NCBI RefSeq assembly: GCF_001412595.2
Contig: NZ_CP012640.2
Coordinates: forward strand, 4,092,001 to 4,156,000
DNA length: 64,000 bases
Source: Massilia sp. WG5
GTDB lineage: Bacteria; Pseudomonadota; Gammaproteobacteria; Burkholderiales; Burkholderiaceae_D
Direction: 5' to 3'
Positions 1 through 64,000 of this stretch are shown piece after piece. How positions within the stretch are numbered: position 1 is the stretch's first letter; every line of letters begins with the position of its first letter. The notes under the pieces were generated by a model. It searched no databases, was not told the DNA's origin, and worked only from the letters and a program-made list of their open reading frames with translations. The translations under genes were made by a program, and so were the position numbers.

Positions 1-358
1 GGGTCGGCAGCTCCTCGATGATGACCGGACTGAAGCGGCCGCCGAACACCGCCACCAGGCCCGGCATGCGCGCGAATTCCTGGATGTTGCGGATGCCGCG
101 CGCGGGAATCGAGCGGTGGTCCTTGATCACCAGTTCGAGCGGCCGTCCGTGCAGCACGCCGCCGGCTGCATTGATCTCGGCGATGGCGGTGCGCATGCCC
201 AGTTCGACGGCCTGGGCCGAGGTGCTGTTGTCGAGCCCGAATTCGCCGTCCATCCCCAGCAGCACCGGCTGCGGTCCCGCCGCCTGCGCCAGCCCGCCCG
301 ACAGCAGGGCGCAGGCGAAGCCGCGGCGCAGCCAGCGGGCGAAACGAAGAGAGGGCAT
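1..358 (-). CDS. Periplasmic substrate-binding protein, type I (Leu/Ile/Val-like), 3' part cut by window edge
   Basis: An open frame of 119 codons runs from an ATG at 358 leftward off the window. It begins with a basic, hydrophobic signal peptide (MPSLRFARWLRRGF... ending near ALAQAAG) and continues with VLLGMDGEFGLDNSTSAQAVELGMRTAIAEIN. It then shows INAAGGVLHGRPLELVIKD and a segment like VAVFGGRFSPV. The 'INAAGG..GR.LELV..D' pattern is typical of the N-terminal lobe of branched-chain amino-acid-type binding proteins. These deliver ligands to ABC importers or act as sensors in the periplasm. An in-frame GTG twelve bases upstream is an alternative start. It is divergent from the chemoreceptor at 571, so a shared ligand is conceivable but not shown. 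Confidence 0.75.
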   Translation of the reverse strand, partial: MPSLRFARWLRRGFACALLSGGLAQAAGPQPVLLGMDGEFGLDNSTSAQAVELGMRTAIAEINAAGGVLHGRPLELVIKDHRSIPARGIRNIQEFARMPGLVAVFGGRFSPVIIEELPT

Positions 359-570
359 CGGCAGGGTCACGGGCGGGACAAGTTGACAGTCAGAGACCGG
401 ATTTTAACGTTTTTGTTCCCGGCATCAGTTTCTTTTGGTCTAGCAAGATTCCTTAATGCAACAAAATTCCTTGGCATGTGACGATCCATCCACAATCATA
501 AAATTTCCTTATGGAATTATATTGACTTCAACTAGAGTGTCGACCTTGCCTCGCACAGCCCATTTCTCCC

Positions 571-2148
571 ATGTTTAAGAACACCAGTATCAAAGCGCGC
601 CTCGTTTTCCTCACGTCTTTTCTGGTCGCGGCGCTTATCGCCGTCGGCGTCACCGGCATGGCCAACCTGAAGGCGACCAACGCCGCACTGCAGAGCGTCT
701 ACAACGACCGGCTGATCGCGCTCCGGGATCTCAGCCATGCGCTGTCGCTGATGGAGCAGAACCAGACCGCGATCATGCGCGCCGCGCTTGGCGGCATCGA
801 CAGCCGCACCCTGAGCGCCCAGTCCGACGACCGGGTCAGGGAAATCACCGGTCTGTGGAAGGCCTACATGGCGACCTACCTGACCGACGAGGAAAAAGCC
901 CTCGCAGCGGATTTCGTGCAAAACCGCACGCAATACCTGGAAAAGGGGTTGAAGCCCGCGATGGCGGCGTTGCGCGACAATGATCTCGACACCCTCAAGG
1001 AAGTGGCATCCGGATCGCTGCTGCAGTTCTATGCACCTGTGCAAGCGAGCATGGAGGCGCTGGTCAAGCTGCAGGTGCGGGTTGCCCGGGAGGAGAACGA
1101 GGCCGCGCAAGCCCGCTACGCGCGGGCACGCATCGAATCGATCGCACTGGCGGTGGCAGCCTGCCTGCTGGGGAGCGCCGTCGCCTTCTTCCTGATCCGC
1201 GGCATCGGCGCCTCGATCGGACAAGCCCTCCACCTGGCGCAAAGCGTGGCCGACGGCGACCTGACCCAGACCATCCGCATCGATTCCAACGACGAGATCG
1301 GCCAGCTGCTGGCAACGCTGCAGAAGATGAATGCATCGCTGCTCGGCATCGTCGGCCAGGTGCGCAGCGGCAGCGATGCGATCGGCACCGCCAGCCAGCA
1401 GATCGCGGCCGGCAACCAGGACCTGTCGAGCCGCACCGAGCAGCAGGCCAGTTCGCTCGAAGAAACCGCCGCCTCGATGGAAGAACTGACTTCGACCGTC
1501 AAGCACAATGCCGACAATGCGCGCCAGGCCAACCTGCTTGCCAAGGCCGCCTCCGGCGTGGCCGAGCGCGGCGGCGCAGTGGTCGAGCAGGTGGTCGGCA
1601 CCATGCAGGACATCCATGCGGCTTCGGGCAAGATCGCCGACATCATCGGCGTGATCGACGGCATTGCCTTCCAGACCAATATCCTGGCCCTGAACGCGGC
1701 GGTGGAAGCGGCACGCGCCGGCGAGCAGGGCCGCGGTTTCGCGGTGGTGGCGGGCGAAGTGCGCAACCTGGCGCACCGCTCGGCCAGTGCGGCGAAGGAA
1801 ATCAAGGCGCTGATCGATAACTCGGTAGCCAGCGTAGCGGCCGGCAGCCGCCTGGTCGAACAGGCCGGCGAAACCATGCGCGAAGTCGTCGGCAGCGTAC
1901 AGCGCGTGACCGACATCATGGCCGAGATCACGGCTGCCAGCGCCGAGCAGACCGCGGGCATCGAGCAGGTCAACGTGGCGGTGGTGCAGATGGACGAGGT
2001 TACCCAGCAGAACGCTGCCCTGGTCGAGGAAGCGGCCGCCGCCGCCGAGGCGATGCAGGACCAGGCCATGCAACTGGCGCGGGCGGTCAGCGTGTTCCGC
2101 ACCGGAAAGAATCCTTCCACGTCGCGCCTGCCGATGCTGGCCGGCTAA
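571..2148 (+). CDS. Methyl-accepting chemotaxis protein (525 aa)
   Basis: This is an inner-membrane chemoreceptor that signals to CheA/CheW. TM1 lies at about residues 11-31. A roughly 160-residue periplasmic helical domain resembling the four-helix-bundle sensor follows, then TM2 at about 190-209 and a HAMP domain at about 211-263 ([18 protein letters not shown]). The long cytoplasmic coiled coil carries the invariant signalling tip near residues 363-405 ([20 protein letters not shown], then [15 protein letters not shown]). Glutamine/glutamate-rich methylation helices flank the tip, for example [21 protein letters not shown]. No NWETF-like CheR tether is present at the C terminus. It starts 212 bp from the divergent binding-protein gene. 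The family call is secure; the ligand is unknown. Confidence 0.95.
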
Positions 2149-2179
2149 GGCGCGCCCCGCACGCGCCGGTTTCGGCAGA

Positions 2180-2286
2180 ATGGTCTCCCCGCGCGGGCGG
2201 GGAGCCAATGTTCGTCGCGTACCCATGGCATATGATGTCGGCTGTCGACGCAGACTTGGGTTCCGGCCTCCGCGGGAACGACGTTC
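2180..2286. repeat. REP-like hairpin pair
   Basis: Two GC-rich imperfect palindromes face each other: CTCCCCGCGCGGGCGGGGAG, and the reverse form of CGTCGTTCCCGCGGAGG. They match the dispersed REP hairpins also seen at 55501-55594. They lie in the gap between the chemoreceptor and a DUF2905-like gene. They could stabilise or terminate the upstream transcript; this is inferred from position. Confidence 0.6.
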
Positions 2287-2306
2287 TGGCGCTGCGATCC
2301 AACATC

Positions 2307-2507
2307 ATGCAAAAACTCCTCATCCTCTCCGGCCTCGTCCTCCTCGCCGCCGGTCTCCTGTGGCCCTGGCTGCGCCGCCTGCCGCTGGGCCGCCTGCCCG
2401 GCGATATCCACATCGTCCGCGAAGGCTTCAGCTTCAGCTTTCCGATCGTGACCTGCCTCGTGATCTCGGTCGTGGTCTCGCTGCTGTTGTGGTTCTTCCG
2501 TCGCTGA
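2307..2507 (+). CDS. DUF2905-type small membrane protein (66 aa)
   Basis: This short integral membrane protein has two predicted transmembrane helices, at about residues 3-18 and 43-62. They are joined by the signature loop LGRLPGDIHIVREGFSFSFP, which is characteristic of the DUF2905 family. The chosen ATG at 2307 starts at MQKLLILSG. An upstream in-frame ATG (2208) would place non-conserved residues from REP-like DNA at the N terminus, so it is rejected. The family's biochemical role is not known. It ends about 50 bp before the next regulatory gene on the same strand. Confidence 0.8.
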   Translation: MQKLLILSGLVLLAAGLLWPWLRRLPLGRLPGDIHIVREGFSFSFPIVTCLVISVVVSLLLWFFRR

Positions 2508-2516
2508 GGCCTTGAA

Positions 2517-2556
2517 ATACTCCTCCTATACTCCATATGGAGTATAAGGAGAGTAT
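2517..2556. promoter_or_regulatory. Four-half-site operator upstream of the RHH regulator
   Basis: A perfect 20-bp palindrome at 2527-2546 (TATACTCCAT mirrored) sits inside a larger array. The heptamers are ATACTCC at 2517, ATACTCC at 2528, GGAGTAT at 2539 and AGAGTAT at 2550. Their starts are exactly 11 bp apart and the array is symmetric about 2536.5. The right half overlaps the Shine-Dalgarno AAGGAG of the gene at 2561. This layout suits cooperative binding by ribbon-helix-helix dimers and therefore autoregulation. A TTGAAA at 2512-2517 may be a -35 element. Confidence 0.75.
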
Positions 2557-2560
2557 ATTC

Positions 2561-2977
2561 ATGAAACTTGTCGAATCCAAACCCAGATTCCCCGATACCG
2601 AAAAGGTCACGATCAACCTCGGCCTGGTCGACCTCGCGCAGATGGACCTGCTGGTCGAGGAGGGCTTCTATACCAACCGCACCGACTTCGTGCGCATGGC
2701 GATCCGCAAGCAGCTGGAGCTGCATGGCGAGGCGATCCGCCAGACCGTGACGCGCAAGCGCTACGTGATGGGCATGCAGCGCTATTCGAAGGCCGAGCTG
2801 GAAAGGACCGTCGCCGCCGGCGAACGGCTCGAGATCCACGTGCTCGGCCTGGCTTCCATCGACGATGACGTCAGCCCTGAACTGGCGCGCGAGGCGATCG
2901 CCTCGCTTCACGTGCTGGGCGCCTTCCTGGCATCCGGCGCCGTCAAGGCGGCGCTCGCCGACCGTATCGCATCCTGA
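2561..2977 (+). CDS. CopG/ribbon-helix-helix family transcriptional regulator (138 aa)
   Basis: The first ~60 residues read like a ribbon-helix-helix DNA-binding unit. There is a beta strand (KVTINLGLVDLAQMDLLV), then a helix-turn-helix pair (EEGFYTNRTDFVRMAIRKQLELH) in the CopG/NikR style. The last ~70 residues (ELERTVAAGERLEIHVLGLASIDDDVSPELAREAI...) form an added domain with no metal-binding pattern that I recognise. The ATG at 2561 follows AAGGAGAG at good spacing; an earlier in-frame ATG at 2537 would lie inside the operator. It precedes the PHB-depolymerase-type gene by 9 bp, so the two are very likely co-transcribed and autoregulated through the site at 2517-2556. Confidence 0.8.
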   Translation: MKLVESKPRFPDTEKVTINLGLVDLAQMDLLVEEGFYTNRTDFVRMAIRKQLELHGEAIRQTVTRKRYVMGMQRYSKAELERTVAAGERLEIHVLGLASIDDDVSPELAREAIASLHVLGAFLASGAVKAALADRIAS

Positions 2978-2986
2978 AGGAACACT

Positions 2987-4045
2987 ATGAAACCTTACGA
3001 ACAATTTGTCGAAAACATACTCGGCGCGGTGCGCTCCGGCCAGGGCAAGGACCCGGCCGCGGCCACGGCACTCATCCAGGAAGCCTTGCAAAAGGCGGGC
3101 CTGTTGACGACCGCGCAGCCGGCCGCACGCACGGGCGGCATGCCTTTTCCCGACCTGAAGGGCATGCCGGCCTGGAACCGCGCTACGGCAAGGACGGAAC
3201 GCGGCGCGGACACGCTCGGCGCCGGCGCCTTCCTGCACGGCAGCTATACCAACGAAGCCGGCACCCGCAATTACCGCCTCTACGTGCCTTCCAGCCCCAG
3301 CCCCGGACCGCGTCCGCTGCTGGTGATGCTGCATGGCTGCACGCAGGACCCGGAGGATTTCGCCGCCGGCACCACGATGAACCTGGCGGCCGAGCAAAGC
3401 GGCTGCCTGGTGCTGTACCCGGAGCAGGCCGCCAGCGCCAACCACTCGCAGTGCTGGAACTGGTTCGACAAGGCGCACCAGGAGCGCGGCGCCGGCGAAC
3501 CGGCGATCATCGCCGGCATGACCCGGCAGGTGTTGCGAGAACATGACGGCGACGCGGCGCGCGTGTACGTGGCCGGCCTGTCGGCGGGCGGCGCGATGGC
3601 GGCCGTGATGGCGCAGGCGTATCCCGAGCTGTATGCGGCGGTCGGCGTGCATTCCGGGCTGGCGGCCGGCAGTGCGCGCGACCTGATCACCGGGCTGCAG
3701 GCCATGAAGGGCAATCACCAGGGTGCGCGCCGGCAGGCAGCGGCATCCGGCCGGGTCCGCGCGATCGTCTTCCACGGCGACCGCGACGCCACCGTGCACC
3801 CGTCGAACGGGCAGGCCGTGTACCGCCAGTTCGGCGGCGATGCCTCCCTGACCGAGATCGAGGAGCAGGGCAAGGGCCATGTCCGGGCGATGGTGCTGGA
3901 CGCTGCCGGGCAGGTGGTGGCCGAGCACTGGACCTTGCACGGCGCCGGCCACGCCTGGTCGGGCGGCAGCACGGCCGGTTCGTATGCCGATCCTTCCGGG
4001 CCGAATGCCTCGGCCGAGATGTTGCGCTTTTTCCTCTCACGTTAA
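2987..4045 (+). CDS. PHB depolymerase family esterase (352 aa)
   Basis: This is an alpha/beta-hydrolase of the short-chain polyhydroxyalkanoate depolymerase/feruloyl-esterase group. It shows the oxyanion segment LVMLHGCTQDPEDFA, the lipase box GLSAGG (nucleophile Ser near residue 199), an Asp in FHGDRDATVHPSNG and a C-terminal His in GAGHAWSGG. The first ~85 residues (EQFVENILGAVRSGQG...) are a phasin-like or linker segment and no signal peptide is visible. The enzyme is therefore probably cytoplasmic unless exported by another route. It sits directly behind the RHH regulator (9 bp gap) as a two-gene unit. The true substrate (PHA granule, oligomer or other ester) cannot be read from sequence. 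Confidence 0.85.
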   Translation: MKPYEQFVENILGAVRSGQGKDPAAATALIQEALQKAGLLTTAQPAARTGGMPFPDLKGMPAWNRATARTERGADTLGAGAFLHGSYTNEAGTRNYRLYVPSSPSPGPRPLLVMLHGCTQDPEDFAAGTTMNLAAEQSGCLVLYPEQAASANHSQCWNWFDKAHQERGAGEPAIIAGMTRQVLREHDGDAARVYVAGLSAGGAMAAVMAQAYPELYAAVGVHSGLAAGSARDLITGLQAMKGNHQGARRQAAASGRVRAIVFHGDRDATVHPSNGQAVYRQFGGDASLTEIEEQGKGHVRAMVLDAAGQVVAEHWTLHGAGHAWSGGSTAGSYADPSGPNASAEMLRFFLSR

Positions 4046-4092
4046 GCAGCGCGTTTGCTATGCTTGCGGCTTCACACATATGGAGTCACAAG

Positions 4093-4632
4093 ATGGTTTC
4101 CCTGCAAGAGCAGCTGCTGAAGGCCGGCCTGGTCGACAAGAAAAAGGTCAAGCTGGCCAACCAGGAAAAGAGCAAGCAGCACAAGATCGAGCTGCGCACC
4201 GGCGTCGAGAAGCAGAACGAATCGCGCGAGGCCGCGCTCGAGGCGCAGCGCAAGCAGGCCGAGCGCGCCCGCGAGCTGAACGCCCAGCGCGACGCCGCCG
4301 CCGCGCAGAAGGCCGTCGCCGCCCAGATCGCGCAGATGGTCGCCACCAACCGCCAGCCCAAGGGCAATGGCGACATCGCCTACAACTTCACGATCGGCAG
4401 CAAGATCGAACGCATCTACGTATCGGAAAAGGTGCGCGACCACCTGGTGGCCGGGCGCCTGGCCATCATCGGCCAGGGCGGCGGCTTCGAGCTGGTGCCG
4501 CGCGTGATCGCCGACAAGATCGCCGAGCGCGCGCCCGAGATCGTGGTGCGCGTGACCAAGGCCGCGCCGCAGGCGGTCGAGGAAGACGATCCCTACGCCG
4601 ACTTCAAGATCCCGGACGATTTCACCTGGTAA
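4093..4632 (+). CDS. DUF2058 family protein (179 aa)
   Basis: The protein begins MVSLQEQLLKAGLVDKKKVKL and has a highly charged coiled-coil-like N-terminal half rich in Lys/Glu/Arg/Ala (residues 15-90). A compact C-terminal region follows (IAYNFTIGSKIERIYVSEKVRDHLVAGRLAII). This is the characteristic YaiL/DUF2058 layout, a soluble family of unclear role. The ATG at 4093 is chosen because conservation starts there; an ATG at 4060 would add MLAASHIWSHK from intergenic DNA. It follows the esterase by 47 bp and converges with the lipocalin gene, the two stops being 6 bp apart. Confidence 0.85.
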   Translation: MVSLQEQLLKAGLVDKKKVKLANQEKSKQHKIELRTGVEKQNESREAALEAQRKQAERARELNAQRDAAAAQKAVAAQIAQMVATNRQPKGNGDIAYNFTIGSKIERIYVSEKVRDHLVAGRLAIIGQGGGFELVPRVIADKIAERAPEIVVRVTKAAPQAVEEDDPYADFKIPDDFTW

Positions 4633-4638
4633 GCGGGA

Positions 4639-5211
4639 TCAGCGTGCCTGCCGGGTCGCCTCCAGCCGGCCGAGGTCGAAACCCTGGCGTTCGAGCCGGT
4701 CGAGCAGGCTGGCCAGGGCCTGGCGCGGCACGGTCGGGGTGCGCGACAGGATCCACAAATACTCCCGCTTCGGTTCGCTCACCGCCGCCAGCTGGTAATC
4801 CGGATCGAGGTCGATCACCCAGTAGTCGCCCCAGACCTGCGGCAGGAAGGACAGCCAGCCCGGCGCGAAGCGCACCTGCAGCTTCGGCGAATCGGCGGGG
4901 CCGAGCTGGCGCGCGCTGCCGACCGCTTCATCGAAACGGCCGTCGGCGCGGCGGCAGCGGTTGATCACCTGGATGTTGCCGTCCCGCTGCAGGCTGTAGT
5001 GGGCGGTGGTGAAGCCGTCGCACTGCTTCTGGAAGCGGTTCGGGTACTTCGCGATCTCGTACCAGGTGCCGAGGTAGCGCGGCACGTCGAGGGAAGGAAT
5101 CGGTACGAGCTCGGGCGCCTCATGGCGCTCGCGTCCGGCGGCCAGCACGGTGATGGTGGCGCCGAGCAGGCCGAGGGCGAGGATGGCGAGGCGGGAAACA
5201 GGAACAGGCAT
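4639..5211 (-). CDS. Lipocalin family protein, Blc-like (190 aa)
   Basis: This is a bacterial lipocalin that binds lipids or hydrophobic ligands in the envelope. The family signature RYLGTWYEIAKYPNRFQKQC appears near residues 45-64. The later conserved strands are YWVIDLDPDYQLAAVSEP and REYLWILSRTP. The N-terminal hydrophobic stretch (LAILALGLLGATITVLAAG) acts as a signal sequence or anchor. Unlike E. coli Blc it contains no lipobox cysteine, so it is probably a soluble periplasmic or signal-anchored form. It is transcribed convergently with the DUF2058 gene. Confidence 0.9.
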   Translation of the reverse strand: MPVPVSRLAILALGLLGATITVLAAGRERHEAPELVPIPSLDVPRYLGTWYEIAKYPNRFQKQCDGFTTAHYSLQRDGNIQVINRCRRADGRFDEAVGSARQLGPADSPKLQVRFAPGWLSFLPQVWGDYWVIDLDPDYQLAAVSEPKREYLWILSRTPTVPRQALASLLDRLERQGFDLGRLEATRQAR

Positions 5212-5282
5212 GGCATCGGTCGGGTTGCGCGTTGAACCGCCATCCTAGCAGGGTGGCGGCATCCACGGCGCAGCCGAGCTGC

Positions 5283-5708
5283 TCAGCCTGGCGCCGGCGC
5301 GTTCCCGAGCTGCACGGCGGGCAGCGCATAGCTCACGCTGGCCGCGGCGGTGGCGCCGACCGCGACGCTCACGGTCTGGGTGGCGGGCGAGGGAAACCAG
5401 GTGCCGGCACCGACCGCGACCGGCTGGGCGCTGATCGTGTAATCGCCCGGCACGAGGCCGGACAGGATCTGCGTGCCGGCGAGATCGGCGGCGTAATTGC
5501 CGGGCCCGCTCACATGCACCGCGGCACGGATCCCGGACGGCAGGTTGACGACCGTGACGCTCAGATTGCCGGTGCTGACGCCCTGCAGCTGGATGTTGGT
5601 GTTGGTCTGGCCCGGACTGCCCCCGCCGCCGCCGCAGGCGGCCAGCGAGCCCAGGAACAGCGCCAGGAACAGGATGACCAGCAGGGTCCGCACGCGCTCG
5701 GGCTGCAT
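5283..5708 (-). CDS. Small lipoprotein with Ig-like/carboxypeptidase-regulatory-like fold (141 aa)
   Basis: The ATG at 5708 gives MQPERVRTLLVILFLALFLG followed by a lipobox SLAAC at about residue 24 and a Gly-rich linker (GGGGGSPGQ). The mature part is a ~100-residue beta-rich domain (LSVTVVNLPSGIRAAVHVSGPG...GLVPGDYTISAQPV). It resembles the repeating beta-sandwich domains found in surface lipoproteins, for example PEGA/CarboxypepD-reg-like folds. It is likely anchored to the outer membrane; no enzyme motif is seen. An upstream in-frame ATG at 5837 would precede the signal peptide with 43 non-conserved residues and is rejected. Confidence 0.65.
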   Translation of the reverse strand: MQPERVRTLLVILFLALFLGSLAACGGGGGSPGQTNTNIQLQGVSTGNLSVTVVNLPSGIRAAVHVSGPGNYAADLAGTQILSGLVPGDYTISAQPVAVGAGTWFPSPATQTVSVAVGATAAASVSYALPAVQLGNAPAPG

Positions 5709-5837
5709 GACAGCTCCTCGGACGACACGATGTGATGTCATTGTCTGGCCGGGCGCCCGGGTGCACGCGAGGGAGTCGGGTCGAGTTGAGACAGGCTTAG
5801 TGACGTACGTGTCGGGTGAACTTCGAGCGCCTGCCAT

Positions 5838-5867
5838 GAAAAACGCCAGCCGCTTCAGGCTGGCGTT
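5838..5867 (-). terminator. Rho-independent terminator for the host-attachment-like gene
   Basis: AACGCCAGCC at 5842-5851 pairs perfectly with GGCTGGCGTT at 5858-5867 around a 6-nt loop. Read on the minus strand it is followed by a run of Ts. It lies 24 bp beyond the stop of the gene ending at 5891. Confidence 0.85.
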
Positions 5868-5890
5868 GTCGGCGCAATGCAGCGGGGCGT

Positions 5891-6412
5891 TTATTGCAGC
5901 TTGTTGGCGCGCTGGGCCTGCAGCTGCTCGCGGATCTGCTCGCGCAGCTGCTGCGCGTTCGAGTGCGTGTAGTCCTTGTTGACCTCGAGCTTGATCAGCG
6001 GCTTGATGTGCGGATCGAGATAGGTGCGCAGGGCGCCGAGGAACTGCGGCGAGGCGGAAATGACCAGTTGCTGGTAACGGCCTTCCTGGTGCGCGTCCAT
6101 CAGGTATTTCGAGATGTCTTTCGCGAATTGTTCGGCTTCGTGCTCCTGCGGCGTCTGGGCCGGCTGGTAGGCCTTGTTCGGTGCGCCGGCCTTGGCGTTG
6201 TGCGCAAAGCCCGCCGCTTCGTTGCCGCCGATGCCGTGGCTGCTGCTGCCGGCGGCCGTGCGCCCGACCTCGTCCGTGTTGATCTCCGATGTCCGCAGGC
6301 GCGCAGCGGTGCTCACCAGGTCATCGATTTCTTCCAGCGGTTCCGCCGGGTCGTAATCCGAAAAAATCCGAGCGCGGCCGGCGTTGGCCGACACAATCCA
6401 GGTCGTCTGCAT
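5891..6412 (-). CDS. Host attachment family protein (PF10116-like, 173 aa)
   Basis: The protein begins MQTTWIVSANAGRARIFSDYD. It contains EHEAEQFAKDISKYL, then YQQLVISASPQFLGALR and HIKPLIKLEVNKDYTHSNAQQLREQI. This order is characteristic of the family named 'protein required for attachment to host cells' (eRF1-domain-like fold). The C-terminal KDYTH..A..LR is the most conserved part. It is soluble, with no signal peptide. The ATG at 6412 is preferred over that at 6439 because the conserved TTWIVxANxxRAR motif starts there. Its biochemical activity is unknown. A strong terminator follows. Confidence 0.85.
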   Translation of the reverse strand: MQTTWIVSANAGRARIFSDYDPAEPLEEIDDLVSTAARLRTSEINTDEVGRTAAGSSSHGIGGNEAAGFAHNAKAGAPNKAYQPAQTPQEHEAEQFAKDISKYLMDAHQEGRYQQLVISASPQFLGALRTYLDPHIKPLIKLEVNKDYTHSNAQQLREQIREQLQAQRANKLQ

Positions 6413-6605
6413 GTTACCCCCTGTCAGTCTGTGAAGCATGAAGGATGGACCGGCGACAGCAAGCGCGATGGCATTGCGTACCGATCATGGCTTGAATTCA
6501 GTATAGCCAAGCTTCCGAATGGCTGGCGTCACGTATCCGCCGGGTAAGGTACGGCGGGGGAAGCGCTCCCATGTTCAAATGGCTGTCCTGGACAAAGGAG
6601 GCATC

Positions 6606-6815
6606 ATGACCCAGACATTCAAGCCCGGCGAGAAAGTCGAATGGCATGCGGCGCAGGGCGTGGTGCGCGGCACGGTCAAGAAGAAACTGACCTCGCCGAT
6701 CGAGATCAAGGGCCACCACGTGGCCGCGTCGGAAGAGAATCCGGAGTACCTGGTCGTCAGCGACGAGACTGGCGCCGAGGCTGCGCACAAGCCCTCGGCG
6801 CTCAGGAAAGTGTAG
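6606..6815 (+). CDS. DUF2945 / hypervirulence-associated TUDOR-domain protein (69 aa)
   Basis: This small SH3/TUDOR-like beta-barrel protein begins MTQTFKPGEKVEWHAAQGVVRGTVKKKL. It ends with NPEYLVVSDETGAEAAHKPSALRKV, the usual start and end of DUF2945. It is soluble, with no signal peptide. AAAGGAGG at 6594-6601 is a strong ribosome binding site for the ATG at 6606, which decides the start over an in-frame ATG at 6519. It is monocistronic: a strong terminator follows at 6854. The molecular role is not established. Confidence 0.85.
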   Translation: MTQTFKPGEKVEWHAAQGVVRGTVKKKLTSPIEIKGHHVAASEENPEYLVVSDETGAEAAHKPSALRKV

Positions 6816-6853
6816 ACAGCGTCCATTCATCCAGCCGTACCGGCTGGCCCTGC

Positions 6854-6899
6854 AAGCTCCCCTGCCGCCATCGCCGATGGCCGCAGGGGAGCTTTTTTA
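6854..6899 (+). terminator. Strong Rho-independent terminator
   Basis: AAGCTCCCCTGC pairs with GCAGGGGAGCTT, with an inner CCATCG/CGATGG pairing, followed by TTTTTTAT. It ends the DUF2945 transcript and insulates the TonB-receptor promoter downstream. Confidence 0.92.
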
Positions 6900-6940
6900 T
6901 TCGTCTCCGGCAACAGGAAAAACGGCGGCCCCGACAAGAT

Positions 6941-7081
6941 CGTGTTTACGAAAACACGGCTAAACTGCGCCCGTTTTTTCAAAATCTGTTGAGCTCGTAT
7001 CGACAACTTTTGTATAACTTCTACAGGGCGAAGTGCGATACCCGACGGCGCAGGGCTGCCAAAACAAGCGTTTAGTAAATG
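6941..7081 (+). promoter_or_regulatory. Promoter/operator region of the mannan-type TonB receptor
   Basis: This AT-richer stretch lies between the terminator at 6854-6899 and the receptor gene. It holds an inverted repeat CGTGTTT-N4-AAACACG at 6941-6958. A plausible promoter follows: TTGAGC at 6989-6994 and TATAAC at 7013-7018 with an 18-bp spacer. AAGCGTTTAGTAAATG at 7066-7081 closely matches AAGCGTTTATTAAACA in front of the LacI regulator gene (14561-14576). The last site is the best candidate operator. Promoter assignment is by eye only. Confidence 0.55.
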
Positions 7082-7146
7082 TCCCCAGGCCTGCCACCAA
7101 GTCAATACAAGAAGCCCATCGATAGGGCACGATAAGGAGACTGCAT

Positions 7147-10100
7147 ATGATGTTCAGGAACGTTCTTGCTTCTCGACAGGGCGGGCGCCTGTGCGCAACC
7201 CCGATTGCCACGGCAGTTGCTTTGGCTATGTTGAGCATTGGCACTGCCCAAGCGCAAACCGCCGCCGACCAGCCGGCCGCGCCGCAGGCCGATACCCCGC
7301 AACCGGAGAAAGTGGTCGTCACCGGTTACCGCTATTCGATCGAGAAGAGCCTCGACCAGAAGCGCAACGCCAACGCGGTGGTCGACGTGGTCACCGCCGA
7401 GGATATCGGTAAATTCCCAGACAAGAACGTGGCCGACGCGCTGCAGCGCGTGCCGGGCGTGATCATCGACCGCAGCGGCGGCGAGGGCAAGAACGTCAGC
7501 GTCCGCGGCCTGTCCTCGGAACTGACCCTGACCGAACTGAACGGCAACTACGTCGCCACCGCCGAATCCAACGGCGATCCGACCCGTTCCTTCAACTACA
7601 CCCTGATGCCGTCGAACATGCTGTCGAGCGCCGAGCTGTTCAAGACGCCGGAAGCGCGCATCGACGAGGGCGGCATCGGCGGCACCGTGATCCTGCACAC
7701 CCGCCGTCCGCTGGAGGTGAAGTCGGGCAGCGGCTTCGTCAACGCCGAGGGCACCTGGGCCGACACGACCAAGAAGGGCGACGGCCAGTTCTCCGGCCAG
7801 TACGCCTGGCATGACGAGAGCAACCGCTTCGGCGTCCTGGTCGGCTATACCCAGCAGAAGCGCACCACGCGCACCATGGCCGGCAGCACCGAAAACTGGC
7901 AGTGGTACGCGGATGACTACAAGACGCATCCGGCCACCGACGTCAACGGCCGGCCTTCGGGCCTGACTTCGCGCTGGTGGGGCCAGTCGGGCTTCTACGA
8001 CCAGAGCGGCAAGTACTACACCAACTTCATGATGCCGACCTCGGTCAACGAGAGCGTCAAGACCGAGGACCGCGAACGCAAGGGCGGCCAGCTGACCCTG
8101 CAGTTCAAGCCGATGCGCAACCTGAACCTGACGGCCAACTACTTCCGCTTCGACCTGTCGCAGAACTCGCAGACCAATACCCTGAAGATCCCGGAGTGGA
8201 ACCTGGCCCGCTATGACGGCGACGGCAACTGGCCGGGCGGCCGCATGCTGGACGGCCTGACATTCGATCCGAGCGGCACCATCGTCACCGGCGCGAACTA
8301 CAGCGCCCATCCGGGCAAGACCTACTATTGCAGCGAAGCGCAGGCCGCGGCGGCGGGCCAGAAACCGGGCGGCTGGGGGCCGGACGACTGCACCATCCCG
8401 ACCCCGCAGATCACCGGCAGCTACAACCGCGAAAAAGCGCGCTCGCAGACCTTCGACATCGGCGCCGAATGGCGCGGCGCGTCGCTGGACGCCGACTTCA
8501 AGGCCGGCCGCACCTGGGCCTCGGGCGGTCCGTCGCTGCAGTTCACCATGCCGATCAAGCCGCGCGTGCAGAATGCGGACGGCAGCTGGACCCTCGGCAA
8601 CTACGCCAGCGCCTGGAACACGGCCGGCACGCCGACCATGACCTTTTCGCCGGAACTGATGGCCAACCTGGCGAAGGGCATCGGCGAGATCGACCTCGGT
8701 TCGACCTCGTCCTCGTGGACCCACAACAGCAACAAGCAGAACTACGCCCAGGCCGATTTCACCTGGCATACCGACTTCAACTACCTGGACTCGCTGCAGT
8801 TCGGCGCCAAGTACCGCGACGGCGGCATCCACCGCAACACCGGCAACAACTACTGGGTCTGCCCGGGCGCCGATCCGAGCAACTACGACGCGCGCTACCA
8901 GGCCGGTTGCGATCCGACCGCCAACAAGTTCCAGCCGTCCTTCCTGTACTCGCAATCGCTGGGCAACCTGGCCGGCGGCATCAAGGCCAGCGCCTTCCCG
9001 GCGATCGACTACGCGAGCTACATCGCTTACCTGAACAAGACCTACGGGCAGCAGCAGACGCGTAACGAAGACAACTTCGTCTACAACGTCGACGAGAAGA
9101 TCACCTCGACCTACCTGCAGGCCAACTTCAAGGCCGACCGCATGCGCGGCAACTTCGGTGTACGCCTGGTGCGCACCAAGCAGCATGCCGACTCGACCGA
9201 CCAGGTCGACAACTACAAGGACTACTTCTACAACGGCGCCAACGGCGCACCGGCGCCTTGCCAGGCGGGCGGCGCACCGGCCGCCGGCGCGCCAAGCGGT
9301 TCGGGTTGCGTGAGCGGCTTCACAACCCTGCCGGACAGCACCGCGCATACCCAGTCCTTCGCCGTCAGCGCGCTCGACCGCACCTACAACGACGTGCTGC
9401 CGAGCCTGAACGTCGCCTACGACCTGACCGACACCCTGCTGCTGCGCGCCGCCGCATCGAAGGTGATCGCACGTCCGAGCTACGGCGACATCGCGGCCCC
9501 GGGCGGCCTGCAGAACTACAGCCAGGAATACGTCAACGACCGCCGCCTGATCGGTGGCGGCGACGAGGTGGGCTGGTTCGGCAGCGGCAGCAACAAGAAC
9601 CTGCAGCCGTACAAGGCCACCCAGTTCGACCTGGGCCTGGAGTGGTACTACCAGCGCGGCTCGGTGCTCGGCCTCGACCTGTTCCGCAAGAACGTCAGCA
9701 ACTTCTCGGTGCCGGTCGTCATGAACGTGAACATGAGCGTCGCCGGCGAGGCTGTGACGGTGCAGAACTACTCGACCAGCGCCGGCGGACGTAACGGCGT
9801 GTCGCAGGGCGCCGAGTTCTACGCACAGCATACGCTGCCTTCCGGTATCGGCTTCCAGTTCAACTACACGTACAACAAGACCAACGAGGCGGCCATCACC
9901 CTGGAAGACGGCACCAACGTCGGCCAGTCGCCGCTGGTCGGCAGCGCGAAGAACCAGCTGAACCTGACCGTGTTCTACGAAACCGACAAGCTGCTGCTGC
10001 GCGCTTCGTACAACCGCCGCGGCGAAGTGGTGGACGGCCTGATCAACGGCTTGAACGTGTATGAGGATCCGTACAGCCAGGTCGACCTGAACGCGGCCTA

Positions 10101-10254
10101 CAACTTCACCAAGCAGCTGAGCCTGACCGCCTCGGTGTTGAACCTGACCAGGCAGGAGACCCGTTCCCACCTGGGCAACGACACCAAGGACCGCTTCTAC
10201 TCCAACGGTTACGCCGGCCGCATCGCGTACGTCGGTCTGAACTACAAGTTCTGA
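7147..10254 (+). CDS. TonB-dependent receptor for glycan uptake (1035 aa)
   Basis: This outer-membrane beta-barrel transporter is energised by TonB. A long signal peptide (about residues 1-36, ending SIGTAQAQ) is followed by a TonB-box-like EKVVVTGYR near residue 55. The plug domain has SLDQKRNANAVVDVVTAEDIGKFPDKNVADALQRVPGV and IDRSGGEGKNVSVRGLSSELTLTELNG. The barrel ends in the expected aromatic terminus, IAYVGLNYKF. Length and the 'GKFPDKNVADALQRVPGV' plug are typical of the large carbohydrate-linked receptor group of Xanthomonas, Caulobacter and Massilia. ATAAGGAGA precedes the ATG. It heads the locus with the halogenase-like and GH2 genes, so a mannose-containing oligosaccharide is the likely ligand. 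Confidence 0.93.
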   Translation: MMFRNVLASRQGGRLCATPIATAVALAMLSIGTAQAQTAADQPAAPQADTPQPEKVVVTGYRYSIEKSLDQKRNANAVVDVVTAEDIGKFPDKNVADALQRVPGVIIDRSGGEGKNVSVRGLSSELTLTELNGNYVATAESNGDPTRSFNYTLMPSNMLSSAELFKTPEARIDEGGIGGTVILHTRRPLEVKSGSGFVNAEGTWADTTKKGDGQFSGQYAWHDESNRFGVLVGYTQQKRTTRTMAGSTENWQWYADDYKTHPATDVNGRPSGLTSRWWGQSGFYDQSGKYYTNFMMPTSVNESVKTEDRERKGGQLTLQFKPMRNLNLTANYFRFDLSQNSQTNTLKIPEWNLARYDGDGNWPGGRMLDGLTFDPSGTIVTGANYSAHPGKTYYCSEAQAAAAGQKPGGWGPDDCTIPTPQITGSYNREKARSQTFDIGAEWRGASLDADFKAGRTWASGGPSLQFTMPIKPRVQNADGSWTLGNYASAWNTAGTPTMTFSPELMANLAKGIGEIDLGSTSSSWTHNSNKQNYAQADFTWHTDFNYLDSLQFGAKYRDGGIHRNTGNNYWVCPGADPSNYDARYQAGCDPTANKFQPSFLYSQSLGNLAGGIKASAFPAIDYASYIAYLNKTYGQQQTRNEDNFVYNVDEKITSTYLQANFKADRMRGNFGVRLVRTKQHADSTDQVDNYKDYFYNGANGAPAPCQAGGAPAAGAPSGSGCVSGFTTLPDSTAHTQSFAVSALDRTYNDVLPSLNVAYDLTDTLLLRAAASKVIARPSYGDIAAPGGLQNYSQEYVNDRRLIGGGDEVGWFGSGSNKNLQPYKATQFDLGLEWYYQRGSVLGLDLFRKNVSNFSVPVVMNVNMSVAGEAVTVQNYSTSAGGRNGVSQGAEFYAQHTLPSGIGFQFNYTYNKTNEAAITLEDGTNVGQSPLVGSAKNQLNLTVFYETDKLLLRASYNRRGEVVDGLINGLNVYEDPYSQVDLNAAYNFTKQLSLTASVLNLTRQETRSHLGNDTKDRFYSNGYAGRIAYVGLNYKF

Positions 10255-10265
10255 ATCCCCTTCAT

Positions 10266-10302
10266 CCTCCCCGGGCCTGGCAGGCCGGGGAGGTTTTTTT
10301 TT
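10266..10302 (+). terminator. Intra-operon Rho-independent terminator
   Basis: CCTCCCCGGGCCT pairs with AGGCCGGGGAGG around GGC, followed by nine Ts (10294-10302). It lies 12 bp after the receptor stop and directly abuts the GGGAGG ribosome binding site of the halogenase-like gene. It probably causes partial termination that keeps receptor mRNA in excess over the downstream genes. Confidence 0.9.
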
Positions 10303-10312
10303 GGGAGGCCGT

Positions 10313-11833
10313 ATGGAGTCGCACAAGCGCATCAACCGCATCACCATCGTCGGCGGCGGCAGCGCCGGCTGGATGGCCGCCGCCGCCCTGGCCACCTACC
10401 TGGGCAAGGGCGCCACGATCCGCCTGATCGAGTCCGAGGAAATCGGCATCGTCGGCGTGGGCGAGGCCAGCGTGCCGCACATCCGGATGTTCAACGGGCA
10501 GTGGCTGGGCATCGACGAAGCCGAATTCGTCAAGCGGACCCAGGCCACGGTCAAGCTCGGCATCCAGTTCAATGACTGGGGCCGCATCGGCGACAGCTAC
10601 ATCCACGGCTTCGGCGCCATCGGCCGTTCGCTGGGGCCGCTACCCTTCCACCAGTTCTGGCTCAAGCTGCACCTGGCCGGGCGCGCGGGGCCGATCGGCG
10701 ACTATTCGCCGCAGACCGTGATGGCGCCGCAGGGCAAGTTCGCGCCCGGCGACCGCAACGCCGCGCCGAACTCGCCGCTGGCCGACATCGCCTACGCCTA
10801 CCACTTCGACGCCACCCTGTACGCGCGCTTCCTGCGCGAACTGGCGGAACAGCGCGGCGTGCAGCGCATCGAGGGCAAGGTCGTCGGGGTGCAGCAGCGC
10901 GCCGGCGACGGCTTCATCGAGTCGGTGACGCTGGAAAGCGGCCGCCTCGTCGATGGCGAACTGTTCATCGACTGCTCGGGTTTCCGCGGCCTGCTGATCG
11001 AGCAGACCCTCGATACCGGCTACGAGGACTGGTCGCACTGGCTGCCCTGCGACCGCGCGCTGGCCGTGCCCTGCGAAAGCGTCGCTCCGATCACGCCTTA
11101 TACGCGCTCGACCGCGCGCGCGGCCGGCTGGCAGTGGCGGATCCCGCTGCAGCACCGCACCGGCAACGGCTACGTCTATTCGAGCAAACACCTCAGCGAC
11201 GACGAAGCCACCGCGACCCTGCTGGCGAACCTGGACGGCAAGCCGCTGGGCGAGCCGCGTCCCTTGCGCTTCACCACCGGCATGCGCAAGAAGCTGTGGA
11301 ACAAGAACGTGGTGGCGCTGGGATTGGCCAGCGGCTTCCTGGAGCCGCTCGAGTCGACCAGCATCTACTCGGCCCAGTCGGGCATCACGCGCCTGCTGAG
11401 CTTATTCCCCACGCGCGACTTCAATCCGCTGCTGGCCGAACGCTACAACCGCGATTCCGTGTTCGAATTCGAACGGATCCGCGATTTCCTGATTCTCCAC
11501 TACCACGCGACCGAACGGAAGGACACGCCGTTCTGGGACTATTGCCGCACAATGGCTATCCCGGACAGCCTGCGCGAGGCGATGGACCTGTTCCGCGCCG
11601 ATGGCCGCTACTTCCGCAACGGCGAGGATTTCTTCGCGCTGCCGAGCTGGGTCCAGGTGATGCTGGGCCAGCGCATCGTGCCGCAAGGCTACCACCCGAT
11701 GGTGGACGAGATGCCCGAAGACCGGCTGCTCGACCATGTCGACAGCATGCGCGCGCTGCTGGCGCATGCCGTTGCCGCGATGCCGACCCACCAGGAGTGG
11801 ATCGATCGCTACTGGAAAGCCCCGGCGGCATGA
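10313..11833 (+). CDS. Flavin-dependent tryptophan-halogenase family protein (506 aa)
   Basis: This is an FAD-binding protein of the tryptophan 7-halogenase family. It has the dinucleotide motif [11 protein letters not shown] (residues 13-23) and [12 protein letters not shown] lysine at residue 81 (ATVKLGIQF) aligns with the catalytic lysine of characterised halogenases. The family signature WQWRIP (WxWxIP) is near residue 274, and [15 protein letters not shown] carries the conserved acidic segment. No signal peptide is present, so it is cytoplasmic. It follows the TonB receptor by 58 bp behind a terminator and overlaps the GH2 gene by ATGA. Such proteins recur beside TonB receptors in glycan loci, where their substrate is unknown; halogenation of tryptophan here is not implied. 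Confidence 0.85.
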
Positions 11834-14505
11834 GGGCGCGGCGCTTCCTGGGACTGTGCCTGGTCCTGGCCGCGGCGGGCGCGGCATCGGCCATGGCGGC
11901 CACGCCGGACGGCTTCGCGATCGACAAGGGTTGGCGCTTCCGCCTGGTTCCCGGCAACGCACAGGCGGCGTCCCATCCCGAAGCCGCGCCCTGGCACACG
12001 GCGGCGGTGCCCGGCACGGTGCATACCGACCTGTTCGCGAACAGGGTGATTCCCGACCCGTATGTGGGCGCGCCCGAAGCCGGCCTGCAATGGATCGGCC
12101 TGGCCGACTGGGAATACCGCACGCGCTTCGACGCGCCGCGCGGCGCACTGTCGGCCGCGCGCAGCGACCTGGTGCTCGACGGCCTCGACACCTTCGCCGA
12201 GGTCTGGCTGAACGGCGTCAAGCTGCTCGATGCCGACAACGCCTTCCGCACCTGGCGCCTGCCGGTGCAGGGCCGGCTGCGTGCCCGGGGCAACGACCTG
12301 CGCATCGTGCTGCATTCGCCGATCGCGAAGCTGCTGCCGCAGGTCGAGGCAATGCCGCACAAGCTGCTCGGCAACTATCCCTCTCCCTACGGCGACGAGC
12401 CGAAGGACGCGATGACCGCGAATTTCGCGCGCAAGCCCGGCTACCACTACGGCTGGGACTGGGGCCCGCGCTACGTCACCGCCGGCATCTGGAAACCGGT
12501 CGTGCTGCAGAGTTGGGATGCGGTGCGCATCGATGACCTGCAACTGCGCCAGGACCACGTCGACGCCGCGCGCGCCGACATCGCCGCCATCGCCTCGCTC
12601 GACGCGGTGCGCGACGGCGCGGCCGAGCTGCGCCTGTGGCAGACGACCCCGGGTGGCCGGCGCTCGCTGGCGGCGCGGCAGCGCGTCGCACTGCACGCCG
12701 GCGCGAACCGCATCGACCTCCCCGTGCACGTCGACCGGCCGCAGCGCTGGTACCCGAACGGCTACGGGGCGCAGCCGCTGTACCGCTACGAGCTGGAAGT
12801 CCGGGCCGAGCATGGCAAGGGCGCAGGCAAGGCCGCGATTGCCAGGGCCGGCGCACGCACCGGCCTGCGCAGCATCGAATTGCGCCGCGATCCCGACGAC
12901 AGGGGCCGCAGCTTCTACTTCGCCGTCAACGGCATCCCGGTCTTCGCCAAGGGCGCCAACACCATCCCCTTCGACATGTTCCAGCCGCGCGTGAGCAAGG
13001 CCCGGCTGCGCCGCGTGCTGCAATCGGCCGCCGATGCGAACATGAATTTCCTGCGCAGCTGGGGCGGCGGGTATTACGAGAGCGAGGATTTCTTCGACCT
13101 GGCCGACGAACTGGGCTTGCTGGTCTGGCAGGACTTCATGTTCGGCGGCGGCATGCCGCCGGCCTACGACGAAGCCTTCCGCGCCAATGTGGTGGCGGAA
13201 GCCCGCGACAACGTGCGCCGCCTGCGCAATCACCCTAGCCTGGCCCTGTGGTGCGGCAACAATGAGGAAGAGATCGCCTGGAAATACTGGGGTGCGGGCA
13301 AGGAAATGAAGGCCGCCGCCCCAAGCCTCGCCGACAAGGTGTGGAAGGGCTATGTGCAGCTGTTCGGCGCCGACCTGCGCAAGGTGGTCGCGGAGGAGGG
13401 CGGCGGCATCGCCTACTGGGCCAGTTCGCCCGGCGACGACCTGGCCGAGGTGGCGAACACCCCGGCCAGCGGCGACATGCATTACTGGGAGGTGTGGGGC
13501 AACCCGGCTTACCCGCCAAGCAAATACCTGGAGATCACGCCGCGCTTCATGTCGGAGTACGGCCTGCAGGCCTGGCCGGTGCAGGCCACGATCGACGCCT
13601 TCGCCAGGCGCGCGGAGCAGGGCATCGCCGCGCCGGTGATCGAGGCCCATCAAAAATTCCTTGCTGGCAAGGGTAACGAGCGGCTGATGAAGTACGTCGA
13701 CTACGAATTCGGCGCCACGCAGGATTTCGCCGGCTTCGTCTACCTGAGCCAGGCCGCGCAGGCCGAGGGCATCGAACTGGCCGCGCTGCACCACCGCGCC
13801 AGCCGTCCGTTCACCATGGGTTCGCTGTACTGGCAGCTCAACGACGTGTGGCCGGGCGCGTCCTGGTCGAGCGTGGACTGGTTCGGGCGCTGGAAGGCGC
13901 TGCACTTCCATGCGCGCCGCTTCTATGCGCCGGTTGCGCTTGCCGCGCTGCGCGACGCCGGGGGCAAGACGACCGTCAGCCTGCTGAACGACCGCACCCG
14001 GCCGCTGCGGGGCGAGCTGCGCCTGCGCCTGATGAGCCTCGACGGCCAGGTATTGCGCGACGAGCGCAGGCCGGTCGAGCTGGCGCCGCTGTCGTCGACG
14101 AGGGCGGGCGATTACCTGGACGCGGATTTGCTCGGCGGCGCCGACCCGGCGCGCACCGTCGCGGTGTTCGAGCTGCGGGCCGAGGGCGAGCCGGCGTCGC
14201 GCGGGGTCGTGTATTTCCGCGCGGCCAAGGAGATGGCCTGGCCCGACCCTGGCCTGCAGGCGCAGTTGCGCCGCGATGACGCCGGCTACGCGCTCGAGCT
14301 GCACGCGGCGCGCTTCGCCCGCGCCGTCTGGATCGATGTGGACGGCGCCGATGCCGATGCCGGGCTGTCCGACAATGCCCTGACCCTGTTGCCGAACGAA
14401 AGCGTCTCCCTGCGCCTGTCGTCGAAAGCGGGGCTCGAAGCGCTGCGCGGCGCGCTGCGCCTGCGTTCCCTGGCCGACATGCCATCGTTTACTAAAACGC
14501 GCTAA
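11830..14505 (+). CDS. Glycoside hydrolase family 2 beta-mannosidase (891 aa)
   Basis: This exo-beta-mannosidase removes terminal beta-linked mannose, probably in the periplasm. Residues 1-24 form a signal peptide ([19 protein letters not shown]). A jelly-roll sugar-binding domain carries [13 protein letters not shown], and [18 protein letters not shown] is typical of bacterial beta-mannosidases. The TIM barrel has the acid/base in [16 protein letters not shown] (near residue 477) and the nucleophile Glu in [11 protein letters not shown] (near 576). [20 protein letters not shown] follows. The ATG at 11830 overlaps the halogenase stop (ATGA), indicating translational coupling. The open frame extends far upstream, but that part is antisense-like coding of the halogenase and is rejected. 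Confidence 0.93.
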
Positions 14506-14528
14506 AAAGCACGCTGTTTTAGCCGACC
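14486..14528. promoter_or_regulatory. Operator-like CGTTTACTAAAACG plus inverted repeat at the end of the GH2 gene
   Basis: CGTTTACTAAAACG (14486-14499) covers the last codons of the GH2 gene. GCTAAAA (14501-14507) and TTTTAGC (14517-14523) then form an inverted repeat. The first resembles the CGTTTANTAAA sites at 7069 and 14564. It may be an auxiliary operator; the hairpin lacks a T-run, so it is a poor terminator. Confidence 0.35.
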
Positions 14529-14531
14529 TGG

Positions 14532-14576
14532 TTGACGCTCCAGAGACGGCTGGGATAAAAAAGCGTTTATTAAACA
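14532..14576 (+). promoter_or_regulatory. Promoter and putative operator of the LacI-led operon
   Basis: TTGACG at 14532-14537 and GATAAA at 14554-14559 are separated by 16 bp and form a good promoter. Immediately downstream, AAGCGTTTATTAAACA (14561-14576) contains the near-perfect palindrome GTTTA-T-TAAAC. It sits where a repressor would block the start of transcription. The same motif lies in the leader of the TonB receptor gene. Confidence 0.65.
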
Positions 14577-14645
14577 AAAATACCGGAGACCCATCATGCA
14601 CTCGATTCCGCTGCATGAGCGCCCGCGCCGCACACGGAGGCGGAC

Positions 14646-15632
14646 GTGAGCCACGCTACCCTGCGCGACATTGCGGAGACCACCGGCCTGTCGATCGGCA
14701 CCGTGTCGCGCGCCCTCAAGAACCAGGCCGGCATGACCGAGGCGACGCGCAACAAGGTGCGCGAAGCGGCATTGCATCTGGGCTACGACTTCTCGCAGCT
14801 CAAGAAGGGCCGCATCCGCCGCATCGCCTTCCTGCTGCACAGCCAGCACAACACGCTGGCCTCCAGCCCCTTCTTCTCGCCGGTGCTGCATGGCGCGGAA
14901 GAGGCCTGCCGGCGCGAAGGCGTCGCCCTGTCCTTCATCGCGGTCGATCCGGCCGAGCCGGTGCTGGCGCAGATACGCGTGCACCAGCCCGACGCCATCA
15001 TCTGCGCCGGCTTCTTCGAGCCGGAGGTGCTGGCGGCGCTGCAGCAGGTCGGCAAGCCGATCGTGCTGGTGGACATCCACCGGCGCGGCTTCACCTCGGT
15101 CAACCCCGACAACATGCGCGGCGGCTACCTGGCCACCCAGCACCTGCTGCGCTGCGGCCGCAAGCGCATCGCCATGCTGTCCGGCTCGCTGGCCCACTAC
15201 AGCATCCAGCAGCGCAACCGCGGCTTCCGCCAGGCCTTGTTCGACGCCAGGGTGCACGCCGATCCGGACCTCGAAGTCATCGTGCCGACCATGGGCGAGG
15301 GCGAGGAGGCCGTGGTGGAAGCCATGCGCAGCCTGCTCAGCCTGCCGAAACGGGCCGATGCGGTCTTTTGCTACAACGACAGCACCGCGCTGGCCGCCAT
15401 GAAGTATTGCCTGAACGAGGGGATGAAGATCCCCCACGACATCGCGATCGTCGGTTTCGACGACATCGCCGCGGCGGCCGCCGCCATCCCCCCGCTCAGC
15501 ACGATCCGTGTGGACAAGGAAGCGCTGGGGCGGGCCGGGGTCGAATTATTGCTCCACAAGCCAGAAGAAAACGCCCCCCAGATAACCGTGCCAGTCCAGC
15601 TGATCGTGCGCGAGAGCAGCTGCGACGACTAA
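14646..15632 (+). CDS. LacI family transcriptional regulator (328 aa)
   Basis: This is a DNA-binding repressor of sugar genes. The N terminus ATLRDIAETTGLSIGTVSRAL is the LacI helix-turn-helix with hinge helix (N..MTEATRNKVREAALHLGYDF). A periplasmic-binding-protein-like sensor follows, with FLLHSQHNTLASSPFFSPVLHGAEEACRREG, PIVLVDIHRRGFTSVN, FCYNDSTALAAM and IAIVGFDDIAAAA. A ribosome binding site (GGAGGCG, 14636-14642) precedes the ATG. It is the first gene of the AGE-PfkB-GH92-permease-GH31 operon and probably responds to mannose or a mannoside. The candidate operator 70 bp upstream and its copy at 7066 suggest it controls both units. Confidence 0.93.
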   Translation: MSHATLRDIAETTGLSIGTVSRALKNQAGMTEATRNKVREAALHLGYDFSQLKKGRIRRIAFLLHSQHNTLASSPFFSPVLHGAEEACRREGVALSFIAVDPAEPVLAQIRVHQPDAIICAGFFEPEVLAALQQVGKPIVLVDIHRRGFTSVNPDNMRGGYLATQHLLRCGRKRIAMLSGSLAHYSIQQRNRGFRQALFDARVHADPDLEVIVPTMGEGEEAVVEAMRSLLSLPKRADAVFCYNDSTALAAMKYCLNEGMKIPHDIAIVGFDDIAAAAAAIPPLSTIRVDKEALGRAGVELLLHKPEENAPQITVPVQLIVRESSCDD

Positions 15633-15661
15633 GCCCACTGCACCCTAACCCAACAACGACC

Positions 15662-16879
15662 ATGTCCACTTTCCCGAACTTCCGCAGCCCGGCCGTCCTG
15701 CTCGAGCATGCGCAGCACACCATGCGCTTCTATCACCCGCGTGCGATCGACCCTGCCGGCGGCCTGTACCAGTACTTCAAGGACGACGGCGCCATCTACG
15801 ACGCCCAGCACCGGCACCTGGTCAGCAGCACGCGCTTCGTGTTTACCTATGCGATGGCGTACCGGCATTTCAAGGATCCGGCCTACCTGGATGGGGCGAA
15901 GCACGCGCTGCGCTTCCTGCGCGAGGCGCACCGGGCGCCGGATGGCGACGGCTACGCCTGGATGCTGAACGGCCGCGCGGTCGAGGACGGCACCCAGCAC
16001 GCCTACGGCGAAGCCTTCGTGCTGCTGGCCTATGCGCACGCCACGATGGCGGGGATCGACGAAGCGCGCGCCTGGATCGGCGAAACCTTCGAACTGATGG
16101 AAAAGCGCTTCTGGGACGAACAGGCCGGCCTGTATGCCGACGAGGCCAGCCAGGACTGGGACGTGCTCTCCAGCTACCGCGGCCAGAACGCGAACATGCA
16201 CTCGGTCGAGGCGCTGCTGGCCGCGCACCAGGCCACCGGCGAGATCCGTTACCTGGAACGCGCCTACACGGTGGCCTCCAACATCACCCGGCGCCAGGCC
16301 GAGCGCTGCGGCGGCCTGATCTGGGAGCACTACGACGAGCAATGGCAGCCCGACTGGCGCTTCAACTTCGACGACCCGGAAAACCTGTTCCGCCCCTGGG
16401 GCTACCAGCCCGGCCATTTCACGGAGTGGGCCAAGCTGCTGCTGCAGCTGGAGGCGCGCGCCGTAGGCGTCCTGGAACAGGACCTGGGCTGGCTGCTGCC
16501 GACCGCCGAGAAGCTGTTCGGCGTTGCGCTGGACAAGGGCTGGGATGCGCAGCATGGCGGCGTCTGCTACTCGCTGGCCCCGGACCTGAGCGTGTGCGAC
16601 GCGCACAAGTATTTCTGGGTGCAGGCCGAGAGCGCTGCCGCCGCCGCCATGCTGGCGCAGCGCACCGGCAATGCGAGCTACTGGGACTGGTACCAGCGCC
16701 TGTGGGAATACAGCTGGACCCATTTCGTCGATCACCGCTACGGCGCCTGGTACCGCATCCTCGACCGCGAAAACCGCAAGCTGAGCGACGAGAAGAGCCC
16801 GGCCGGCAAGGTGGATTACCACACCATGGGCGCCTGCTACGACATCGTGGCCGTGCTCGGAAAGGCCGGCAATGAATGA
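15662..16879 (+). CDS. AGE family epimerase/isomerase, probable D-mannose isomerase (405 aa)
   Basis: This is an (alpha/alpha)6-barrel enzyme of the N-acylglucosamine-2-epimerase/YihS family. Motifs include STRFVFTYAMAYRHF near the start, HAYGEAFVLLAYAHA, a catalytic-type His in YRGQNANMHSVEALLAAH, RPWGYQPGHFTEWAKLLLQLE, and HKYFWVQAESAAAAAML near the end. These match bacterial aldose-ketose isomerases acting on unphosphorylated mannose. It lies next to a fructokinase-like PfkB protein and two mannosidases, so mannose-fructose interconversion is the likely reaction. The ATG at 15662 is used; the frame is open upstream only because it overlaps the LacI gene. It overlaps the next gene by 8 bp. 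Confidence 0.85.
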   Translation: MSTFPNFRSPAVLLEHAQHTMRFYHPRAIDPAGGLYQYFKDDGAIYDAQHRHLVSSTRFVFTYAMAYRHFKDPAYLDGAKHALRFLREAHRAPDGDGYAWMLNGRAVEDGTQHAYGEAFVLLAYAHATMAGIDEARAWIGETFELMEKRFWDEQAGLYADEASQDWDVLSSYRGQNANMHSVEALLAAHQATGEIRYLERAYTVASNITRRQAERCGGLIWEHYDEQWQPDWRFNFDDPENLFRPWGYQPGHFTEWAKLLLQLEARAVGVLEQDLGWLLPTAEKLFGVALDKGWDAQHGGVCYSLAPDLSVCDAHKYFWVQAESAAAAAMLAQRTGNASYWDWYQRLWEYSWTHFVDHRYGAWYRILDRENRKLSDEKSPAGKVDYHTMGACYDIVAVLGKAGNE

Positions 16880-17810
16880 TGTGACGACCAATACGACGCC
16901 GCTGATGCTGTGCGCCGGCGAGGCCCTGACCGACATGATCGACCAGGGCGGCGAGCGGTGGGTGAGCCGCGTCGGCGGTTCGGTGTGGAACGTGGCGCGC
17001 GCGCTGGCGGTGCTGGGCGAGCCGACCGCCTTCGCCGGCGCCATCAGCCGCGACCGTTTCGGCGATGCGCTGTGGGCGGCCAGCGAGGAAGTCGGCCTGG
17101 ACCTGCGCCTGCTGCAGCGCGTCGAGCGCTCGCCGCTGCTGGCGGTGGTCGAGAAATGCGAGCCGCCGCGCTACTTCTTCATCGGCGACGACAGCGCCGA
17201 CCTGCACTTCGATCCGGCGCAGCTGCCCGCCGGCTGGGCGGATTCGCTGCGCTGGGCCCACTTCGGCGGCATCAGCCTGGCGCGCGAGCCGCTGGCCGCG
17301 ACCCTGGTCGCGCTGGCCGCGCAGCTCAAGGAAAAAGGCGTGGCGATCAGCTACGACCCGAATTACCGCAAGCTGATGGACGAGCGCTACACGCCGACGC
17401 TGGAACGCATGGCGGGCCTGGCCGACGTGATCAAGGTCTCCGACGACGATTTGCGCGGCCTGTTCCCGAAGCTCGAACTCGACCAGGCGCTGCAGCGCGT
17501 GCGCGCCTTCAACCCGGCGGCGTACTGCCTGCTGACCCGCGGCGGCGAGGGCGCCAGCCTGTACCACGGCGCGCAGCGCTGCGACGCCCGCGCGCCCAGG
17601 GTCGAGGTGGTGGACACGGTCGGCGCCGGCGACGCCAGCGTAGCGGGCCTCCTGCACAGCCTGGCGCGCCACCCGGGCCGGCCCTTGCTGTCCCACCTGC
17701 ACGCCGCGCTGGCGGCCGGTTCCGCCGCCTGCCTGCAGGCCGGCGCGACCCCGCCGCCGCCGGCGGCCATGCACCGATTGTTCGAACTGCTCCAAGGAGA
17801 GACCTCGTGA
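16872..17810 (+). CDS. PfkB family carbohydrate kinase, probable fructokinase (312 aa)
   Basis: This cytoplasmic ATP-dependent sugar kinase has an N-terminal LMLCAGEALTDMI and the sugar-binding GGSVWNVARALAVLGEPTAFAGAIS. GVAISYDPNYRKLM is typical of fructokinases, and the C-terminal DTVGAGDASVAGLL carries the catalytic Asp and anion hole. It is coupled to the AGE isomerase by an 8-bp overlap and to the GH92 gene by a GTGA overlap. Together they suggest mannose to fructose to fructose-6-phosphate, bypassing mannose-6-phosphate isomerase. Specificity is inferred from context. Confidence 0.88.
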   Translation: MNDVTTNTTPLMLCAGEALTDMIDQGGERWVSRVGGSVWNVARALAVLGEPTAFAGAISRDRFGDALWAASEEVGLDLRLLQRVERSPLLAVVEKCEPPRYFFIGDDSADLHFDPAQLPAGWADSLRWAHFGGISLAREPLAATLVALAAQLKEKGVAISYDPNYRKLMDERYTPTLERMAGLADVIKVSDDDLRGLFPKLELDQALQRVRAFNPAAYCLLTRGGEGASLYHGAQRCDARAPRVEVVDTVGAGDASVAGLLHSLARHPGRPLLSHLHAALAAGSAACLQAGATPPPPAAMHRLFELLQGETS

Positions 17811-20218
17811 CGAGCCGCACCCGCATCACCCTGTTCCTGCTGGCGGCGTTTGCGCTGCCGCTGGCTGCCGACTGTGCCCCCCAGGGCGCGGCGCCTGCCA
17901 CGCCGGTCAACACCTTCATCGGCACCCAGGACGAGGGCAATACCTTCCCCGGCGCCTCGGCCCCGTTCGGCATGATCCAGGTCGGCCCGATCACCGACCA
18001 TTACGCCGGCTACCGCTACAGCGACAAGCGCATCCGCGGCTTCGGCCACTCCTTCCTGTCCGGCGCCGGCTGCTGGGAGCAGGGCGGGCAGCTGTCGGTA
18101 CTGCCGGTGACCGGCACCATCGGCCCCGGCGGCGAGTTCGACACCAGGAAGGCGGACAGCTTCAACCACAAGACCTACGCCGCCGAATACAGCCACGAGG
18201 GCGAGGTCGGCCAGGCCGGCTACTACAAGGTCCAGCTCACCAGCTATGGCGGCATCACCGCCGAGACCACCGCGCTGACCCGCGCCGCGGCCGAGCGCTA
18301 CACCTTCGCCCCCGGCGCGAATACCGGCCACGTGCTGCTGAATGTCGGCCAGGCCAACGAGCGCCATTCGGTGGTCGGCAGCGAACTGCGGGTGCTGGAC
18401 GAGCACAGCGTCGAAGGCAAGATCGTCACCAACAGCTTCTGCGGCGGCGCCAAGTACACCACCTGGTTCCGCATCACCTTCGACCAGCCCATCGCCGCGC
18501 ACGGCATCTGGGACGAACGCGGCGGCTTCCCGGGCGCCAGCGGCCCGACCCAGCAGGGCGACAGCCGCCCGCACGGCGCCTGGCTGAGCTTCGACCTGAA
18601 GAACGGGCGCGCGGTCACGGCGGTCAGCGCCATCTCCCACGTCGACGCCGCGGGGGCGCGCGCCAACCTGCAGGCCGAGGGCATGGCCGGCGGCAAGCCG
18701 TTGGGCTTCGACGCGATGCGCGCCAAGGCGCAGGCGGCGTGGCAGCGCGAACTGGGCAGCGTGCGCATCGACGGCGGCAGCAACGACGACCGCACCGTGT
18801 TCTATACCGCGCTCTACCACGCGCTGCTGCAGCCGCTGACCGGCAACGACGCCGACGGCCGCTACCGCGGCTACGACGACGCCATCCACACCGCCAGGGA
18901 CTGGACCTATTACGAGTTCTTCTCGCTGTGGGACACCTACCGCGCGCAGAACCAGCTGCTGGCCCTGCTGCGCCCGCAGCGCGCGCGCGACATCGCCAAT
19001 TCGGTGCTGAAGATCCGCGAGCAGGGCGGCTGGCTGCCGCGCTGGGGCTACGCCAACTTCGAGACCAATGTGATGACCGGCGACCCGGTCACGCCTTTCC
19101 TGGTCGACCTGTGGCGCTTCGGCGCGCTCAAGGGCCGCGAGCAGGAAGCCTATGCGGCGCTGCGCCAGAATGCGTTCGGCGTACCCCCGTTCAATATCCG
19201 CCCGCAGGGTCGCTCGGGTAACCCCAGTTACCTGCGCCAGGGCTTCGTGCAGTACGACCGCACCTTCATGGCCAAGGGCATGGATACCGATCCGCACCAC
19301 GGCGCCTCGGCGACCCTGGAATATGCGCTGGCCGACAGCGCGCTGGCGAAGATGGCCTGGGCCCTCGGCCAGGAAGACGACGCGCTGACGCTGTCGCAGC
19401 GCGCCCTCAACTGGAAGAAGGTCTGGGATGCGGGCGTGCAGGACGCCCCGACCGGGCTGCACGGCTTCCCGCGTCCGCGCCTGCTCGACGGTGCCTGGTT
19501 CAAGGACGTCGGCGGCACCTACGATCCGCGCAGCGAGAGCGGCTTCCACGAGGGCACGGCCTGGCAATACCAGTGGCTGGTGCGCCAGGACATCCCGGGC
19601 CTGGCCGCGGCGATGGGCGGTCCGGACGAGGCGCTGCGCCGCCTGGACCTGTTCTTCGACTACGACGCCCTGCAGGCCGATCCGCAGGCGGTGCGCAAGT
19701 CCTGGGTGGTCGGACCGTACAGCTACTACAGCCAGTTCCGCTACAACCCGAACAACGAGCCCGACCTGCATGCGCCCTGGGTCTACACCCTGATGGGCCA
19801 GCCCTGGAAGACCACCACCGTGCTGCGCGCCGCCGAGACCCTGTTCGGCAACGGCCCCAGCGGCGTGACCGGCAACGACGACCTCGGCACCATGTCGGCC
19901 TGGTACATCTTCAGCGCGCTGGGCATGTACCCGGACACGCCGGGCAGCGGCCGCTTCCTGCTGCATGCGCCGCGTTTCGCCCGCGCCGAGATCGACCTGA
20001 CGAACGGCCGTACCTTGCGCATCGAGGCGCCCGAGGCGAAGGTCGGCGAGCGCCGCTACGTGCAGTCCGTGAACTGGGCCGGCAAGCCGGCGCCGCGCGT
20101 GTGGCTGGACTGGGAGCAGCTGCAGGCCGGCGGCAAGCTGGAGTACCGCCTGGCGCCGCAGCCGGACAAGAACGGGTGGGGCACGCAGGCGCGTGACCTG
20201 CCGGCCGCACTACAATAA
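17807..20218 (+). CDS. Glycoside hydrolase family 92 alpha-mannosidase (803 aa)
   Basis: This is a calcium-dependent exo-alpha-mannosidase of the type used on yeast mannan and N-glycans. It has a signal peptide (TRITLFLLAAFALPLAADCAP; the Cys is not in a good lipobox). An N-terminal domain begins VNTFIGTQDEGNTFPGASAPFGM, and the (alpha/alpha)6 barrel has YYEFFSLWDTYRAQNQLL. The catalytic segments are ESGFHEGTAWQYQWLVRQD (near 581) and GNDDLGTMSAWYIFSALGMYP (near 689). The GTG at 17807 overlaps the kinase stop and is the only start that keeps the signal peptide; AAGGAGA precedes it. It acts outside the cytoplasm and supplies mannose to the permease encoded next. Confidence 0.93.
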   Translation: MTSRTRITLFLLAAFALPLAADCAPQGAAPATPVNTFIGTQDEGNTFPGASAPFGMIQVGPITDHYAGYRYSDKRIRGFGHSFLSGAGCWEQGGQLSVLPVTGTIGPGGEFDTRKADSFNHKTYAAEYSHEGEVGQAGYYKVQLTSYGGITAETTALTRAAAERYTFAPGANTGHVLLNVGQANERHSVVGSELRVLDEHSVEGKIVTNSFCGGAKYTTWFRITFDQPIAAHGIWDERGGFPGASGPTQQGDSRPHGAWLSFDLKNGRAVTAVSAISHVDAAGARANLQAEGMAGGKPLGFDAMRAKAQAAWQRELGSVRIDGGSNDDRTVFYTALYHALLQPLTGNDADGRYRGYDDAIHTARDWTYYEFFSLWDTYRAQNQLLALLRPQRARDIANSVLKIREQGGWLPRWGYANFETNVMTGDPVTPFLVDLWRFGALKGREQEAYAALRQNAFGVPPFNIRPQGRSGNPSYLRQGFVQYDRTFMAKGMDTDPHHGASATLEYALADSALAKMAWALGQEDDALTLSQRALNWKKVWDAGVQDAPTGLHGFPRPRLLDGAWFKDVGGTYDPRSESGFHEGTAWQYQWLVRQDIPGLAAAMGGPDEALRRLDLFFDYDALQADPQAVRKSWVVGPYSYYSQFRYNPNNEPDLHAPWVYTLMGQPWKTTTVLRAAETLFGNGPSGVTGNDDLGTMSAWYIFSALGMYPDTPGSGRFLLHAPRFARAEIDLTNGRTLRIEAPEAKVGERRYVQSVNWAGKPAPRVWLDWEQLQAGGKLEYRLAPQPDKNGWGTQARDLPAALQ

Positions 20219-20227
20219 GGAGACAGC

Positions 20228-21511
20228 ATGGAACATATCTCGCAGCCGTCGCTGCGGCCGCAATCGCAGCCGGCAACCGGGAATACCGGTCCGCTCGTCA
20301 TCGTCACCACCCTGTTCTTCATGTGGGGCCTGCTGACCGCGCTGAACGACGTGCTGATCCCGCACCTGAAGGCGCTGTACACGCTGAGCTACGTGCAGGC
20401 CATGCTGGTGCAGTTCTGCTTCTTCGGCGCCTATTTCGCGGTATCGCTGCCGGCAGGCATGCTGATCAGGAAGATCGGCTACCAGAACGGCGCGGTGGCC
20501 GGCCTGGTCGTCGCGGCCGGCGGCTGCACGCTGTTCTACCCGGCCTCGAACAGCGGCTACGGCCTGTTCCTGCTCGGCTTTTTCGTGCTGGCTTCCGGCA
20601 TCACCATCCTGCAGGTGGCGGCCAATCCTTACGTGACGGTGCTGGGCGACGCGCGCAACGCGTCGAGCCGGCTGACCCTGACCCAGGCCTTCAACTCGCT
20701 GGGCACCACGGTGGCGCCGGCCCTGGGCGGCATCCTGATCCTGTCCGGACACGCGCTGGACCGCGCGGCCCAGGCGGCCAGCGTGCAGGGACCTTACCTG
20801 GTGCTGGCCGCCGCGCTGCTGGTGCTGGCCCTGCTGTTCGCCTTTGCGCGCCTGCCGAAAATCGAACACGCGGACGAGGGCGCGGTGCAGGCCGCGGGCG
20901 TCGAGAGCGCCGCCGGCATCGACGGCGTCCCCAGGGGCTCGCTGCTGGCCCATCGGCACCTGGTGCTGGGAGCCATCGGCATCTTCCTGTATGTCGGCGC
21001 CGAGGTGAGCATCGGCAGCTTCCTGATCAACTTCTTCGGCGAGCCGGACATCGCCGGCCTGGCGCCCGCCGACGCCGCCCACTACGTCAGTTACTATTGG
21101 GGCGGCGCCATGATCGGGCGCTTCATCGGCTTTGCGGTCATGCGTTTCATCAGCCCGGGCAAGGCGCTGGCCTTCAATGCGGCCATGTCGATCGCGCTGG
21201 TCATGGTGGCCATCTTCGGCCATGGCCACGCCGCCATGTGGGCGCTGATCGCGGTCGGCCTGTTCAACTCGATCATGTTCCCGACGATCTTCAGCATGGC
21301 CCTGTACCGGCTCGGCAAACTCACCGGCCAGGCCTCGGGCGTCCTGTGCATGGCCATCGTCGGCGGCGCCCTGGTGCCCTTCGTGCAGGGCATGCTGGCC
21401 GATACCCTCGGCCTGCACTGGTCCTTCCTGATGCCGGCGGCCTGCTATGCCTTCATCCTGTATTTCGGCCTGAAGTTCGCGGGACTGTACGGCGCGGGCC
21501 CACAGCAATGA
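20228..21511 (+). CDS. MFS sugar:proton symporter, FucP/GluP type (427 aa)
   Basis: This is a twelve-helix inner-membrane permease of the fucose/glucose/mannose permease branch. Signatures are [41 protein letters not shown] at the start and [41 protein letters not shown] in the middle. A second-half [14 protein letters not shown], and [32 protein letters not shown], complete the pattern. AAGGAGA lies 5 bp before the ATG. It probably imports mannose (or glucose) released by the periplasmic hydrolases. It ends in an ATGA overlap with the GH31 gene. Confidence 0.92.
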
Positions 21512-23976
21512 GGACAGCGCGGCGGCTGCCGGCTGCCCTGGCCTGCGCCGGGCTGCTGGCGCTGGCGGCGACGCCGGCCGCCGCCGCCCTGCGCACGGTC
21601 GGCGCCGTGGTGCAGGCCGTGCCGACCGGTGACGGCCTGGACCTGCGCCTGTCCAGCGGCGCGCGCGTGCACGTCGGCTTCGTCACGCCCGACGTGGTGC
21701 GGGTGCGCATGAACCCCGGCGGCCGCTTCGGACCGGATGTCTCCTATGCCATCGAAGGCGCGCCGCCGCGCGCCAGGGTAAGGCTGGCGACCAGGGGAGG
21801 GGTGCGGGAACTGCGTTCCGCGAGCGGCACGCGGGTGGTGATCCGCAGCGCGCCCGAGCTGGCGATCTCGGTGTACGACCCCGGTGGCCGCCTGGTCGTC
21901 GCTGGCGATCCGGCGCGGCCGATGGCCTTCGACCCGCAGGACGGCGCCATCGAAACGGCGATGCGCCGCGACGACTACGAGCTGTATTACGGCTTCGGCG
22001 AAAAGACCCTGCCGCTGTCGCGCCACCAGCAGAACATGGTGATGTGGAACGCGGACGTGGCCCCGTATCCGGCCGGCCACGATCCTTCCTACCAGGCGAT
22101 TCCCTTCTTCATCGCCCTGCACGAAGGCAGGAGCTACGGCCTGTTCTTCAACAATACCTGGCGCAGCTGGTTCGACATGGGCAAGCGCGACCCGCATCGC
22201 TACAGCTTCGGCGCCAGCGGCGGCGAGCTGGATTACTACGTCTTCACCGGCGGCCCCGAACGCACGCCGGCCGGCGTGCTGCGCGACTACACGGCGCTGG
22301 CCGGACGCGGCGCCCTGCCGCCGCTGTGGGCGCTGGGCTACCAGCAGTCGCGCTGGTCCTACATGAGCCAGGAAAAGCTGCTGGACATCGCGGGCAGCTT
22401 CCGCCGGCGCCGCATCCCGGCCGATGTGCTCTACCTCGACATCGACCACATGGACGGCTTCCGCGTGTTCACCTGGAATCCGAAGACCTTTCCCGATCCG
22501 CAAGCGATGCTGGACCGCCTGCACGAGGAGGGCTTCCACGCGGTGACCATCGTCGACCCGGGCATCAAGTTCGACCAGGACTACCCGATCTACCGCAGCG
22601 GCCGCGAGCAGGGCGCCTACGTGCGCAATGCCGACGGCAGCGAGCTGCACGCCAAGGTCTGGCCCGGCGTCTGCGCCTTCCCGGATTTCACCGCGCCGGC
22701 GGCGCGCGCCTGGTTCGGCGGCCTGTACAAGAATGCGCTCGACCTCGGCGTCGACGGCTTCTGGAACGACATGAACGAGCCCGGCGTGTTCCCGGCCGAC
22801 GGCTTCGACCGGCCCGAGATCAGCCTGGGACCGCAGCGCAGCTTCCCGCTCGACGTGCGCCACGCCGGCGACGGCCATCCCGGCAGCCATGCGCAGTACC
22901 ACAACGTCTACGGCATGCAGATGGCGCGCGCCAGCTTCGAAGGGCTGCGCAGGCTGCGGCCGGAAAAGCGCCCGCTGGTGCTGACGCGCGCCGGTTTCGC
23001 CGGCGTGCAGCGCTACGCCGCGGTCTGGACCGGCGACAATTCGCCGAGCTGGAGCCACCTGGCGCTGAGCATCCCGATGCTGAGCAATCTGTCGGTATCG
23101 GGCGTGCCTTTCGTGGGCGCCGACGTCGGCGGCTTCATGGGCAGCCCGAGCGCGGAGCTGTACGCGCGCTGGCTGCAGGCGGCGGCGCTGACCCCGTATT
23201 TCCGCACCCATTCCAACGACGTCTCCGCCGCGCGCGAGCCCTGGGCCTTCGGCGCCGACTACGAGCGCATCAACCGCGCCACCATCGAGCTGCGCTACCG
23301 CCTGCTTCCCTACCTGTACACGCTGTTCGCGGACAGCGAGCAGTCGGGGCTGCCGCCGATGCGTCCCCTGTGGTTCGCCTATCCCGGCGACACCCGCGCC
23401 AGCCTGGTCGACGACCAGTTCCTGCTGGGCGGCGACCTGCTGGCGGCGCCGGTCCTGCACGAGGCCCAGCGCAGCCGGGAAGTCTATTTTCCGAAGGGCG
23501 ATGCCTGGATCGACTGGTGGGATGGCAGCCGCCACGAAGGCGGCAGCTCGGCCATGGTCGCCGCGCCGCTGGAGCGCCTGCCGCTGTTCATCCGCGCCGG
23601 CGCCGGCGTGCCGGCGGCGCCGGTGGTGCAGCACACGGGCGAGCTGAAGGACGCGCCGCTGACGCTGGTCGTGGCGCTGGGCGGGCAGGGCGCAAGCCAC
23701 GTCTTCCAGGATGCCGGCGACGGCTATGGCTACCGCGAGGGCGCTTTCCGCAGGATCGAGGTGCGCGCGGACGGACAGGGGCTGCGGCTGGAGATCCCGC
23801 CGAACCACGGCTATCAGCGCGTGGGCGCGGTCGAGTTCATCGGCCTGGCGCTGGCGCCCGCTGGCGTGCGCATCGACGGCAAGCCCGCGCAAGAGGTCCG
23901 CTTCGACGCCGCAACCCGCCGTCTGCGCATCGCCTTGCCGGATGAAAACGTAAAAGAGCTTGTCTTGAGTCGATAG
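21508..23976 (+). CDS. Glycoside hydrolase family 31 alpha-glucosidase (822 aa)
   Basis: This retaining alpha-glycosidase has a signal peptide (residues 1-26, ending TPAAA). It has the N-terminal galactose-mutarotase-like domain and the barrel with [43 protein letters not shown] and the nucleophile Asp in [13 protein letters not shown] (near 420). The acid/base Asp is in [10 protein letters not shown] (near 509), then [21 protein letters not shown] and C-terminal beta domains. Such enzymes release alpha-linked glucose; alpha-xylosidase or other specificity cannot be excluded. In a mannosidase operon it could trim glucose caps of high-mannose glycans. It is translationally coupled to the permease. 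No clear terminator follows before the photoreceptor gene. Confidence 0.9.
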
Positions 23977-24052
23977 GCCTTGGCGCGGGGCTGGAACCAA
24001 AGGCCATGCCAGAGGTCTGAAATCTATCGGCTCGGATGTGGGAGGGGCAAGC

Positions 24053-26983
24053 ATGAGTGCGGGGGCGCTCGACGACACCATTCCGGCGGAACTGGAGCAA
24101 ACCTGTGCGCAGGAGCCGATCCATCTGCTGGGCACCGTGCAGGCCTACGGTTTCCTGCTGGCCGTCGACCTGGCGAGCGGGCGTATCGTGCAGGTGTCCG
24201 AGGGCATCCTGCGCCATTGGCCGGGGCTCGAGAACGTCGCCGCGCTGCTCTCCCGGCCGCTGTCCGAATGGGCCGCTGCCGTGGAAGATCCCGCGATCCC
24301 GCTCGATCTCGAATCCTTGCCCACCATGCACACGGTGTCCTTGCCCTGGCGCCCCCGCTTCGAACAGACCTGTCCCTTGCCGGCCCCGCCCTTGGCCGTG
24401 CAATGGGAATGCCTCGGCCACCGCAGCGGCGCAGTCGCCGTGATCGAATGGCTGCCGGTGAACACCAATACCGACGAGTTCCGGCGCCAGCACCAGATCC
24501 TTGCCGCGTTCGGGGAAGTGATTGCCCGCCTGCGCCGCGTGGAGGGACTCGGGCCCTTCCTTGACGAATGCGTGAAGGTGATCCAGGAAGTCACCCAGTT
24601 CGACCGGGTGATGATCTACCGTTTCATGGCCGACGGCTGCGGCGACGTCGTGGCCGAGCACACCGCCAGGGCTTACCAGCAAAAATACCTGGGACTGCGC
24701 TTTCCCGCTTCCGATGTTCCCAGCCAGGCGCGCCGGCTCTACCTGATCAACCGGCTGCGCGTGCTGGCGGATGTGGAGGCGTCGATGGATGCGCTGGTCC
24801 CGTCGGCGCTGCCGGATGGAAGCGCGCTCGATCAAAGCCACTGCATGCTGCGCGGCCTGTCCGAAGTCCACCTGGCCTATATGCGGAACATGGGCGTGCG
24901 CGCCACGCTGACCCTGTCGATCGTGTGCAATGGCAGGCTGTGGGGGCTGGTCGCCTGCCACCACCACCGTCCCAGGACGCCGCCGGACCAGCTCAGCGAC
25001 GGTATCCGCCAGCTGTCCGAGCTGCTGGCGGAAATCGCCAGCATGCGCATCGAGGCCCTGTCCAACCTGGAAGCGATGCGCCATCGCCTGGCGCTGGACC
25101 GCTTGCTGAACCAGTTCCACCAGGCCCTGATCCAGGATGGCGATATCCCGAACCTGCTGGAACTGTGGCTGCCCAGGCTGCTGCCCGCTTTCAATGCCAG
25201 CACGCTCGGCGTGCAGATCGGTACGCTCGCCTGGGTCGGCGGACCGGCAAGGCGGCAGGGGGCCGCGCACCAGGTCCTCGACGAGGTCGCGGCCCGGCTC
25301 GACATACGCAACCCCAGCCCGTATGTCCGCATGTGGGACGACCTGTTGGCGTCCAGGAAAAACGCGCTGACGTTCCTGCCGGAAGCGGCGGGCCTGTTGC
25401 TGGCGCAGCGGCATGATGGCGACATCATTTTCTGCTTCATGACCCGGCCGGAAGTGGTGCAGCAGGTGCACTGGGGCGGCGAGCCCGTGAAGGACCTGGT
25501 CGCGCTTCCCGATGGACGCATCCGCCTGGAGCCGCGGCGATCCTTCGAAGTATGGAAGCAGGCGGTGCGCGGCCATGCGGATCCCTGGCACCAGGCCGAG
25601 GCGGATGCGCTGCAAAGCCTGCTGCAGATCCTGAGCGAAGTGAACAAGCTGCGGGTCAACCGGAAAATGCAGGAAACCCTGCACTGGCGGGCCCACCACG
25701 ACCATCTGACCGGGCTGTACAACCGCCGGGCCATGGAGGACGAGGTCTCCAGGCGCCTGGAAGACAGCCAGTACGACACCGCGCTGATGCTGCTGGACCT
25801 GGACCATTTCAAGAAGATCAACGACACCTACGGCCACGAAACCGGCGACCAGGTGCTCCAGCAATTGAGCCTGAGGCTGAAGGCGGTGATGCGGGAGGGC
25901 GACCTGCTGGCGCGCCTCGGCGGCGACGAATTCATGCTGCTGCTGCAGATCCCGCACCCGAACGCCGCTACCGCCCTGACCTTTGCCGAGCGCCTGCACC
26001 AGGCGGTTGCCGCCCCGTTCGACATCAAGGGCCAGCAATTCCGTCTCGGGATTTCGGTCGGCATTGCGATACCGCCCGCCCACGGCCGCACGGTCAGCGA
26101 ACTGCTGCGCCACGCCGACCTCGCGCTGTACCAGGCCAAATCGCTGGGCCGCTGCCGCAGCGTGGTGTTCGAACTGGCGATGGCGGCGAACCAGCGCGAC
26201 TACTACCTGCTCGAACGCGACCTGGACGAAGCGGTCGAGCGCAACCAGTTGTCGCTGGTGTTCCAGCCCAAGGTGGATCTCATCAGCAGCAAGGTGGTGG
26301 GCCTGGAAGCGCTGGTGCGCTGGAACCATCCGACCCGGGGCCAGAACAGTCCTTGTTCCTTCATCCCGATCGCCGAGAACAGCGACCAGATCATCCGGAT
26401 CGACCGCTGGGTCATGCGCCACGCCATCGCCGAGCAGGCCCGCCTGCGCGCGCACGGCCTGATGGCGCTGCCGATCGCGATCAACCTGTCGATTGCGGAC
26501 ATCCTGTCGCCGAACCTGGTGGCCTACCTGACCGAGCTGCTGGAGGAATACCAGGTGCCGCCGGACGCCCTGGAAATCGAGGTGACCGAATCGAGCTTCA
26601 TGCGCCAGCTCGACGAGACCCAGAGCGTGCTGCGGGCCCTGAACGAGAGCGGCATTTCCACCGCCCTGGACGATTTCGGCACCGGCTTTTCCTCGCTGAG
26701 CTACCTGCGCCAGCTGCCGCTGCAATGCCTGAAGATCGACCAGTCCTTCACGCGCAGCATGCTGGTGGACCCGAATGCGGAGAAGCTGACCCAGGCCATC
26801 GTCGCCATGGGCAACGCCCTGCAGATGACCATCGTGGCCGAAGGCGTGGAAACCAGGGAGCAGATGAACTGGCTGCTCGCCCATGGCTGCCACATCGGCC
26901 AGGGCTATTTCTTCAGCCCGCCGGTACCGTCCGAGGACGTGCACCGGGTGATCGAACGCATCGAGGTGCGCTTGACGAGCTGA
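24053..26983 (+). CDS. Bacteriophytochrome with GGDEF and EAL domains (976 aa)
   Basis: This is a red/far-red photoreceptor coupled to cyclic-di-GMP turnover. The PAS domain carries Cys18 in TCAQEPIHLLGTVQAYGFLL, the biliverdin-attachment position of bacteriophytochromes. The GAF domain has FDRVMIYRFMADGCGDVVAEH, RFPASDVPSQAR (PxSD(I/V)P) and SHCMLRGLSEVHLAYMRNMGV...GLVACHHH. The PHY domain ends near FEVWKQAVRGHADPW. The GGDEF domain has intact GGDEF near residue 623 and an I-site REGD five residues before it. The EAL domain has EALVRWNHP, DDFGTGFSSLSYLR and VAEGVET, so both catalytic halves look active. The ATG at 24053 follows GGGAGGGG; an earlier GTG is rejected. No haem oxygenase is nearby. 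Confidence 0.93.
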   Translation: MSAGALDDTIPAELEQTCAQEPIHLLGTVQAYGFLLAVDLASGRIVQVSEGILRHWPGLENVAALLSRPLSEWAAAVEDPAIPLDLESLPTMHTVSLPWRPRFEQTCPLPAPPLAVQWECLGHRSGAVAVIEWLPVNTNTDEFRRQHQILAAFGEVIARLRRVEGLGPFLDECVKVIQEVTQFDRVMIYRFMADGCGDVVAEHTARAYQQKYLGLRFPASDVPSQARRLYLINRLRVLADVEASMDALVPSALPDGSALDQSHCMLRGLSEVHLAYMRNMGVRATLTLSIVCNGRLWGLVACHHHRPRTPPDQLSDGIRQLSELLAEIASMRIEALSNLEAMRHRLALDRLLNQFHQALIQDGDIPNLLELWLPRLLPAFNASTLGVQIGTLAWVGGPARRQGAAHQVLDEVAARLDIRNPSPYVRMWDDLLASRKNALTFLPEAAGLLLAQRHDGDIIFCFMTRPEVVQQVHWGGEPVKDLVALPDGRIRLEPRRSFEVWKQAVRGHADPWHQAEADALQSLLQILSEVNKLRVNRKMQETLHWRAHHDHLTGLYNRRAMEDEVSRRLEDSQYDTALMLLDLDHFKKINDTYGHETGDQVLQQLSLRLKAVMREGDLLARLGGDEFMLLLQIPHPNAATALTFAERLHQAVAAPFDIKGQQFRLGISVGIAIPPAHGRTVSELLRHADLALYQAKSLGRCRSVVFELAMAANQRDYYLLERDLDEAVERNQLSLVFQPKVDLISSKVVGLEALVRWNHPTRGQNSPCSFIPIAENSDQIIRIDRWVMRHAIAEQARLRAHGLMALPIAINLSIADILSPNLVAYLTELLEEYQVPPDALEIEVTESSFMRQLDETQSVLRALNESGISTALDDFGTGFSSLSYLRQLPLQCLKIDQSFTRSMLVDPNAEKLTQAIVAMGNALQMTIVAEGVETREQMNWLLAHGCHIGQGYFFSPPVPSEDVHRVIERIEVRLTS

Positions 26984-27066
26984 TCGATCCGTTTGAAGAC
27001 TGAAAGCTAAATGAAGGGGAGCCGCGGTTAGAGTTGCGTCATTCATCAGAATCATAGGTGGTATTC

Positions 27067-28428
27067 ATGACGCAAGCTAACCGACTCCCGCGCGAACAAG
27101 CGCAAGCACCAACCGAGGCACAGGCACCTGTTCAGGCCAAGCCGCATCTGTTCTGGAAACTGATGGACATCCGCCTGGGCATCATCCCGCTGCCCACGTA
27201 TCTCCTGCTGGTGGCGCTGATCGGCGGCTTTGTCGCGACCGGCAAGGTGCCCAACGATATCTGCATCTCGATCGCGATCCTGACCGTCGGCGGCTTCTCG
27301 TGCGCGGAACTGGGCAAGCGCCTGCCGTTCTTCCGCAACATCGGCGCCGCCGCCATCTTCGCCACCTTCATCCCGTCCTACCTGGCCTTCAGCCACCTGA
27401 TTCCCGAGCCGGTGCTGAAGAACGTGGTGAGCTTCACCAAATCCACCAACTTCCTCTACCTGTTCATCTCCTCGATCATCGTCGGCAGCATCCTGAGCAT
27501 GGACCGCTCGGTGCTGATCAAGGGCTTCATCAAGATCTTCGTGCCGCTCGCGGCTGGTTCGGTCGTGGCCGCCATCGTCGGCACCGCGGTCGGCGTGGCG
27601 CTGGGCGAGGACGCCTTCCACACCTTCTTCTACCTGGTCGCGCCGATCATGGCCGGCGGCGTCGGCGAAGGCGCGATCCCGCTGTCGATCGGCTATGCCG
27701 GCATCCTGCACCAGGAACAGGGCGAGATCTTCGCGCACGTGCTGCCGGCCGTCATGCTGGGCAGCCTGACCGCGATCCTGCTGTCGGGCATGCTGAACGG
27801 GATCGGCAAGAAGCGTCCGCACCTCACCGGCGAAGGCCGCCTGCAGCCGGGCGAACACGACGACGGCAAGCCGCTGGCGGAAGTCCTGCCGCTGCACATG
27901 GACATCGGCCATATCGCCGCCGCAGGGATCACCTCGATTTCGCTGTACATGGTCGGCGTGCTCAGCTTCAAGCTGTTCGAATTCCCGGCGCCGGTGGTCA
28001 TGCTGTTCGTGGCCGTCATCTTCAAGCTGTCGCGCGCGGTGTCGCCGCAGCTGCAGCAAAGCTCCTACGTGGTCTATAAATTCTTCTCGACCGCCGTCAC
28101 CTATCCGCTGCTGTTCGCGATCGGCGCCTCGATGACGCCGTGGGACAAGCTGGTTGCCGCATTCACCGTCGTGAACCTCGTCATCATCGCATCGACGGTG
28201 GTCAGCCTGATGGCAACCGGCTTCCTGGTCGGCCGCAAGATGAATATGTACCCGATCGAAGCGGCGATCATCAACGCCTGCCACAGCGGCCAGGGCGGCA
28301 CCGGCGACGTCGCGATCCTGACCGCGGCCAACCGCATGCAGTTGATGCCGTTCGCCCAGATCGCTACCCGCATCGGCGGCGCGATCACCGTCACCCTGAC
28401 GCTGATCGCGATGGCGCAGCTGCACTAA
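27067..28428 (+). CDS. 2-hydroxycarboxylate transporter family protein (CitS/CimH type, 453 aa)
   Basis: This is a multi-spanning inner-membrane secondary transporter for citrate, malate or related hydroxycarboxylates, usually driven by Na+ or H+. The two reentrant-loop motifs of the family are present: MAGGVGEGAIPLSIGYA near residue 196 and CHSGQGGTGDVAILTAANRM near 405. The N-terminal tail (QANRLPREQAQAPTEAQ) is cytosolic. The ATG at 27067 follows AGGTGG at good spacing; a GTG at 27058 is an alternative. It stands alone, with no two-component regulator or citrate-lyase genes beside it, so the substrate is undetermined. Confidence 0.9.
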   Translation: MTQANRLPREQAQAPTEAQAPVQAKPHLFWKLMDIRLGIIPLPTYLLLVALIGGFVATGKVPNDICISIAILTVGGFSCAELGKRLPFFRNIGAAAIFATFIPSYLAFSHLIPEPVLKNVVSFTKSTNFLYLFISSIIVGSILSMDRSVLIKGFIKIFVPLAAGSVVAAIVGTAVGVALGEDAFHTFFYLVAPIMAGGVGEGAIPLSIGYAGILHQEQGEIFAHVLPAVMLGSLTAILLSGMLNGIGKKRPHLTGEGRLQPGEHDDGKPLAEVLPLHMDIGHIAAAGITSISLYMVGVLSFKLFEFPAPVVMLFVAVIFKLSRAVSPQLQQSSYVVYKFFSTAVTYPLLFAIGASMTPWDKLVAAFTVVNLVIIASTVVSLMATGFLVGRKMNMYPIEAAIINACHSGQGGTGDVAILTAANRMQLMPFAQIATRIGGAITVTLTLIAMAQLH

Positions 28429-28438
28429 GACCTGCCGC

Positions 28439-28467
28439 GCCCGGCCGGCCTAGCGGCCCTGCCGGGC
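28439..28467. terminator. GC-rich hairpin between convergent genes
   Basis: GCCCGGC and GCCGGGC pair at the ends, with an inner GGCC/GGCC pairing. The hairpin lies 10 bp after the CitS stop and overlaps the last codons of the minus-strand gene. It has no T-run, so it is only a weak terminator candidate. Confidence 0.35.
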
Positions 28468-29202
28468 CTTCACCCGATCCCAGCCCTGGCGCACCGCCTC
28501 CCTGATCCGGTGCCACGCCGACGCCTCGCCGTGCTCGCGCGTGCGCTCCCAGGCGCTCTGCAGGCTGGGTTCGGCTTCTTCCCACGAATGGTCGCGGTAG
28601 CTGTCGCTGGCGCCCATGTTCTTGCCGTAGCGATAGGCCATCTCTTCGTCCGGGTGGCGCCAGTGCGACGCCGCGCCCATCGAATCCTGGTAGGTGTTGC
28701 CGGATGGCCGGGAAGCGGCGTTCTGGGTGCCGAAGTAATAGCCGTCGTCGAGGGTGCGGTATTGCAGCGAGCCGGGCTCGGTGCCGGGCGGCCAGTCGCC
28801 GATCGCGGCCACGCCGGGCATGAAGGCAGCGCTGTCCTGGCCCGACGGTTCGTGGTGTTCCTCGATGCCGGCCGGGCCGAAGCGGCCGATGATGCCGGCG
28901 GCGCGCTCGGCTTCGGGCTCGGATTCGGTCGTGAACAGGACCACGTGATGTCCATGCATGGCCTCGCCGGCGGACGGCGCCGGTTCGCTCGCCGGCGCGG
29001 CATGGTGTTTCGATCCGAACAGCCTGTCAAAGGTATGCCTGACCGAGGCGCCGAAGCCTTCGTGGTGGTCGGCCTCCGGCGTCGCGTCGTCGCTGTCCGA
29101 GAGTGCGACGTCGGCGTGTGTGTAGCCTGAGGCGAGCAATTCTTCCAGCACATGCTGGGCATCGCTCCGGTTGTCGAAGACTGCTTTCAAAGTGTGTCGC
29201 AT
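28450..29202 (-). CDS. Hypothetical stress-type protein with N-terminal DUF (general-stress-like) domain (250 aa)
   Basis: The N terminus MRHTLKAVFDNRSDAQHVLEELLASGYTHADVALSDSD resembles the short alpha/beta domain of general stress proteins in which a betaalphabeta unit is repeated. A second unit reads HHVVLFTTESEPEAERAAGIIGRFGPAGIEEH. The C-terminal half is acidic, aromatic-rich and low in hydrophobic segments (GDWPPGTEPGSLQYRTLDDGYYFGTQ; SWEEAEPSLQSAWERTREHGEASAWHRIREAVRQGWDRV). It repeats W-x-x-x-(R/K)-x-x-V/A patterns that suggest amphipathic helices. No signal peptide and no enzyme motif are seen. Function is unknown; soluble and cytoplasmic is likely. Confidence 0.65.
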   Translation of the reverse strand: MRHTLKAVFDNRSDAQHVLEELLASGYTHADVALSDSDDATPEADHHEGFGASVRHTFDRLFGSKHHAAPASEPAPSAGEAMHGHHVVLFTTESEPEAERAAGIIGRFGPAGIEEHHEPSGQDSAAFMPGVAAIGDWPPGTEPGSLQYRTLDDGYYFGTQNAASRPSGNTYQDSMGAASHWRHPDEEMAYRYGKNMGASDSYRDHSWEEAEPSLQSAWERTREHGEASAWHRIREAVRQGWDRVKARQGR

Positions 29203-29443
29203 GATGTTCCCCCCATAGCGCTCGCGCCGTGTCGAGAGGGCCGGACAGCCTGGGGCAGCGCGTGCACGGCGCTTGCTGATTTCATCCTACTCCGAATTTT
29301 GGCGCGGTGTGAGGGCTTTGGCATGTTGCTGTAGACCTTTTCTCAGCGCAACAACTGGAGCAGGGCGCTGGCTCGGGCCGCAAGGCGATATCGATTCGTG
29401 TTAGTCTCGCCATCAGGCAAGCCTGCAGCAAAGCGAATGCGCC

Positions 29444-30370
29444 ATGAAGATCATCGACCAAGCCGCCACCCGGCGGGCACTGCCGTTTGACGCCCTGATC
29501 GAGGCGATCGCGCGCATGTTCGCGAGCGGATGCCGGGTGCCGCCGCGGCATGTGCATACGGTCGGCGACGGCAAGGGCGCAGAAGGCACCGTCCTCATCA
29601 TGCCGGCGTGGCACGGCGATTACATGGGCATCAAGACCGTCAACATCTTCCCCGGCAATGCCGCGCGCGGCCAGCCGGGCCTGTACTCCACCTATATCCT
29701 CTACAGCGCGGCGACCGGCGAACCGCTGGCGCAGATGGACGGCAACGAGATCACCTCGCGCCGCACCGCGGCTGCCTCCGCACTGGCGTCGCGCCACCTG
29801 GCGCGGCGCGACGCACGGCGCCTGGTCGTCGCCGGTTCCGGGCGCGTCGCCAGCCTGCTTCCTGAAGCATACCGGACCGTGCTGCCGATCGAGGACATCA
29901 CGATATGGAGCCGCAACCCGGAGGCGGCGCGCCGCCTGGCCGGCGAATTGCAGCTGGAAGGATGGCGGGTGCGGCCCAGCGCCGACCTCGAGCAGGCCGT
30001 ACGCCTGGCCGACATCGTGTCCTGCGCGACGCTGGCGAACGCGCCCATCATCCGGGGCGAGTGGCTTGCGCCCGGCAGCCATCTCGACCTGATCGGCGGC
30101 TTCACGCCGGCGATGCGCGAAGCGGACGACGCCTGCTTTTCCGGCAGCCGCCTGTATGTCGATACCGTGGAGGCCTTGCAGAAATCCGGCGACCTGCTGG
30201 GGCCGATGTCGCGCGGCGTATTTGCTCCGGGCGATGTTGCCGGCACCCTGGAATCGCTATGCCGTACGCAGGCCGGCGGACCGGAAGGGACGCAGGTGCG
30301 GACGGTCTTCAAGTCGGTCGGCACCGCGCTGGAAGACCTGGCCGCCGCGATCCTGGTGTATGAAGGCTAG
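29444..30370 (+). CDS. Ornithine cyclodeaminase / mu-crystallin family protein (308 aa)
   Basis: This is an NAD(P)-binding enzyme of the OCD/mu-crystallin family. The N-terminal half has VPPRHVHTVGDGKGAEGTVLIMPAW, GIKTVNIFPGNA and LAQMDGNEITSRRTAAASALAS. The Rossmann fold follows, with LVVAGSGRVASLLPEAY (GxGxxA-like; it lacks the usual third small residue) and ITIWSRNPEAARRLA. Family members act as ornithine cyclodeaminase, alanine dehydrogenase or ketimine reductase, and which one cannot be read here. The start is preceded by 241 bp without a gene, in which I see no other feature. It is monocistronic, convergent with the broken genes at 30389-31334. Confidence 0.88.
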   Translation: MKIIDQAATRRALPFDALIEAIARMFASGCRVPPRHVHTVGDGKGAEGTVLIMPAWHGDYMGIKTVNIFPGNAARGQPGLYSTYILYSAATGEPLAQMDGNEITSRRTAAASALASRHLARRDARRLVVAGSGRVASLLPEAYRTVLPIEDITIWSRNPEAARRLAGELQLEGWRVRPSADLEQAVRLADIVSCATLANAPIIRGEWLAPGSHLDLIGGFTPAMREADDACFSGSRLYVDTVEALQKSGDLLGPMSRGVFAPGDVAGTLESLCRTQAGGPEGTQVRTVFKSVGTALEDLAAAILVYEG

Positions 30371-30388
30371 GGCGGCGTTTTGTTGGCG

Positions 30389-30786
30389 CTACTTTTTTGG
30401 GTAGCTGCCGGCCTCGTGGAAAAAGCCGTCCCAGGAGACCACGATGCGGTTCTTGCCCTTCAGGAGCGCTTCGGTGCAGCCAATCCCAAGCGGCCGACAG
30501 GCGCATGGTAGTTTTCACGTATGTATTTCGCAGCCGGTTCGCGATGACGTTCGAAGTCGGCCTTGTCACAGGCTTCGCCAATCATGACGATTTTGTCGGG
30601 CTGAATGCTGACTGTTTTTCCTAAAAGTCTGGCGGCCCCCTGGTCGTCCATCGAGGTGATCTCTGCCGAATCAAGGACTTTCGTCAGCGTCCATATTCCC
30701 AGGGCGTCCGCATTTTTCGGTTGCGCGGCCTGGGTGGCGTTCGTTGCCAGGACGACTGCGATCGTAACAAGCATATGTCGGAACAT
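30389..30786 (-). pseudogene. Small periplasmic protein, frameshifted (candidate immunity-type partner of the lysozyme)
   Basis: From ATG 30786 the frame reads a signal peptide (MFRHMLVTIAVVLATNATQA) and ADALGIWTLTKVLDSAEITSMDDQGAARLLGKTVSIQPDKIVMIGEACDKADFERH. It then loses sense and stops at 30460. Reading on after a one-base shift near 30475-30490 gives LGIGCTEALLKGKNRIVVSW then DGFFHEAGSYPKK and a stop at 30389-30391. That stretch has normal codon bias and would make about 132 residues. The total length (398 nt) is one base short of a multiple of three, which fits a single-base deletion. The gene starts 15 bp after the lysozyme-like gene, same strand. I do not recognise a family. A sequencing error is possible. 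Confidence 0.6.
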
Positions 30787-30801
30787 TGTGGACTCCTCTC
30801 G

Positions 30802-31334
30802 TCACTTCTTGGCCATGATCGTGACCGACCGGAATGGCGCGCTTTCTTCGGCCCGGCGCGCGATGAGTCCATGTGCGAGCACTCTTTTCCCGTTCACCGT
30901 GGTGCTTGTCATTCGGCTGATGCTGGCTGCCGCCAGGGAGAATTCACCTTTTTCTATCAGCCTGAAAACGTGGCCTGAGCCCCCGACGCCAGCGTTGTAT
31001 GCCAGACTGACCAAGACGTCAAACTGGTCTTGTATCAGAGCGGTTTTGCGAACATGGCGCCGTACGCCGCGCTCTGCTTCAGCAACGCCTCTGGCGAATT
31101 CAGCTTCTACTGCCGTCGGGCTCACCTTTTTGCCGACTTCATTGGCGGCGCATGGCCCGCGATGCGCCAGGATGCCTGGCCCCAGGTGCAATTACCCTTG
31201 CCGGGCCCCATGCCATCGTAATAGTTAAAGACGTCGCGTTCGCGCCTGCGCATCCTGGTGCGCGCCGCGGCGCTCATGGTTGCGCTGTCGTTAGCACCAG
31301 CCGACGCTACTGCTGCCTGCGTTTTTCCAGACAT
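30802..31334 (-). pseudogene. GH24 phage-type lysozyme, frameshifted
   Basis: From ATG 31334 (ribosome site GGGAGG) the frame reads MSGKTQAAVASAGANDSATM then RRRERDVFNYYDGMGPGKGNCTWG, and then drifts to a stop at 31122. A one-base shift within GGGGCC near 31177-31183 restores GILAHRGPCAANEVGKKVSP then EFARGVAEAERGVRRHVRKT. The later motif is QDQFDVLVSLAYNAGVG. It ends SAPFRSVTIMAKK at 30802. This is the lambdoid/T4-type muramidase pattern (catalytic Glu in the RERD region, then QFDALVSFAYNVG-like). There is no signal peptide and no holin. Length 533 nt is one base short of in-frame. It may be a decayed toxin or phage remnant. Confidence 0.7.
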
Positions 31335-31410
31335 GGCCGCTGCCTCCCGTTGTGGACAGGTGCTTAATCTACCTTCGGAAAGGAAACGAACTCTGCGTCT
31401 TCACAAGCGC

Positions 31411-31447
31411 AAAAACAAAACGCCACCCGAAGATGGCGTTTTTTTTT
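31411..31447. terminator. Bidirectional terminator hairpin, related to the att-repeat hairpin
   Basis: AACGCCA pairs with TGGCGTT around CCCGAAGA, with A-rich sequence before and nine Ts after. It lies between the CTERM gene and the broken lysozyme. The same 'acgccacccgaag-tggcgt' core occurs at 32430-32460 and 36216-36246. Confidence 0.85.
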
Positions 31448-31474
31448 GGAACTATTCGAAAGGCGGGAGCCGCT

Positions 31475-32275
31475 TTACGAGCCCATCTTGCGGCCGCGCC
31501 GGGACGCCAGCAGTCCCGCGCCGCCGGCGGCCATCAGCAGCCAGGTGGCCGGCAGCGGCACGCCGATCGGCGGCGGGTTGCCGTCGCCTGCCGTGCCCTG
31601 GATGCCGACGGAAAAGCCGTTCCAGTACTCGCTGGTCAGGCTGCGCCAGGTCAGCGAGTCGAATTCGCCTGTGAAGCGGATCGCGCCATGCGGCTCGCCG
31701 GTGCCGATCAGCCGGTATTCGGTGTTGCCGTTGCCGAGATCCACCACCTGCTTGGACACGCTGCCGCAACCCCAGTAGCCGCAGCTGTTGTCGCCAGGCG
31801 CGGCGGTGCCGGGGCCGCCGCCGAAACTGAGGATGTCGAAGTCCTGGTTCAGGAAGGCATAGCCGTTGCCGTTCAGGCTGACGAAGGCGAATACCGGATT
31901 GACGACCGTCTGCGAGAACGTGAGCGTCTGCTGGCCCGCGTAGCGCAGGGCGATGATGTCGGTGCCGCTGGGCGGGTTGTCGACCTGGCTGCTGGTGTAA
32001 GGCGAGTTGCTCACCGGCGTGCGCGGCGTCCAGTAGTCGATGCCGCCGCTGGGCTGGTAGAAGCCGACGCCGGCGGGATTCGAGTAAGTGACGTTGACGG
32101 TCTGGTTCGGGGTGGTGATGGTGCCGTGGCCGGTGAATCCGGGACCGGCGTCGGTATCGGTGCCGGTCCAGTCGGTCCAGTAGACCGGGCTTGCGCTGGC
32201 CGCGCCGCCGGCCAGCGCCAGGATTAAAACAGGGATTGCGTGAAACAGCGTTGCGGTAAGACGTTGCGTGTTCAT
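31475..32275 (-). CDS. VPLPA-CTERM sorting-domain protein (266 aa)
   Basis: This secreted, surface-sorted protein has a signal peptide (residues 1-28, ending AGGAASA) and a beta-rich central domain without a known catalytic motif (VYWTDWTGTDTDAGPGFTGHGTI...). The C-terminal tripartite signal VPLPATWLLMAAGGAGLLASRRGRK has a motif, one transmembrane helix and a basic cluster. This is the exosortase recognition tail (PEP-CTERM variant). The ATG at 32275 follows GGGAGGACTT. Such proteins are usually linked to extracellular polysaccharide; no exosortase lies in the window. Function is unknown. Confidence 0.9.
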   Translation of the reverse strand: MNTQRLTATLFHAIPVLILALAGGAASASPVYWTDWTGTDTDAGPGFTGHGTITTPNQTVNVTYSNPAGVGFYQPSGGIDYWTPRTPVSNSPYTSSQVDNPPSGTDIIALRYAGQQTLTFSQTVVNPVFAFVSLNGNGYAFLNQDFDILSFGGGPGTAAPGDNSCGYWGCGSVSKQVVDLGNGNTEYRLIGTGEPHGAIRFTGEFDSLTWRSLTSEYWNGFSVGIQGTAGDGNPPPIGVPLPATWLLMAAGGAGLLASRRGRKMGS

Positions 32276-32424
32276 AAGTCCTCCCTTGTTGTTGCCGGCC
32301 ATCTGGTGACAGTCGGTAGGCGGGACTTAGCAAGCTTCGTGCCTAAAAAATAAGCAGTTGATTATTAAGGGAAGAATGGAGCAGGGCGCGGCACGGCGTC
32401 AATTTTTTCGACAAGTGGTCGATG

Positions 32425-32520
32425 CCGGAAAACAAAAACGCCACCCGAAGGTGGCGTTTTCGCTTTCAAACTTTGGTGGCCCGGGGCGGAATCGAGCCAC
32501 CGACACAAGGATTTTCAATC
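32425..32520. repeat. Direct repeat copy 1: terminator plus 3' part of tRNA-Phe (att-like)
   Basis: These 96 bp match 36211-36306 at 94 positions. They contain the CGCCACC/GGTGGCG hairpin and 47 bp (32474-32520) identical, apart from one base, to the 3' 47 nt of tRNA-Phe on the minus strand. After 32520 the match stops, so this copy is a truncated tRNA. With the intact tRNA 3.8 kb away it looks like the distal attachment site of an integrated segment. Confidence 0.8.
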
Positions 32521-32636
32521 TTCGCGCCGTGCCTACTACCGGCCGTCATTTCTGACACGGCCCGCGGCAGGAACATGGACTACAATCGATCTGCCCAGCC
32601 TGGGAGAATTTGACTTGGGCAACGAGGCCAGACGAT

Positions 32637-33797
32637 ATGCACAACACAAAATATTTTGAGCCTAATCGCACCGCCACCTGGCTCGAGTTGTTCTTCGACC
32701 TGATTTTTGTGGTGACGATCAGTGACGTGACGCATATCTTGAGCCACACGCACGAGGGTCATCTCGACCCGCTCCAGTTCTGGAAATTCGTCCTGATTTT
32801 CATCCCTTTCTGGTGGATCTGGGCGAGCCACACGATGTATGCCAACCGGTTCGACGCGGATGACCGGAAGCATCGGCTGGCAACCCTGTTCATCATGTTC
32901 CTGCTGATTATCATGTCAGGCTTGATCGACCAGCGATTCCTGACCAGCTTCGACGCCATCGTCGTCTGCTACGCCGGTTCGCGATACATCATCGCCATGA
33001 TGTATCTCGTGTCGAAATACCGGCACAAGGAAAGCGATGAACTCACAACGGTCGTTTGCTGGGTGATCGGCGCTGGCGCCACCATCAGCCTCGCTTCGAT
33101 CCTGTTCCCGGCGCCACAGCGATATGTCGTGTTTTACCTGGGAATAGCGTTCGATCTGCTTGCGTTCATCTTTTTCTTGCCGCGTCGACTCGAGGTCATC
33201 CCGGTGCATACCGAACACCTGATCGAGCGTGTGGGCCTGCTCACGATCATCATACTGGGAGAATCCGTCAGCAGCCTGTCCGCGGGACTGGCCAACTTCA
33301 GCTGGACTATGGATACCCTGCTGACCGCCGCCACCGGTTTTGTGATGATCTCGGCCATCTGGTGGGTCTACTTTGACAGTTTTCACCTGCTGACCAAACA
33401 GAAGCTCACGACCGGCCACTCGGTGCTTTACTCGCACTTTTTCGTCTTCATCGGACTGTCGATTCTAGCCAGCCTGATCCGGCACGCGATTCTGGACAAC
33501 ATGCTGCTGTCCGATTTCAGGGTACTGTCGGCCCTTGGCGCGGTCTGCTTTTTCATTGGCAAGCAGTACGCCTACTTCATGGAGCTCCCCGCGCTGCGGC
33601 CGCAGCTGGTCGTCAACACCCTGGTCGTCTTCGTGCTGACCGGGTTTGCCCTGCTATTGCCCAGAACTGCCTATATCCTGCTCGGTCTTACCGCTGCGGT
33701 GATTTGTTATGCTTTCCTCAGTCTCAGATACCTGAACGTCTCCCCGGGACGTGACGACCATCCGCGCAAGAGTCCGGGCACAGGAGACCCGCCATGA
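32637..33797 (+). CDS. ltrA: Low temperature requirement protein A family (LtrA, 386 aa)
   Basis: This inner-membrane protein has about ten to twelve transmembrane helices. The signature start ATWLELFFDLIFVVTISDVTHIL is typical of LtrA. Later segments also fit (FWWIWASHTMYANRFD; HLIERVGLLTIIILGESVSSLS). The family was named for growth at low temperature in Listeria; its transport substrate, if any, is unknown. The start at 32637 (MHNTKYF) is chosen; TTG at 32610 is an alternative, and neither has a strong ribosome site. Base composition is less GC-rich than in neighbours. The gene lies inside the segment bounded by tRNA-Phe repeats, consistent with transfer. Confidence 0.9.
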   Translation: MHNTKYFEPNRTATWLELFFDLIFVVTISDVTHILSHTHEGHLDPLQFWKFVLIFIPFWWIWASHTMYANRFDADDRKHRLATLFIMFLLIIMSGLIDQRFLTSFDAIVVCYAGSRYIIAMMYLVSKYRHKESDELTTVVCWVIGAGATISLASILFPAPQRYVVFYLGIAFDLLAFIFFLPRRLEVIPVHTEHLIERVGLLTIIILGESVSSLSAGLANFSWTMDTLLTAATGFVMISAIWWVYFDSFHLLTKQKLTTGHSVLYSHFFVFIGLSILASLIRHAILDNMLLSDFRVLSALGAVCFFIGKQYAYFMELPALRPQLVVNTLVVFVLTGFALLLPRTAYILLGLTAAVICYAFLSLRYLNVSPGRDDHPRKSPGTGDPP

Positions 33798-33971
33798 GCC
33801 ACACAGCAGACCAAAAAACATGCTTTCCTCCACGTCGCGCTCAGATATGGTGAAAGCTGGTCATCCATTCCCAGCCTTGCCCTTGCCGCCATCTCATATA
33901 TAGTGGAACTTGGCTCGCCACCTCCCGTCCTGCGGGTTACCGGATTTTTTTAAGCGATCGAGGAGGTCAGT

Positions 33972-34463
33972 ATGAACGCATTAAAGGCGGGCACACCCGC
34001 CCCAGAGTTCGAACTGAATTCCACTCCCGACCAGCGTGTAAAACTCTCGGACTTTCGCGGCCAGCGTGTGATTCTCGCGTTCTATCCGGCCGACTGGAGT
34101 CCCGTCTGCGGCGACCAGCTGGCACTCTACAACGAGCTGCGCGATGAGTTCGCCAAACACAAGGCGATTTGCATCGGCATTTCAGTCGACGGCGCCTGGT
34201 GCCATGCTGCCTTTCGCGAGCACCGCGGCTACAAACTTGCGCTGCTCTCCGACTTCGAGCCCAAGGGCGAAGTTGCACGTGGCTACAGCGTATACCGGAC
34301 CAGGGAAGGGGTGAGCGAACGGGCCTTGTTCATCATCGATGAGGAAGGCGTCGTGCGCTGGACTTATGTTTCGCCGATCGGCATCAATCCGGGCGCCGAC
34401 GGTATCCTCAAGGCTCTGGAAGAAATGGATGGGGGAAATCATGAGTTTAGCAAAGCCAGTTGA
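33972..34463 (+). CDS. Peroxiredoxin, AhpC/TSA family (163 aa)
   Basis: This thioredoxin-fold peroxidase reduces hydrogen peroxide and organic peroxides in the cytoplasm. The peroxidatic cysteine is Cys46 in FYPADWSPVCGDQ, where Ser replaces the usual Thr of PxxxTxxC. A second Cys in GAWCHAAF may act as resolving residue. KLSDFRGQRVILAF and SERALFIIDEEGVVRW are typical of the family. AGGAGG (33960-33965) is a good ribosome site. It overlaps the DsbA-like gene by 23 bp, so the two are translationally coupled, and it is followed by the luciferase-like gene within the tRNA-bounded segment. Confidence 0.92.
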   Translation: MNALKAGTPAPEFELNSTPDQRVKLSDFRGQRVILAFYPADWSPVCGDQLALYNELRDEFAKHKAICIGISVDGAWCHAAFREHRGYKLALLSDFEPKGEVARGYSVYRTREGVSERALFIIDEEGVVRWTYVSPIGINPGADGILKALEEMDGGNHEFSKAS

Positions 34464-35016
34464 TGAAACCGACCACGTGCTGGGACTGGCGGATGCGCCG
34501 GTGACACTGGTCGAGTATGGCGATTTCCAATGCCCGCATTGCAGAGCGGCGCATTTTTATTTGAAGAACGTGCTGGCGACGATGGGTGACGACATGCGTT
34601 TCGTGTTCCGCCACATGCCGCTGACCCAGGTCCACCCGATGGCGCAACCGGCGGCCGAGGCAGCCGAAGCGGCGGGCGCGCAAGGCAGGTTCTGGCCCAT
34701 GCACGACTTGATCTACGAGAACCAGGACCTGCTCAGCCCAGCGCTGCTAACGCGACTGGGGCAGCGCCTCGGGCTCGACATGCAGCGTTTCACCGACGAT
34801 GTGGCGTCCCACCGCTTCCTTCCCGAGGTGAAAGAGGACTTCATGAGCGCTGTGCGCAGCGGCGCGGCCGGCACCCCAAGTTTCTTCATCAATGGCGAGC
34901 CATATGAAGGCAGCTTCGACGATGAGGCGCTGATCGACGCACTGCGCTTTGCCGCGCAGGCGCGTGCCCCGCACGTGCCGAAGGGGCGCCACGCACCACG
35001 GCCAAGGGCGCACTGA
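34441..35016 (+). CDS. DsbA-family thioredoxin-fold protein (191 aa)
   Basis: This protein has the DsbA/thioredoxin fold with redox motif CPHC (residues 31-34) in VEYGDFQCPHCRAAHF. An inserted helical domain (RFVFRHMPLTQVHPMAQPAAEAAEAAG) is followed by the cis-proline loop GTPSFFINGEPYEG. No signal peptide is present, unlike classical periplasmic DsbA. The form resembles cytoplasmic oxidoreductases or the domain fused to NhaA antiporters. Together with the overlapping peroxiredoxin it could act in thiol-based peroxide reduction. The ATG at 34441 follows GGGGGAA and is preferred over upstream ATGs inside the peroxiredoxin gene. Confidence 0.88.
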   Translation: MSLAKPVDETDHVLGLADAPVTLVEYGDFQCPHCRAAHFYLKNVLATMGDDMRFVFRHMPLTQVHPMAQPAAEAAEAAGAQGRFWPMHDLIYENQDLLSPALLTRLGQRLGLDMQRFTDDVASHRFLPEVKEDFMSAVRSGAAGTPSFFINGEPYEGSFDDEALIDALRFAAQARAPHVPKGRHAPRPRAH

Positions 35017-35092
35017 CTGTCGCAGCGCGGGCGCCGCCCACGCTGCGGACCTTGTCGTTCATTGTCGAATAGCCGAAGCGAAGCGTCACATC

Positions 35093-36076
35093 ATGGCAGA
35101 CCTGCTGACACCGAACCGGACGGCCAGGCCTGGCGATTCCAGAGGCTTTGAGCGAATGTTTGCGCCGGATCGGTTGACGCTCGGGGTGTTCTTCCCGATC
35201 GAGGCTTTCTCCGGCGACCAGCCGACGATGCTCGGCCAGGAGGGCCTGGCGCGCCGCGCCGAAGAGCTTGGATACGCTGCGCTGTGGTGCCGCGACGTTC
35301 CCCTGCGCGACCCTAACTTCGGCGACGTGGGCCAGGTGTACGATCCGTGGGTCTATCTCGGCTGGATCGCGGCGCAGACCAACGAGATCGCGCTGGCCAC
35401 CGGCGCCTTGGTCCTTACGCTGCGCCACCCCTTGCATACTGCCAAGGGTGTGGCATCGGTCGACCGGCTCTCGGGCAACCGCCTGGTCCTCGGCATTGCC
35501 TCCGGCGACCGGCCGGTCGAGTTCCCGGCCTTCGGCGTCGACTTTGAACAGCGTTCCGACCTGTTCCGTGACAACCTGCGCGTCGTGCGCGCCGCCCTCG
35601 CCGAGGAGTACCCGATGCTCCAGTCGTCCTACGGCAGGCTCGCCGGGACCGCGGATCTCGTGCCCAAGCCGATCACACCCGTGCCGATGCTCGTTACCGG
35701 CCACAGCGGGCAGCCGCTGGAATGGATCGCGAAACATGCGGACGGGTGGATTACCTATCCGCGCGGACTCCAGCGCCAGGCCGAGGTCGCGGCGCACTGG
35801 CGCGCCGCTGTGGGAACTGCGGCGCCCGGCGCCTTCAAGCCGTTCGTGCAATCGTTCTATGTCGACCTGAGCGACGATCCCGACGCGGCGCCAACGCCGA
35901 TCCACCTGGGCTTTCGCGGCGGACGGCATTTTGTCCTGCGCTTTCTCGAGGCGCTACGCTCGATCGGGGTCAATCACGTCATCCTTAACTTCAAGTACGG
36001 CGCGCGCAACGCTGGAGACGTGCTCGAAGAGATCGGCAAGGAGATCCTACCGCAACTGGCGGCATCCCAGCCCTGA
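35093..36076 (+). CDS. LLM-class flavin-dependent oxidoreductase (luciferase-like, 327 aa)
   Basis: This is a (beta/alpha)8 bacterial-luciferase-like monooxygenase. Motifs are LTLGVFFPIEAFSGDQPTML, RRAEELGYAALWCRDVPLRD, EIALATGALVLTLRHPLHTAKGVASVDRLSGNRLVLGIASGD and ADGWITYPRG. The layout fits the 'luciferase-type oxidoreductase' subfamily often found beside peroxiredoxin/DsbA genes. FMN or F420 as cofactor cannot be told apart. It is cytoplasmic, with no signal peptide. The ATG at 35093 is chosen; upstream codons are not conserved in type. It is the last gene of the 3.8-kb segment before the tRNA-Phe repeat. Confidence 0.88.
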   Translation: MADLLTPNRTARPGDSRGFERMFAPDRLTLGVFFPIEAFSGDQPTMLGQEGLARRAEELGYAALWCRDVPLRDPNFGDVGQVYDPWVYLGWIAAQTNEIALATGALVLTLRHPLHTAKGVASVDRLSGNRLVLGIASGDRPVEFPAFGVDFEQRSDLFRDNLRVVRAALAEEYPMLQSSYGRLAGTADLVPKPITPVPMLVTGHSGQPLEWIAKHADGWITYPRGLQRQAEVAAHWRAAVGTAAPGAFKPFVQSFYVDLSDDPDAAPTPIHLGFRGGRHFVLRFLEALRSIGVNHVILNFKYGARNAGDVLEEIGKEILPQLAASQP

Positions 36077-36210
36077 GCCAAACCGGGGGCCAAGCCTGGA
36101 ATGCACGGCATCCGTACATGGGATCCAGGCATCGCTTCTGCGTTGGCAATTCCGGACGATTCCCGGACGGGGCGGCCAGGTTTTTGAACCTGGGGGCAAG
36201 CGACGCCGCA

Positions 36211-36306
36211 CCGGAAAACAAAAACGCCACCCGAAGGTGGCGTTTTCGCTTTGAAACTTTGGTGGCCCGGGGCGGAATCGAACCACCGACACAAGGATTT
36301 TCAATC
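36211..36306. repeat. Direct repeat copy 2, overlapping intact tRNA-Phe
   Basis: 94 of 96 bp are identical to 32425-32520. It includes the downstream terminator hairpin of tRNA-Phe and the 3' 47 nt of the tRNA. It marks the proximal end of the 3.8-kb segment. The 134 bp between the oxidoreductase gene and this repeat hold no gene; they contain a CCAGGTT-N4-AACCTGG hairpin at 36176-36193. Confidence 0.85.
36220..36246 (-). terminator. Terminator of tRNA-Phe
   Basis: On the minus strand AACGCCACC/GGTGGCGTT forms a hairpin ending in TTTTTGTTTT, about 14 bp after the tRNA 3' end. Confidence 0.75.
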
Positions 36307-36335
36307 CTCTGCTCTACCAACTGAGCTACCAGGCC
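36260..36335 (-). tRNA. tRNA-Phe (GAA anticodon)
   Basis: The 76-nt cloverleaf starts GGCCTGGTAGCTCAGTTGG. The anticodon stem-loop is GGATTGAAAATCC (anticodon GAA), the T-arm is GGTTCGATTCC, and CCA is encoded. The acceptor stem pairs fully, GGCCTGG with CCGGGCC, including one U-G pair. Its 3' part is duplicated at 32474-32520. Confidence 0.97.
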
Positions 36336-36345
36336 AAGGCGGCGA

Positions 36346-36373
36346 ATTATAGCACGTCCTCGCACCTCTTCAA
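36346..36373 (-). promoter_or_regulatory. Sigma-70 promoter of tRNA-Phe
   Basis: On the minus strand TTGAAG (36373-36368) and a perfect TATAAT (36351-36346) are separated by 16 bp, with an extended TGC before the -10. The -10 ends 10 bp before the tRNA 5' end. Confidence 0.85.
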
Positions 36374-36411
36374 TAGCCGCCGTGCCCTGAGGGCTTCGTT
36401 GGACGCTTTGC

Positions 36412-36897
36412 TTATGAACGCGCCGCCTGCCGCTCGGCGTGCTGCCGATCCAGCGCCAGGCGCAGTTCCTTGCGGCCCTTGGCTTCCTCGAAGCGGCGCA
36501 CTTCGTCCGGCGTGGACGGCGCCAGCGCCGGCACCGGGACCGGTTTCTTGTCGTCGCCGACCGCCACCATGGTAAAGAAGCAACTGTTCACGTGGCGGAC
36601 TTCCTGGGTGCGGATGCTTTCGGCCAGCACCTTGATGCCGATTTCCATCGAGCTGCGGCCCGTGTAATTGACGGCCGCGAGGAAGGTCACCAGTTCGCCG
36701 ACGTGGATCGGCTGGCGGAAGGTGACCTGGTCGACGCTCATCGTCACCACGTAGGCGCCGGCGTAGCGGCTGGCGCAGGCGTAGGCGACCTGGTCGAGCA
36801 GCTTGAGGATGTGGCCGCCGTGGACGTTGCCGGAAAAATTGGCGGTGTCGGGGGTCATCAGCACCGTCATGCTGAGCTGATGGTTGGGAAGACTCAT
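36412..36897 (-). CDS. Acyl-CoA thioesterase, hotdog fold (YciA/BFIT type, 161 aa)
   Basis: This cytoplasmic enzyme hydrolyses acyl-CoA thioesters. HQLSMTVLMTPDTANFSGNVHGGHILKLLDQVAYACASRYAG contains the conserved Asn-x-x-Gly-x-x-His-Gly-Gly and the catalytic Asp of hotdog thioesterases. MSVDQVTFRQPIHVGELVTFLAAVNYTGRSSMEIGIKV completes the core. The C-terminal tail is charged and helical. It lies 25 bp from the amidohydrolase stop upstream on the same strand and precedes tRNA-Phe. The acyl-chain preference is unknown. Confidence 0.92.
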   Translation of the reverse strand: MSLPNHQLSMTVLMTPDTANFSGNVHGGHILKLLDQVAYACASRYAGAYVVTMSVDQVTFRQPIHVGELVTFLAAVNYTGRSSMEIGIKVLAESIRTQEVRHVNSCFFTMVAVGDDKKPVPVPALAPSTPDEVRRFEEAKGRKELRLALDRQHAERQAARS

Positions 36898-36922
36898 TGC
36901 GATTTACTCCTTGTTTAGCTAC

Positions 36923-38410
36923 TTAGCGTGTGCCGACCATGCCGCGCACCGAGGCATTCAACTTCGCGGGATCATAGCCCACGCCGTCCTTGAACACGAT
37001 CTCGACGTTCTCGATGTCCTGGATGCGGCGACTCGGGTCGCCGTTCACGACGACCAGGTCGGCGTTCTTGCCGGCTTCCACGGTGCCGATGCGGTCCAGC
37101 CTGCCGAGATAGCGGGCGCCGTTCGCGGTCGCGACCTGGATCGCTTCCACCGGACTGAACCCGGCTTCGACCAGCAGCTCGACTTCGCGGTGGTCGCCAA
37201 AGCCGGGCAGGACGCCGCCGTTGCCGGTCGGGTCGGGGCCGGCCAGCAGCAGGCCGCCGGCGCGCACGAACGCCAGTTCGAAGGCCATCTCCTTCTTCAG
37301 CGCCGCTTCCTGCTTGGCGGCGCGCGCCGGATTGCCGGCCGCCGCCGCGCGCGCGGCGAGATGGCTGCGCAGCGATTCGGCCGACATCATCGACTGCTGC
37401 TTCCGGGACAGCAGCGGGCGCGTGGCGACGAAGGACTCGAAGACCGGCAGGGTCGAGGTGATCGCCACCTTGCGCGCCACCAGTTCGCGGATCAGGTCCT
37501 GGACCTGCGGGCTCGTCACCTCCAGCTTTTCCCACGAAGCCGCGATCTCGGCGCCCGGCGGGCACACGTCCTTCTTGCGGTTCGGGACGAATTCGGTGTC
37601 GGTGAAGACCGGACCGTGTTCCAGGTTGTCGATGCCGATGCGCGCCGCCTGGCGGTAGTCGACCGAGCACAGGTGGCCGGTCAGCCTGGTGCCGCGCTTG
37701 TGCGCTTCAACGATGGCGGCGGCCAGCACGTCCTCGGGGATGTTCATGTAGGCCTTGAACGAGGTCGCGCCTTCGCCGGCCCAGAAGGCCACCGTGCGGC
37801 GCGCCTGCTCGCGTTCGTCCATCGCCGTCATCTGCGGGAAGAAGCTGGCCTTGCCTTCGAGGTAGGGGCCGGTCACGTCGATGTGCGGGCCGGGGATCTG
37901 GCCGGCGTCCACCAGGCGGCGGATGTTCAGGTCGGTGTAGGGCTCGACGCTGCCGGTGGTGCGCATCGTCGTCACGCCGGCGGCCAGGTACATGCGCGGC
38001 GCCGAGAACGCGATCTCGGTGACGAAGAAGCCCGGCGGCGGGATCTTGTCGTCCTCGTCGAGGTTGATCGAGGCCGTGTACATCAGGTGGTTGTGCATGC
38101 CGACCAGGCCGGGCAGCACGCTGCGGCCGCGCAGGTCGAGCACCTGGGCGCCGGCGGGCGGCGCGGCCGCGGCGTCGACGATGGCCTCGATGCGGCCGCC
38201 GCGCACGATCACGGTGCGGTCGTCAACCGCGGGCGCGCCGGTGCCGTCGATCACGCGCACATGGGTCAGCGCCAGCAGGGGGGCGTCGAGCTTGATGAAC
38301 TTGCGGACTTCCGCGGACAAGGCCTGCGTGGGCGCCTGCGCGCCCGCAAGGCCGGCCATGCCGAGCAAGGCGGCCGCCAGGGCCAGGGTGCGTTGTCGCT
38401 TCATTGTCAT
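36923..38410 (-). CDS. Exported amidohydrolase family protein (495 aa)
   Basis: This metal-dependent hydrolase of the amidohydrolase superfamily has a signal peptide (residues 1-24, ending AGLAGA), so it is periplasmic. Metal ligands are the HNH of GMHNHLMY (His106, His108), a Lys in GATSFKAYMNI, His in LTGHLCSVDYRQAARIGIDNLEHG, and an Asp in LAGPDPTGNGG. The C-terminal NADLVVVNGDP motif is typical of the imidazolonepropionase/prolidase-like branch. ATG 38410 or 38404 may start translation. It is divergent from the alpha/beta-hydrolase at 38450 across a 39-bp gap. The substrate is unknown. Confidence 0.88.
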   Translation of the reverse strand: MTMKRQRTLALAAALLGMAGLAGAQAPTQALSAEVRKFIKLDAPLLALTHVRVIDGTGAPAVDDRTVIVRGGRIEAIVDAAAAPPAGAQVLDLRGRSVLPGLVGMHNHLMYTASINLDEDDKIPPPGFFVTEIAFSAPRMYLAAGVTTMRTTGSVEPYTDLNIRRLVDAGQIPGPHIDVTGPYLEGKASFFPQMTAMDEREQARRTVAFWAGEGATSFKAYMNIPEDVLAAAIVEAHKRGTRLTGHLCSVDYRQAARIGIDNLEHGPVFTDTEFVPNRKKDVCPPGAEIAASWEKLEVTSPQVQDLIRELVARKVAITSTLPVFESFVATRPLLSRKQQSMMSAESLRSHLAARAAAAGNPARAAKQEAALKKEMAFELAFVRAGGLLLAGPDPTGNGGVLPGFGDHREVELLVEAGFSPVEAIQVATANGARYLGRLDRIGTVEAGKNADLVVVNGDPSRRIQDIENVEIVFKDGVGYDPAKLNASVRGMVGTR

Positions 38411-38449
38411 GAAGTCTCCTTTGTCGATCCCCTATGCTAGCATGCGCGC

Positions 38450-39157
38450 ATGTCCCTCCTGCTCGTCCCCGGCTTCATGGCCGATGAAACCCTGTGGCGC
38501 GACATGGAAGCGCCGCTGGCGCGCTTCGCGCCGCTGCATTACGCCGACCTGCGCCACGACAGCTCGATCGAGGCGATGGCGCGCCGCGCGCTCGAGAATG
38601 CGCCGCCTTCCTTCCTGCTGCTCGGCTTTTCGATGGGCGGCTACGTCGCCCGCGACATCGCGCGCCTGGCCCCGGAGCGGGTGCAGGCGCTGGTCCTGGT
38701 CGCGACCTCGACCCGCCCCGATACGCCCGCACTCCGGCAGCGCAAGGGCGCGATCGGCAAGGCCGCGCCCTCGATCGCCTTCAGCGGCTTGAGCCGTACC
38801 GCGGTCGCCACCTCGCTGCATCCGAAGGAGCGCGACAACGAAGCGCTCATCGAGCGCGTGCGCGCGATGGGCATGCGCCTGGGAGGAGAAGTGTTCCGGC
38901 GGCAGTCGATGCTGGAACGCCCCGGCGACCTCGATCGGCTGGACGAGATCCGCTGCCCGACGCTGGTGGTGGCGGCGGCCCAGGACCAGCTGCGCAGCCT
39001 CGACGAGGCACGCGAGCTGCAGGCCGGCATTCCCGGCGCGACCCTCGAAGTCATCGAGGACAGCGGCCACATGATCCCGATCGAGGCGCCGCAGCGCCTC
39101 GCCGGAGTCATCGTGCCCTGGCTGGCGCGTTACCAGCTACCTCAAGCCGGGGCGTAG
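38450..39157 (+). CDS. Alpha/beta-hydrolase (235 aa)
   Basis: This small cytoplasmic alpha/beta-hydrolase starts with LLLVPGFMADETLW (oxyanion segment). It has the nucleophile Ser61 in LLGFSMGGYVARDIA, the acid in LVVAAAQDQLRSLDEA and the C-terminal His in VIEDSGHMIPIEAP. The lid region is short (GLSRTAVATSLHPKERD). The pattern fits esterase or MhpC-like hydrolases; the substrate cannot be told. Its last 16 bp overlap the 3' end of the convergent RTX gene, an unusually tight arrangement. Confidence 0.88.
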   Translation: MSLLLVPGFMADETLWRDMEAPLARFAPLHYADLRHDSSIEAMARRALENAPPSFLLLGFSMGGYVARDIARLAPERVQALVLVATSTRPDTPALRQRKGAIGKAAPSIAFSGLSRTAVATSLHPKERDNEALIERVRAMGMRLGGEVFRRQSMLERPGDLDRLDEIRCPTLVVAAAQDQLRSLDEARELQAGIPGATLEVIEDSGHMIPIEAPQRLAGVIVPWLARYQLPQAGA

Positions 39158-42100
39158 GGCGCGTAGGGCGTGTACACGATGCCGTTGCCGATCAGCGCGG
39201 CCACGCCGTCCTGGTTTTCCGGGCTGTCGCTGAAGAAGGCCAGCACGTAGGGCAGCGTCGCCTGCTTGTTGTCGAGGATGCCGACCCAGTAGGCGTAGCC
39301 GCCCGCATCCGGCTCGCGGTGCAGGATGTTGTGGTACAGGCGCAGCACGATGTCGGCATTGCCGGGCGCGCTGCCGTACAGGTCGGCGAATTCCTTCGAA
39401 CCCGCGAAGCCGGCGGCGATGTCGCGCAGCGAAGCGTCATGGTCGAGCCGGTCGATCCAGTAGCCGAGGCCGGCCAGGTCCGGCGTGCGGTCGAAGGCGG
39501 CGCGGTAGATCCGGTAGGCCTGCGCGGCGACGCCGTCGATGTCGAGCGCGACCGCCTGGTCGGCAAACGCGATCCTCTCCACGCCCTGCAGGGTGTCGTT
39601 GCCGTCGTTGCCGCTGCTGCCGCTCCTGCTGCGCTGGTCGGCCACGTGCCAGCCGCCGGCGTCGTGGCTGATCTTGTAGTCGCCCAGCTTGCCGCCGTAG
39701 GTGGCGGTATCGCGGCCGTCGCCGCCGATCAGGGTGTCGTTGCCGGCGCCGCCGTGCAGGATGTCGTCGCCGGCGCCGCCGGTGCGGATCACGCCCGGGG
39801 TGGCGGGGAGAGGCGGCGGGGTGACCACCACGGGCGGCGTAACGACCGGCGGCGGCGGCGGTGGTGGTGGCGGCGTGACGACGACCGGTGGCGGCGTCGG
39901 ATCGGTTGGCGGTGTGGCCGGCGCGCTGGGCAGGTCGACATGCTGGACGAAGTTCTCGGCTTTGAGGTCCGCCACGTGCACGCCCTTCAGGTACAGCAGG
40001 TTGCTGAAGTAGGCGTCGGAGGCCGACATCGTCGCCTGCAGTACCGTGTACTCGCCGTTTTGCAGCAGCTTCAGTTGGCCGCTGGCGAAAGGCGTGTCGG
40101 ATTTGTCGAGGCGCGCCAGCACCTGGGCCAGGTCGATCAGGTCGCCGCCGGCGCCGGTCTGGAAATCGGCGACGATATAGGGGTAGGCGTTTGCTTCGAA
40201 CACGTCATGTCCCGCGCCGCCGATCGCGGTGACGAGCTGCTTCTCCGACGTCCAGTTGCCCACGCGGAAGGTGTCGTTGCCCGCGCCGCCGTCCAGCACC
40301 AGGTCGAAGTCGCTGCCGCCAGGGAGGACTTCGAGCAGGTCGTCGCCGTCGCCGCCCTCGAGGACGGTATGGCCGCTGGCTGCGGCCAGGTGGTCGTTGC
40401 CGGCCCCGCCCAGCAGGGTGTCGTTGCCCTCGATGGCGACCAGCTTGTCATTGCCGGGGCCGCCGTCGAGCAGGTCGTTGCCGCTGCCGTCGATGAGCCA
40501 GTCGTCGCCGTCGCCGCCCTCGATCACGTCGTCGCCGGCGTCGCCGGACAGCACGTCGTTGCCGCCGCCGCCGTGGATGGTGTCCGACAGGATGCCGCCC
40601 GTTAGCGTGTCGGCGCCGGCGCTTCCCTCGATGAGCTGCCCCTTGCTATTGCCGTCGATATTCCAGCCCTGGGTGTTTTCCGGCGTCAGCTTGCCGATCT
40701 TGAAGTTCTGCAGGACGAGCAGATCGCGGAAGGCATAGGTTCCCGCCGCCCCGTCGCGGTCGTACTGGAAGACCGTGTCGGCGCCGCGCTGGATGACCTG
40801 GTAGTAGCCGCCGGAAAAGGGCGTGACGCCTTCCCAGTGCATGCCGAAGATATCCAGGACGTCGCCACCGGCGCCCCCTTCGAAATCGGTGATGATGACC
40901 GAGTCGCCCAGTGCGAAGGGGTAACCGGTGATGGTGAAGACATCGCTCCCTGCGCCGCCGGACAGGTGCAGCACCATGTTTTGTGCGAATGAAAGGTTGG
41001 CGATGATGGTGTCGTGGCCCGCGCCGCCATTCGCCTCCACGGTCTTGTAGTCGCGCGTGGCGGTGCCGGGGACGTCGCTGATCCACAGGGTGTCGTCGCC
41101 GTTTCCGCCGTCCAGGGTGTCGCTGCCGGACAGGCTGTGCAGCTCGTCGTTGCCGTCGCCGCCGGACAGCTTGTCGTTGTCCCTGAGCGCCGCCCATCCT
41201 CCCTGGTTGACGGCACTGTCGAACAGGATGTCGTCGCCGGCGCCGCCATCGAGGACATCGTTGCCGGGATTGCCGTACAGGACGTCGTTGCCGTGGCCGC
41301 CGGTCAAGCTGTCGTCGAGCCAGCCGCCGTCGAGCCGCCCGCCGCCGTCGGGGGCGGCCAGCCGGTAGCCGGTCAGGCTGCCGTCGGGATTGAAGCCGTT
41401 CCAGAAGTTGTCCGGCGTGAGCGTCGTTTTGTCGACGTTTTTCAGGAGGAGCAGGTCGACGAAGGTCCCGGGCCTGGCGCCATTCAGGGTACCCGTGATT
41501 GCCGTGTCGGCGCCGCGCTGCTCGACCCGCAGGCTGCCATACTGGGCATCGAAGGGCGTCGGCCCGGCATAGCCGGAAAAGGCCGACAGGTCGATCAGGT
41601 CGCCGCCCGCACCCGCCTGGAAATCGTCGATCGTCACGCCGACGCCGGAAGCCGAGCGCATCAGGTAATAGGTATCGCTGCCGCCGCCGCCGTGGGCGAG
41701 CACGGCGGTCGCGGGCTCGTTGAGCAGGAAGGAGATCCTGTCGTTGCCGTCGCCGCCGTCGATTTGCAGGGGCGCGGCGGAAGACGGGTCGTTCCACTCG
41801 ATCGACACCTGGATCGTGTCGTCGCCGCTGCCGCCCTTGACGGTATGCCCGAGGCCATGCGTCTGCAGGGTATCGTTGCCGGCGCCGCCATCGAGCAGGG
41901 CGTCGACGCCCATCACCGTCAGCAGGTCCTTGCCGGCGCCGCCGTCCAGCGTATCGTAGCTGCTTGCCGACAGCGTGTCGTCGCCGTCCGTGCCGGTCAG
42001 GTGAAGGGGTGTCCGCTCGAGCGCCGTAGAGAACTGGAAGGCTTGCGGCCTACCGCCATTGAGCGGGTTCCCGGACAGGTCGGTCAGCGCGCCGCTGTCC

Positions 42101-42396
42101 AGGGTGAAGCTGTACCGGGTCTCGGGGGCGAGCACATTGGCAAGGTGCAGGATGAGCTGGTTGCCCGAAATCTCGGCCACTGGGTTGCCGTCGATGGGGC
42201 CATTGAACAGCGCCGGCCTGTTCTCCGGGGCCACCGAGATGCTGCCGCCACCCGCGCGGATCGCTTCGCTGAAGACCAGCACCAGGTCGTGATTGGCGGC
42301 TTGCCAATCCCTGGGCCAGATGATCAGGGAGGGTGGGGTCGTATCGACGGTATCGGCGCCGCCGCCGGACAGCGCGCTGCTTCGGATGGTGGCCAT
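39142..42396 (-). CDS. RTX-type calcium-binding protein with Ig-like and DUF4214 domains (1084 aa)
   Basis: This is probably a type I-secreted surface protein. Residues ~15-115 form a bacterial Ig-like (SbsA/Big-like) domain (DTTPPSLIIWPRDW...VFSEAIRAGGG...LTDLSGNPLNGG). Many blocks of the hemolysin nonapeptide GGxGxDxLx follow (for example [22 protein letters not shown]). They are interleaved with ~100-residue beta units ending in phrases like ADTAITGTLNG...[27 protein letters not shown] Pro/Val-rich linker (about 815-860) leads to [21 protein letters not shown] and a C-terminal DUF4214 domain ([25 protein letters not shown]...[20 protein letters not shown]). No secretion genes are nearby. 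The C-terminal ~230 residues are nearly identical to those of the next protein. Confidence 0.9.
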   Translation of the reverse strand: MATIRSSALSGGGADTVDTTPPSLIIWPRDWQAANHDLVLVFSEAIRAGGGSISVAPENRPALFNGPIDGNPVAEISGNQLILHLANVLAPETRYSFTLDSGALTDLSGNPLNGGRPQAFQFSTALERTPLHLTGTDGDDTLSASSYDTLDGGAGKDLLTVMGVDALLDGGAGNDTLQTHGLGHTVKGGSGDDTIQVSIEWNDPSSAAPLQIDGGDGNDRISFLLNEPATAVLAHGGGGSDTYYLMRSASGVGVTIDDFQAGAGGDLIDLSAFSGYAGPTPFDAQYGSLRVEQRGADTAITGTLNGARPGTFVDLLLLKNVDKTTLTPDNFWNGFNPDGSLTGYRLAAPDGGGRLDGGWLDDSLTGGHGNDVLYGNPGNDVLDGGAGDDILFDSAVNQGGWAALRDNDKLSGGDGNDELHSLSGSDTLDGGNGDDTLWISDVPGTATRDYKTVEANGGAGHDTIIANLSFAQNMVLHLSGGAGSDVFTITGYPFALGDSVIITDFEGGAGGDVLDIFGMHWEGVTPFSGGYYQVIQRGADTVFQYDRDGAAGTYAFRDLLVLQNFKIGKLTPENTQGWNIDGNSKGQLIEGSAGADTLTGGILSDTIHGGGGNDVLSGDAGDDVIEGGDGDDWLIDGSGNDLLDGGPGNDKLVAIEGNDTLLGGAGNDHLAAASGHTVLEGGDGDDLLEVLPGGSDFDLVLDGGAGNDTFRVGNWTSEKQLVTAIGGAGHDVFEANAYPYIVADFQTGAGGDLIDLAQVLARLDKSDTPFASGQLKLLQNGEYTVLQATMSASDAYFSNLLYLKGVHVADLKAENFVQHVDLPSAPATPPTDPTPPPVVVTPPPPPPPPPVVTPPVVVTPPPLPATPGVIRTGGAGDDILHGGAGNDTLIGGDGRDTATYGGKLGDYKISHDAGGWHVADQRSRSGSSGNDGNDTLQGVERIAFADQAVALDIDGVAAQAYRIYRAAFDRTPDLAGLGYWIDRLDHDASLRDIAAGFAGSKEFADLYGSAPGNADIVLRLYHNILHREPDAGGYAYWVGILDNKQATLPYVLAFFSDSPENQDGVAALIGNGIVYTPYAPYAPA
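39162..39837. repeat. Long direct repeat, 3' end of first RTX gene
   Basis: About 670 bp match 42511-43177 with only scattered substitutions. There is one 9-bp indel near 39610-39630, where an extra LLLPLL-like codon trio lies within the NDG region. It encodes the DUF4214 domain and the last calcium repeats. Confidence 0.85.
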
Positions 42397-42502
42397 AATG
42401 ATGTCTTTTTTATAAAAATATCACTATGAACCAGCTCATCCATACAGTCCAGAACTTCTTTTAAATGAAGGACTTAGTGAGATTTTGTGATATTTCTTTG
42501 TG
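42397..42502 (-). promoter_or_regulatory. Leader of first RTX gene, conserved with the second
   Basis: Blocks such as TTTTTATAAAA, ATCACTAT, CCAGCTC and GTCCAGAA (plus-strand reading) occur in the same order upstream of the second RTX gene (48578-48656). On the minus strand they include a TATAAAA that could be a -10. No clear Shine-Dalgarno precedes either ATG. Confidence 0.5.
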
Positions 42503-45500
42503 TCATCCTCCGTAGGGCGTGTACACGATGCCGTTGCCGATCAGCGCGGCCACGCCGTCCTGGTTTTCCGGACTGTCGCTGAAGAAGGCCAGCACGTAGG
42601 GCAGCGTCGCCTGCTTGTTGTCGAGGATGCCGACCCAGTAGGCGTAGCCGCCCGCATCCGGCTCGCGGTGCAGGATGTTGTGGTACAGGCGCAGCACGAT
42701 GTCGGCATTGCCGGGCGCGCTGCCGTACAGGTCGGCGAATTCCTTCGAACCCGCGAAGCCGGCGGCGATGTCGCGCAGCGAAGCGTCGTGGTCGAGCCGG
42801 TCGATCCAGTAGCCGAGACCGGCCAGGTCCGGCGTGCGGTCGAAGGCGGCGCGGTAGATCCGGTAGGCCTGGGCAGCGACGCCGTCGATGTCGAGCGCGA
42901 CCGCCTGGTCGGCAAACGCGATCCTCTCCACGCCCTGCAGGGTGTCGTTGCCGTCGTTGCCGGCGCTGCTGCGCTGGTCGGCCACGTGCCAGCCGCCGGC
43001 GTCGCGGGTGATCTTGTAGTCGCCCAGCTTGCCGCCGTAGGTGGCGGTGTCGCGGCCGTCGCCGCCGATCAGGGTGTCGTTGCCGGCGCCGCCGTGCAGG
43101 ATATCGTCGCCGGCGCCGCCGGTGCGGATCAAGCCCGGGGTGGCGGGGGGCGGCGGCGGGGTGACCACCACCGGCGGCGGGGGCACGACGACCGGCGGCG
43201 GGGTAACGACCGGCGGCGGCGTGAACAGGGGGTTGACGTGTTCGACGAAGTTGTCGGCGGTGAGCGTCGATGCCTGGACGTTTTTCAGCGTCAGCGCGGT
43301 CTGGTAGTAGGTTCCGAAGCCGCCGCCGTCCAGGTCATACTGCAGCAGGGTGTCGCTGCCGCTCTGGATCAGCCGCATGTAGCCGGTGGCGAAGGGGTTG
43401 CTGCCTGGGGCCGCCGGGTCGAGGCGCTCTGCCAGTTCGATCAGGTCGCCGCCCGCGCCGGCCTGGAAGTCGGCGACGGTATAGGGTGTCAGGACATGGA
43501 ACACGTCACGTCCGCTGCCGCCATAGGCCGTGATCTGGCTGCCCTGGCCGAGCACCAGGTGGACCGCAATGGTGTCGTTGCCCGCATCGCCGCGCAGTGT
43601 CGCCGTGATTTTTTCGGGGTAGGTGTTTCCCGTCAGTTCCAGCAGATCGTCGCCGTCGCCGCCTTCGAGCACCATGGTGCCGCCGTTCGCGGCGATCAGG
43701 TGATCGTTGCCGCTGCCGCCCTGCAGCAGGCCGCCGCCCCAGCCGGCGTCGAGCAGGTCGTCACCGTTGCCGCCGACCAGCGTATCGTTGCCGGCGCCGC
43801 CGAACAGGCTGTCGTTGCCGTCGCCGCCGCTGATCGTGTCGTCCAGGGCGCTGCCGTTCAGGCGGTCGGGCAGCGGTGTGCCGTCGAGATGCAGTCCCGC
43901 GGTCGAGCCATCCGATGGCCAGCCGCCCGTGTTGTCGGTCGTCAGGTCCTTCCTGTCGACGTTCTTCAGGATGACGAGGTCGCGGAAACCGCCCGCGCCC
44001 AGCGGACCGTCGGCATCGTAGCGGAACACCGCGTCGGCGCCGCGCTGCTCGACCTGGTAGTAGCCGCCGGAATAGGGCGTGATGCCCGACCAGTCCCCGC
44101 TGGCCAGCAGGTCCAGCATGTCGCCGCCGGGGCCGGCCTGGAAGTCGCTGATCGTGATGCTGCCCTTGAGCTGGTGGGCATCGAGATAGAAGAGATCCTG
44201 TCCGGCGCCGCCGCTGAGTTCGACAGTCGCCTGCGATTCAAGCTGCAGGACGACTTCGAAGCGATCGTCGCCGTCGCCACCGCTCGCGTGGATGGTGCTT
44301 GCGCCGGGGGACGCGCCCGGCAGCAGCGGCCCGGACCAGATCAGCAGGCGGTCGTTGCCGGTGCCGCCGTCGAGCGTGTCGTTGCCGCTCCAGCTGTACA
44401 GCGTATCGTTGCCGGCGCCGCCCAGCAGGCGGTCGTTCCCCGCCACATCGGCGGCGGAGATGTCGGTCTCGCGTTCGCCGGCGATGGTGTCGTCACCATC
44501 GCCGCCATCGATGATGTCGTTGCCGAAGCTGCCGCTGAGCCAGTCGTTGCCGCCACCGCCCGTCAAGGTATCGTCGAGGTAGCCGCCGCGCAGGGTATCC
44601 GCCGCGCCGCTGCCGATCAGCGCCAGACCCGTATGCGAGCCGTCGGGATTGAAGCCGTTCCAGAAGTTGTCCGGCTTCAGCATGGCGCTGTCGACGTTCT
44701 TCAGCACCAGCACGTCGATGAAGCCCTCGGCGCCGGCGCCGTCGCGGTCCACCTGCACCACTGTGTCGGCGCCATGCTGGACCAGCTGTACCCGGCCCCC
44801 GGGTCCGAACGGCGTGCCGCGCTCGTCGGGCACGATGCCGCGCAGGTCGACCAGGTCGCCGCCTTTGCCGACCTCGAAATCGGCGACGGTGATGGCCAGC
44901 TTCGGCGAGGCCTGGTTGACGGCGAAGGTATCGCTGCCGCTGCCGCCGCGGATGGTGACCAGGGTGTCCGCATCGGGATCGAGCGCCACCTGGATGAAGT
45001 CGCTGCCGGCGCCGCCGTCGATGCGCAGCAGGCCGTCCGAGGGAATGCCGGTATAGCGTTCGGCGGCGGTGCCGGCGGCGATCATGTCGTCGCCGTCGCC
45101 ACCGTCCAGCATGCCTTTCCCGGTGTGATACAGCCTGTCGTTGCCGAGTCCGCCGATCAGGGTCGATTCGCCATCGGCATCCAGGACGTCGTCGCCGTCG
45201 CCGCCGTCCAGCGTATTCTGGCCGATGCCGGCGGCCAGGACATCGTTGCCGGCGCCGCCGAGGAGGAGGTTGGCGCCCGCTTGTGCATTCAGGTTGTCGT
45301 AGCCGTCGCCGCCGGACAGGGTGTCGTGGCCGCTTTCTCCGATGAGGATGTCGTTGCCGGCATTGCCTTCGAGGATGTTATGGCCGAGGCCGCTGTGGAT
45401 GTAGTCGTCGCCGGCGCCGCCTTCGATGGTGTCGTCGAGCATGCCGCCGGTGAGCGTGTCCCGGTAGTCGGTGCCGATCAAATGGAAGCCGGTGGACGAG

Positions 45501-48500
45501 CCATCCGGCCGGATGCCGAGCGGGAAGTTATCGAGCGTCAGGTCTTTTGCCGATACGCCCTTCAGCACGGCGATCGTCACGAAGCCGCCCGCGCCGGCCG
45601 GTCCGTCGTCGTCCAGGTCGAGCAGGGTGTCGCTGCCGCTCTGGACCAGGCGCAGCCGGGTGTCCGGGCCGAAGGGGTTGGTTTCGGGGAGGTTCTTCAT
45701 CATCGACAGCACGTCGAGGATGTCGCCGCCCGGTCCCGCCTGGAAATCGCGGATCGTCAGCACACCGGCCGGCGCCGCGTAGACGCGCTCGAAACGGAAG
45801 GTATCCACGCCCGCGCCGCCGCTGGCGAGGACGATGTTGTCGGTGCTGAGGCCGTGCAGGCGCAGCGTGATCGTATCGTTGCCGGCGCCGCCGTCGAGGT
45901 CGAATTTGTAGGCGCCGTCGTAACCCAGTTCGGCGGTGATATTGTCGTTGCCGATACCGCCGGTCACGGTGCTGTCGCCGAGGCCGACGCTGATCAGGTC
46001 GTCGCCCGCACCGCCGTCGACCGTCGTGCTGGTCCTGACATACGGGTTCGCGAACTGGCTGGCATTGATGCTGTCGTTGCCGGCGCCGCCGCGCAGGATA
46101 TTGCTGCCTTCGCTGTCGAGGAGGAAATCGTTGCCGTCGCCGCCGTCGAGGACATCGTTGCCGGCGCCGCCGGACAGGGTGTCGTCGCCGGCGCCGCCGT
46201 CGAGCGTGTCGTTTCCTTCTTCGCCGCTCAGGTAGTCCCTGCCGGCGCCGCCTTTCAGCATGTCGTTGCCGAGGCCGCCCCACAGGGTGTCGCCGTAGAA
46301 GGTCTGCTCGTCGCCGCCGTCCAGCCAGTCGTCGCCCGGGCCGCCGCGCAGCAGGTCGGCGCCGCCGCTGCCGCCGCTGATGGTGTCGTCGAGGCCGTTG
46401 CCGCTCAGGGTGTCGTCGCCGGCCCCGCCGGTCAGCACCAGGCCCTTGCTGGTGCCGGAAGGGTCGTAGCCGCCGATGATGGCGGTGGCCGGCAGGGACG
46501 CGAGGCTGACGCCGCCGAGCGTGACCAGCAAAGTCGGACTGGCGGCATTGCCGGCGGCGCCGTCGGGGTCATAGTAGATGCGGGTGTCGGCGCCGGCCTG
46601 CTCGGCCTTCAGGTAGCCGAGGGCGCCGAAGGGATTGCCGCTCAGGCTGGCTGGCAACAGGGCCTGCAGGTCGAGGCGGTCGCCGCCGGCGGCGGAGAAA
46701 TCGCTGATCGTGAGGTCCTTGGCGTGGCCGTCCGGAGCGTTCTGCAGCCGGAAGGTATCGGCGCCGGCGCCGCCGCTGGCCCTGACCTCGTCCGAGCCGT
46801 GCTGGAACACCAGCAGGTCGTTGCCGTCGCCGCCGAGCACCTGCACGATGTGCACGGGCTGGCCGCGGCCGCCGTCCACGACCGTGATCAGGTCGTTGCC
46901 GATGCCGCCGTCGAGGGTGTCGTTGCCAGCCCCGCCCTGCAGGACATCGTTGCCGGCACCGCCGCGCAGCAGGTTGTTGCCGGAGGAAGAGACGGTAAGC
47001 GTATCGTTGCCGTCCCCGCCATCCAGCAGGTTATTGCCGGCACTATCGAATAGCCGGTCGTCGCCCTTGCCGCCGGCCAGGCTGTCGTTGCCGTCGCCGC
47101 CCCACAGCTGGTCCTGGCCGTCGCCGCCGTCGAGCAGGTCATTGCCGGCGCCGCCTGACAGTGTATCGTCGCCGCCCAGGCCGCTGATGGTGTCGTCGCC
47201 CAGCATGCCGCTCAGATTGTCGGCCAGGCCGGTGCCGGTGAGCATCATGCCGATCGACGACCCTGCGGGGTCGAAGGCGCCGACGAAGTTGGCGCTGGTG
47301 AGCTGCCCCGGCGTCAGTCCCGCGAGGTGCAGGACGGTCAGGTAAGCGCCGTCGGCGGACGAGATGCGCGACTGCAGCAGCGCTTCGCCATCGCCGGCAA
47401 GCAGGCGCAGGTCGCCGTTGCCGAAGGGGTTGCCGCGGTAGGACTCGCCCAGCAGGTACGTCAGGTCGATCAGGTCGCCGCCGGCGCCGGGCTGGAAATC
47501 GCTCACGTCGATCGGGGTGTCCGTATCGGGCCAGCCGACATGCCGGAGAAGCACGTAGGTGTCGGCGCCGTCGCCGCCGGCGATGTGCACGTGGCCGGTC
47601 GTACCCGCGCGGTAGAGCAGGGTGATGCGGTCGTTTCCTGCGCCGCCGCTGACGCTCGAGTCAGGCGCGCCGGAGGAGCGGATCTGGAGGTCGATGGTGT
47701 CGTCGCCCGTGCCGCCGATGTAGTTGGCGTCGTTGGTGCCGTACAGCCAGTCATTGCCGGCGCCGCCGTCCAGGGTGCCGCTGCCTGCCGAGATATCGTC
47801 GAAGAAATCGGTGGACTGCAGCGTATCGTTGCCGTCGCCGCCGAGCAGGAGGTTGGTGCCGGAGAAATCGGCCAGCCAGTCATTGCCGGCGCCGCCGTCG
47901 AGGAAGTCGTTGCCCGCGCCGCCGCCGAGGCTGTCGTCATGCAGGCCGCCGAAGAGCTGGTCGTCGCCGTCGCCACCCAGCAGCCTGTCGATGCCGCTGC
48001 CGCCGTTCAGCGTGTCGTTGCCGGCGCCTCCATCGAGGACATCGTTCGCTTCGAACGACGCCGGCTCATCGCCGCCGTTCAGCAGGTCGTTGCCGCCATG
48101 GCCGTAGAGGACATCGTTGCCGGCGCCGCCCGACAGCGTATCGGCCAGGTCGCTGCCGTGCAGGGTGTCGGCACCGTCGGTCCCGTGCAGGTCGAGGGCC
48201 ACGGGGCTGAGGCCGGACTGGAAATAGTAGGGCGACGCATTCGCGGTGAAGGGATTGCCGGCCAGGTCCTTGACCACGCCCGTCTCCAGTTTCACGTTGT
48301 AAGTCGTCGCATAGCTCAGCGGCTGCGCCAGGTGCAGGGTCAGCGTGTTGCCGGCGATGCGGATGCCTGGATCGGTGGCGCTGGCGCTGAACACGACCTG
48401 GCCGTGCTCCTGATCGGTGAGCGTCAGCAATCCGCCGCCGGCCTGGATGTCTTCGCTGAAGGTAAAGACGAGGTCACCATCGGCCGGCTGGCCGTATTCT

Positions 48501-48577
48501 GGGAAAGCGACAAGGACCGGTGCGGTGGTATCCGCCAGGTCCGCCGCACTGCCCGACATCGTTCCGAGCGTGGTCAT
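42503..48577 (-). CDS. Giant RTX-type calcium-binding protein with DUF4214 domain (2024 aa)
   Basis: It has the same architecture as its neighbour at twice the length. An N-terminal Ig-like domain ([34 protein letters not shown]) is followed by some ten blocks of GGAGNDxL repeats. These are separated by similar ~100-residue units ([17 protein letters not shown]..., [18 protein letters not shown]...). A proline linker ([18 protein letters not shown]) and the shared C-terminal DUF4214 domain complete it. Calcium-filled RTX repeats fold outside the cell, so type I secretion is expected, but no ABC/MFP/TolC genes are visible. Likely roles are adhesion or matrix formation (inference). It lies 79 bp downstream of the catalase stop. 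Confidence 0.9.
42511..43177. repeat. Long direct repeat, 3' end of second RTX gene
   Basis: This is the partner of 39162-39837, offset by about 3.35 kb. Identity falls off abruptly in the proline-linker region. Synonymous sites are also conserved, so recent duplication or gene conversion is more likely than protein-level selection. Confidence 0.85.
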
Positions 48578-48656
48578 GGATAGTTATGATTTTTATAAAA
48601 CATCACTATCGCCCAGCTCGTCAATATGGTCCAGAAATTTCTTTCAAATTAGATAG
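48578..48656 (-). promoter_or_regulatory. Leader of second RTX gene
   Basis: It shares the ordered blocks described for 42397-42502. On the minus strand TTGACG (about 48624-48629) and TATAAA (about 48596-48602) could be promoter elements, although spacing is longer than ideal. Confidence 0.4.
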
Positions 48657-50132
48657 TTAGGTGAGATTGTGTGAGTTTTTGCCGCCGTCAGACAGCCGGT
48701 AAATCGCCTCCGCCACCCCATGCCCATACGCCGGATCGGCGCGCAGGAAGTGCCCGATCTGGCGGTCCTGGGTCACGGCGTCGGCCTGGCCCAGCGAGCC
48801 GGCGATGTTCTGGATCAGCTCGCGCCGGCCGTCCTCGCCGAGCAGGCGGAACAGGTTGCCGGCCTGGCTGTAGTGGTCGTCGGTGGCGCGGGTGTCGTAG
48901 CGGCCGGCCGCGCCTTCGAGCGGCCAGCCGGCGTCGCCGTGGCCGAAGCCGCCGGCCGCCGGGGTATCCGCACGCACGGGATCGTAGTTGGCGCTTGCGC
49001 CGCCGTTGGCGATCGCCATCGCGCCGTCGCGCTGCTGGTTGTGGAAGGGGCAGCGCGGACGGTTCACCGGCAGGTGCTGGTGGTTGGTGCCGACCCGGTA
49101 GAGCTGGGCGTCGTGGTAGGCGAACAGGCGCGCCTGCAGCATCTTGTCCGGGCTGTAGCCCATGCCGGGCACGATGTTCGAGGGCGACAGCGCGGCCTGC
49201 TCGACATCGAGGTGGTAGTTGTCCGGGTTGCGGTTCAGTTCCAGGATGCCGACCTTGATGCGCGGGAAGTCGCCCTGCGGCCATACCTTGGTCAAATCGA
49301 ACGCGTCCCAGCCGGTACGGGCTTCCCAGGCGGCGCGCTGTTCGTCGTCCATCACCTGGATCTCCACGCTCCAGCGCGGATAGTCACCGTTGGCGATCGC
49401 ATTGAACAGGTCGCGCTGGGCATAGTCCGGGTCGGCGCCGGCCAGGCGCACGGCCTCGGGCGCACTCAGGTTCTTGATGCCCTGCAGGGTCTTGAAGTGC
49501 CACTTGACCCACACGCGCCGGCCTTCGTCGTCGATCAGGCTGTAGGTATGGCTGCCGAAGCCGTCCATGTGGCGGTAGCCGTCCGGGGTGCCGCGGCCCG
49601 AGAACAGGATCGTCACCTGATGCAGGCTTTCCGGCGCCTTGCTCCAGAAGTCCCACATGTTCTGCGCGGACTTCAGATTGGTCTGCGGATCGCGTTTCTG
49701 GGTGTGGATGAAGTCGGGGAACTTGATGCCGTCCTTCAGGAAGAAGGTCGGGGTGTTGTTGCCGACCAGGTCCCAGTTGCCGTCCTCGGTATAGAAGCGC
49801 AGCGCGAAGCCGCGCGGATCGCGCTCGGTGTCGGCCGAACCCTTTTCGCCGCCGACGGTCGAGAAGCGCAGGAAGGTCTCGGTGCGCTTGCCGATTTCGC
49901 TGAACAGCTTCGCTGTCGTGTACCGCGTGATGTCGTGGGTGACGGTGAAGCTGCCGTAGGCGCCCGAGCCTTTCGCGTGCACGACGCGCTCGGGAATGCG
50001 CTCGCGGTTGAAGTGCTGGAGCTTTTCGATCAGGTGGAAGTCCTGCAGCAGGACCGGACCGCGCGGGCCCGCGGTGATCGAGTTCTGGTTGTCGGCGACG
50101 GGAATGCCGGAGGCGGTGGTGAGGATCGTCAT
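48657..50132 (-). CDS. Catalase, monofunctional haem type, small-subunit clade (491 aa)
   Basis: This enzyme decomposes hydrogen peroxide. Distal His52 is in RVVHAKGSGAYGSF and Asn125 in NNTPTFFLKDGIKFPDF. RFSTVGGEKGSADTERDPRGFA is the clade signature. The proximal haem ligand Tyr is in RLFAYHDAQLYRVGTNHQHLPVN (near 335). Length matches small-subunit KatA-type catalases. No signal peptide is present, so it is cytoplasmic. The promoter region is shared with the divergent HD-GYP gene and contains CTAT-N7-ATAG, an OxyR-like half pattern. Downstream lies the giant RTX gene on the same strand. Confidence 0.96.
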   Translation of the reverse strand: MTILTTASGIPVADNQNSITAGPRGPVLLQDFHLIEKLQHFNRERIPERVVHAKGSGAYGSFTVTHDITRYTTAKLFSEIGKRTETFLRFSTVGGEKGSADTERDPRGFALRFYTEDGNWDLVGNNTPTFFLKDGIKFPDFIHTQKRDPQTNLKSAQNMWDFWSKAPESLHQVTILFSGRGTPDGYRHMDGFGSHTYSLIDDEGRRVWVKWHFKTLQGIKNLSAPEAVRLAGADPDYAQRDLFNAIANGDYPRWSVEIQVMDDEQRAAWEARTGWDAFDLTKVWPQGDFPRIKVGILELNRNPDNYHLDVEQAALSPSNIVPGMGYSPDKMLQARLFAYHDAQLYRVGTNHQHLPVNRPRCPFHNQQRDGAMAIANGGASANYDPVRADTPAAGGFGHGDAGWPLEGAAGRYDTRATDDHYSQAGNLFRLLGEDGRRELIQNIAGSLGQADAVTQDRQIGHFLRADPAYGHGVAEAIYRLSDGGKNSHNLT

Positions 50133-50158
50133 GGCGAGGTTCTCGTTTCTCGTTATAT

Positions 50159-50256
50159 CTATCGATTATTTGAAATCAATAGAATCGGTTAATGTGAAAC
50201 GATGGTAAGCCAGCTGGGCGATTTGCACAAACTATCTATTTCTATTTGATTCATAG
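50159..50256. promoter_or_regulatory. Divergent regulatory region with ATAG/CTAT inverted repeats
   Basis: This AT-rich 214-bp gap lies between the catalase and HD-GYP genes. CTATCGATT-N6-AATCAATAG at 50159-50182 is an 8/9 inverted repeat. CTATTTGATTCATAG at 50242-50256 is an exact CTAT-N7-ATAG, the central spacing of OxyR sites. The flanking tetramers of a full OxyR site are not clear. Confidence 0.4.
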
Positions 50257-50346
50257 AAAAAACAAATGTAGAGCTGCATCGGCATTGGCGTACTCTATTT
50301 CCTTAAATCATCAAATTTTTCTCCTGACGCAATTCAGTCTCCCATC

Positions 50347-51729
50347 ATGAAAGCCGAATTTCTCCCCGCCGCAGAGCTGAAACTGTCGGAATTGATCGCA
50401 TCTCTCAGCTACGCCCTCGACATCACGGAAGGCCAGCCGGCTGGCCACTGCGTGCGCGCGTGCTGGATCGGCATGCACATCGGCCGTCAGGCCGGCATGT
50501 CCGAGGACCAGTTGTGGGAGCTTTACTACACCTTGCTGCTGAAGGACCTGGGCTGCAGCAGCAACGCCGCGCGCATCTGCGAGCTCTACCTGACGGACGA
50601 CCTGAACTTCAAGCGCGACTACAAGACGGTCGGCGACAGCCTGCCGCAAGTGCTTGGCTTCGTGCTGAAGCACACCGGGCTGAAGGCCGGGCTGGCCGAG
50701 CGCTTCCGCAGCGTGATGACGATCCTGCGCGACGGTCCGGAAATCGCGCGCGAGCTGGTCGCCACCCGCTGCCAGCGCGGCGCCGAGATCGCGCGCCTGC
50801 TGCGCTTCCCGGAGGGTGTGGCGGACGGTATTTATTCGCTGGACGAACATTTCAATGGCAATGGCAAGCCGGCGCGGCTGGCGGGCGAGGCGATCCCGCT
50901 GTACTCGCGCATCGCCCTGCTGGCGCAGGTGATCGACGTGTTCCATGCCGAGAGCGGGCGCGAGGGCGCGCTGAAAGAGGCGCGCGCGCGCTCGGGACAG
51001 TGGTTCGACCCGGCCCTGGTGCAGGCTTTCGAACAGGTGGCGCAAGCGGACGCCTTCTGGGCCACGCTGGCCGGGGACAGGGTCGACGAGGCGGTCACGG
51101 CGCTGCAGCCGGCCGGGGCGGGGCGCCAGCATGCGCTGGACGACGACTACCTGGACGACATCGCCACCGCCTTCGGCCAGGTGGTCGATGCCAAGAGCCC
51201 GTACACCAGCGGCCACAGCACGCGAGTGGCGCTGTACACGGACATGATCGGGGAGGCGCTGGGCCTGGGGCCGGAACGCCGGCGCTGGCTCAAGCGCGGT
51301 GCGCTGCTGCACGACGTCGGCAAGCTGGGTGTCAGCAACAGCGTGCTGGACAAGGCGGGTGCGCTCGACCGCGCCGAGTGGGACGCCGTCAGGCAGCATG
51401 CCGCGTTCACGGAAACGATCCTGGGACGGATCGGCGCCTTCCGCGAGCTGGCGGCCATCGCCGGCGCCCATCACGAGCGCCTGGACGGCAGCGGTTATCC
51501 GCGCGGGCTGGCGGCGGCCGAGATCCGTATCGAGACGCGCATCATCACCACCGCCGACATCTTCGACGCGATCACGGCCTCGCGGCCTTACCGCGGCGCG
51601 ATCCCGATTCCGCAGGCCCTGGAAATGATGGGCAAAACCGTGGGAACGGCGCTCGATCCGGCCTGCTACGACGCCCTGGTGCGGGCGGTGGAGCGGGTGC
51701 CGTTCCCGGAGGCAGCCGTGCCGGTGTGA
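50347..51729 (+). CDS. Tandem HD-domain / HD-GYP phosphodiesterase-type protein (460 aa)
   Basis: The C-terminal half is an HD-GYP domain, a cyclic-di-GMP phosphodiesterase family. It has KRGALLHDVGKLGVSNSVLDK, HAAFTETILGRIG, HHERLDGSGYPRGL (GYP present) and ITTADIFDAITASRPYR. The N-terminal half is a diverged copy (GHCVRACWIGMHIGRQAG, LLLKDLGCSSNAAR, DEHFNGNGKPARLAGEAIPLYSRI). It lacks the first His-Asp pair and the YP of GYP, so it is probably non-catalytic. No transmembrane segment and no receiver domain are seen. It is divergent from catalase. The start has no strong ribosome site. Confidence 0.9.
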   Translation: MKAEFLPAAELKLSELIASLSYALDITEGQPAGHCVRACWIGMHIGRQAGMSEDQLWELYYTLLLKDLGCSSNAARICELYLTDDLNFKRDYKTVGDSLPQVLGFVLKHTGLKAGLAERFRSVMTILRDGPEIARELVATRCQRGAEIARLLRFPEGVADGIYSLDEHFNGNGKPARLAGEAIPLYSRIALLAQVIDVFHAESGREGALKEARARSGQWFDPALVQAFEQVAQADAFWATLAGDRVDEAVTALQPAGAGRQHALDDDYLDDIATAFGQVVDAKSPYTSGHSTRVALYTDMIGEALGLGPERRRWLKRGALLHDVGKLGVSNSVLDKAGALDRAEWDAVRQHAAFTETILGRIGAFRELAAIAGAHHERLDGSGYPRGLAAAEIRIETRIITTADIFDAITASRPYRGAIPIPQALEMMGKTVGTALDPACYDALVRAVERVPFPEAAVPV

Positions 51730-51776
51730 GTGGTCAAGCCGCCGGCCTCGCTGGTGTAGGCGGCGTTTTGATGATG

Positions 51777-51812
51777 AAAAAGGCGACAACCCTGCGGTTG
51801 CCGCCTTTTTCA
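51777..51812. terminator. Bidirectional Rho-independent terminator
   Basis: GAAAAAGGCGACAACC pairs with GGTTGCCGCCTTTTTC around a CTGC loop, with A-run and T-run at the two ends. It serves the convergent HD-GYP and Ohr genes. Confidence 0.92.
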
Positions 51813-51830
51813 TGTGCCCTGCGAACAGGC

Positions 51831-52259
51831 TTACATGACCGTCAGCGTGACGTCGATATTGCCGCGGGTCGCGTTCGAGTAGGGGCAGACGCCGTGGGCG
51901 GCTTCGACCAGTTCCTGGGCGGCGGCGCGGTCCATGCCCGGCAGGCTGACCGCCAGTTCCACGGCCAGGCCGAAGCCGGCGGGGATCGGGCCGATCGAGA
52001 CGCTGGCGTCGACGGCCGCATCGGCCGGCACGGTCAGCTTCTTCTGGCCGGCGACGAATTTCATCGCGCCCATGAAGCAGGCCGAATAGCCGGCGGCGAA
52101 CAGCTGTTCCGGGTTGGTCGCATCGCCCTTGCCGCCCATTTCCTTCGGCGGCGCCAGGCGCACGTCCAGCAGCTTGTCGCTGGAGACGGAGCGGCCTTCG
52201 CGGCCGCCGATGGTGTGCGCCTTGGCGGTGTACAGGACTTTGTCGAGCTTGGTGGTCAT
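51831..52259 (-). CDS. ohr: Organic hydroperoxide resistance protein, Ohr subfamily (142 aa)
   Basis: This dithiol peroxidase of the OsmC/Ohr family reduces organic and lipid hydroperoxides. The catalytic cysteines are Cys61 (FAAGYSACFMGAM) and Cys125 (AHGVCPYSNATRGN). VLYTAKAHTIGGREGRSVSSD at the N terminus and NPEQLFAAGYSACF mark the Ohr rather than OsmC branch. The ATG at 52259 is chosen; the upstream open frame to 52319 lacks family similarity. No ohrR gene is adjacent, but a palindrome lies upstream at 52326-52337. Confidence 0.94.
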   Translation of the reverse strand: MTTKLDKVLYTAKAHTIGGREGRSVSSDKLLDVRLAPPKEMGGKGDATNPEQLFAAGYSACFMGAMKFVAGQKKLTVPADAAVDASVSIGPIPAGFGLAVELAVSLPGMDRAAAQELVEAAHGVCPYSNATRGNIDVTLTVM

Positions 52260-52322
52260 TGCGTTACCCTTTCGTTGGTGAGTGTTTCGTGTGCATCGAT
52301 GGGATGAATAATAGCGCACAAT

Positions 52323-52340
52323 TAGATAGCGCGCTATTTA
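52323..52340. promoter_or_regulatory. Palindrome upstream of ohr
   Basis: ATAGCGCGCTAT (52326-52337) is a perfect 12-bp palindrome extended by a further T-A/A-T match. It lies 67 bp before the ohr start and may be a regulator binding site. Confidence 0.4.
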
Positions 52341-52389
52341 TCTTCTCGATAAGCACGATAGATTAAGGTAATCGCGTTTTCCGGGCGCT

Positions 52390-53244
52390 TCAAAGCGGGC
52401 GGCCGAACATCTGGGTCCAGTACAGCGTACGGTTCTCGCTGGCCGGATTGACGGCATACGCCGCGCCCATTTCGGTGACCGCCGGATTCATGATGTTGGC
52501 GCAGTGGCCCGGGCTGTCCAGCCAGCCGGCCACGACTTCCGCCACCGTGCGCTGGCCGGAGGCGATGTTCTCGCTGATCTGGCGCCAGCGGTAGCCGGCT
52601 TGCGTCGCGCGGGTGGACGGATCGCTGCCGCCCGGTTCCTTGTGCTTGAAATAGCGCTTCATCGCCATGTCCCGGCTGTGGCCGAGGGCGGCGCGCGCCA
52701 GGATCTCGTTCCAGGTCAGGGGAGGGGCCGCGCCGAAGGCTTGCACGCCGCAGCTGCGCGGGGTAGCGCGCGCCGCGTTGACCAGGGCCAGCAGCTCCTG
52801 GCCGAACGCCGACGGGTCGGGCAGGGCGGGGAGGACCAGCGGCCGGGCGAGCACGACCTGCCACTCCTTGCCGCGGTGCGCCGTGCCGACCACCGAGAAG
52901 TCGCCGCTCAGCAGCTTGCCGCAGTAGTGCTCGCGCAGCACGGCCAGCGCCGCCGCCGCGTCCTCGGGTCCCGTCACCGTGATCGCCTCGGCCTGGGCGG
53001 TGGCATAGCCGGCCTGCTTGAGCGCCGATTCCAGGAAGGTGCCGGCGCCGATCCGCACCGAGGACAGCGCCGGCTCGGCGGCCAGCGGCGCGGCCGGCGC
53101 GGCGGCGCGGCCCGCGCAGGCGCCGGGCGCGGCGCGGTAGGCGTTGATCAGGGCGGCGAGCTGGTCGCCGTCATGCGCGCGGGCAGCGGGCACGCACAGG
53201 GCCGCGGCGCAGGCGGCGGTCAGCAGACGGGGAAATGGGGGCAT
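52390..53244 (-). CDS. CAP/SCP (PR-1-like) domain exported protein (284 aa)
   Basis: This secreted or periplasmic protein has a signal peptide (residues 1-23, ending PAARA) from the ATG at 53244. An N-terminal ~120-residue region (LAALINAYRAAPGAC...FLESALKQAGYATAQAEAITVTG) is a degenerate copy of the CAP fold. The C-terminal CAP domain follows (LLALVNAARATPRSCG, ALGHSRDMAMKRYFKHKEPGGSDPSTRATQAGYRWRQISENIA, WLDSPGHCANIMNPAVTEMGAAYA). The conserved His and Glu of CAP are present (HSRDMA; ENIA). Function of bacterial CAP proteins is mostly unknown. It is divergent from the M13 peptidase gene. Confidence 0.88.
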   Translation of the reverse strand: MPPFPRLLTAACAAALCVPAARAHDGDQLAALINAYRAAPGACAGRAAAPAAPLAAEPALSSVRIGAGTFLESALKQAGYATAQAEAITVTGPEDAAAALAVLREHYCGKLLSGDFSVVGTAHRGKEWQVVLARPLVLPALPDPSAFGQELLALVNAARATPRSCGVQAFGAAPPLTWNEILARAALGHSRDMAMKRYFKHKEPGGSDPSTRATQAGYRWRQISENIASGQRTVAEVVAGWLDSPGHCANIMNPAVTEMGAAYAVNPASENRTLYWTQMFGRPL

Positions 53245-53405
53245 GGAAGGGGCAGGAAAGATCTTTACCTGACATGGGGCCGGCAGCCGCGGAATCAAGC
53301 CGGCCGGGCACTGTATGGGCGCTCATATGCATCGAAGAAACCTTGGCACAGGGCGAAGTTTAAATTAGGATCGGCAACCCCCGATTCACCCATGGAGACA
53401 AAACA

Positions 53406-55487
53406 ATGAAGCGTACCCTGTGCAGCGCCCTGATCGCGGGCCTGTTCGCCGGCCTTGCCCACGCCGGCGCACCTGCCGCCAACCCGGCGGCAGACGCACC
53501 TTCCGCAGCCCCGGGTCAGGCGGCAGCGCATGCCCGCTCCGGCGTCGACACCGGCGCCCTGGACGCCGCGGTACGCCCGCAGGACGATTTCTTCCGCTAC
53601 TCGCAAGGCAAGTGGCTGAAGGACGTCGACATTCCCAACGACCGCTCCAGCTGGGGCGCCTTCAACGTCGCCCAGGACAAGGTCGAAACCCAGATCCGTA
53701 CCCTGATCGAGCAGGCCTCGCAGGACAGGAATGCGAAAGCGGGTTCCGACACCCAGAAGATGGGCGACTTCTACGCCAGCTACATGGACGAGGCGCGCCG
53801 CAACGCGCTCGGCCTCGCGCCCCTGAAGGCGGAACTGGCGCGCATCGACGCGCTGAAGGACAAGAAGGCGCTGGCCGTGCTGGCCGCCCGCTTCGAGCGC
53901 CTCGGCGCCGGCTCGCCCGTGAGCATGGGCGTCCACCAGGACAACAGGGATTCGACCCGCTATATCGTCGACATCTCGCAGTCCGGCCTCGGCATGCCCA
54001 ACCGCGACTTCTACCTGCAGGACGAAGCCAGGCTGGCCGACACCCGCGCCAAGTACCAGGCCCACGTCGAGAAGATGCTGGCCCTGGCCGGCCACCAGGA
54101 CGCGGCGCGCGAGGCGAAGGCCATCGTGGCGCTGGAAACCGCGATCGCGAAGGCGCAATGGAGCGCCGTCGAGAACCGCGACCCGGTCAAGGGCTACAAC
54201 AAGATGAAGCTCGCCGACCTGGCCAGGCTGGCGCCGGGCTTCGACTGGGCCGCCTACCTGAAGGACTGCGGCGTGGCTGGCAAGGCGAACGAGGTGATCG
54301 TCAGCCAGCCCTCGTATCTGCAGGGCCTCGACAAGATCATCGCCGCGACGCCGGTCGAGACCTGGAAGTCCTACTTCGCCTTCCGCCTGATCAGTGCCTA
54401 CGCGCCTTACCTGTCGCAGCCTTTCGTCGACGAGAGCTTCGCCTTCCGCGGCACCGTGCTGACCGGCGCCAAGGTCAACCGTCCGCTGCAGAAGCGCGCG
54501 ATCGCCGAGATCAACCGCGACCTGGGCGAAGTGGTCGGCAAGGTCTACGTGCAGAACTACTTCCCGGCCGAGCGCAAGCAGCAGGTCGAGGAGATGGTCC
54601 ACAACTTCCTGCTGGCCTACAAGGAGCGCATCGATACCCTGGACTGGATGACCGATGCCACCAAGAAGCAGGCGCAGGCCAAGCTGGCGAAGATCTCCGT
54701 GAAGGTCGGCTATCCGGACAAATGGCGCGATTACGCCGCGCTGGCGGTCAAGCGTGACGACCTGGTCGGCAATGTGATGCGTTCGCGCGGCTTCGCCCAC
54801 GATTTCGATATCAACAAGCTCGGCAAGCCGGTCGACCGCGGCGAGTGGGAAATGACCCCGCAGACCGTGAACGCCTACTACAGCCCGGAAAAGAACGAAG
54901 TCGTGTTCCCGGCCGCGCGCCTGCAGTCGCCGCTGTACGATGCGGACGCCGAACCGGCGATCAACTACGGCGCGGTCGGCATCTCGATCGGCCACGAGAT
55001 CAGCCATGCCTTCGACGACCAGGGCGCGCAGTACGACGGCGACGGCAACCTGCGCAACTGGTGGACCAGGGAAGACGGCGAGAAATTCGCCGCCAAGGGC
55101 AAGGTGCTGGTCGCGCAGTACGCCGGCTACAGCCCGGTCGAGGGCTACCACCTGAACGGCGAGCTGACGCTGGGCGAGAACATCGCCGACAACGCCGGCG
55201 CCATCATGGCCAGCCGCGCCTACCGGATCTCGCTGAAGGGCAAGCCGGCCCCGGTCATCGACGGCTACACCGCGGAGCAGCGCATCTTCATGGGCCTGGC
55301 CCAGGCCCGCCGCGGCAAGGCGCGCGACGCCGCCCTGATCGCGCAAGTGAAATCGGACCCGCACTCGCCATCCGAATTTCGCGTCAACGGCAGCCTGCGC
55401 AACCATCCGGGCTTTTATGAGGCCTTCGATGTGAAGCCGGGAGACAAGATGTACCTGGCGCCCGAGGAGCGGGTGATTTTCTGGTAA
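53406..55487 (+). CDS. M13 family zinc metallopeptidase (neprilysin/PepO-like, 693 aa)
   Basis: This zinc endopeptidase or oligopeptidase is exported to the periplasm by a signal peptide (residues 1-20, ending GLAHAG). The N-terminal M13 domain reads VRPQDDFFRYSQGKWLKDVDIPNDRSSWGAF. The catalytic domain has VNAYYSPEKNEVVFPAARLQ and zinc motif HEISH (residues 530-534) in ISIGHEISHAFDDQGAQYD. The third ligand lies in LGENIADNAGA (near 591), and the C-terminal end is GDKMYLAPEERVIFW. All catalytic residues are intact. GGAGACAAA precedes the ATG. The transcript probably ends at the REP hairpins at 55501. Confidence 0.95.
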   Translation: MKRTLCSALIAGLFAGLAHAGAPAANPAADAPSAAPGQAAAHARSGVDTGALDAAVRPQDDFFRYSQGKWLKDVDIPNDRSSWGAFNVAQDKVETQIRTLIEQASQDRNAKAGSDTQKMGDFYASYMDEARRNALGLAPLKAELARIDALKDKKALAVLAARFERLGAGSPVSMGVHQDNRDSTRYIVDISQSGLGMPNRDFYLQDEARLADTRAKYQAHVEKMLALAGHQDAAREAKAIVALETAIAKAQWSAVENRDPVKGYNKMKLADLARLAPGFDWAAYLKDCGVAGKANEVIVSQPSYLQGLDKIIAATPVETWKSYFAFRLISAYAPYLSQPFVDESFAFRGTVLTGAKVNRPLQKRAIAEINRDLGEVVGKVYVQNYFPAERKQQVEEMVHNFLLAYKERIDTLDWMTDATKKQAQAKLAKISVKVGYPDKWRDYAALAVKRDDLVGNVMRSRGFAHDFDINKLGKPVDRGEWEMTPQTVNAYYSPEKNEVVFPAARLQSPLYDADAEPAINYGAVGISIGHEISHAFDDQGAQYDGDGNLRNWWTREDGEKFAAKGKVLVAQYAGYSPVEGYHLNGELTLGENIADNAGAIMASRAYRISLKGKPAPVIDGYTAEQRIFMGLAQARRGKARDAALIAQVKSDPHSPSEFRVNGSLRNHPGFYEAFDVKPGDKMYLAPEERVIFW

Positions 55488-55500
55488 GACTGATCAGTCC

Positions 55501-55594
55501 GTCGTTCCCGCGCAGGCGGGAACGCACGCTCTGTTTGATCTGACAGTACGACAGTACATATGCAACTCCGGATCCCCGCCTGCGCGGGGACGAC
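55501..55594. repeat. Pair of inverted REP hairpins
   Basis: GTTCCCGCGCAGGCGGGAAC (55504-55523) and its reversed relative TCCCCGCCTGCGCGGGGA (55573-55590) face each other across 49 bp, like a BIME. The same family occurs at 2180-2286. The remaining bases of this 306-bp intergenic gap hold no gene. Confidence 0.8.
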
Positions 55595-55793
55595 GCATTT
55601 GGATCGATTGTTACGTGATGCGTAACAAACAATCCCTTCCACCCCTATTTTTCCTTTCGATGCTGGCAATTACCATTTGCTTGTCAGCAAAACGCCCACA
55701 ACAAAGCGACTGACGTGCCACCGTCGCCAGGTGGCACACCAGAACAACGCACGGCGCCGTGGCGGCGCCGTGCACATCGAAATGGAAACCATC

Positions 55794-56138
55794 ATGAACA
55801 CCAAGCTGCTTCTCTCCGTCCTCACCGCCGTCACCCTCGCCAGCGCCGGCAGCGCCGCCCTGGCCGTCGTCCAGCCGGCCGACTTCCGCGGCAATGCGGC
55901 GCCGGCCCAGGCCCCGGTCGACCAGGTCATCGTCATCACCGATGCGACCCGCCATGTCAACGTCACCGGCGGCACCACCGTCCGCTTCGTCGTCGGCGAC
56001 CAATCCTTCAGCTGGAGCTTCCAGAACGGCAGCGCCCACGTCGTTCCTTTTGACCTGGCACTGATCGCGCCGAAAGGCCTGCTGAACCATCCGGTCACCG
56101 CCTACGTGTCGGACAACCCGCTGTACCAGACCAACTAA
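55794..56138 (+). CDS. CzcE-like exported protein (114 aa)
   Basis: This is a small periplasmic protein with signal peptide (MNTKLLLSVLTAVTLASAGSAALA). The mature part reads VIVITDATRHVNVTGGTTVRFVVGDQSFSWSFQ and FDLALIAPKGLLNHPVTAYVSDNPLY. This is the CzcE pattern known from heavy-metal resistance, a metal-binding periplasmic fold. The usual metal-binding His residues are few here. No czcCBA genes are nearby. The ATG at 55794 is preceded by GGAAACC; ATG 55782 is an alternative. Confidence 0.75.
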   Translation: MNTKLLLSVLTAVTLASAGSAALAVVQPADFRGNAAPAQAPVDQVIVITDATRHVNVTGGTTVRFVVGDQSFSWSFQNGSAHVVPFDLALIAPKGLLNHPVTAYVSDNPLYQTN

Positions 56139-56173
56139 GACGCGACCTTAGGGCAGCCGCTCGGGTAACATGA

Positions 56174-57133
56174 ATGGCTATGCGCAAGGATCTCGATTAC
56201 GGACTGCTGCATGCCATGAACGCGTTCGTGCATGTGATGGATGGCGGCAGCTTCACGGCCGCCGCCGAACACCTCGGCATGTCCAAGGCGCAAGTCTCGC
56301 GCCTGGTGACCCTGCTGGAAGACCGCCTGCAGGCCAAACTGCTGCACCGTAGCACCCGGCGCATCGCCGCGACCGAAGCAGGAGAGCGCTACGCCGCCCA
56401 CTGCAAGACCATCCTCGACATGGTGGCCCAGGCGGAAGGCGAGGTCGGCGGCGGTGCGAGCGAGCCGTCGGGCCGCCTGCGCGTGACCAGCATGACCGCC
56501 TTCGGCAACCGCTACGTGACGCCCCTGGTGTCCGCCTATTGCGCGGCCAATTCCCGCGTGACCGTCGAATACAGCTCGTCGCAGAGCCCGCCCGACCTGC
56601 TGGCGGAAGGCATCGACGTCAGCATCTACCTGGCGCAGTACCTGCCCGATTCCGCCCTGGTGGCGCTGAAGCTGGGCCGCATGTTCTCGGTGCTGTGCGC
56701 GGCGCCGGACTACCTGGAGCGGCGCGGCACGCCCCAGCATCCGAACGACCTGGGCCGGCACACCTGCCTGCGCCTGGTGAATTCCTCCTTCACTTCCAGT
56801 TGGCAGCTCGACCGCGGTACGGAACGCGCGACCCTCGACCCGCAAGGACCGCTGGTCGGGAATACCACCGAGGTGCTGCTGGACGGCGCGCTGAGCGGCA
56901 TGGGCATCGTCCTGCTGCCCGCCTACAGCGTGGTCGACGACCTGCGCAGTGGAAAGCTGGTGCAGATCCTGCCCGGCTGGCGCTCGCCGGAAATCGGCAT
57001 CTTCGCGCTGCTGCCGTCCGGCCGCTTCGTGGATGCGAAGACGCGCGCCTGGATCGACCTGCTGAAGGAAGCGCTGCCGCCGGCCATCGAACGCGACATG
57101 GCCTACTTCGCGGCGCCGGCCGCCGATTCGTGA
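56174..57133 (+). CDS. LysR family transcriptional regulator (319 aa)
   Basis: The N-terminal winged helix-turn-helix reads LHAMNAFVHVMDGGSFTAAAEHLGMSKAQVSRLVTLLEDRLQAKLLHRSTRRIAATEAG, typical of the LysR CrgA/AaeR-like branch. The effector domain (GRLRVTSMTAFGNRYVTPLVSAYC...GMGIVLLPAYSVVDDLRSGKLVQILPGW) has the PBP-II fold. No transmembrane segment is present. Its target is unclear: it is followed by a convergent SGNH gene and preceded by the CzcE-like gene on the same strand 35 bp away. Confidence 0.93.
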   Translation: MAMRKDLDYGLLHAMNAFVHVMDGGSFTAAAEHLGMSKAQVSRLVTLLEDRLQAKLLHRSTRRIAATEAGERYAAHCKTILDMVAQAEGEVGGGASEPSGRLRVTSMTAFGNRYVTPLVSAYCAANSRVTVEYSSSQSPPDLLAEGIDVSIYLAQYLPDSALVALKLGRMFSVLCAAPDYLERRGTPQHPNDLGRHTCLRLVNSSFTSSWQLDRGTERATLDPQGPLVGNTTEVLLDGALSGMGIVLLPAYSVVDDLRSGKLVQILPGWRSPEIGIFALLPSGRFVDAKTRAWIDLLKEALPPAIERDMAYFAAPAADS

Positions 57134-57151
57134 CGGCGCGTCACAAATCCC

Positions 57152-58042
57152 TCATTGCTCCGTCAGCTGTTCCGCCGCCACCCGCTGCAGCGCGGCGGCC
57201 GTCGCGGTGCCGATGCCCAGTTCCTTCGCCACATACTCGCCGCCGCCCAGCGAGCGCGGATCGCGGCCGGTGACGCTGCCGAAGATGGTCAGCGCCTCGA
57301 GGTAGTAGCCGTACACGCTGGCGTGGTAGGCATCCGGCGCCCACAGGTTGATGCCGATGAGCTTGCCGTCGTAGGGATTGTCGTCCGCCAGGCCGTTGGC
57401 GATCGCCCGGTTCCAGGCCTGGCCGACCGGGATCACGCCATTGATCAGGCCCGACGCCAGCCTGGCCTTGTCGTAGCCGGCGCGCACGTCCATGGCCATC
57501 TGGGTGATCGGCTGGCCGTACCAGGCGCCGCCCGGTTTATAGGTCTGGTCGGCGCGCGACCAGGTCGCGTCCAGGCGCACGTCGACCTCCGGGTTGCAGT
57601 CGTGGAAGGCGCGGGCCAGCAGGCCGGAATACTTGACCAGCGTGGCCGGATCGCCGGGATGGGCGCCGTCCAGCGTGCTGTAGCTCTGCAGCACCACTTT
57701 GTCGAAGGGTTTGGCGATGGTGGCGAGCTTGTTGTCGTAGTGCCAGTCCAGGCCCTTGCCGGGCGCGGTCTCCAGGCTCACCTCATAGTCCAGCCCCGCC
57801 TGCAGCGTGAAGGCCTTGAACAGGGCCGGGACGCCGCCGAGATGGCTGCCGTTCAGGTCGGTAACGGTGTCGGGACGGTATTCGCGCACCAGCGGCGCGG
57901 CGCCGGCCGGATCGCCGTAGGTGAAACTGTTGCCGACGAACAGGATGGTGGTGGCCGCCGAAGCCGGCGCCGCCACGGCGCCCAGCGCCAGGGCGGCGCT
58001 CATGGCGAACTTCAAACGGCAGGGAATGCGGGGCAATAGCAT
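57152..58042 (-). CDS. Exported SGNH/GDSL-like hydrolase (296 aa)
   Basis: A signal peptide (MLLPRIPCRLKFAMSAALALGAVAAPASA) is followed by TTILFVGNSFTYGDP, which resembles SGNH block I with Ser in GNSF. VLQSYSTLDG and a C-terminal DAYHASVYGYYLEALTIFG supply the DxxH of block V. The Gly and Asn blocks II/III are not obvious. The ATG at 58042 follows TTGGAGAGA; upstream in-frame ATG 58093 lacks one. Likely a periplasmic esterase or acetyl-hydrolase-like protein, substrate unknown. Confidence 0.7.
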   Translation of the reverse strand: MLLPRIPCRLKFAMSAALALGAVAAPASAATTILFVGNSFTYGDPAGAAPLVREYRPDTVTDLNGSHLGGVPALFKAFTLQAGLDYEVSLETAPGKGLDWHYDNKLATIAKPFDKVVLQSYSTLDGAHPGDPATLVKYSGLLARAFHDCNPEVDVRLDATWSRADQTYKPGGAWYGQPITQMAMDVRAGYDKARLASGLINGVIPVGQAWNRAIANGLADDNPYDGKLIGINLWAPDAYHASVYGYYLEALTIFGSVTGRDPRSLGGGEYVAKELGIGTATAAALQRVAAEQLTEQ

Positions 58043-58094
58043 GGCTGTCTCTCCAATATCGGGTTGGCAATATTGTAGAGCCAGTCTGGCCACT

Positions 58095-58250
58095 TCAGCT
58101 TGCGCCCGCAGATCTGGCGGCGCGGCGGCAGCGCTCCGAACAATATTTCACCTGGTCCCAGTCCCGTTCCCACTTCTTGCGCCAGCTGAAGGGCAGGGCG
58201 CAGTGGGCGCACAGCTTCACGGGCAAATCGGATTTCTTGCGCATCTTCAT
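58095..58250 (-). CDS. DUF2256 zinc-ribbon-like mini-protein (51 aa)
   Basis: Reading from ATG 58250 gives [20 protein letters not shown], then [20 protein letters not shown], then [11 protein letters not shown] and a TGA. The four cysteines (CxxC at 14/17 and C37-x3-C41), LPxKxCxxC, PF.WRKKW and VKYCS.RCR are the diagnostic pattern of DUF2256. The basic composition and cysteine pairs imply a zinc-bound knuckle. It is shorter than common gene-calling limits. It lies upstream of the SGNH gene on the same strand and is divergent from the binding protein at 58281. Function is unknown; DUF2256 genes elsewhere often neighbour photolyase genes. Confidence 0.88.
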
Positions 58251-58280
58251 TACAATGTGTCATCGATTGAAAGGAAAGCC

Positions 58281-59423
58281 ATGCGCCCGACGATGTATTC
58301 CCTGTTCGCCCTCATCCTGGCCGCGCCCGCGGTGCAGGCCCAGTCCCAGCTTGACGTAAAAATCGGCAGCGTGTCGCCGCTGTCCGGCACCGGCGCCCAC
58401 CAGGGCAAGGATATCGAGAACGGGGCGCGCATGGCGATCGACGACCTGAACGCGAAAGCCCTCGCCATCGGCGGCAGGAAGATCCATTTCGTGCTGCAGG
58501 CCGAGGACGACGGCGCCGATCCGAAGATGGGCACGGCGGCGGCGCAGAAACTGGTCGACAATGGCGTGGTGGCGGTGGTCGGCCACCTGAATTCGGGCAC
58601 CACGGTGCCGGCCTCGAAGATCTACAACAGCGCCGGCATTCCGCAGATCTCGCCGGCCGCGACCACGCCGCTGTACACCCGCCAGGGCTACAAGACGGCC
58701 TTCCGCGTGGTGGCCAGCGACAGCCTGGTGGGACGCACGCTGGCCAGCTATGCCATCAAGACCCTGAAGGCGAAGAAGATCGCGGTGATCGACGACCGCA
58801 CCGCCTTCGGCCAGGGCCTGGCCGACGAATTCACGAAAGGCGTGAAGGCGGTGGGCGGCGCCCAGCTGGTCAGCCGCCAGTTCACCAACGACAAGGCGAC
58901 CGACTTCAACGCGATCCTGACCCAGATCCGCGCGCACCAGCCCGACGTGATCTTCTACGGCGGCATGGATGCGGTGGCCGGTCCCATGCTCAAGCAGATG
59001 AAGGCGCTCGGCATCGGGGCGAAACTGGTGTCCGGCGACGGCGTGTGCTCGGAAAAGCTGCCGCAACTGGCCGGCGACGCGCTCGGCAGCGACAAGGTGA
59101 TCTGCGTGGTGGCCGGCGGCGTCGGCAGCGCCGCGGAAGAGGCGGCGGCCAGCGCCTTCGCCGAACGCTACCGCCAGCGCTACAAGATGCCGCTGCAGAC
59201 CTATGCGCCGTATGCCTACGACGCGACGATGGTCTTTGCCCAAGCCATGCAGCAGGCCAATTCGACCAACCCGGCCACCTTCCTGCCGGCGCTGGCGAAG
59301 ATCAAGTACCACGGCGTGACCGGCGACATTGCCTTCGACCCGAACGGCGACCTGCACAATGCGGCGCTGACGCTGTACACCTATCGCGAGGGCAAGCAGG
59401 TCAAGCTGCAGGTGGTGCGTTAG
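58281..59423 (+). CDS. Branched-chain amino-acid-type ABC substrate-binding protein (380 aa)
   Basis: This periplasmic binding protein type I has a signal peptide (YSLFALILAAPAVQA). It then reads DVKIGSVSPLSGTGAHQGKDIENGARMAIDDLN, VVAVVGHLNSGTTVPASKIYNSAGIPQISPAAT, YKTAFRVVASDSLVGRTLASYAI and PDVIFYGGMDAVAGPMLKQM. It is a close match in layout to LivJ/LivK. AAAGGAAA precedes the ATG. No permease or ATPase genes of a Liv system are next to it; it is followed by a BCCT transporter. It is an orphan binding protein, probably for amino acids. Confidence 0.92.
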   Translation: MRPTMYSLFALILAAPAVQAQSQLDVKIGSVSPLSGTGAHQGKDIENGARMAIDDLNAKALAIGGRKIHFVLQAEDDGADPKMGTAAAQKLVDNGVVAVVGHLNSGTTVPASKIYNSAGIPQISPAATTPLYTRQGYKTAFRVVASDSLVGRTLASYAIKTLKAKKIAVIDDRTAFGQGLADEFTKGVKAVGGAQLVSRQFTNDKATDFNAILTQIRAHQPDVIFYGGMDAVAGPMLKQMKALGIGAKLVSGDGVCSEKLPQLAGDALGSDKVICVVAGGVGSAAEEAAASAFAERYRQRYKMPLQTYAPYAYDATMVFAQAMQQANSTNPATFLPALAKIKYHGVTGDIAFDPNGDLHNAALTLYTYREGKQVKLQVVR

Positions 59424-59502
59424 CCCTGGCGCCAGCGATCGGTGCGACGAATATATGTTTGCAAAAATATAATCGATGCTCGGGCTGGCAAAAGGAGTTT
59501 CG

Positions 59503-61020
59503 ATGCAAATGATTTTATCGGCAGGGTTCATCCTGCTCGTGGTCCTGTGGGGGATCTTCGCGCCGAAGAACATGGCGACCGTCCTCGATGACGTGCTGGC
59601 CTTGCTCACCCGCGACTTCGGCTGGCTCTACCTGTGGGCCGTGCTCGGACTGGTGGTGTTCGCCGCCTTCGTGGCCTTCAGCCGCTATGGCGACCTGAAG
59701 CTGGGCGGCGAGGACGAGGAGCCGGAATTCTCGGGCCTCAGCTGGTTTTCGATGCTGTTCGCGGCCGGCATGGGCATCGGCCTGGTGTTCTGGGGCGTGG
59801 GCGAGCCGGTCTCCCACTACATGACGGCGCCGCCCGGCATCCAGTCCGGCACGCCGGAAGCGGCGAATGCGGCGATGCGCTACGTCTTCTTCCACTGGGG
59901 CCTGCATCCGTGGGCGGTGTACGGCGTCGTGGCGCTGGCGATCGCCTTCTTCCAGTACCGCCGCAATGGCGACGCCCTGATCAGCACGGTGACCGGCAGC
60001 CTGCCCTGGCGGCAGGTGGCCTCGCTGTCCGGACTGTTCAACGGCCTGGCGGTGGTGGCCACCGCCTTCGGCGTCGCCGCCTCGCTGGGCATGGGCGCGC
60101 TGCAGATCAACAGCGGTCTGCAAGCCGTGTTCGGTATCGAGGTCAGCAAGACCTGGCAGGTCACGATCATCGTCATCACCACCACCCTGTTCATCCTGTC
60201 GGCGGTGAGCGGGGTCGAAAAGGGCGTCAAGCTGCTGTCGAACTTCAACATGGTGCTCGCGGCGCTACTGGCGCTGGCCGTGTTCCTGCTGGGGCCGACG
60301 GTGGCGATCATCGACACCCTGACCAATACGCTGGGCAATTACCTGAGCGATTTCGTGCGCATGAGCCTGCACGCCACGCCTTTCCGGGACAGCAACTGGG
60401 TCGGCACCTGGACCATTTTCTACTGGGCCTGGTGGATTTCGTGGTCGCCGTTCGTGGGCCTGTTCATCGCGCGCGTCTCGCGCGGGCGCACGATCCGTGA
60501 ATTCATCATCGGCACCGTGCTGGCGCCGTCGCTGGTGGCCTTCCTTTGGTTCTCGATCTTCGGCGGCAGCGCGCTGACGATGCAGATCTGGCAGCACGTG
60601 CCGATCGCCGCGGCGGTCAAGAACGACGTCGCCACCGGCCTGTTCGCCATGTTCGCCGCACTGCCTTTCGGCCTCGTGATGTCGGCCGTCGCCACCCTGC
60701 TGGTGCTGGTGTTCTTCGTCACCTCCGGCGACTCGGCGGTGCTGGTGCTGGGCATGATGAGCACCGGCGGCAATCCGAATCCGCCGGCCCGCGTCAAGAT
60801 CATCTGGGGCGCGCTGGTGGCCGGCATCGCGATCAGCCTGCTGCTGGCCGGCGGCCTGCAGGCGGTGCAGACCGCGACCATCGTGTTCGCCTTGCCGCTG
60901 ACCCTGGTGATCGTGCTGATGGTGCTCGCGTTGTGGCGCGCGATGCAGATCGACTGGGCCGAGGAAAACCGGCGCGAGCGCGAGCTCCGGCGCAGGATGC
61001 GCGAGCTGGCGGGGAAATGA
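59503..61020 (+). CDS. BCCT family transporter (betaine/choline/carnitine, 505 aa)
   Basis: This is a twelve-helix secondary transporter for quaternary ammonium compounds. Signatures are SWFSMLFAAGMGIGLVFWGVGEPVSHY, FFHWGLHPWAVYGVVALAIAFFQYRR and FYWAWWISWSPFVGLFIARVSRGRTIREFI. The last (WWISWSPF) is the conserved betaine-box helix. The C terminus is basic and charged (RRERELRRRMRELAG), which in relatives serves in osmosensing or trafficking. AAAGGAG precedes ATG 59503. It overlaps the next gene by ATGA. With ProV at 62763 it makes an osmoprotectant region. Confidence 0.93.
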   Translation: MQMILSAGFILLVVLWGIFAPKNMATVLDDVLALLTRDFGWLYLWAVLGLVVFAAFVAFSRYGDLKLGGEDEEPEFSGLSWFSMLFAAGMGIGLVFWGVGEPVSHYMTAPPGIQSGTPEAANAAMRYVFFHWGLHPWAVYGVVALAIAFFQYRRNGDALISTVTGSLPWRQVASLSGLFNGLAVVATAFGVAASLGMGALQINSGLQAVFGIEVSKTWQVTIIVITTTLFILSAVSGVEKGVKLLSNFNMVLAALLALAVFLLGPTVAIIDTLTNTLGNYLSDFVRMSLHATPFRDSNWVGTWTIFYWAWWISWSPFVGLFIARVSRGRTIREFIIGTVLAPSLVAFLWFSIFGGSALTMQIWQHVPIAAAVKNDVATGLFAMFAALPFGLVMSAVATLLVLVFFVTSGDSAVLVLGMMSTGGNPNPPARVKIIWGALVAGIAISLLLAGGLQAVQTATIVFALPLTLVIVLMVLALWRAMQIDWAEENRRERELRRRMRELAGK

Positions 61021-61664
61021 TGCGCGCCATGGATTTCAGTTCCCTTCATGCGGTCCTGACGACCTTCCTCTCGCTCGCCGTCGTCACCCTGGTCGGCGTC
61101 GGCATCCGCGTGCTGATGATGCAGACGATCCAGCAGCGCCGCGAGCGCATGAACCGCCAGATCAACGAGCGGCTGCGGACCCTGATCGCGGCCTATAAAA
61201 CGCTGGGCGGCTCCTTCACTGGCGAGCTGACGGTCGACCCGACCCATCTGCGCGACCTGCCCACGCCGCCCGGTTCCGACCGCGCGCGGCGCATCCGCGA
61301 TGCGGTCGAGGCGGCGCTGGCCGACATCCTGCTGCTGGGCACCGAAGAGCACTGCCGGCTGGCCGGCCAGGCCGCGCGCGACATGGCGGCCGGCCGCCCG
61401 ATTCACACGGCCGAGCTGGTCGTCTCGCTGCGCGACTTCATCCGCGAAGCCCTCGACCTGGCGCCGATGCCACGGGATGTCGCGATTCCGCTGCAGGGAC
61501 CGACCCGCACCCAGGGCAGCGGCGCCCGCGGCAAGGGCGAGGGCGGTGGTGGCGGCGGTAAGGGAGGTGGCGGCGGCGGGGCTGCTGCCGGCGGCGGCAT
61601 GGGAATGGGGCTCGGCATGGGGCTGGGCAGCGGCCACGCCGAGCACGACCAGCAGGAGCGCTAG
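61017..61664 (+). CDS. Hypothetical membrane-anchored protein with Gly-rich tail (215 aa)
   Basis: One N-terminal transmembrane helix (FSSLHAVLTTFLSLAVVTLVGVGIRVLMM) is followed by a cytoplasmic helical domain (QQRRERMNRQINERLRTLIAAYKTLGGSFTGELTVD...RRIRDAVEAALADILLLGTEEHCRLAGQAARDMAAG...ELVVSLRDFIREALDL). The low-complexity tail is of Gly, Met, Lys and Ala (about residues 165-205). The ATG overlaps the BCCT stop (ATGA), so expression is coupled to the transporter. I do not recognise the family. Its stop overlaps that of the convergent gene by 4 bp. It may be a transporter partner (inference). Confidence 0.7.
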   Translation: MMRAMDFSSLHAVLTTFLSLAVVTLVGVGIRVLMMQTIQQRRERMNRQINERLRTLIAAYKTLGGSFTGELTVDPTHLRDLPTPPGSDRARRIRDAVEAALADILLLGTEEHCRLAGQAARDMAAGRPIHTAELVVSLRDFIREALDLAPMPRDVAIPLQGPTRTQGSGARGKGEGGGGGGKGGGGGGAAAGGGMGMGLGMGLGSGHAEHDQQER

Positions 61665-62032
61665 TCGGTCACGACGTGCCACATGTCCTTCACCTTGTCG
61701 CCGTGCTTGTCGCCCGGCTTCTTGTCCTTGGCGAAGGTGTATAGCGGTTTGCCGTTGTAGGCGAGCTGCTTGCTGCCGTCGTCGCGGGTGATGGTCGAGT
61801 AGGGGGCGGACATTTCGCCGCTGTCGGCATGCACGGCCGGCCAGTTTTCCGCGCAGCCGCCGGTACAGGCGCTCTTGCCGCTGTTGGCGGTGTCCTTGTC
61901 GAAGGTATAGACCGTCATCCCTTTCGAGTCGACCAGCATGCCGTTCATTTTCTTGACCGGCGGATCGGCCGCGTGCGCGGACAGGGAGAACAGGGTAAGG
62001 AGGATTGCAGAACCAAGGCTGACTGATTTCAT
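61661..62032 (-). CDS. Exported protein with YxFxxD repeats (COG4315-like, 123 aa)
   Basis: A signal peptide (MKSVSLGSAILLTLFSLSAHA) is followed by two copies of the conserved Yx(F/W/Y)xxD motif: TVYTFDKDTANSGKSACTGGCAENWP and PLYTFAKDKKPGDKHGD. The two cysteines (C..G.C) probably form a disulfide. The C terminus WHVVTD is typical of this family of periplasmic or lipoproteins of unknown role; this copy has no lipobox. The ATG at 62032 follows GGAGACGCC. Confidence 0.85.
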   Translation of the reverse strand: MKSVSLGSAILLTLFSLSAHAADPPVKKMNGMLVDSKGMTVYTFDKDTANSGKSACTGGCAENWPAVHADSGEMSAPYSTITRDDGSKQLAYNGKPLYTFAKDKKPGDKHGDKVKDMWHVVTD

Positions 62033-62213
62033 GGGCGTCTCCAGTGAAAGTTTCAGTACGCGAATCGGTGTGAACTGCGCGGCCATTGTAGTCCTGTGCG
62101 AAAACCTCCGCCGTTCCGTATGCGCCTATTGTGTATTAGCGTACGGACAACGACGCGTGCTCAAGCCACCATGGAACCGTATTCATTGCACAACATTTTA
62201 AAGGAGCACGATC

Positions 62214-62291
62214 ATGGGCAAATATTTCCTGGCGTGGATTCTGGGCGTGCCGGCAATTGTTCTGGTACTGATCTATCTGTTCTTCCATTGA
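62214..62291 (+). CDS. 25-aa single-helix membrane peptide
   Basis: ATG 62214 follows AAAGGAGCACGATC, a strong ribosome site. It encodes MGKYFLAWILGVPAIVLVLI then YLFFH and TGA: one hydrophobic helix with a basic N terminus and His C terminus. A strong terminator stands 48 bp downstream. It is too short for usual gene calling, but the ribosome site, codon use and terminator support a real gene. Function unknown. Confidence 0.65.
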   Translation: MGKYFLAWILGVPAIVLVLIYLFFH

Positions 62292-62338
62292 TTGCAGGCC
62301 GCGCGGCACCAGCCCGCAGGCACGCATGAATGCCATCG

Positions 62339-62370
62339 TTTGCCAACGCCTCGGCGTTGGCAAATTTTTA
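62339..62370 (+). terminator. Strong Rho-independent terminator
   Basis: TTTGCCAACG and CGTTGGCAAA pair perfectly around CCTCGG and are followed by TTTTTA. It ends the transcript of the 25-aa peptide gene. Confidence 0.92.
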
Positions 62371-62762
62371 TTAGCACAAGTAAAGCGAAAATACCACTGG
62401 ACTTTCATATTTATTTGCGCTATCATTCGTGCAATACATTGGTTCAAATATATATCTGCAGTACAGGTTTCCCTCGCAATTCGCGGGAAATCATTCCTGG
62501 GCCATGCGCCCATATCCGTCGTCGGTTGACGCTATTCGTCAACTATCCCGGCGCCATGCATGTGCGTGGCGCCTGCGTGCTTGAAAGTCCTGAGCCCAGC
62601 CTCTTTTGACACGCCAATGACACCCTGCGCCGGCTGCCTGTCGCCGGAAAAGCGTGCTTCGTCCCTGTTCGTCGATTGCCTGCGCTGATGCGCCCTTGCT
62701 TCGCTTGAAGCCGGTCGCTACGGGGTTGCATTGCCTTTGCCAACCAGAAGGAGAACCACAAC
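62371..62762 (+). promoter_or_regulatory. Long leader of proV, with inverted repeats
   Basis: About 390 bp hold no gene that I can support. They contain an AT-rich promoter-like stretch (62395-62460) and TTTCCC...GGGAAA at about 62467-62489. GTTGACG-CTATT-CGTCAAC at 62525-62543 is a perfect 7-bp inverted repeat. They may carry osmotic control of the osmoprotectant importer; no known site is recognised. Confidence 0.4.
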
Positions 62763-63998
62763 GTGGCAAAACAAATCATCATCGACCATGTCTTCAAGGT
62801 ATATGGCGACCGGCCCGACGAGGCACTGGCGCTGGTCCACCAGGGAGCCAGCAAGCAGGAAATCCTGGCCCGGACCGAATGTACCATCGGTGTGTTCGAC
62901 GCCACCTTTACCATCGAGGCGGGAGAGATCTTCGTCATCATGGGCCTGTCCGGTTCGGGCAAGTCGACCCTGGTGCGCATGCTGAACCGTCTGATCGAGC
63001 CCACCGCCGGCCGTATCATGATCGACGGCAATGACATCAATGCACTGCCGGACGCGCAGTTGCGCGCCTTGCGCCGCAAGGACATCAGCATGGTGTTCCA
63101 GTCGTTCGCGCTGCTGCCGCATGTGTCCGTGCTCGACAACACCGCGTTTGGCATGGAGCTGGCCGGCATTCCCAAATCCGAGCGCCATGCGCTGGCCCGG
63201 CAGGCGCTGGACCAGGTCGGCCTCGCGGCCTATGGCGCCAGTTATCCTGACGAGTTGTCTGGCGGGATGCAGCAGCGTGTGGGACTGGCCCGCGCGCTGG
63301 CCTGCGATCCATCGATCCTGTTGATGGACGAGGCGTTTTCCGCACTCGACCCGATCATGCGCACGGAAATGCAGTCGGAGCTGCTGCGCCTGCAGCAGAT
63401 CAAGCGCCGCACCATCGTCTTCATTTCGCATGACCTCGATGAAGCCATGCGCATCGGCGACCGGGTCGCCATCATGAAAGATGGGCATGTAGTGCAAGTG
63501 GGCACGCCGGAAGCGATTCTGCGCAAGCCTGCCAACGATTACGTGCGCAACTTCGTGCGCGGCGTCGATGCCGCGGCCGTCTTCAAGGCCGGCGACATCG
63601 CCCGCAAGAGCCAGATCGTGGTGTCGGAATCGCCGACCCGCGGTTCGCGTGCGGCGCTGTCGATGCTGGAAGAGCAGGATCGCGCCTATGCCTATGTCGT
63701 CAATCCCGGGCGCGAATTCCTCGGCGTGGTGTCGGCCGATTCGCTGCGCGGCGCCCTCGACGGCCATACCGGTCCGCTGGGCCTCGCGCATGCGTACCTA
63801 CCGGATGTGCAGACGATTAATGCGGAAGAGCCCGTTGCCGGCCTGTTCGGCCAGGTGGCGCAACTGCCGTACGCCGTCCCCGTCGTGGGCAACGACGGCA
63901 GCTTCCGCGGCGCCATCAGCAAGACCACCTTGCTGAAGTTCCTCGACCGCGATACGCCTCCCATTGCGGAGCCACAAACACAGAAAGGACAAGCATGA
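62763..63998 (+). CDS. proV: Glycine betaine/proline ABC transporter ATP-binding subunit ProV (411 aa)
   Basis: This ATPase belongs to an osmoprotectant importer (ProU/OpuA type). Walker [10 protein letters not shown] lies at residues 61-69, signature LSGGMQQR, Walker [17 protein letters not shown] and the switch His in [10 protein letters not shown]. The family-specific N terminus [21 protein letters not shown] is present. The C-terminal ~120 residues form a CBS-domain pair region ([47 protein letters not shown]) that senses ionic strength in relatives. An alternative ATG upstream is not evident. Its TGA overlaps an ATG at 63995, the start of the next gene (probably proW). Confidence 0.94.
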
Positions 63999-64000
63999 AT
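63995..64000 (+). CDS. Start of next gene, presumably ProW permease (only two codons in window)
   Basis: ATG AAT at 63995 overlaps the proV stop (ATGA), with AAAGGACA upstream as ribosome site. Only operon position supports the identity. Confidence 0.4.

Follow-up and report, generated by a model that had tools for sequence, protein, structure and literature searches.

The window analysed here, a 64,000-nucleotide stretch of the Massilia sp. WG5 genome, contains at positions 2517–2556 a phased array of short half-sites that is very probably the operator of the adjoining RHH_8 autorepressor, placed so as to mask the sigma32-type -10 element of an operon for an intracellular PHA depolymerase. 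The four half-sites are ATACTCC (outer left, 2517–2523) and ATACTCC (inner left, 2528–2534) on the forward strand, followed by GGAGTAT (inner right, 2539–2545) and AGAGTAT (outer right, 2550–2556) on the reverse strand, the last with one mismatch to the other three. They are spaced in steps of 11 bp and are symmetric about 2536.5. A repeat scan agrees with direct reading of the sequence, placing both direct-repeat pairs at a spacing of 11 and aligning 2517–2536 with 2537–2556 as an inverted repeat with 20-nt arms, 85% complementarity and no gap. At the centre lies the putative core operator, a perfect and strandless 20-bp palindrome, TATACTCCATATGGAGTATA (2527–2546). A Shine-Dalgarno-like AAGGAG (2546–2551, forward strand) falls within the operator and shares sequence with the right-hand part of the array. 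The initial annotation of this DNA had given the half-sites, their 11-bp spacing, their symmetry and the palindrome exactly, and had also correctly placed the Shine-Dalgarno under the array.

The array is conserved wherever the regulator gene was compared, distantly related bacteria included. Upstream regions were collected from 110 RHH_8 loci (30 together with 80 named loci) and joined with the window to give 111; because the search of genome contigs kept the best 80 of 210 relatives, the set leans towards close relatives. Counts over 111 loci include L035, which is the same record as L026, and L049, which was left out of protein and promoter counts because its start was misread and yields 8 aa. 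L035 was left out of some counts. All 111 loci of this set carry a phased inverted pair close to ATACTCC (type A) or ACCATCC (type B). Scored out of 14, the inner pair reaches 14 in 57 loci, 13 in 39, 12 in 12, 11 in 2 and 10 in 1, so that 108/111 score at least 12, compared with 0.18% of 1110 dinucleotide shuffles. As the half-site consensus was derived from the same 111 loci, 18 further loci were scored, of which four are repeats (L145, L147, L148 and L149). In this small check, a score of 12 or more is reached by 12 of the 14 fresh loci outside the consensus; the other two score 10 and, in the case of L131, 8. The low score of L131 comes from a start misplaced by the script, and GCCATCC-N4-AGATGGC is visible there by eye.

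Phasing extends beyond the inner pair. An outer half-site matching at least 5 of 7 positions lies at 11 bp on the left in 15/23 and on the right in 17/23 type A loci, and in 54/86 and 57/86 type B loci respectively, while among the remaining spacings between 7 and 16 none accounts for more than 7 loci. The same preference is retained in a thinned set of 32 loci with less than 80% protein identity, with 16 left and 22 right outer half-sites at 11 bp and at most 3 elsewhere. Half-sites beyond these four again fall at 11 bp, in 17 and 16 of 109 loci on the two sides, with neighbouring offsets giving no more than 3. Given that at least three half-sites are present in 104/109 loci and that further sites keep to 11 bp, the four in the window are one case of a flexible array, mostly of three to five half-sites across the family. 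Comparison of orthologous RHH-esterase loci, which the initial annotation had proposed as the means of judging its operator, thus finds the half-sites conserved with the same 11-bp phasing; their number is not fixed at four.

The gene immediately behind the array (2561–2977, forward strand) encodes a 138-residue RHH_8 regulator, in which profile PF17723 and an AlphaFold2 model (mean pLDDT 81.7) place an N-terminal ribbon-helix-helix and a C-terminal alpha/beta domain. The match to PF17723 is full length (profile 1–119 of 119; 168.2 bits, cut-off 25.4). Scores against NikR (NF002815; 14.7 bits, cut-off 83) and CdrS (NF058555; 20 bits, cut-off 100) remain below threshold, and a Pfam scan up to E = 1, which gives RHH_8 only, detects no PhaR domain. 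Orthologues share the start at 2561, and the in-frame ATG at 2537 inside the array is probably not the start in use. Among the predicted strand residues of the RHH domain, K15, T17 and N19 are invariant in 109/109 compared proteins. A structure-model alignment covered 59 of the 80 named loci together with the window. The C-terminal domain gave no convincing match in searches for relatives; by eye, residues 90–100 and 113–123 form two strands with similar VLG motifs, which suggests an internal beta-alpha repeat. RHH_8 is common in the genus, where it is found in 37/37 genomes searched, and patchy outside it, with matches in only 2/24 other genomes of the order and 8/274 of the class (the genus and class counts include the genome studied here). 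The closest named relatives are Massilia. RHH_8 family matches were also returned by the archaeon Methanocaldococcus jannaschii, a control genome in the surveys.

Nine nucleotides downstream of the regulator, a second forward-strand gene (2987–4045) encodes a 352-residue type 1 short-chain-length PHA depolymerase-type esterase without an evident signal peptide. It scores 310.9 bits against NF050058, the type 1 scl-PHA depolymerase family (cut-off 150), and 128.3 bits against PF10503 (cut-off 23). The translation contains a lipase-box-like GLSAG, PHA hydrolysis is predicted, and among solved structures the closest in sequence is 8daj, an esterase of the PHB depolymerase family (E 9e-71). Such an esterase follows the RHH_8 gene on the same strand in 106/111 loci and in 18/18 of the further loci, with a median gap of 22 nt over 105 measurable pairs. 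Of the remaining loci, L020, L092 and L106 offer only 63, 30 and 366 nt of DNA at that place, and L052 and L096 have RHH_8 and the operator but no PHB-type esterase in more than 2 kb downstream. A ParD-type toxin-antitoxin system was considered and ruled out, as the next gene in these 106 loci is an esterase and not a toxin. By a crude hydropathy test with esterase starts picked by script, 0/105 esterases, that of the window included, have a signal-peptide-like stretch (12-residue mean hydropathy above 2 in the first 41 residues), and the enzyme therefore looks intracellular despite the word 'extracellular' in the NF050058 family name. An Azospirillum plasmid record annotates the regulator as 'CopG family transcriptional regulator' and its neighbour as 'PHB depolymerase family esterase', and RHH_8-esterase pairs lie in plasmids of C. 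necator N-1 and C. campinensis. The Massilia sp. WG5 genome itself holds 2 matches to the PHA synthase family and 4 to Esterase_PHB, 3 of these above 129 bits.

Operator sequence and regulator change together. ATACTCC is confined to one Massilia-type clade and ACCATCC is found elsewhere; the type A proteins form a single clade (SH-aLRT 100) that requires one change on a quick tree. In the comparison of the two types, from which the mixed locus L055 was left out, all 23 type A proteins (L026 and L035 being one record) have Ala at residue 26 and Leu at residue 22; the 86 type B proteins all have Gly at 26, and 84 of them carry Y, P, F, V or M at 22. Since positions 16, 44, 84, 101 and 123 likewise separate the clades, residues 22 and 26 are clade signatures and candidate specificity residues only. 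L055, from Noviherbaspirillum suwonense, has one ATACTCC facing GGATGGT and a protein with Leu22 and Gly26, and seems to stand midway between type A and type B. In the genome studied here (6.2 Mb), ATACTCC-N4-ATACTCC occurs exactly once and the ATACTCC-N4-GGAGTAT palindrome in one place, with 0 matches for either reversed-pattern control; when as many as 3 mismatches are allowed, the window yields 3 hits for the tandem pattern, 2 of which are the two halves of the array, where shuffled sequence gives 0.87 on average. Over 41 genomes, the exact type A palindrome is present in 10, in one place each and with RHH_8 adjoining in 10/10. The exact type B palindrome is present in 8, with RHH_8 adjoining in 6 and elsewhere in 2. 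One site per genome favours a dedicated regulator. Because the array is conserved, unique in the genome and shifts in sequence with the RHH clade, it is likely to be read by the adjoining RHH protein, with both genes as the likely targets.

The array also overlaps promoter-like elements. Sigma32 (RpoH) recognises heat-shock promoters of the consensus CTTGAAA-N13/14-CCCCATNT. The forward strand of the window has a -35-like CTTGAAA at 2511–2517 and, at 2531–2538, a -10-like CTCCATAT that joins the last bases of a half-site to the spacer after it; against that consensus CTTGAAA-N13-CTCCATAT agrees at 7/7 and 7/8 specified-or-N positions with a spacer of 13. In a survey of spacings, CTTG-N18-C[CT]ATNT is present in 35/110 loci and other spacings from 6 to 31 give 0–4, a signal that falls on thinning to 6/32 loci, with N19 next best at 3. 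CTTG occurs at the distance seen in the window from the inner half-site in 19/24 type A loci (L026 and L035 being one record and L055 mixed) and 4 type B loci; type A loci mostly have CCANNT rather than CCATNT as the -10-like hexamer. Across the family the register of CTTG from the inner half-site is -17, -28, -39 or -32 in 23, 14, 11 and 13 loci. Since successive values among the first three are 11 bp apart, the -10-like hexamer is each time formed by a half-site end and its spacer. The dnaK promoter of this genome contains CTTG-N18-CTATAT, with similar elements at groES and one hsp20 gene; in all, 3/6 heat-shock-family genes looked at have a sigma32-like element and 3/6 do not, and the strict pattern occurs at two other places that are not heat-shock-gene-like. 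A sigma70-like TTG[AC][CA]N-N16..18-TANNNT fits 23/111 loci, other Massilia-type loci among them, so that use of sigma32 can be no more than a trait of particular clades. Several loci of the same genus (Massilia-type L003, L004, L010, L011, L014–L016, L018, L020, L021 and L024) combine an ACCATCC-type operator with a sigma70-like TTGAC-type promoter and have no sigma32-like one. Use of sigma32 at this promoter appears somewhat likely; it is graded below the operator reading because of the 6/32 loci left by thinning, the 23/111 sigma70-like fits and the three heat-shock genes that lack the element. Transcription would start near 2545 (2544–2546), about 7 bp behind the -10 element. A DUF2905 gene (2208–2507) ends 4 nt before CTTGAAA, and read-through from it would transcribe the palindrome.

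It is possible, although we consider it doubtful, that the array is the RHH_8 operator over an ordinary sigma70 promoter and that the likeness to sigma32 is a by-product of a half-site ending in CC and followed by ATAT. The -10-like hexamer does overlap operator sequence, and the sigma70-like fits and the weaker spacing signal after thinning point the same way. However, CTTG lies outside the operator sequence, yet its 18-bp spacing is kept in all four registers, and promoter scans list no sigma70-type match at the window promoter.

A different explanation would have the array act mainly as RNA, with upstream transcripts such as that of the DUF2905 gene forming a hairpin in which the Shine-Dalgarno is sequestered until heat opens it, in the manner of an RNA thermometer. 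If transcribed, RNA 2517–2580 would indeed fold at -21.2 kcal/mol (z -4.3) with the Shine-Dalgarno paired, and opposed N4 spacers in type B loci pair at 0.491 against 0.430 when reshuffled (p 0.004, uncorrected for relatedness). Such a hairpin is nevertheless disfavoured because it needs both outer arms, whereas outer-arm scores correlate negatively in type A (r -0.54, n 22, p 0.003), with r -0.28 (p 0.06) in the thinned set and r -0.23 in type B. Type A spacers pair no more than expected by chance (0.602 against 0.558, p 0.15), and additional half-sites, where present, continue the tandem row at 11 bp to one side. Transcription begun by sigma32 near 2545 would moreover leave the palindrome untranscribed as a hairpin, which could form only in read-through transcripts, and RNA 2545–2600 has no unusual structure. 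We regard the RNA explanation as very unlikely. That the array is read by a regulator other than RHH_8 is likewise very unlikely, as the site and the RHH_8 gene travel together across genomes and the operator code switches with the RHH_8 clade.

Our results favour a model where RHH_8 represses both the gene that encodes it and the next one, for the intracellular PHA depolymerase. From the comparisons above we infer binding, repression, sigma32 use and an inducer. RHH dimers would occupy adjacent half-sites, each a helical turn from the next, so as to line one face of the DNA, with the two rows facing each other head to head across the central palindrome. The bound array would block the -10 element and the transcription start of the sigma32-type promoter beneath it, where a half-site and its spacer would together supply the -10, and would extend to the ribosome-binding site. 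Release of the repressor may follow some signal, perhaps through the C-terminal domain, and heat or proteotoxic stress would add sigma32. The initial annotation had proposed that the regulator represses itself and the esterase by covering promoter and Shine-Dalgarno together. A conserved, genome-unique and phased array whose code follows the RHH clade supports that proposal, and overlap with promoter-like elements is apparent; the promoter itself had been missed and is sigma32-like rather than sigma70-like, and the interpretation is refined by an intracellular-looking esterase and a variable number of half-sites.

Taken further, these features may tentatively be joined into a broader picture, which as a whole we think unlikely to hold in every part. 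Across Proteobacteria, RHH_8 would be a widespread switch dedicated to intracellular PHB mobilisation and gated by stress, with half-sites doubling as the sigma32 -10 and the promoter shifted along the array in 11-bp steps between clades. One clade would have recoded ACCATCC to ATACTCC, a natural experiment in RHH specificity, and the C-terminal domain would sense PHB, its oligomers or the granule surface. If such a stress-gated switch operates, intracellular type 1 depolymerases gain a condition of use, and a dedicated repressor would suggest that they are normally shut off. Should the sigma32 part hold, a storage-polymer depolymerase would be tied to the heat-shock response. RHH_8 itself, a family for which we found no described function, would thereby acquire a target and an operator, along with a code that can be put to the test on natural variants occurring in pairs.

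In the open-access literature searched, nothing was found on what RHH_8 does, which genes it controls or where it binds, and the passages on RpoH and depolymerases examined there gave no account of such a switch. In public plasmid records the family to which the window regulator is a full-length match is called 'CopG family transcriptional regulator'. On the enzyme side, PhaZd1/PhaZd2 (PhaZ6/PhaZ7) of Ralstonia eutropha are listed as e-dPHAscl with a type 1 catalytic domain (PMC3430594); the window esterase shares this class label. PhaR is a PHB-responsive protein that binds PHB. It is described as a repressor of phasin genes (PMC12849132), and to that extent resembles RHH_8 in outline as a repressor dedicated to PHA-granule-related genes; RHH_8 is not homologous to it by Pfam, and the target here is a depolymerase. 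In structure the regulator matches autorepressors of the Arc/MetJ/CopG/ParD type. It differs from these in having a depolymerase rather than a toxin as its partner gene, in its C-terminal alpha/beta domain and in an array of mostly three to five half-sites.
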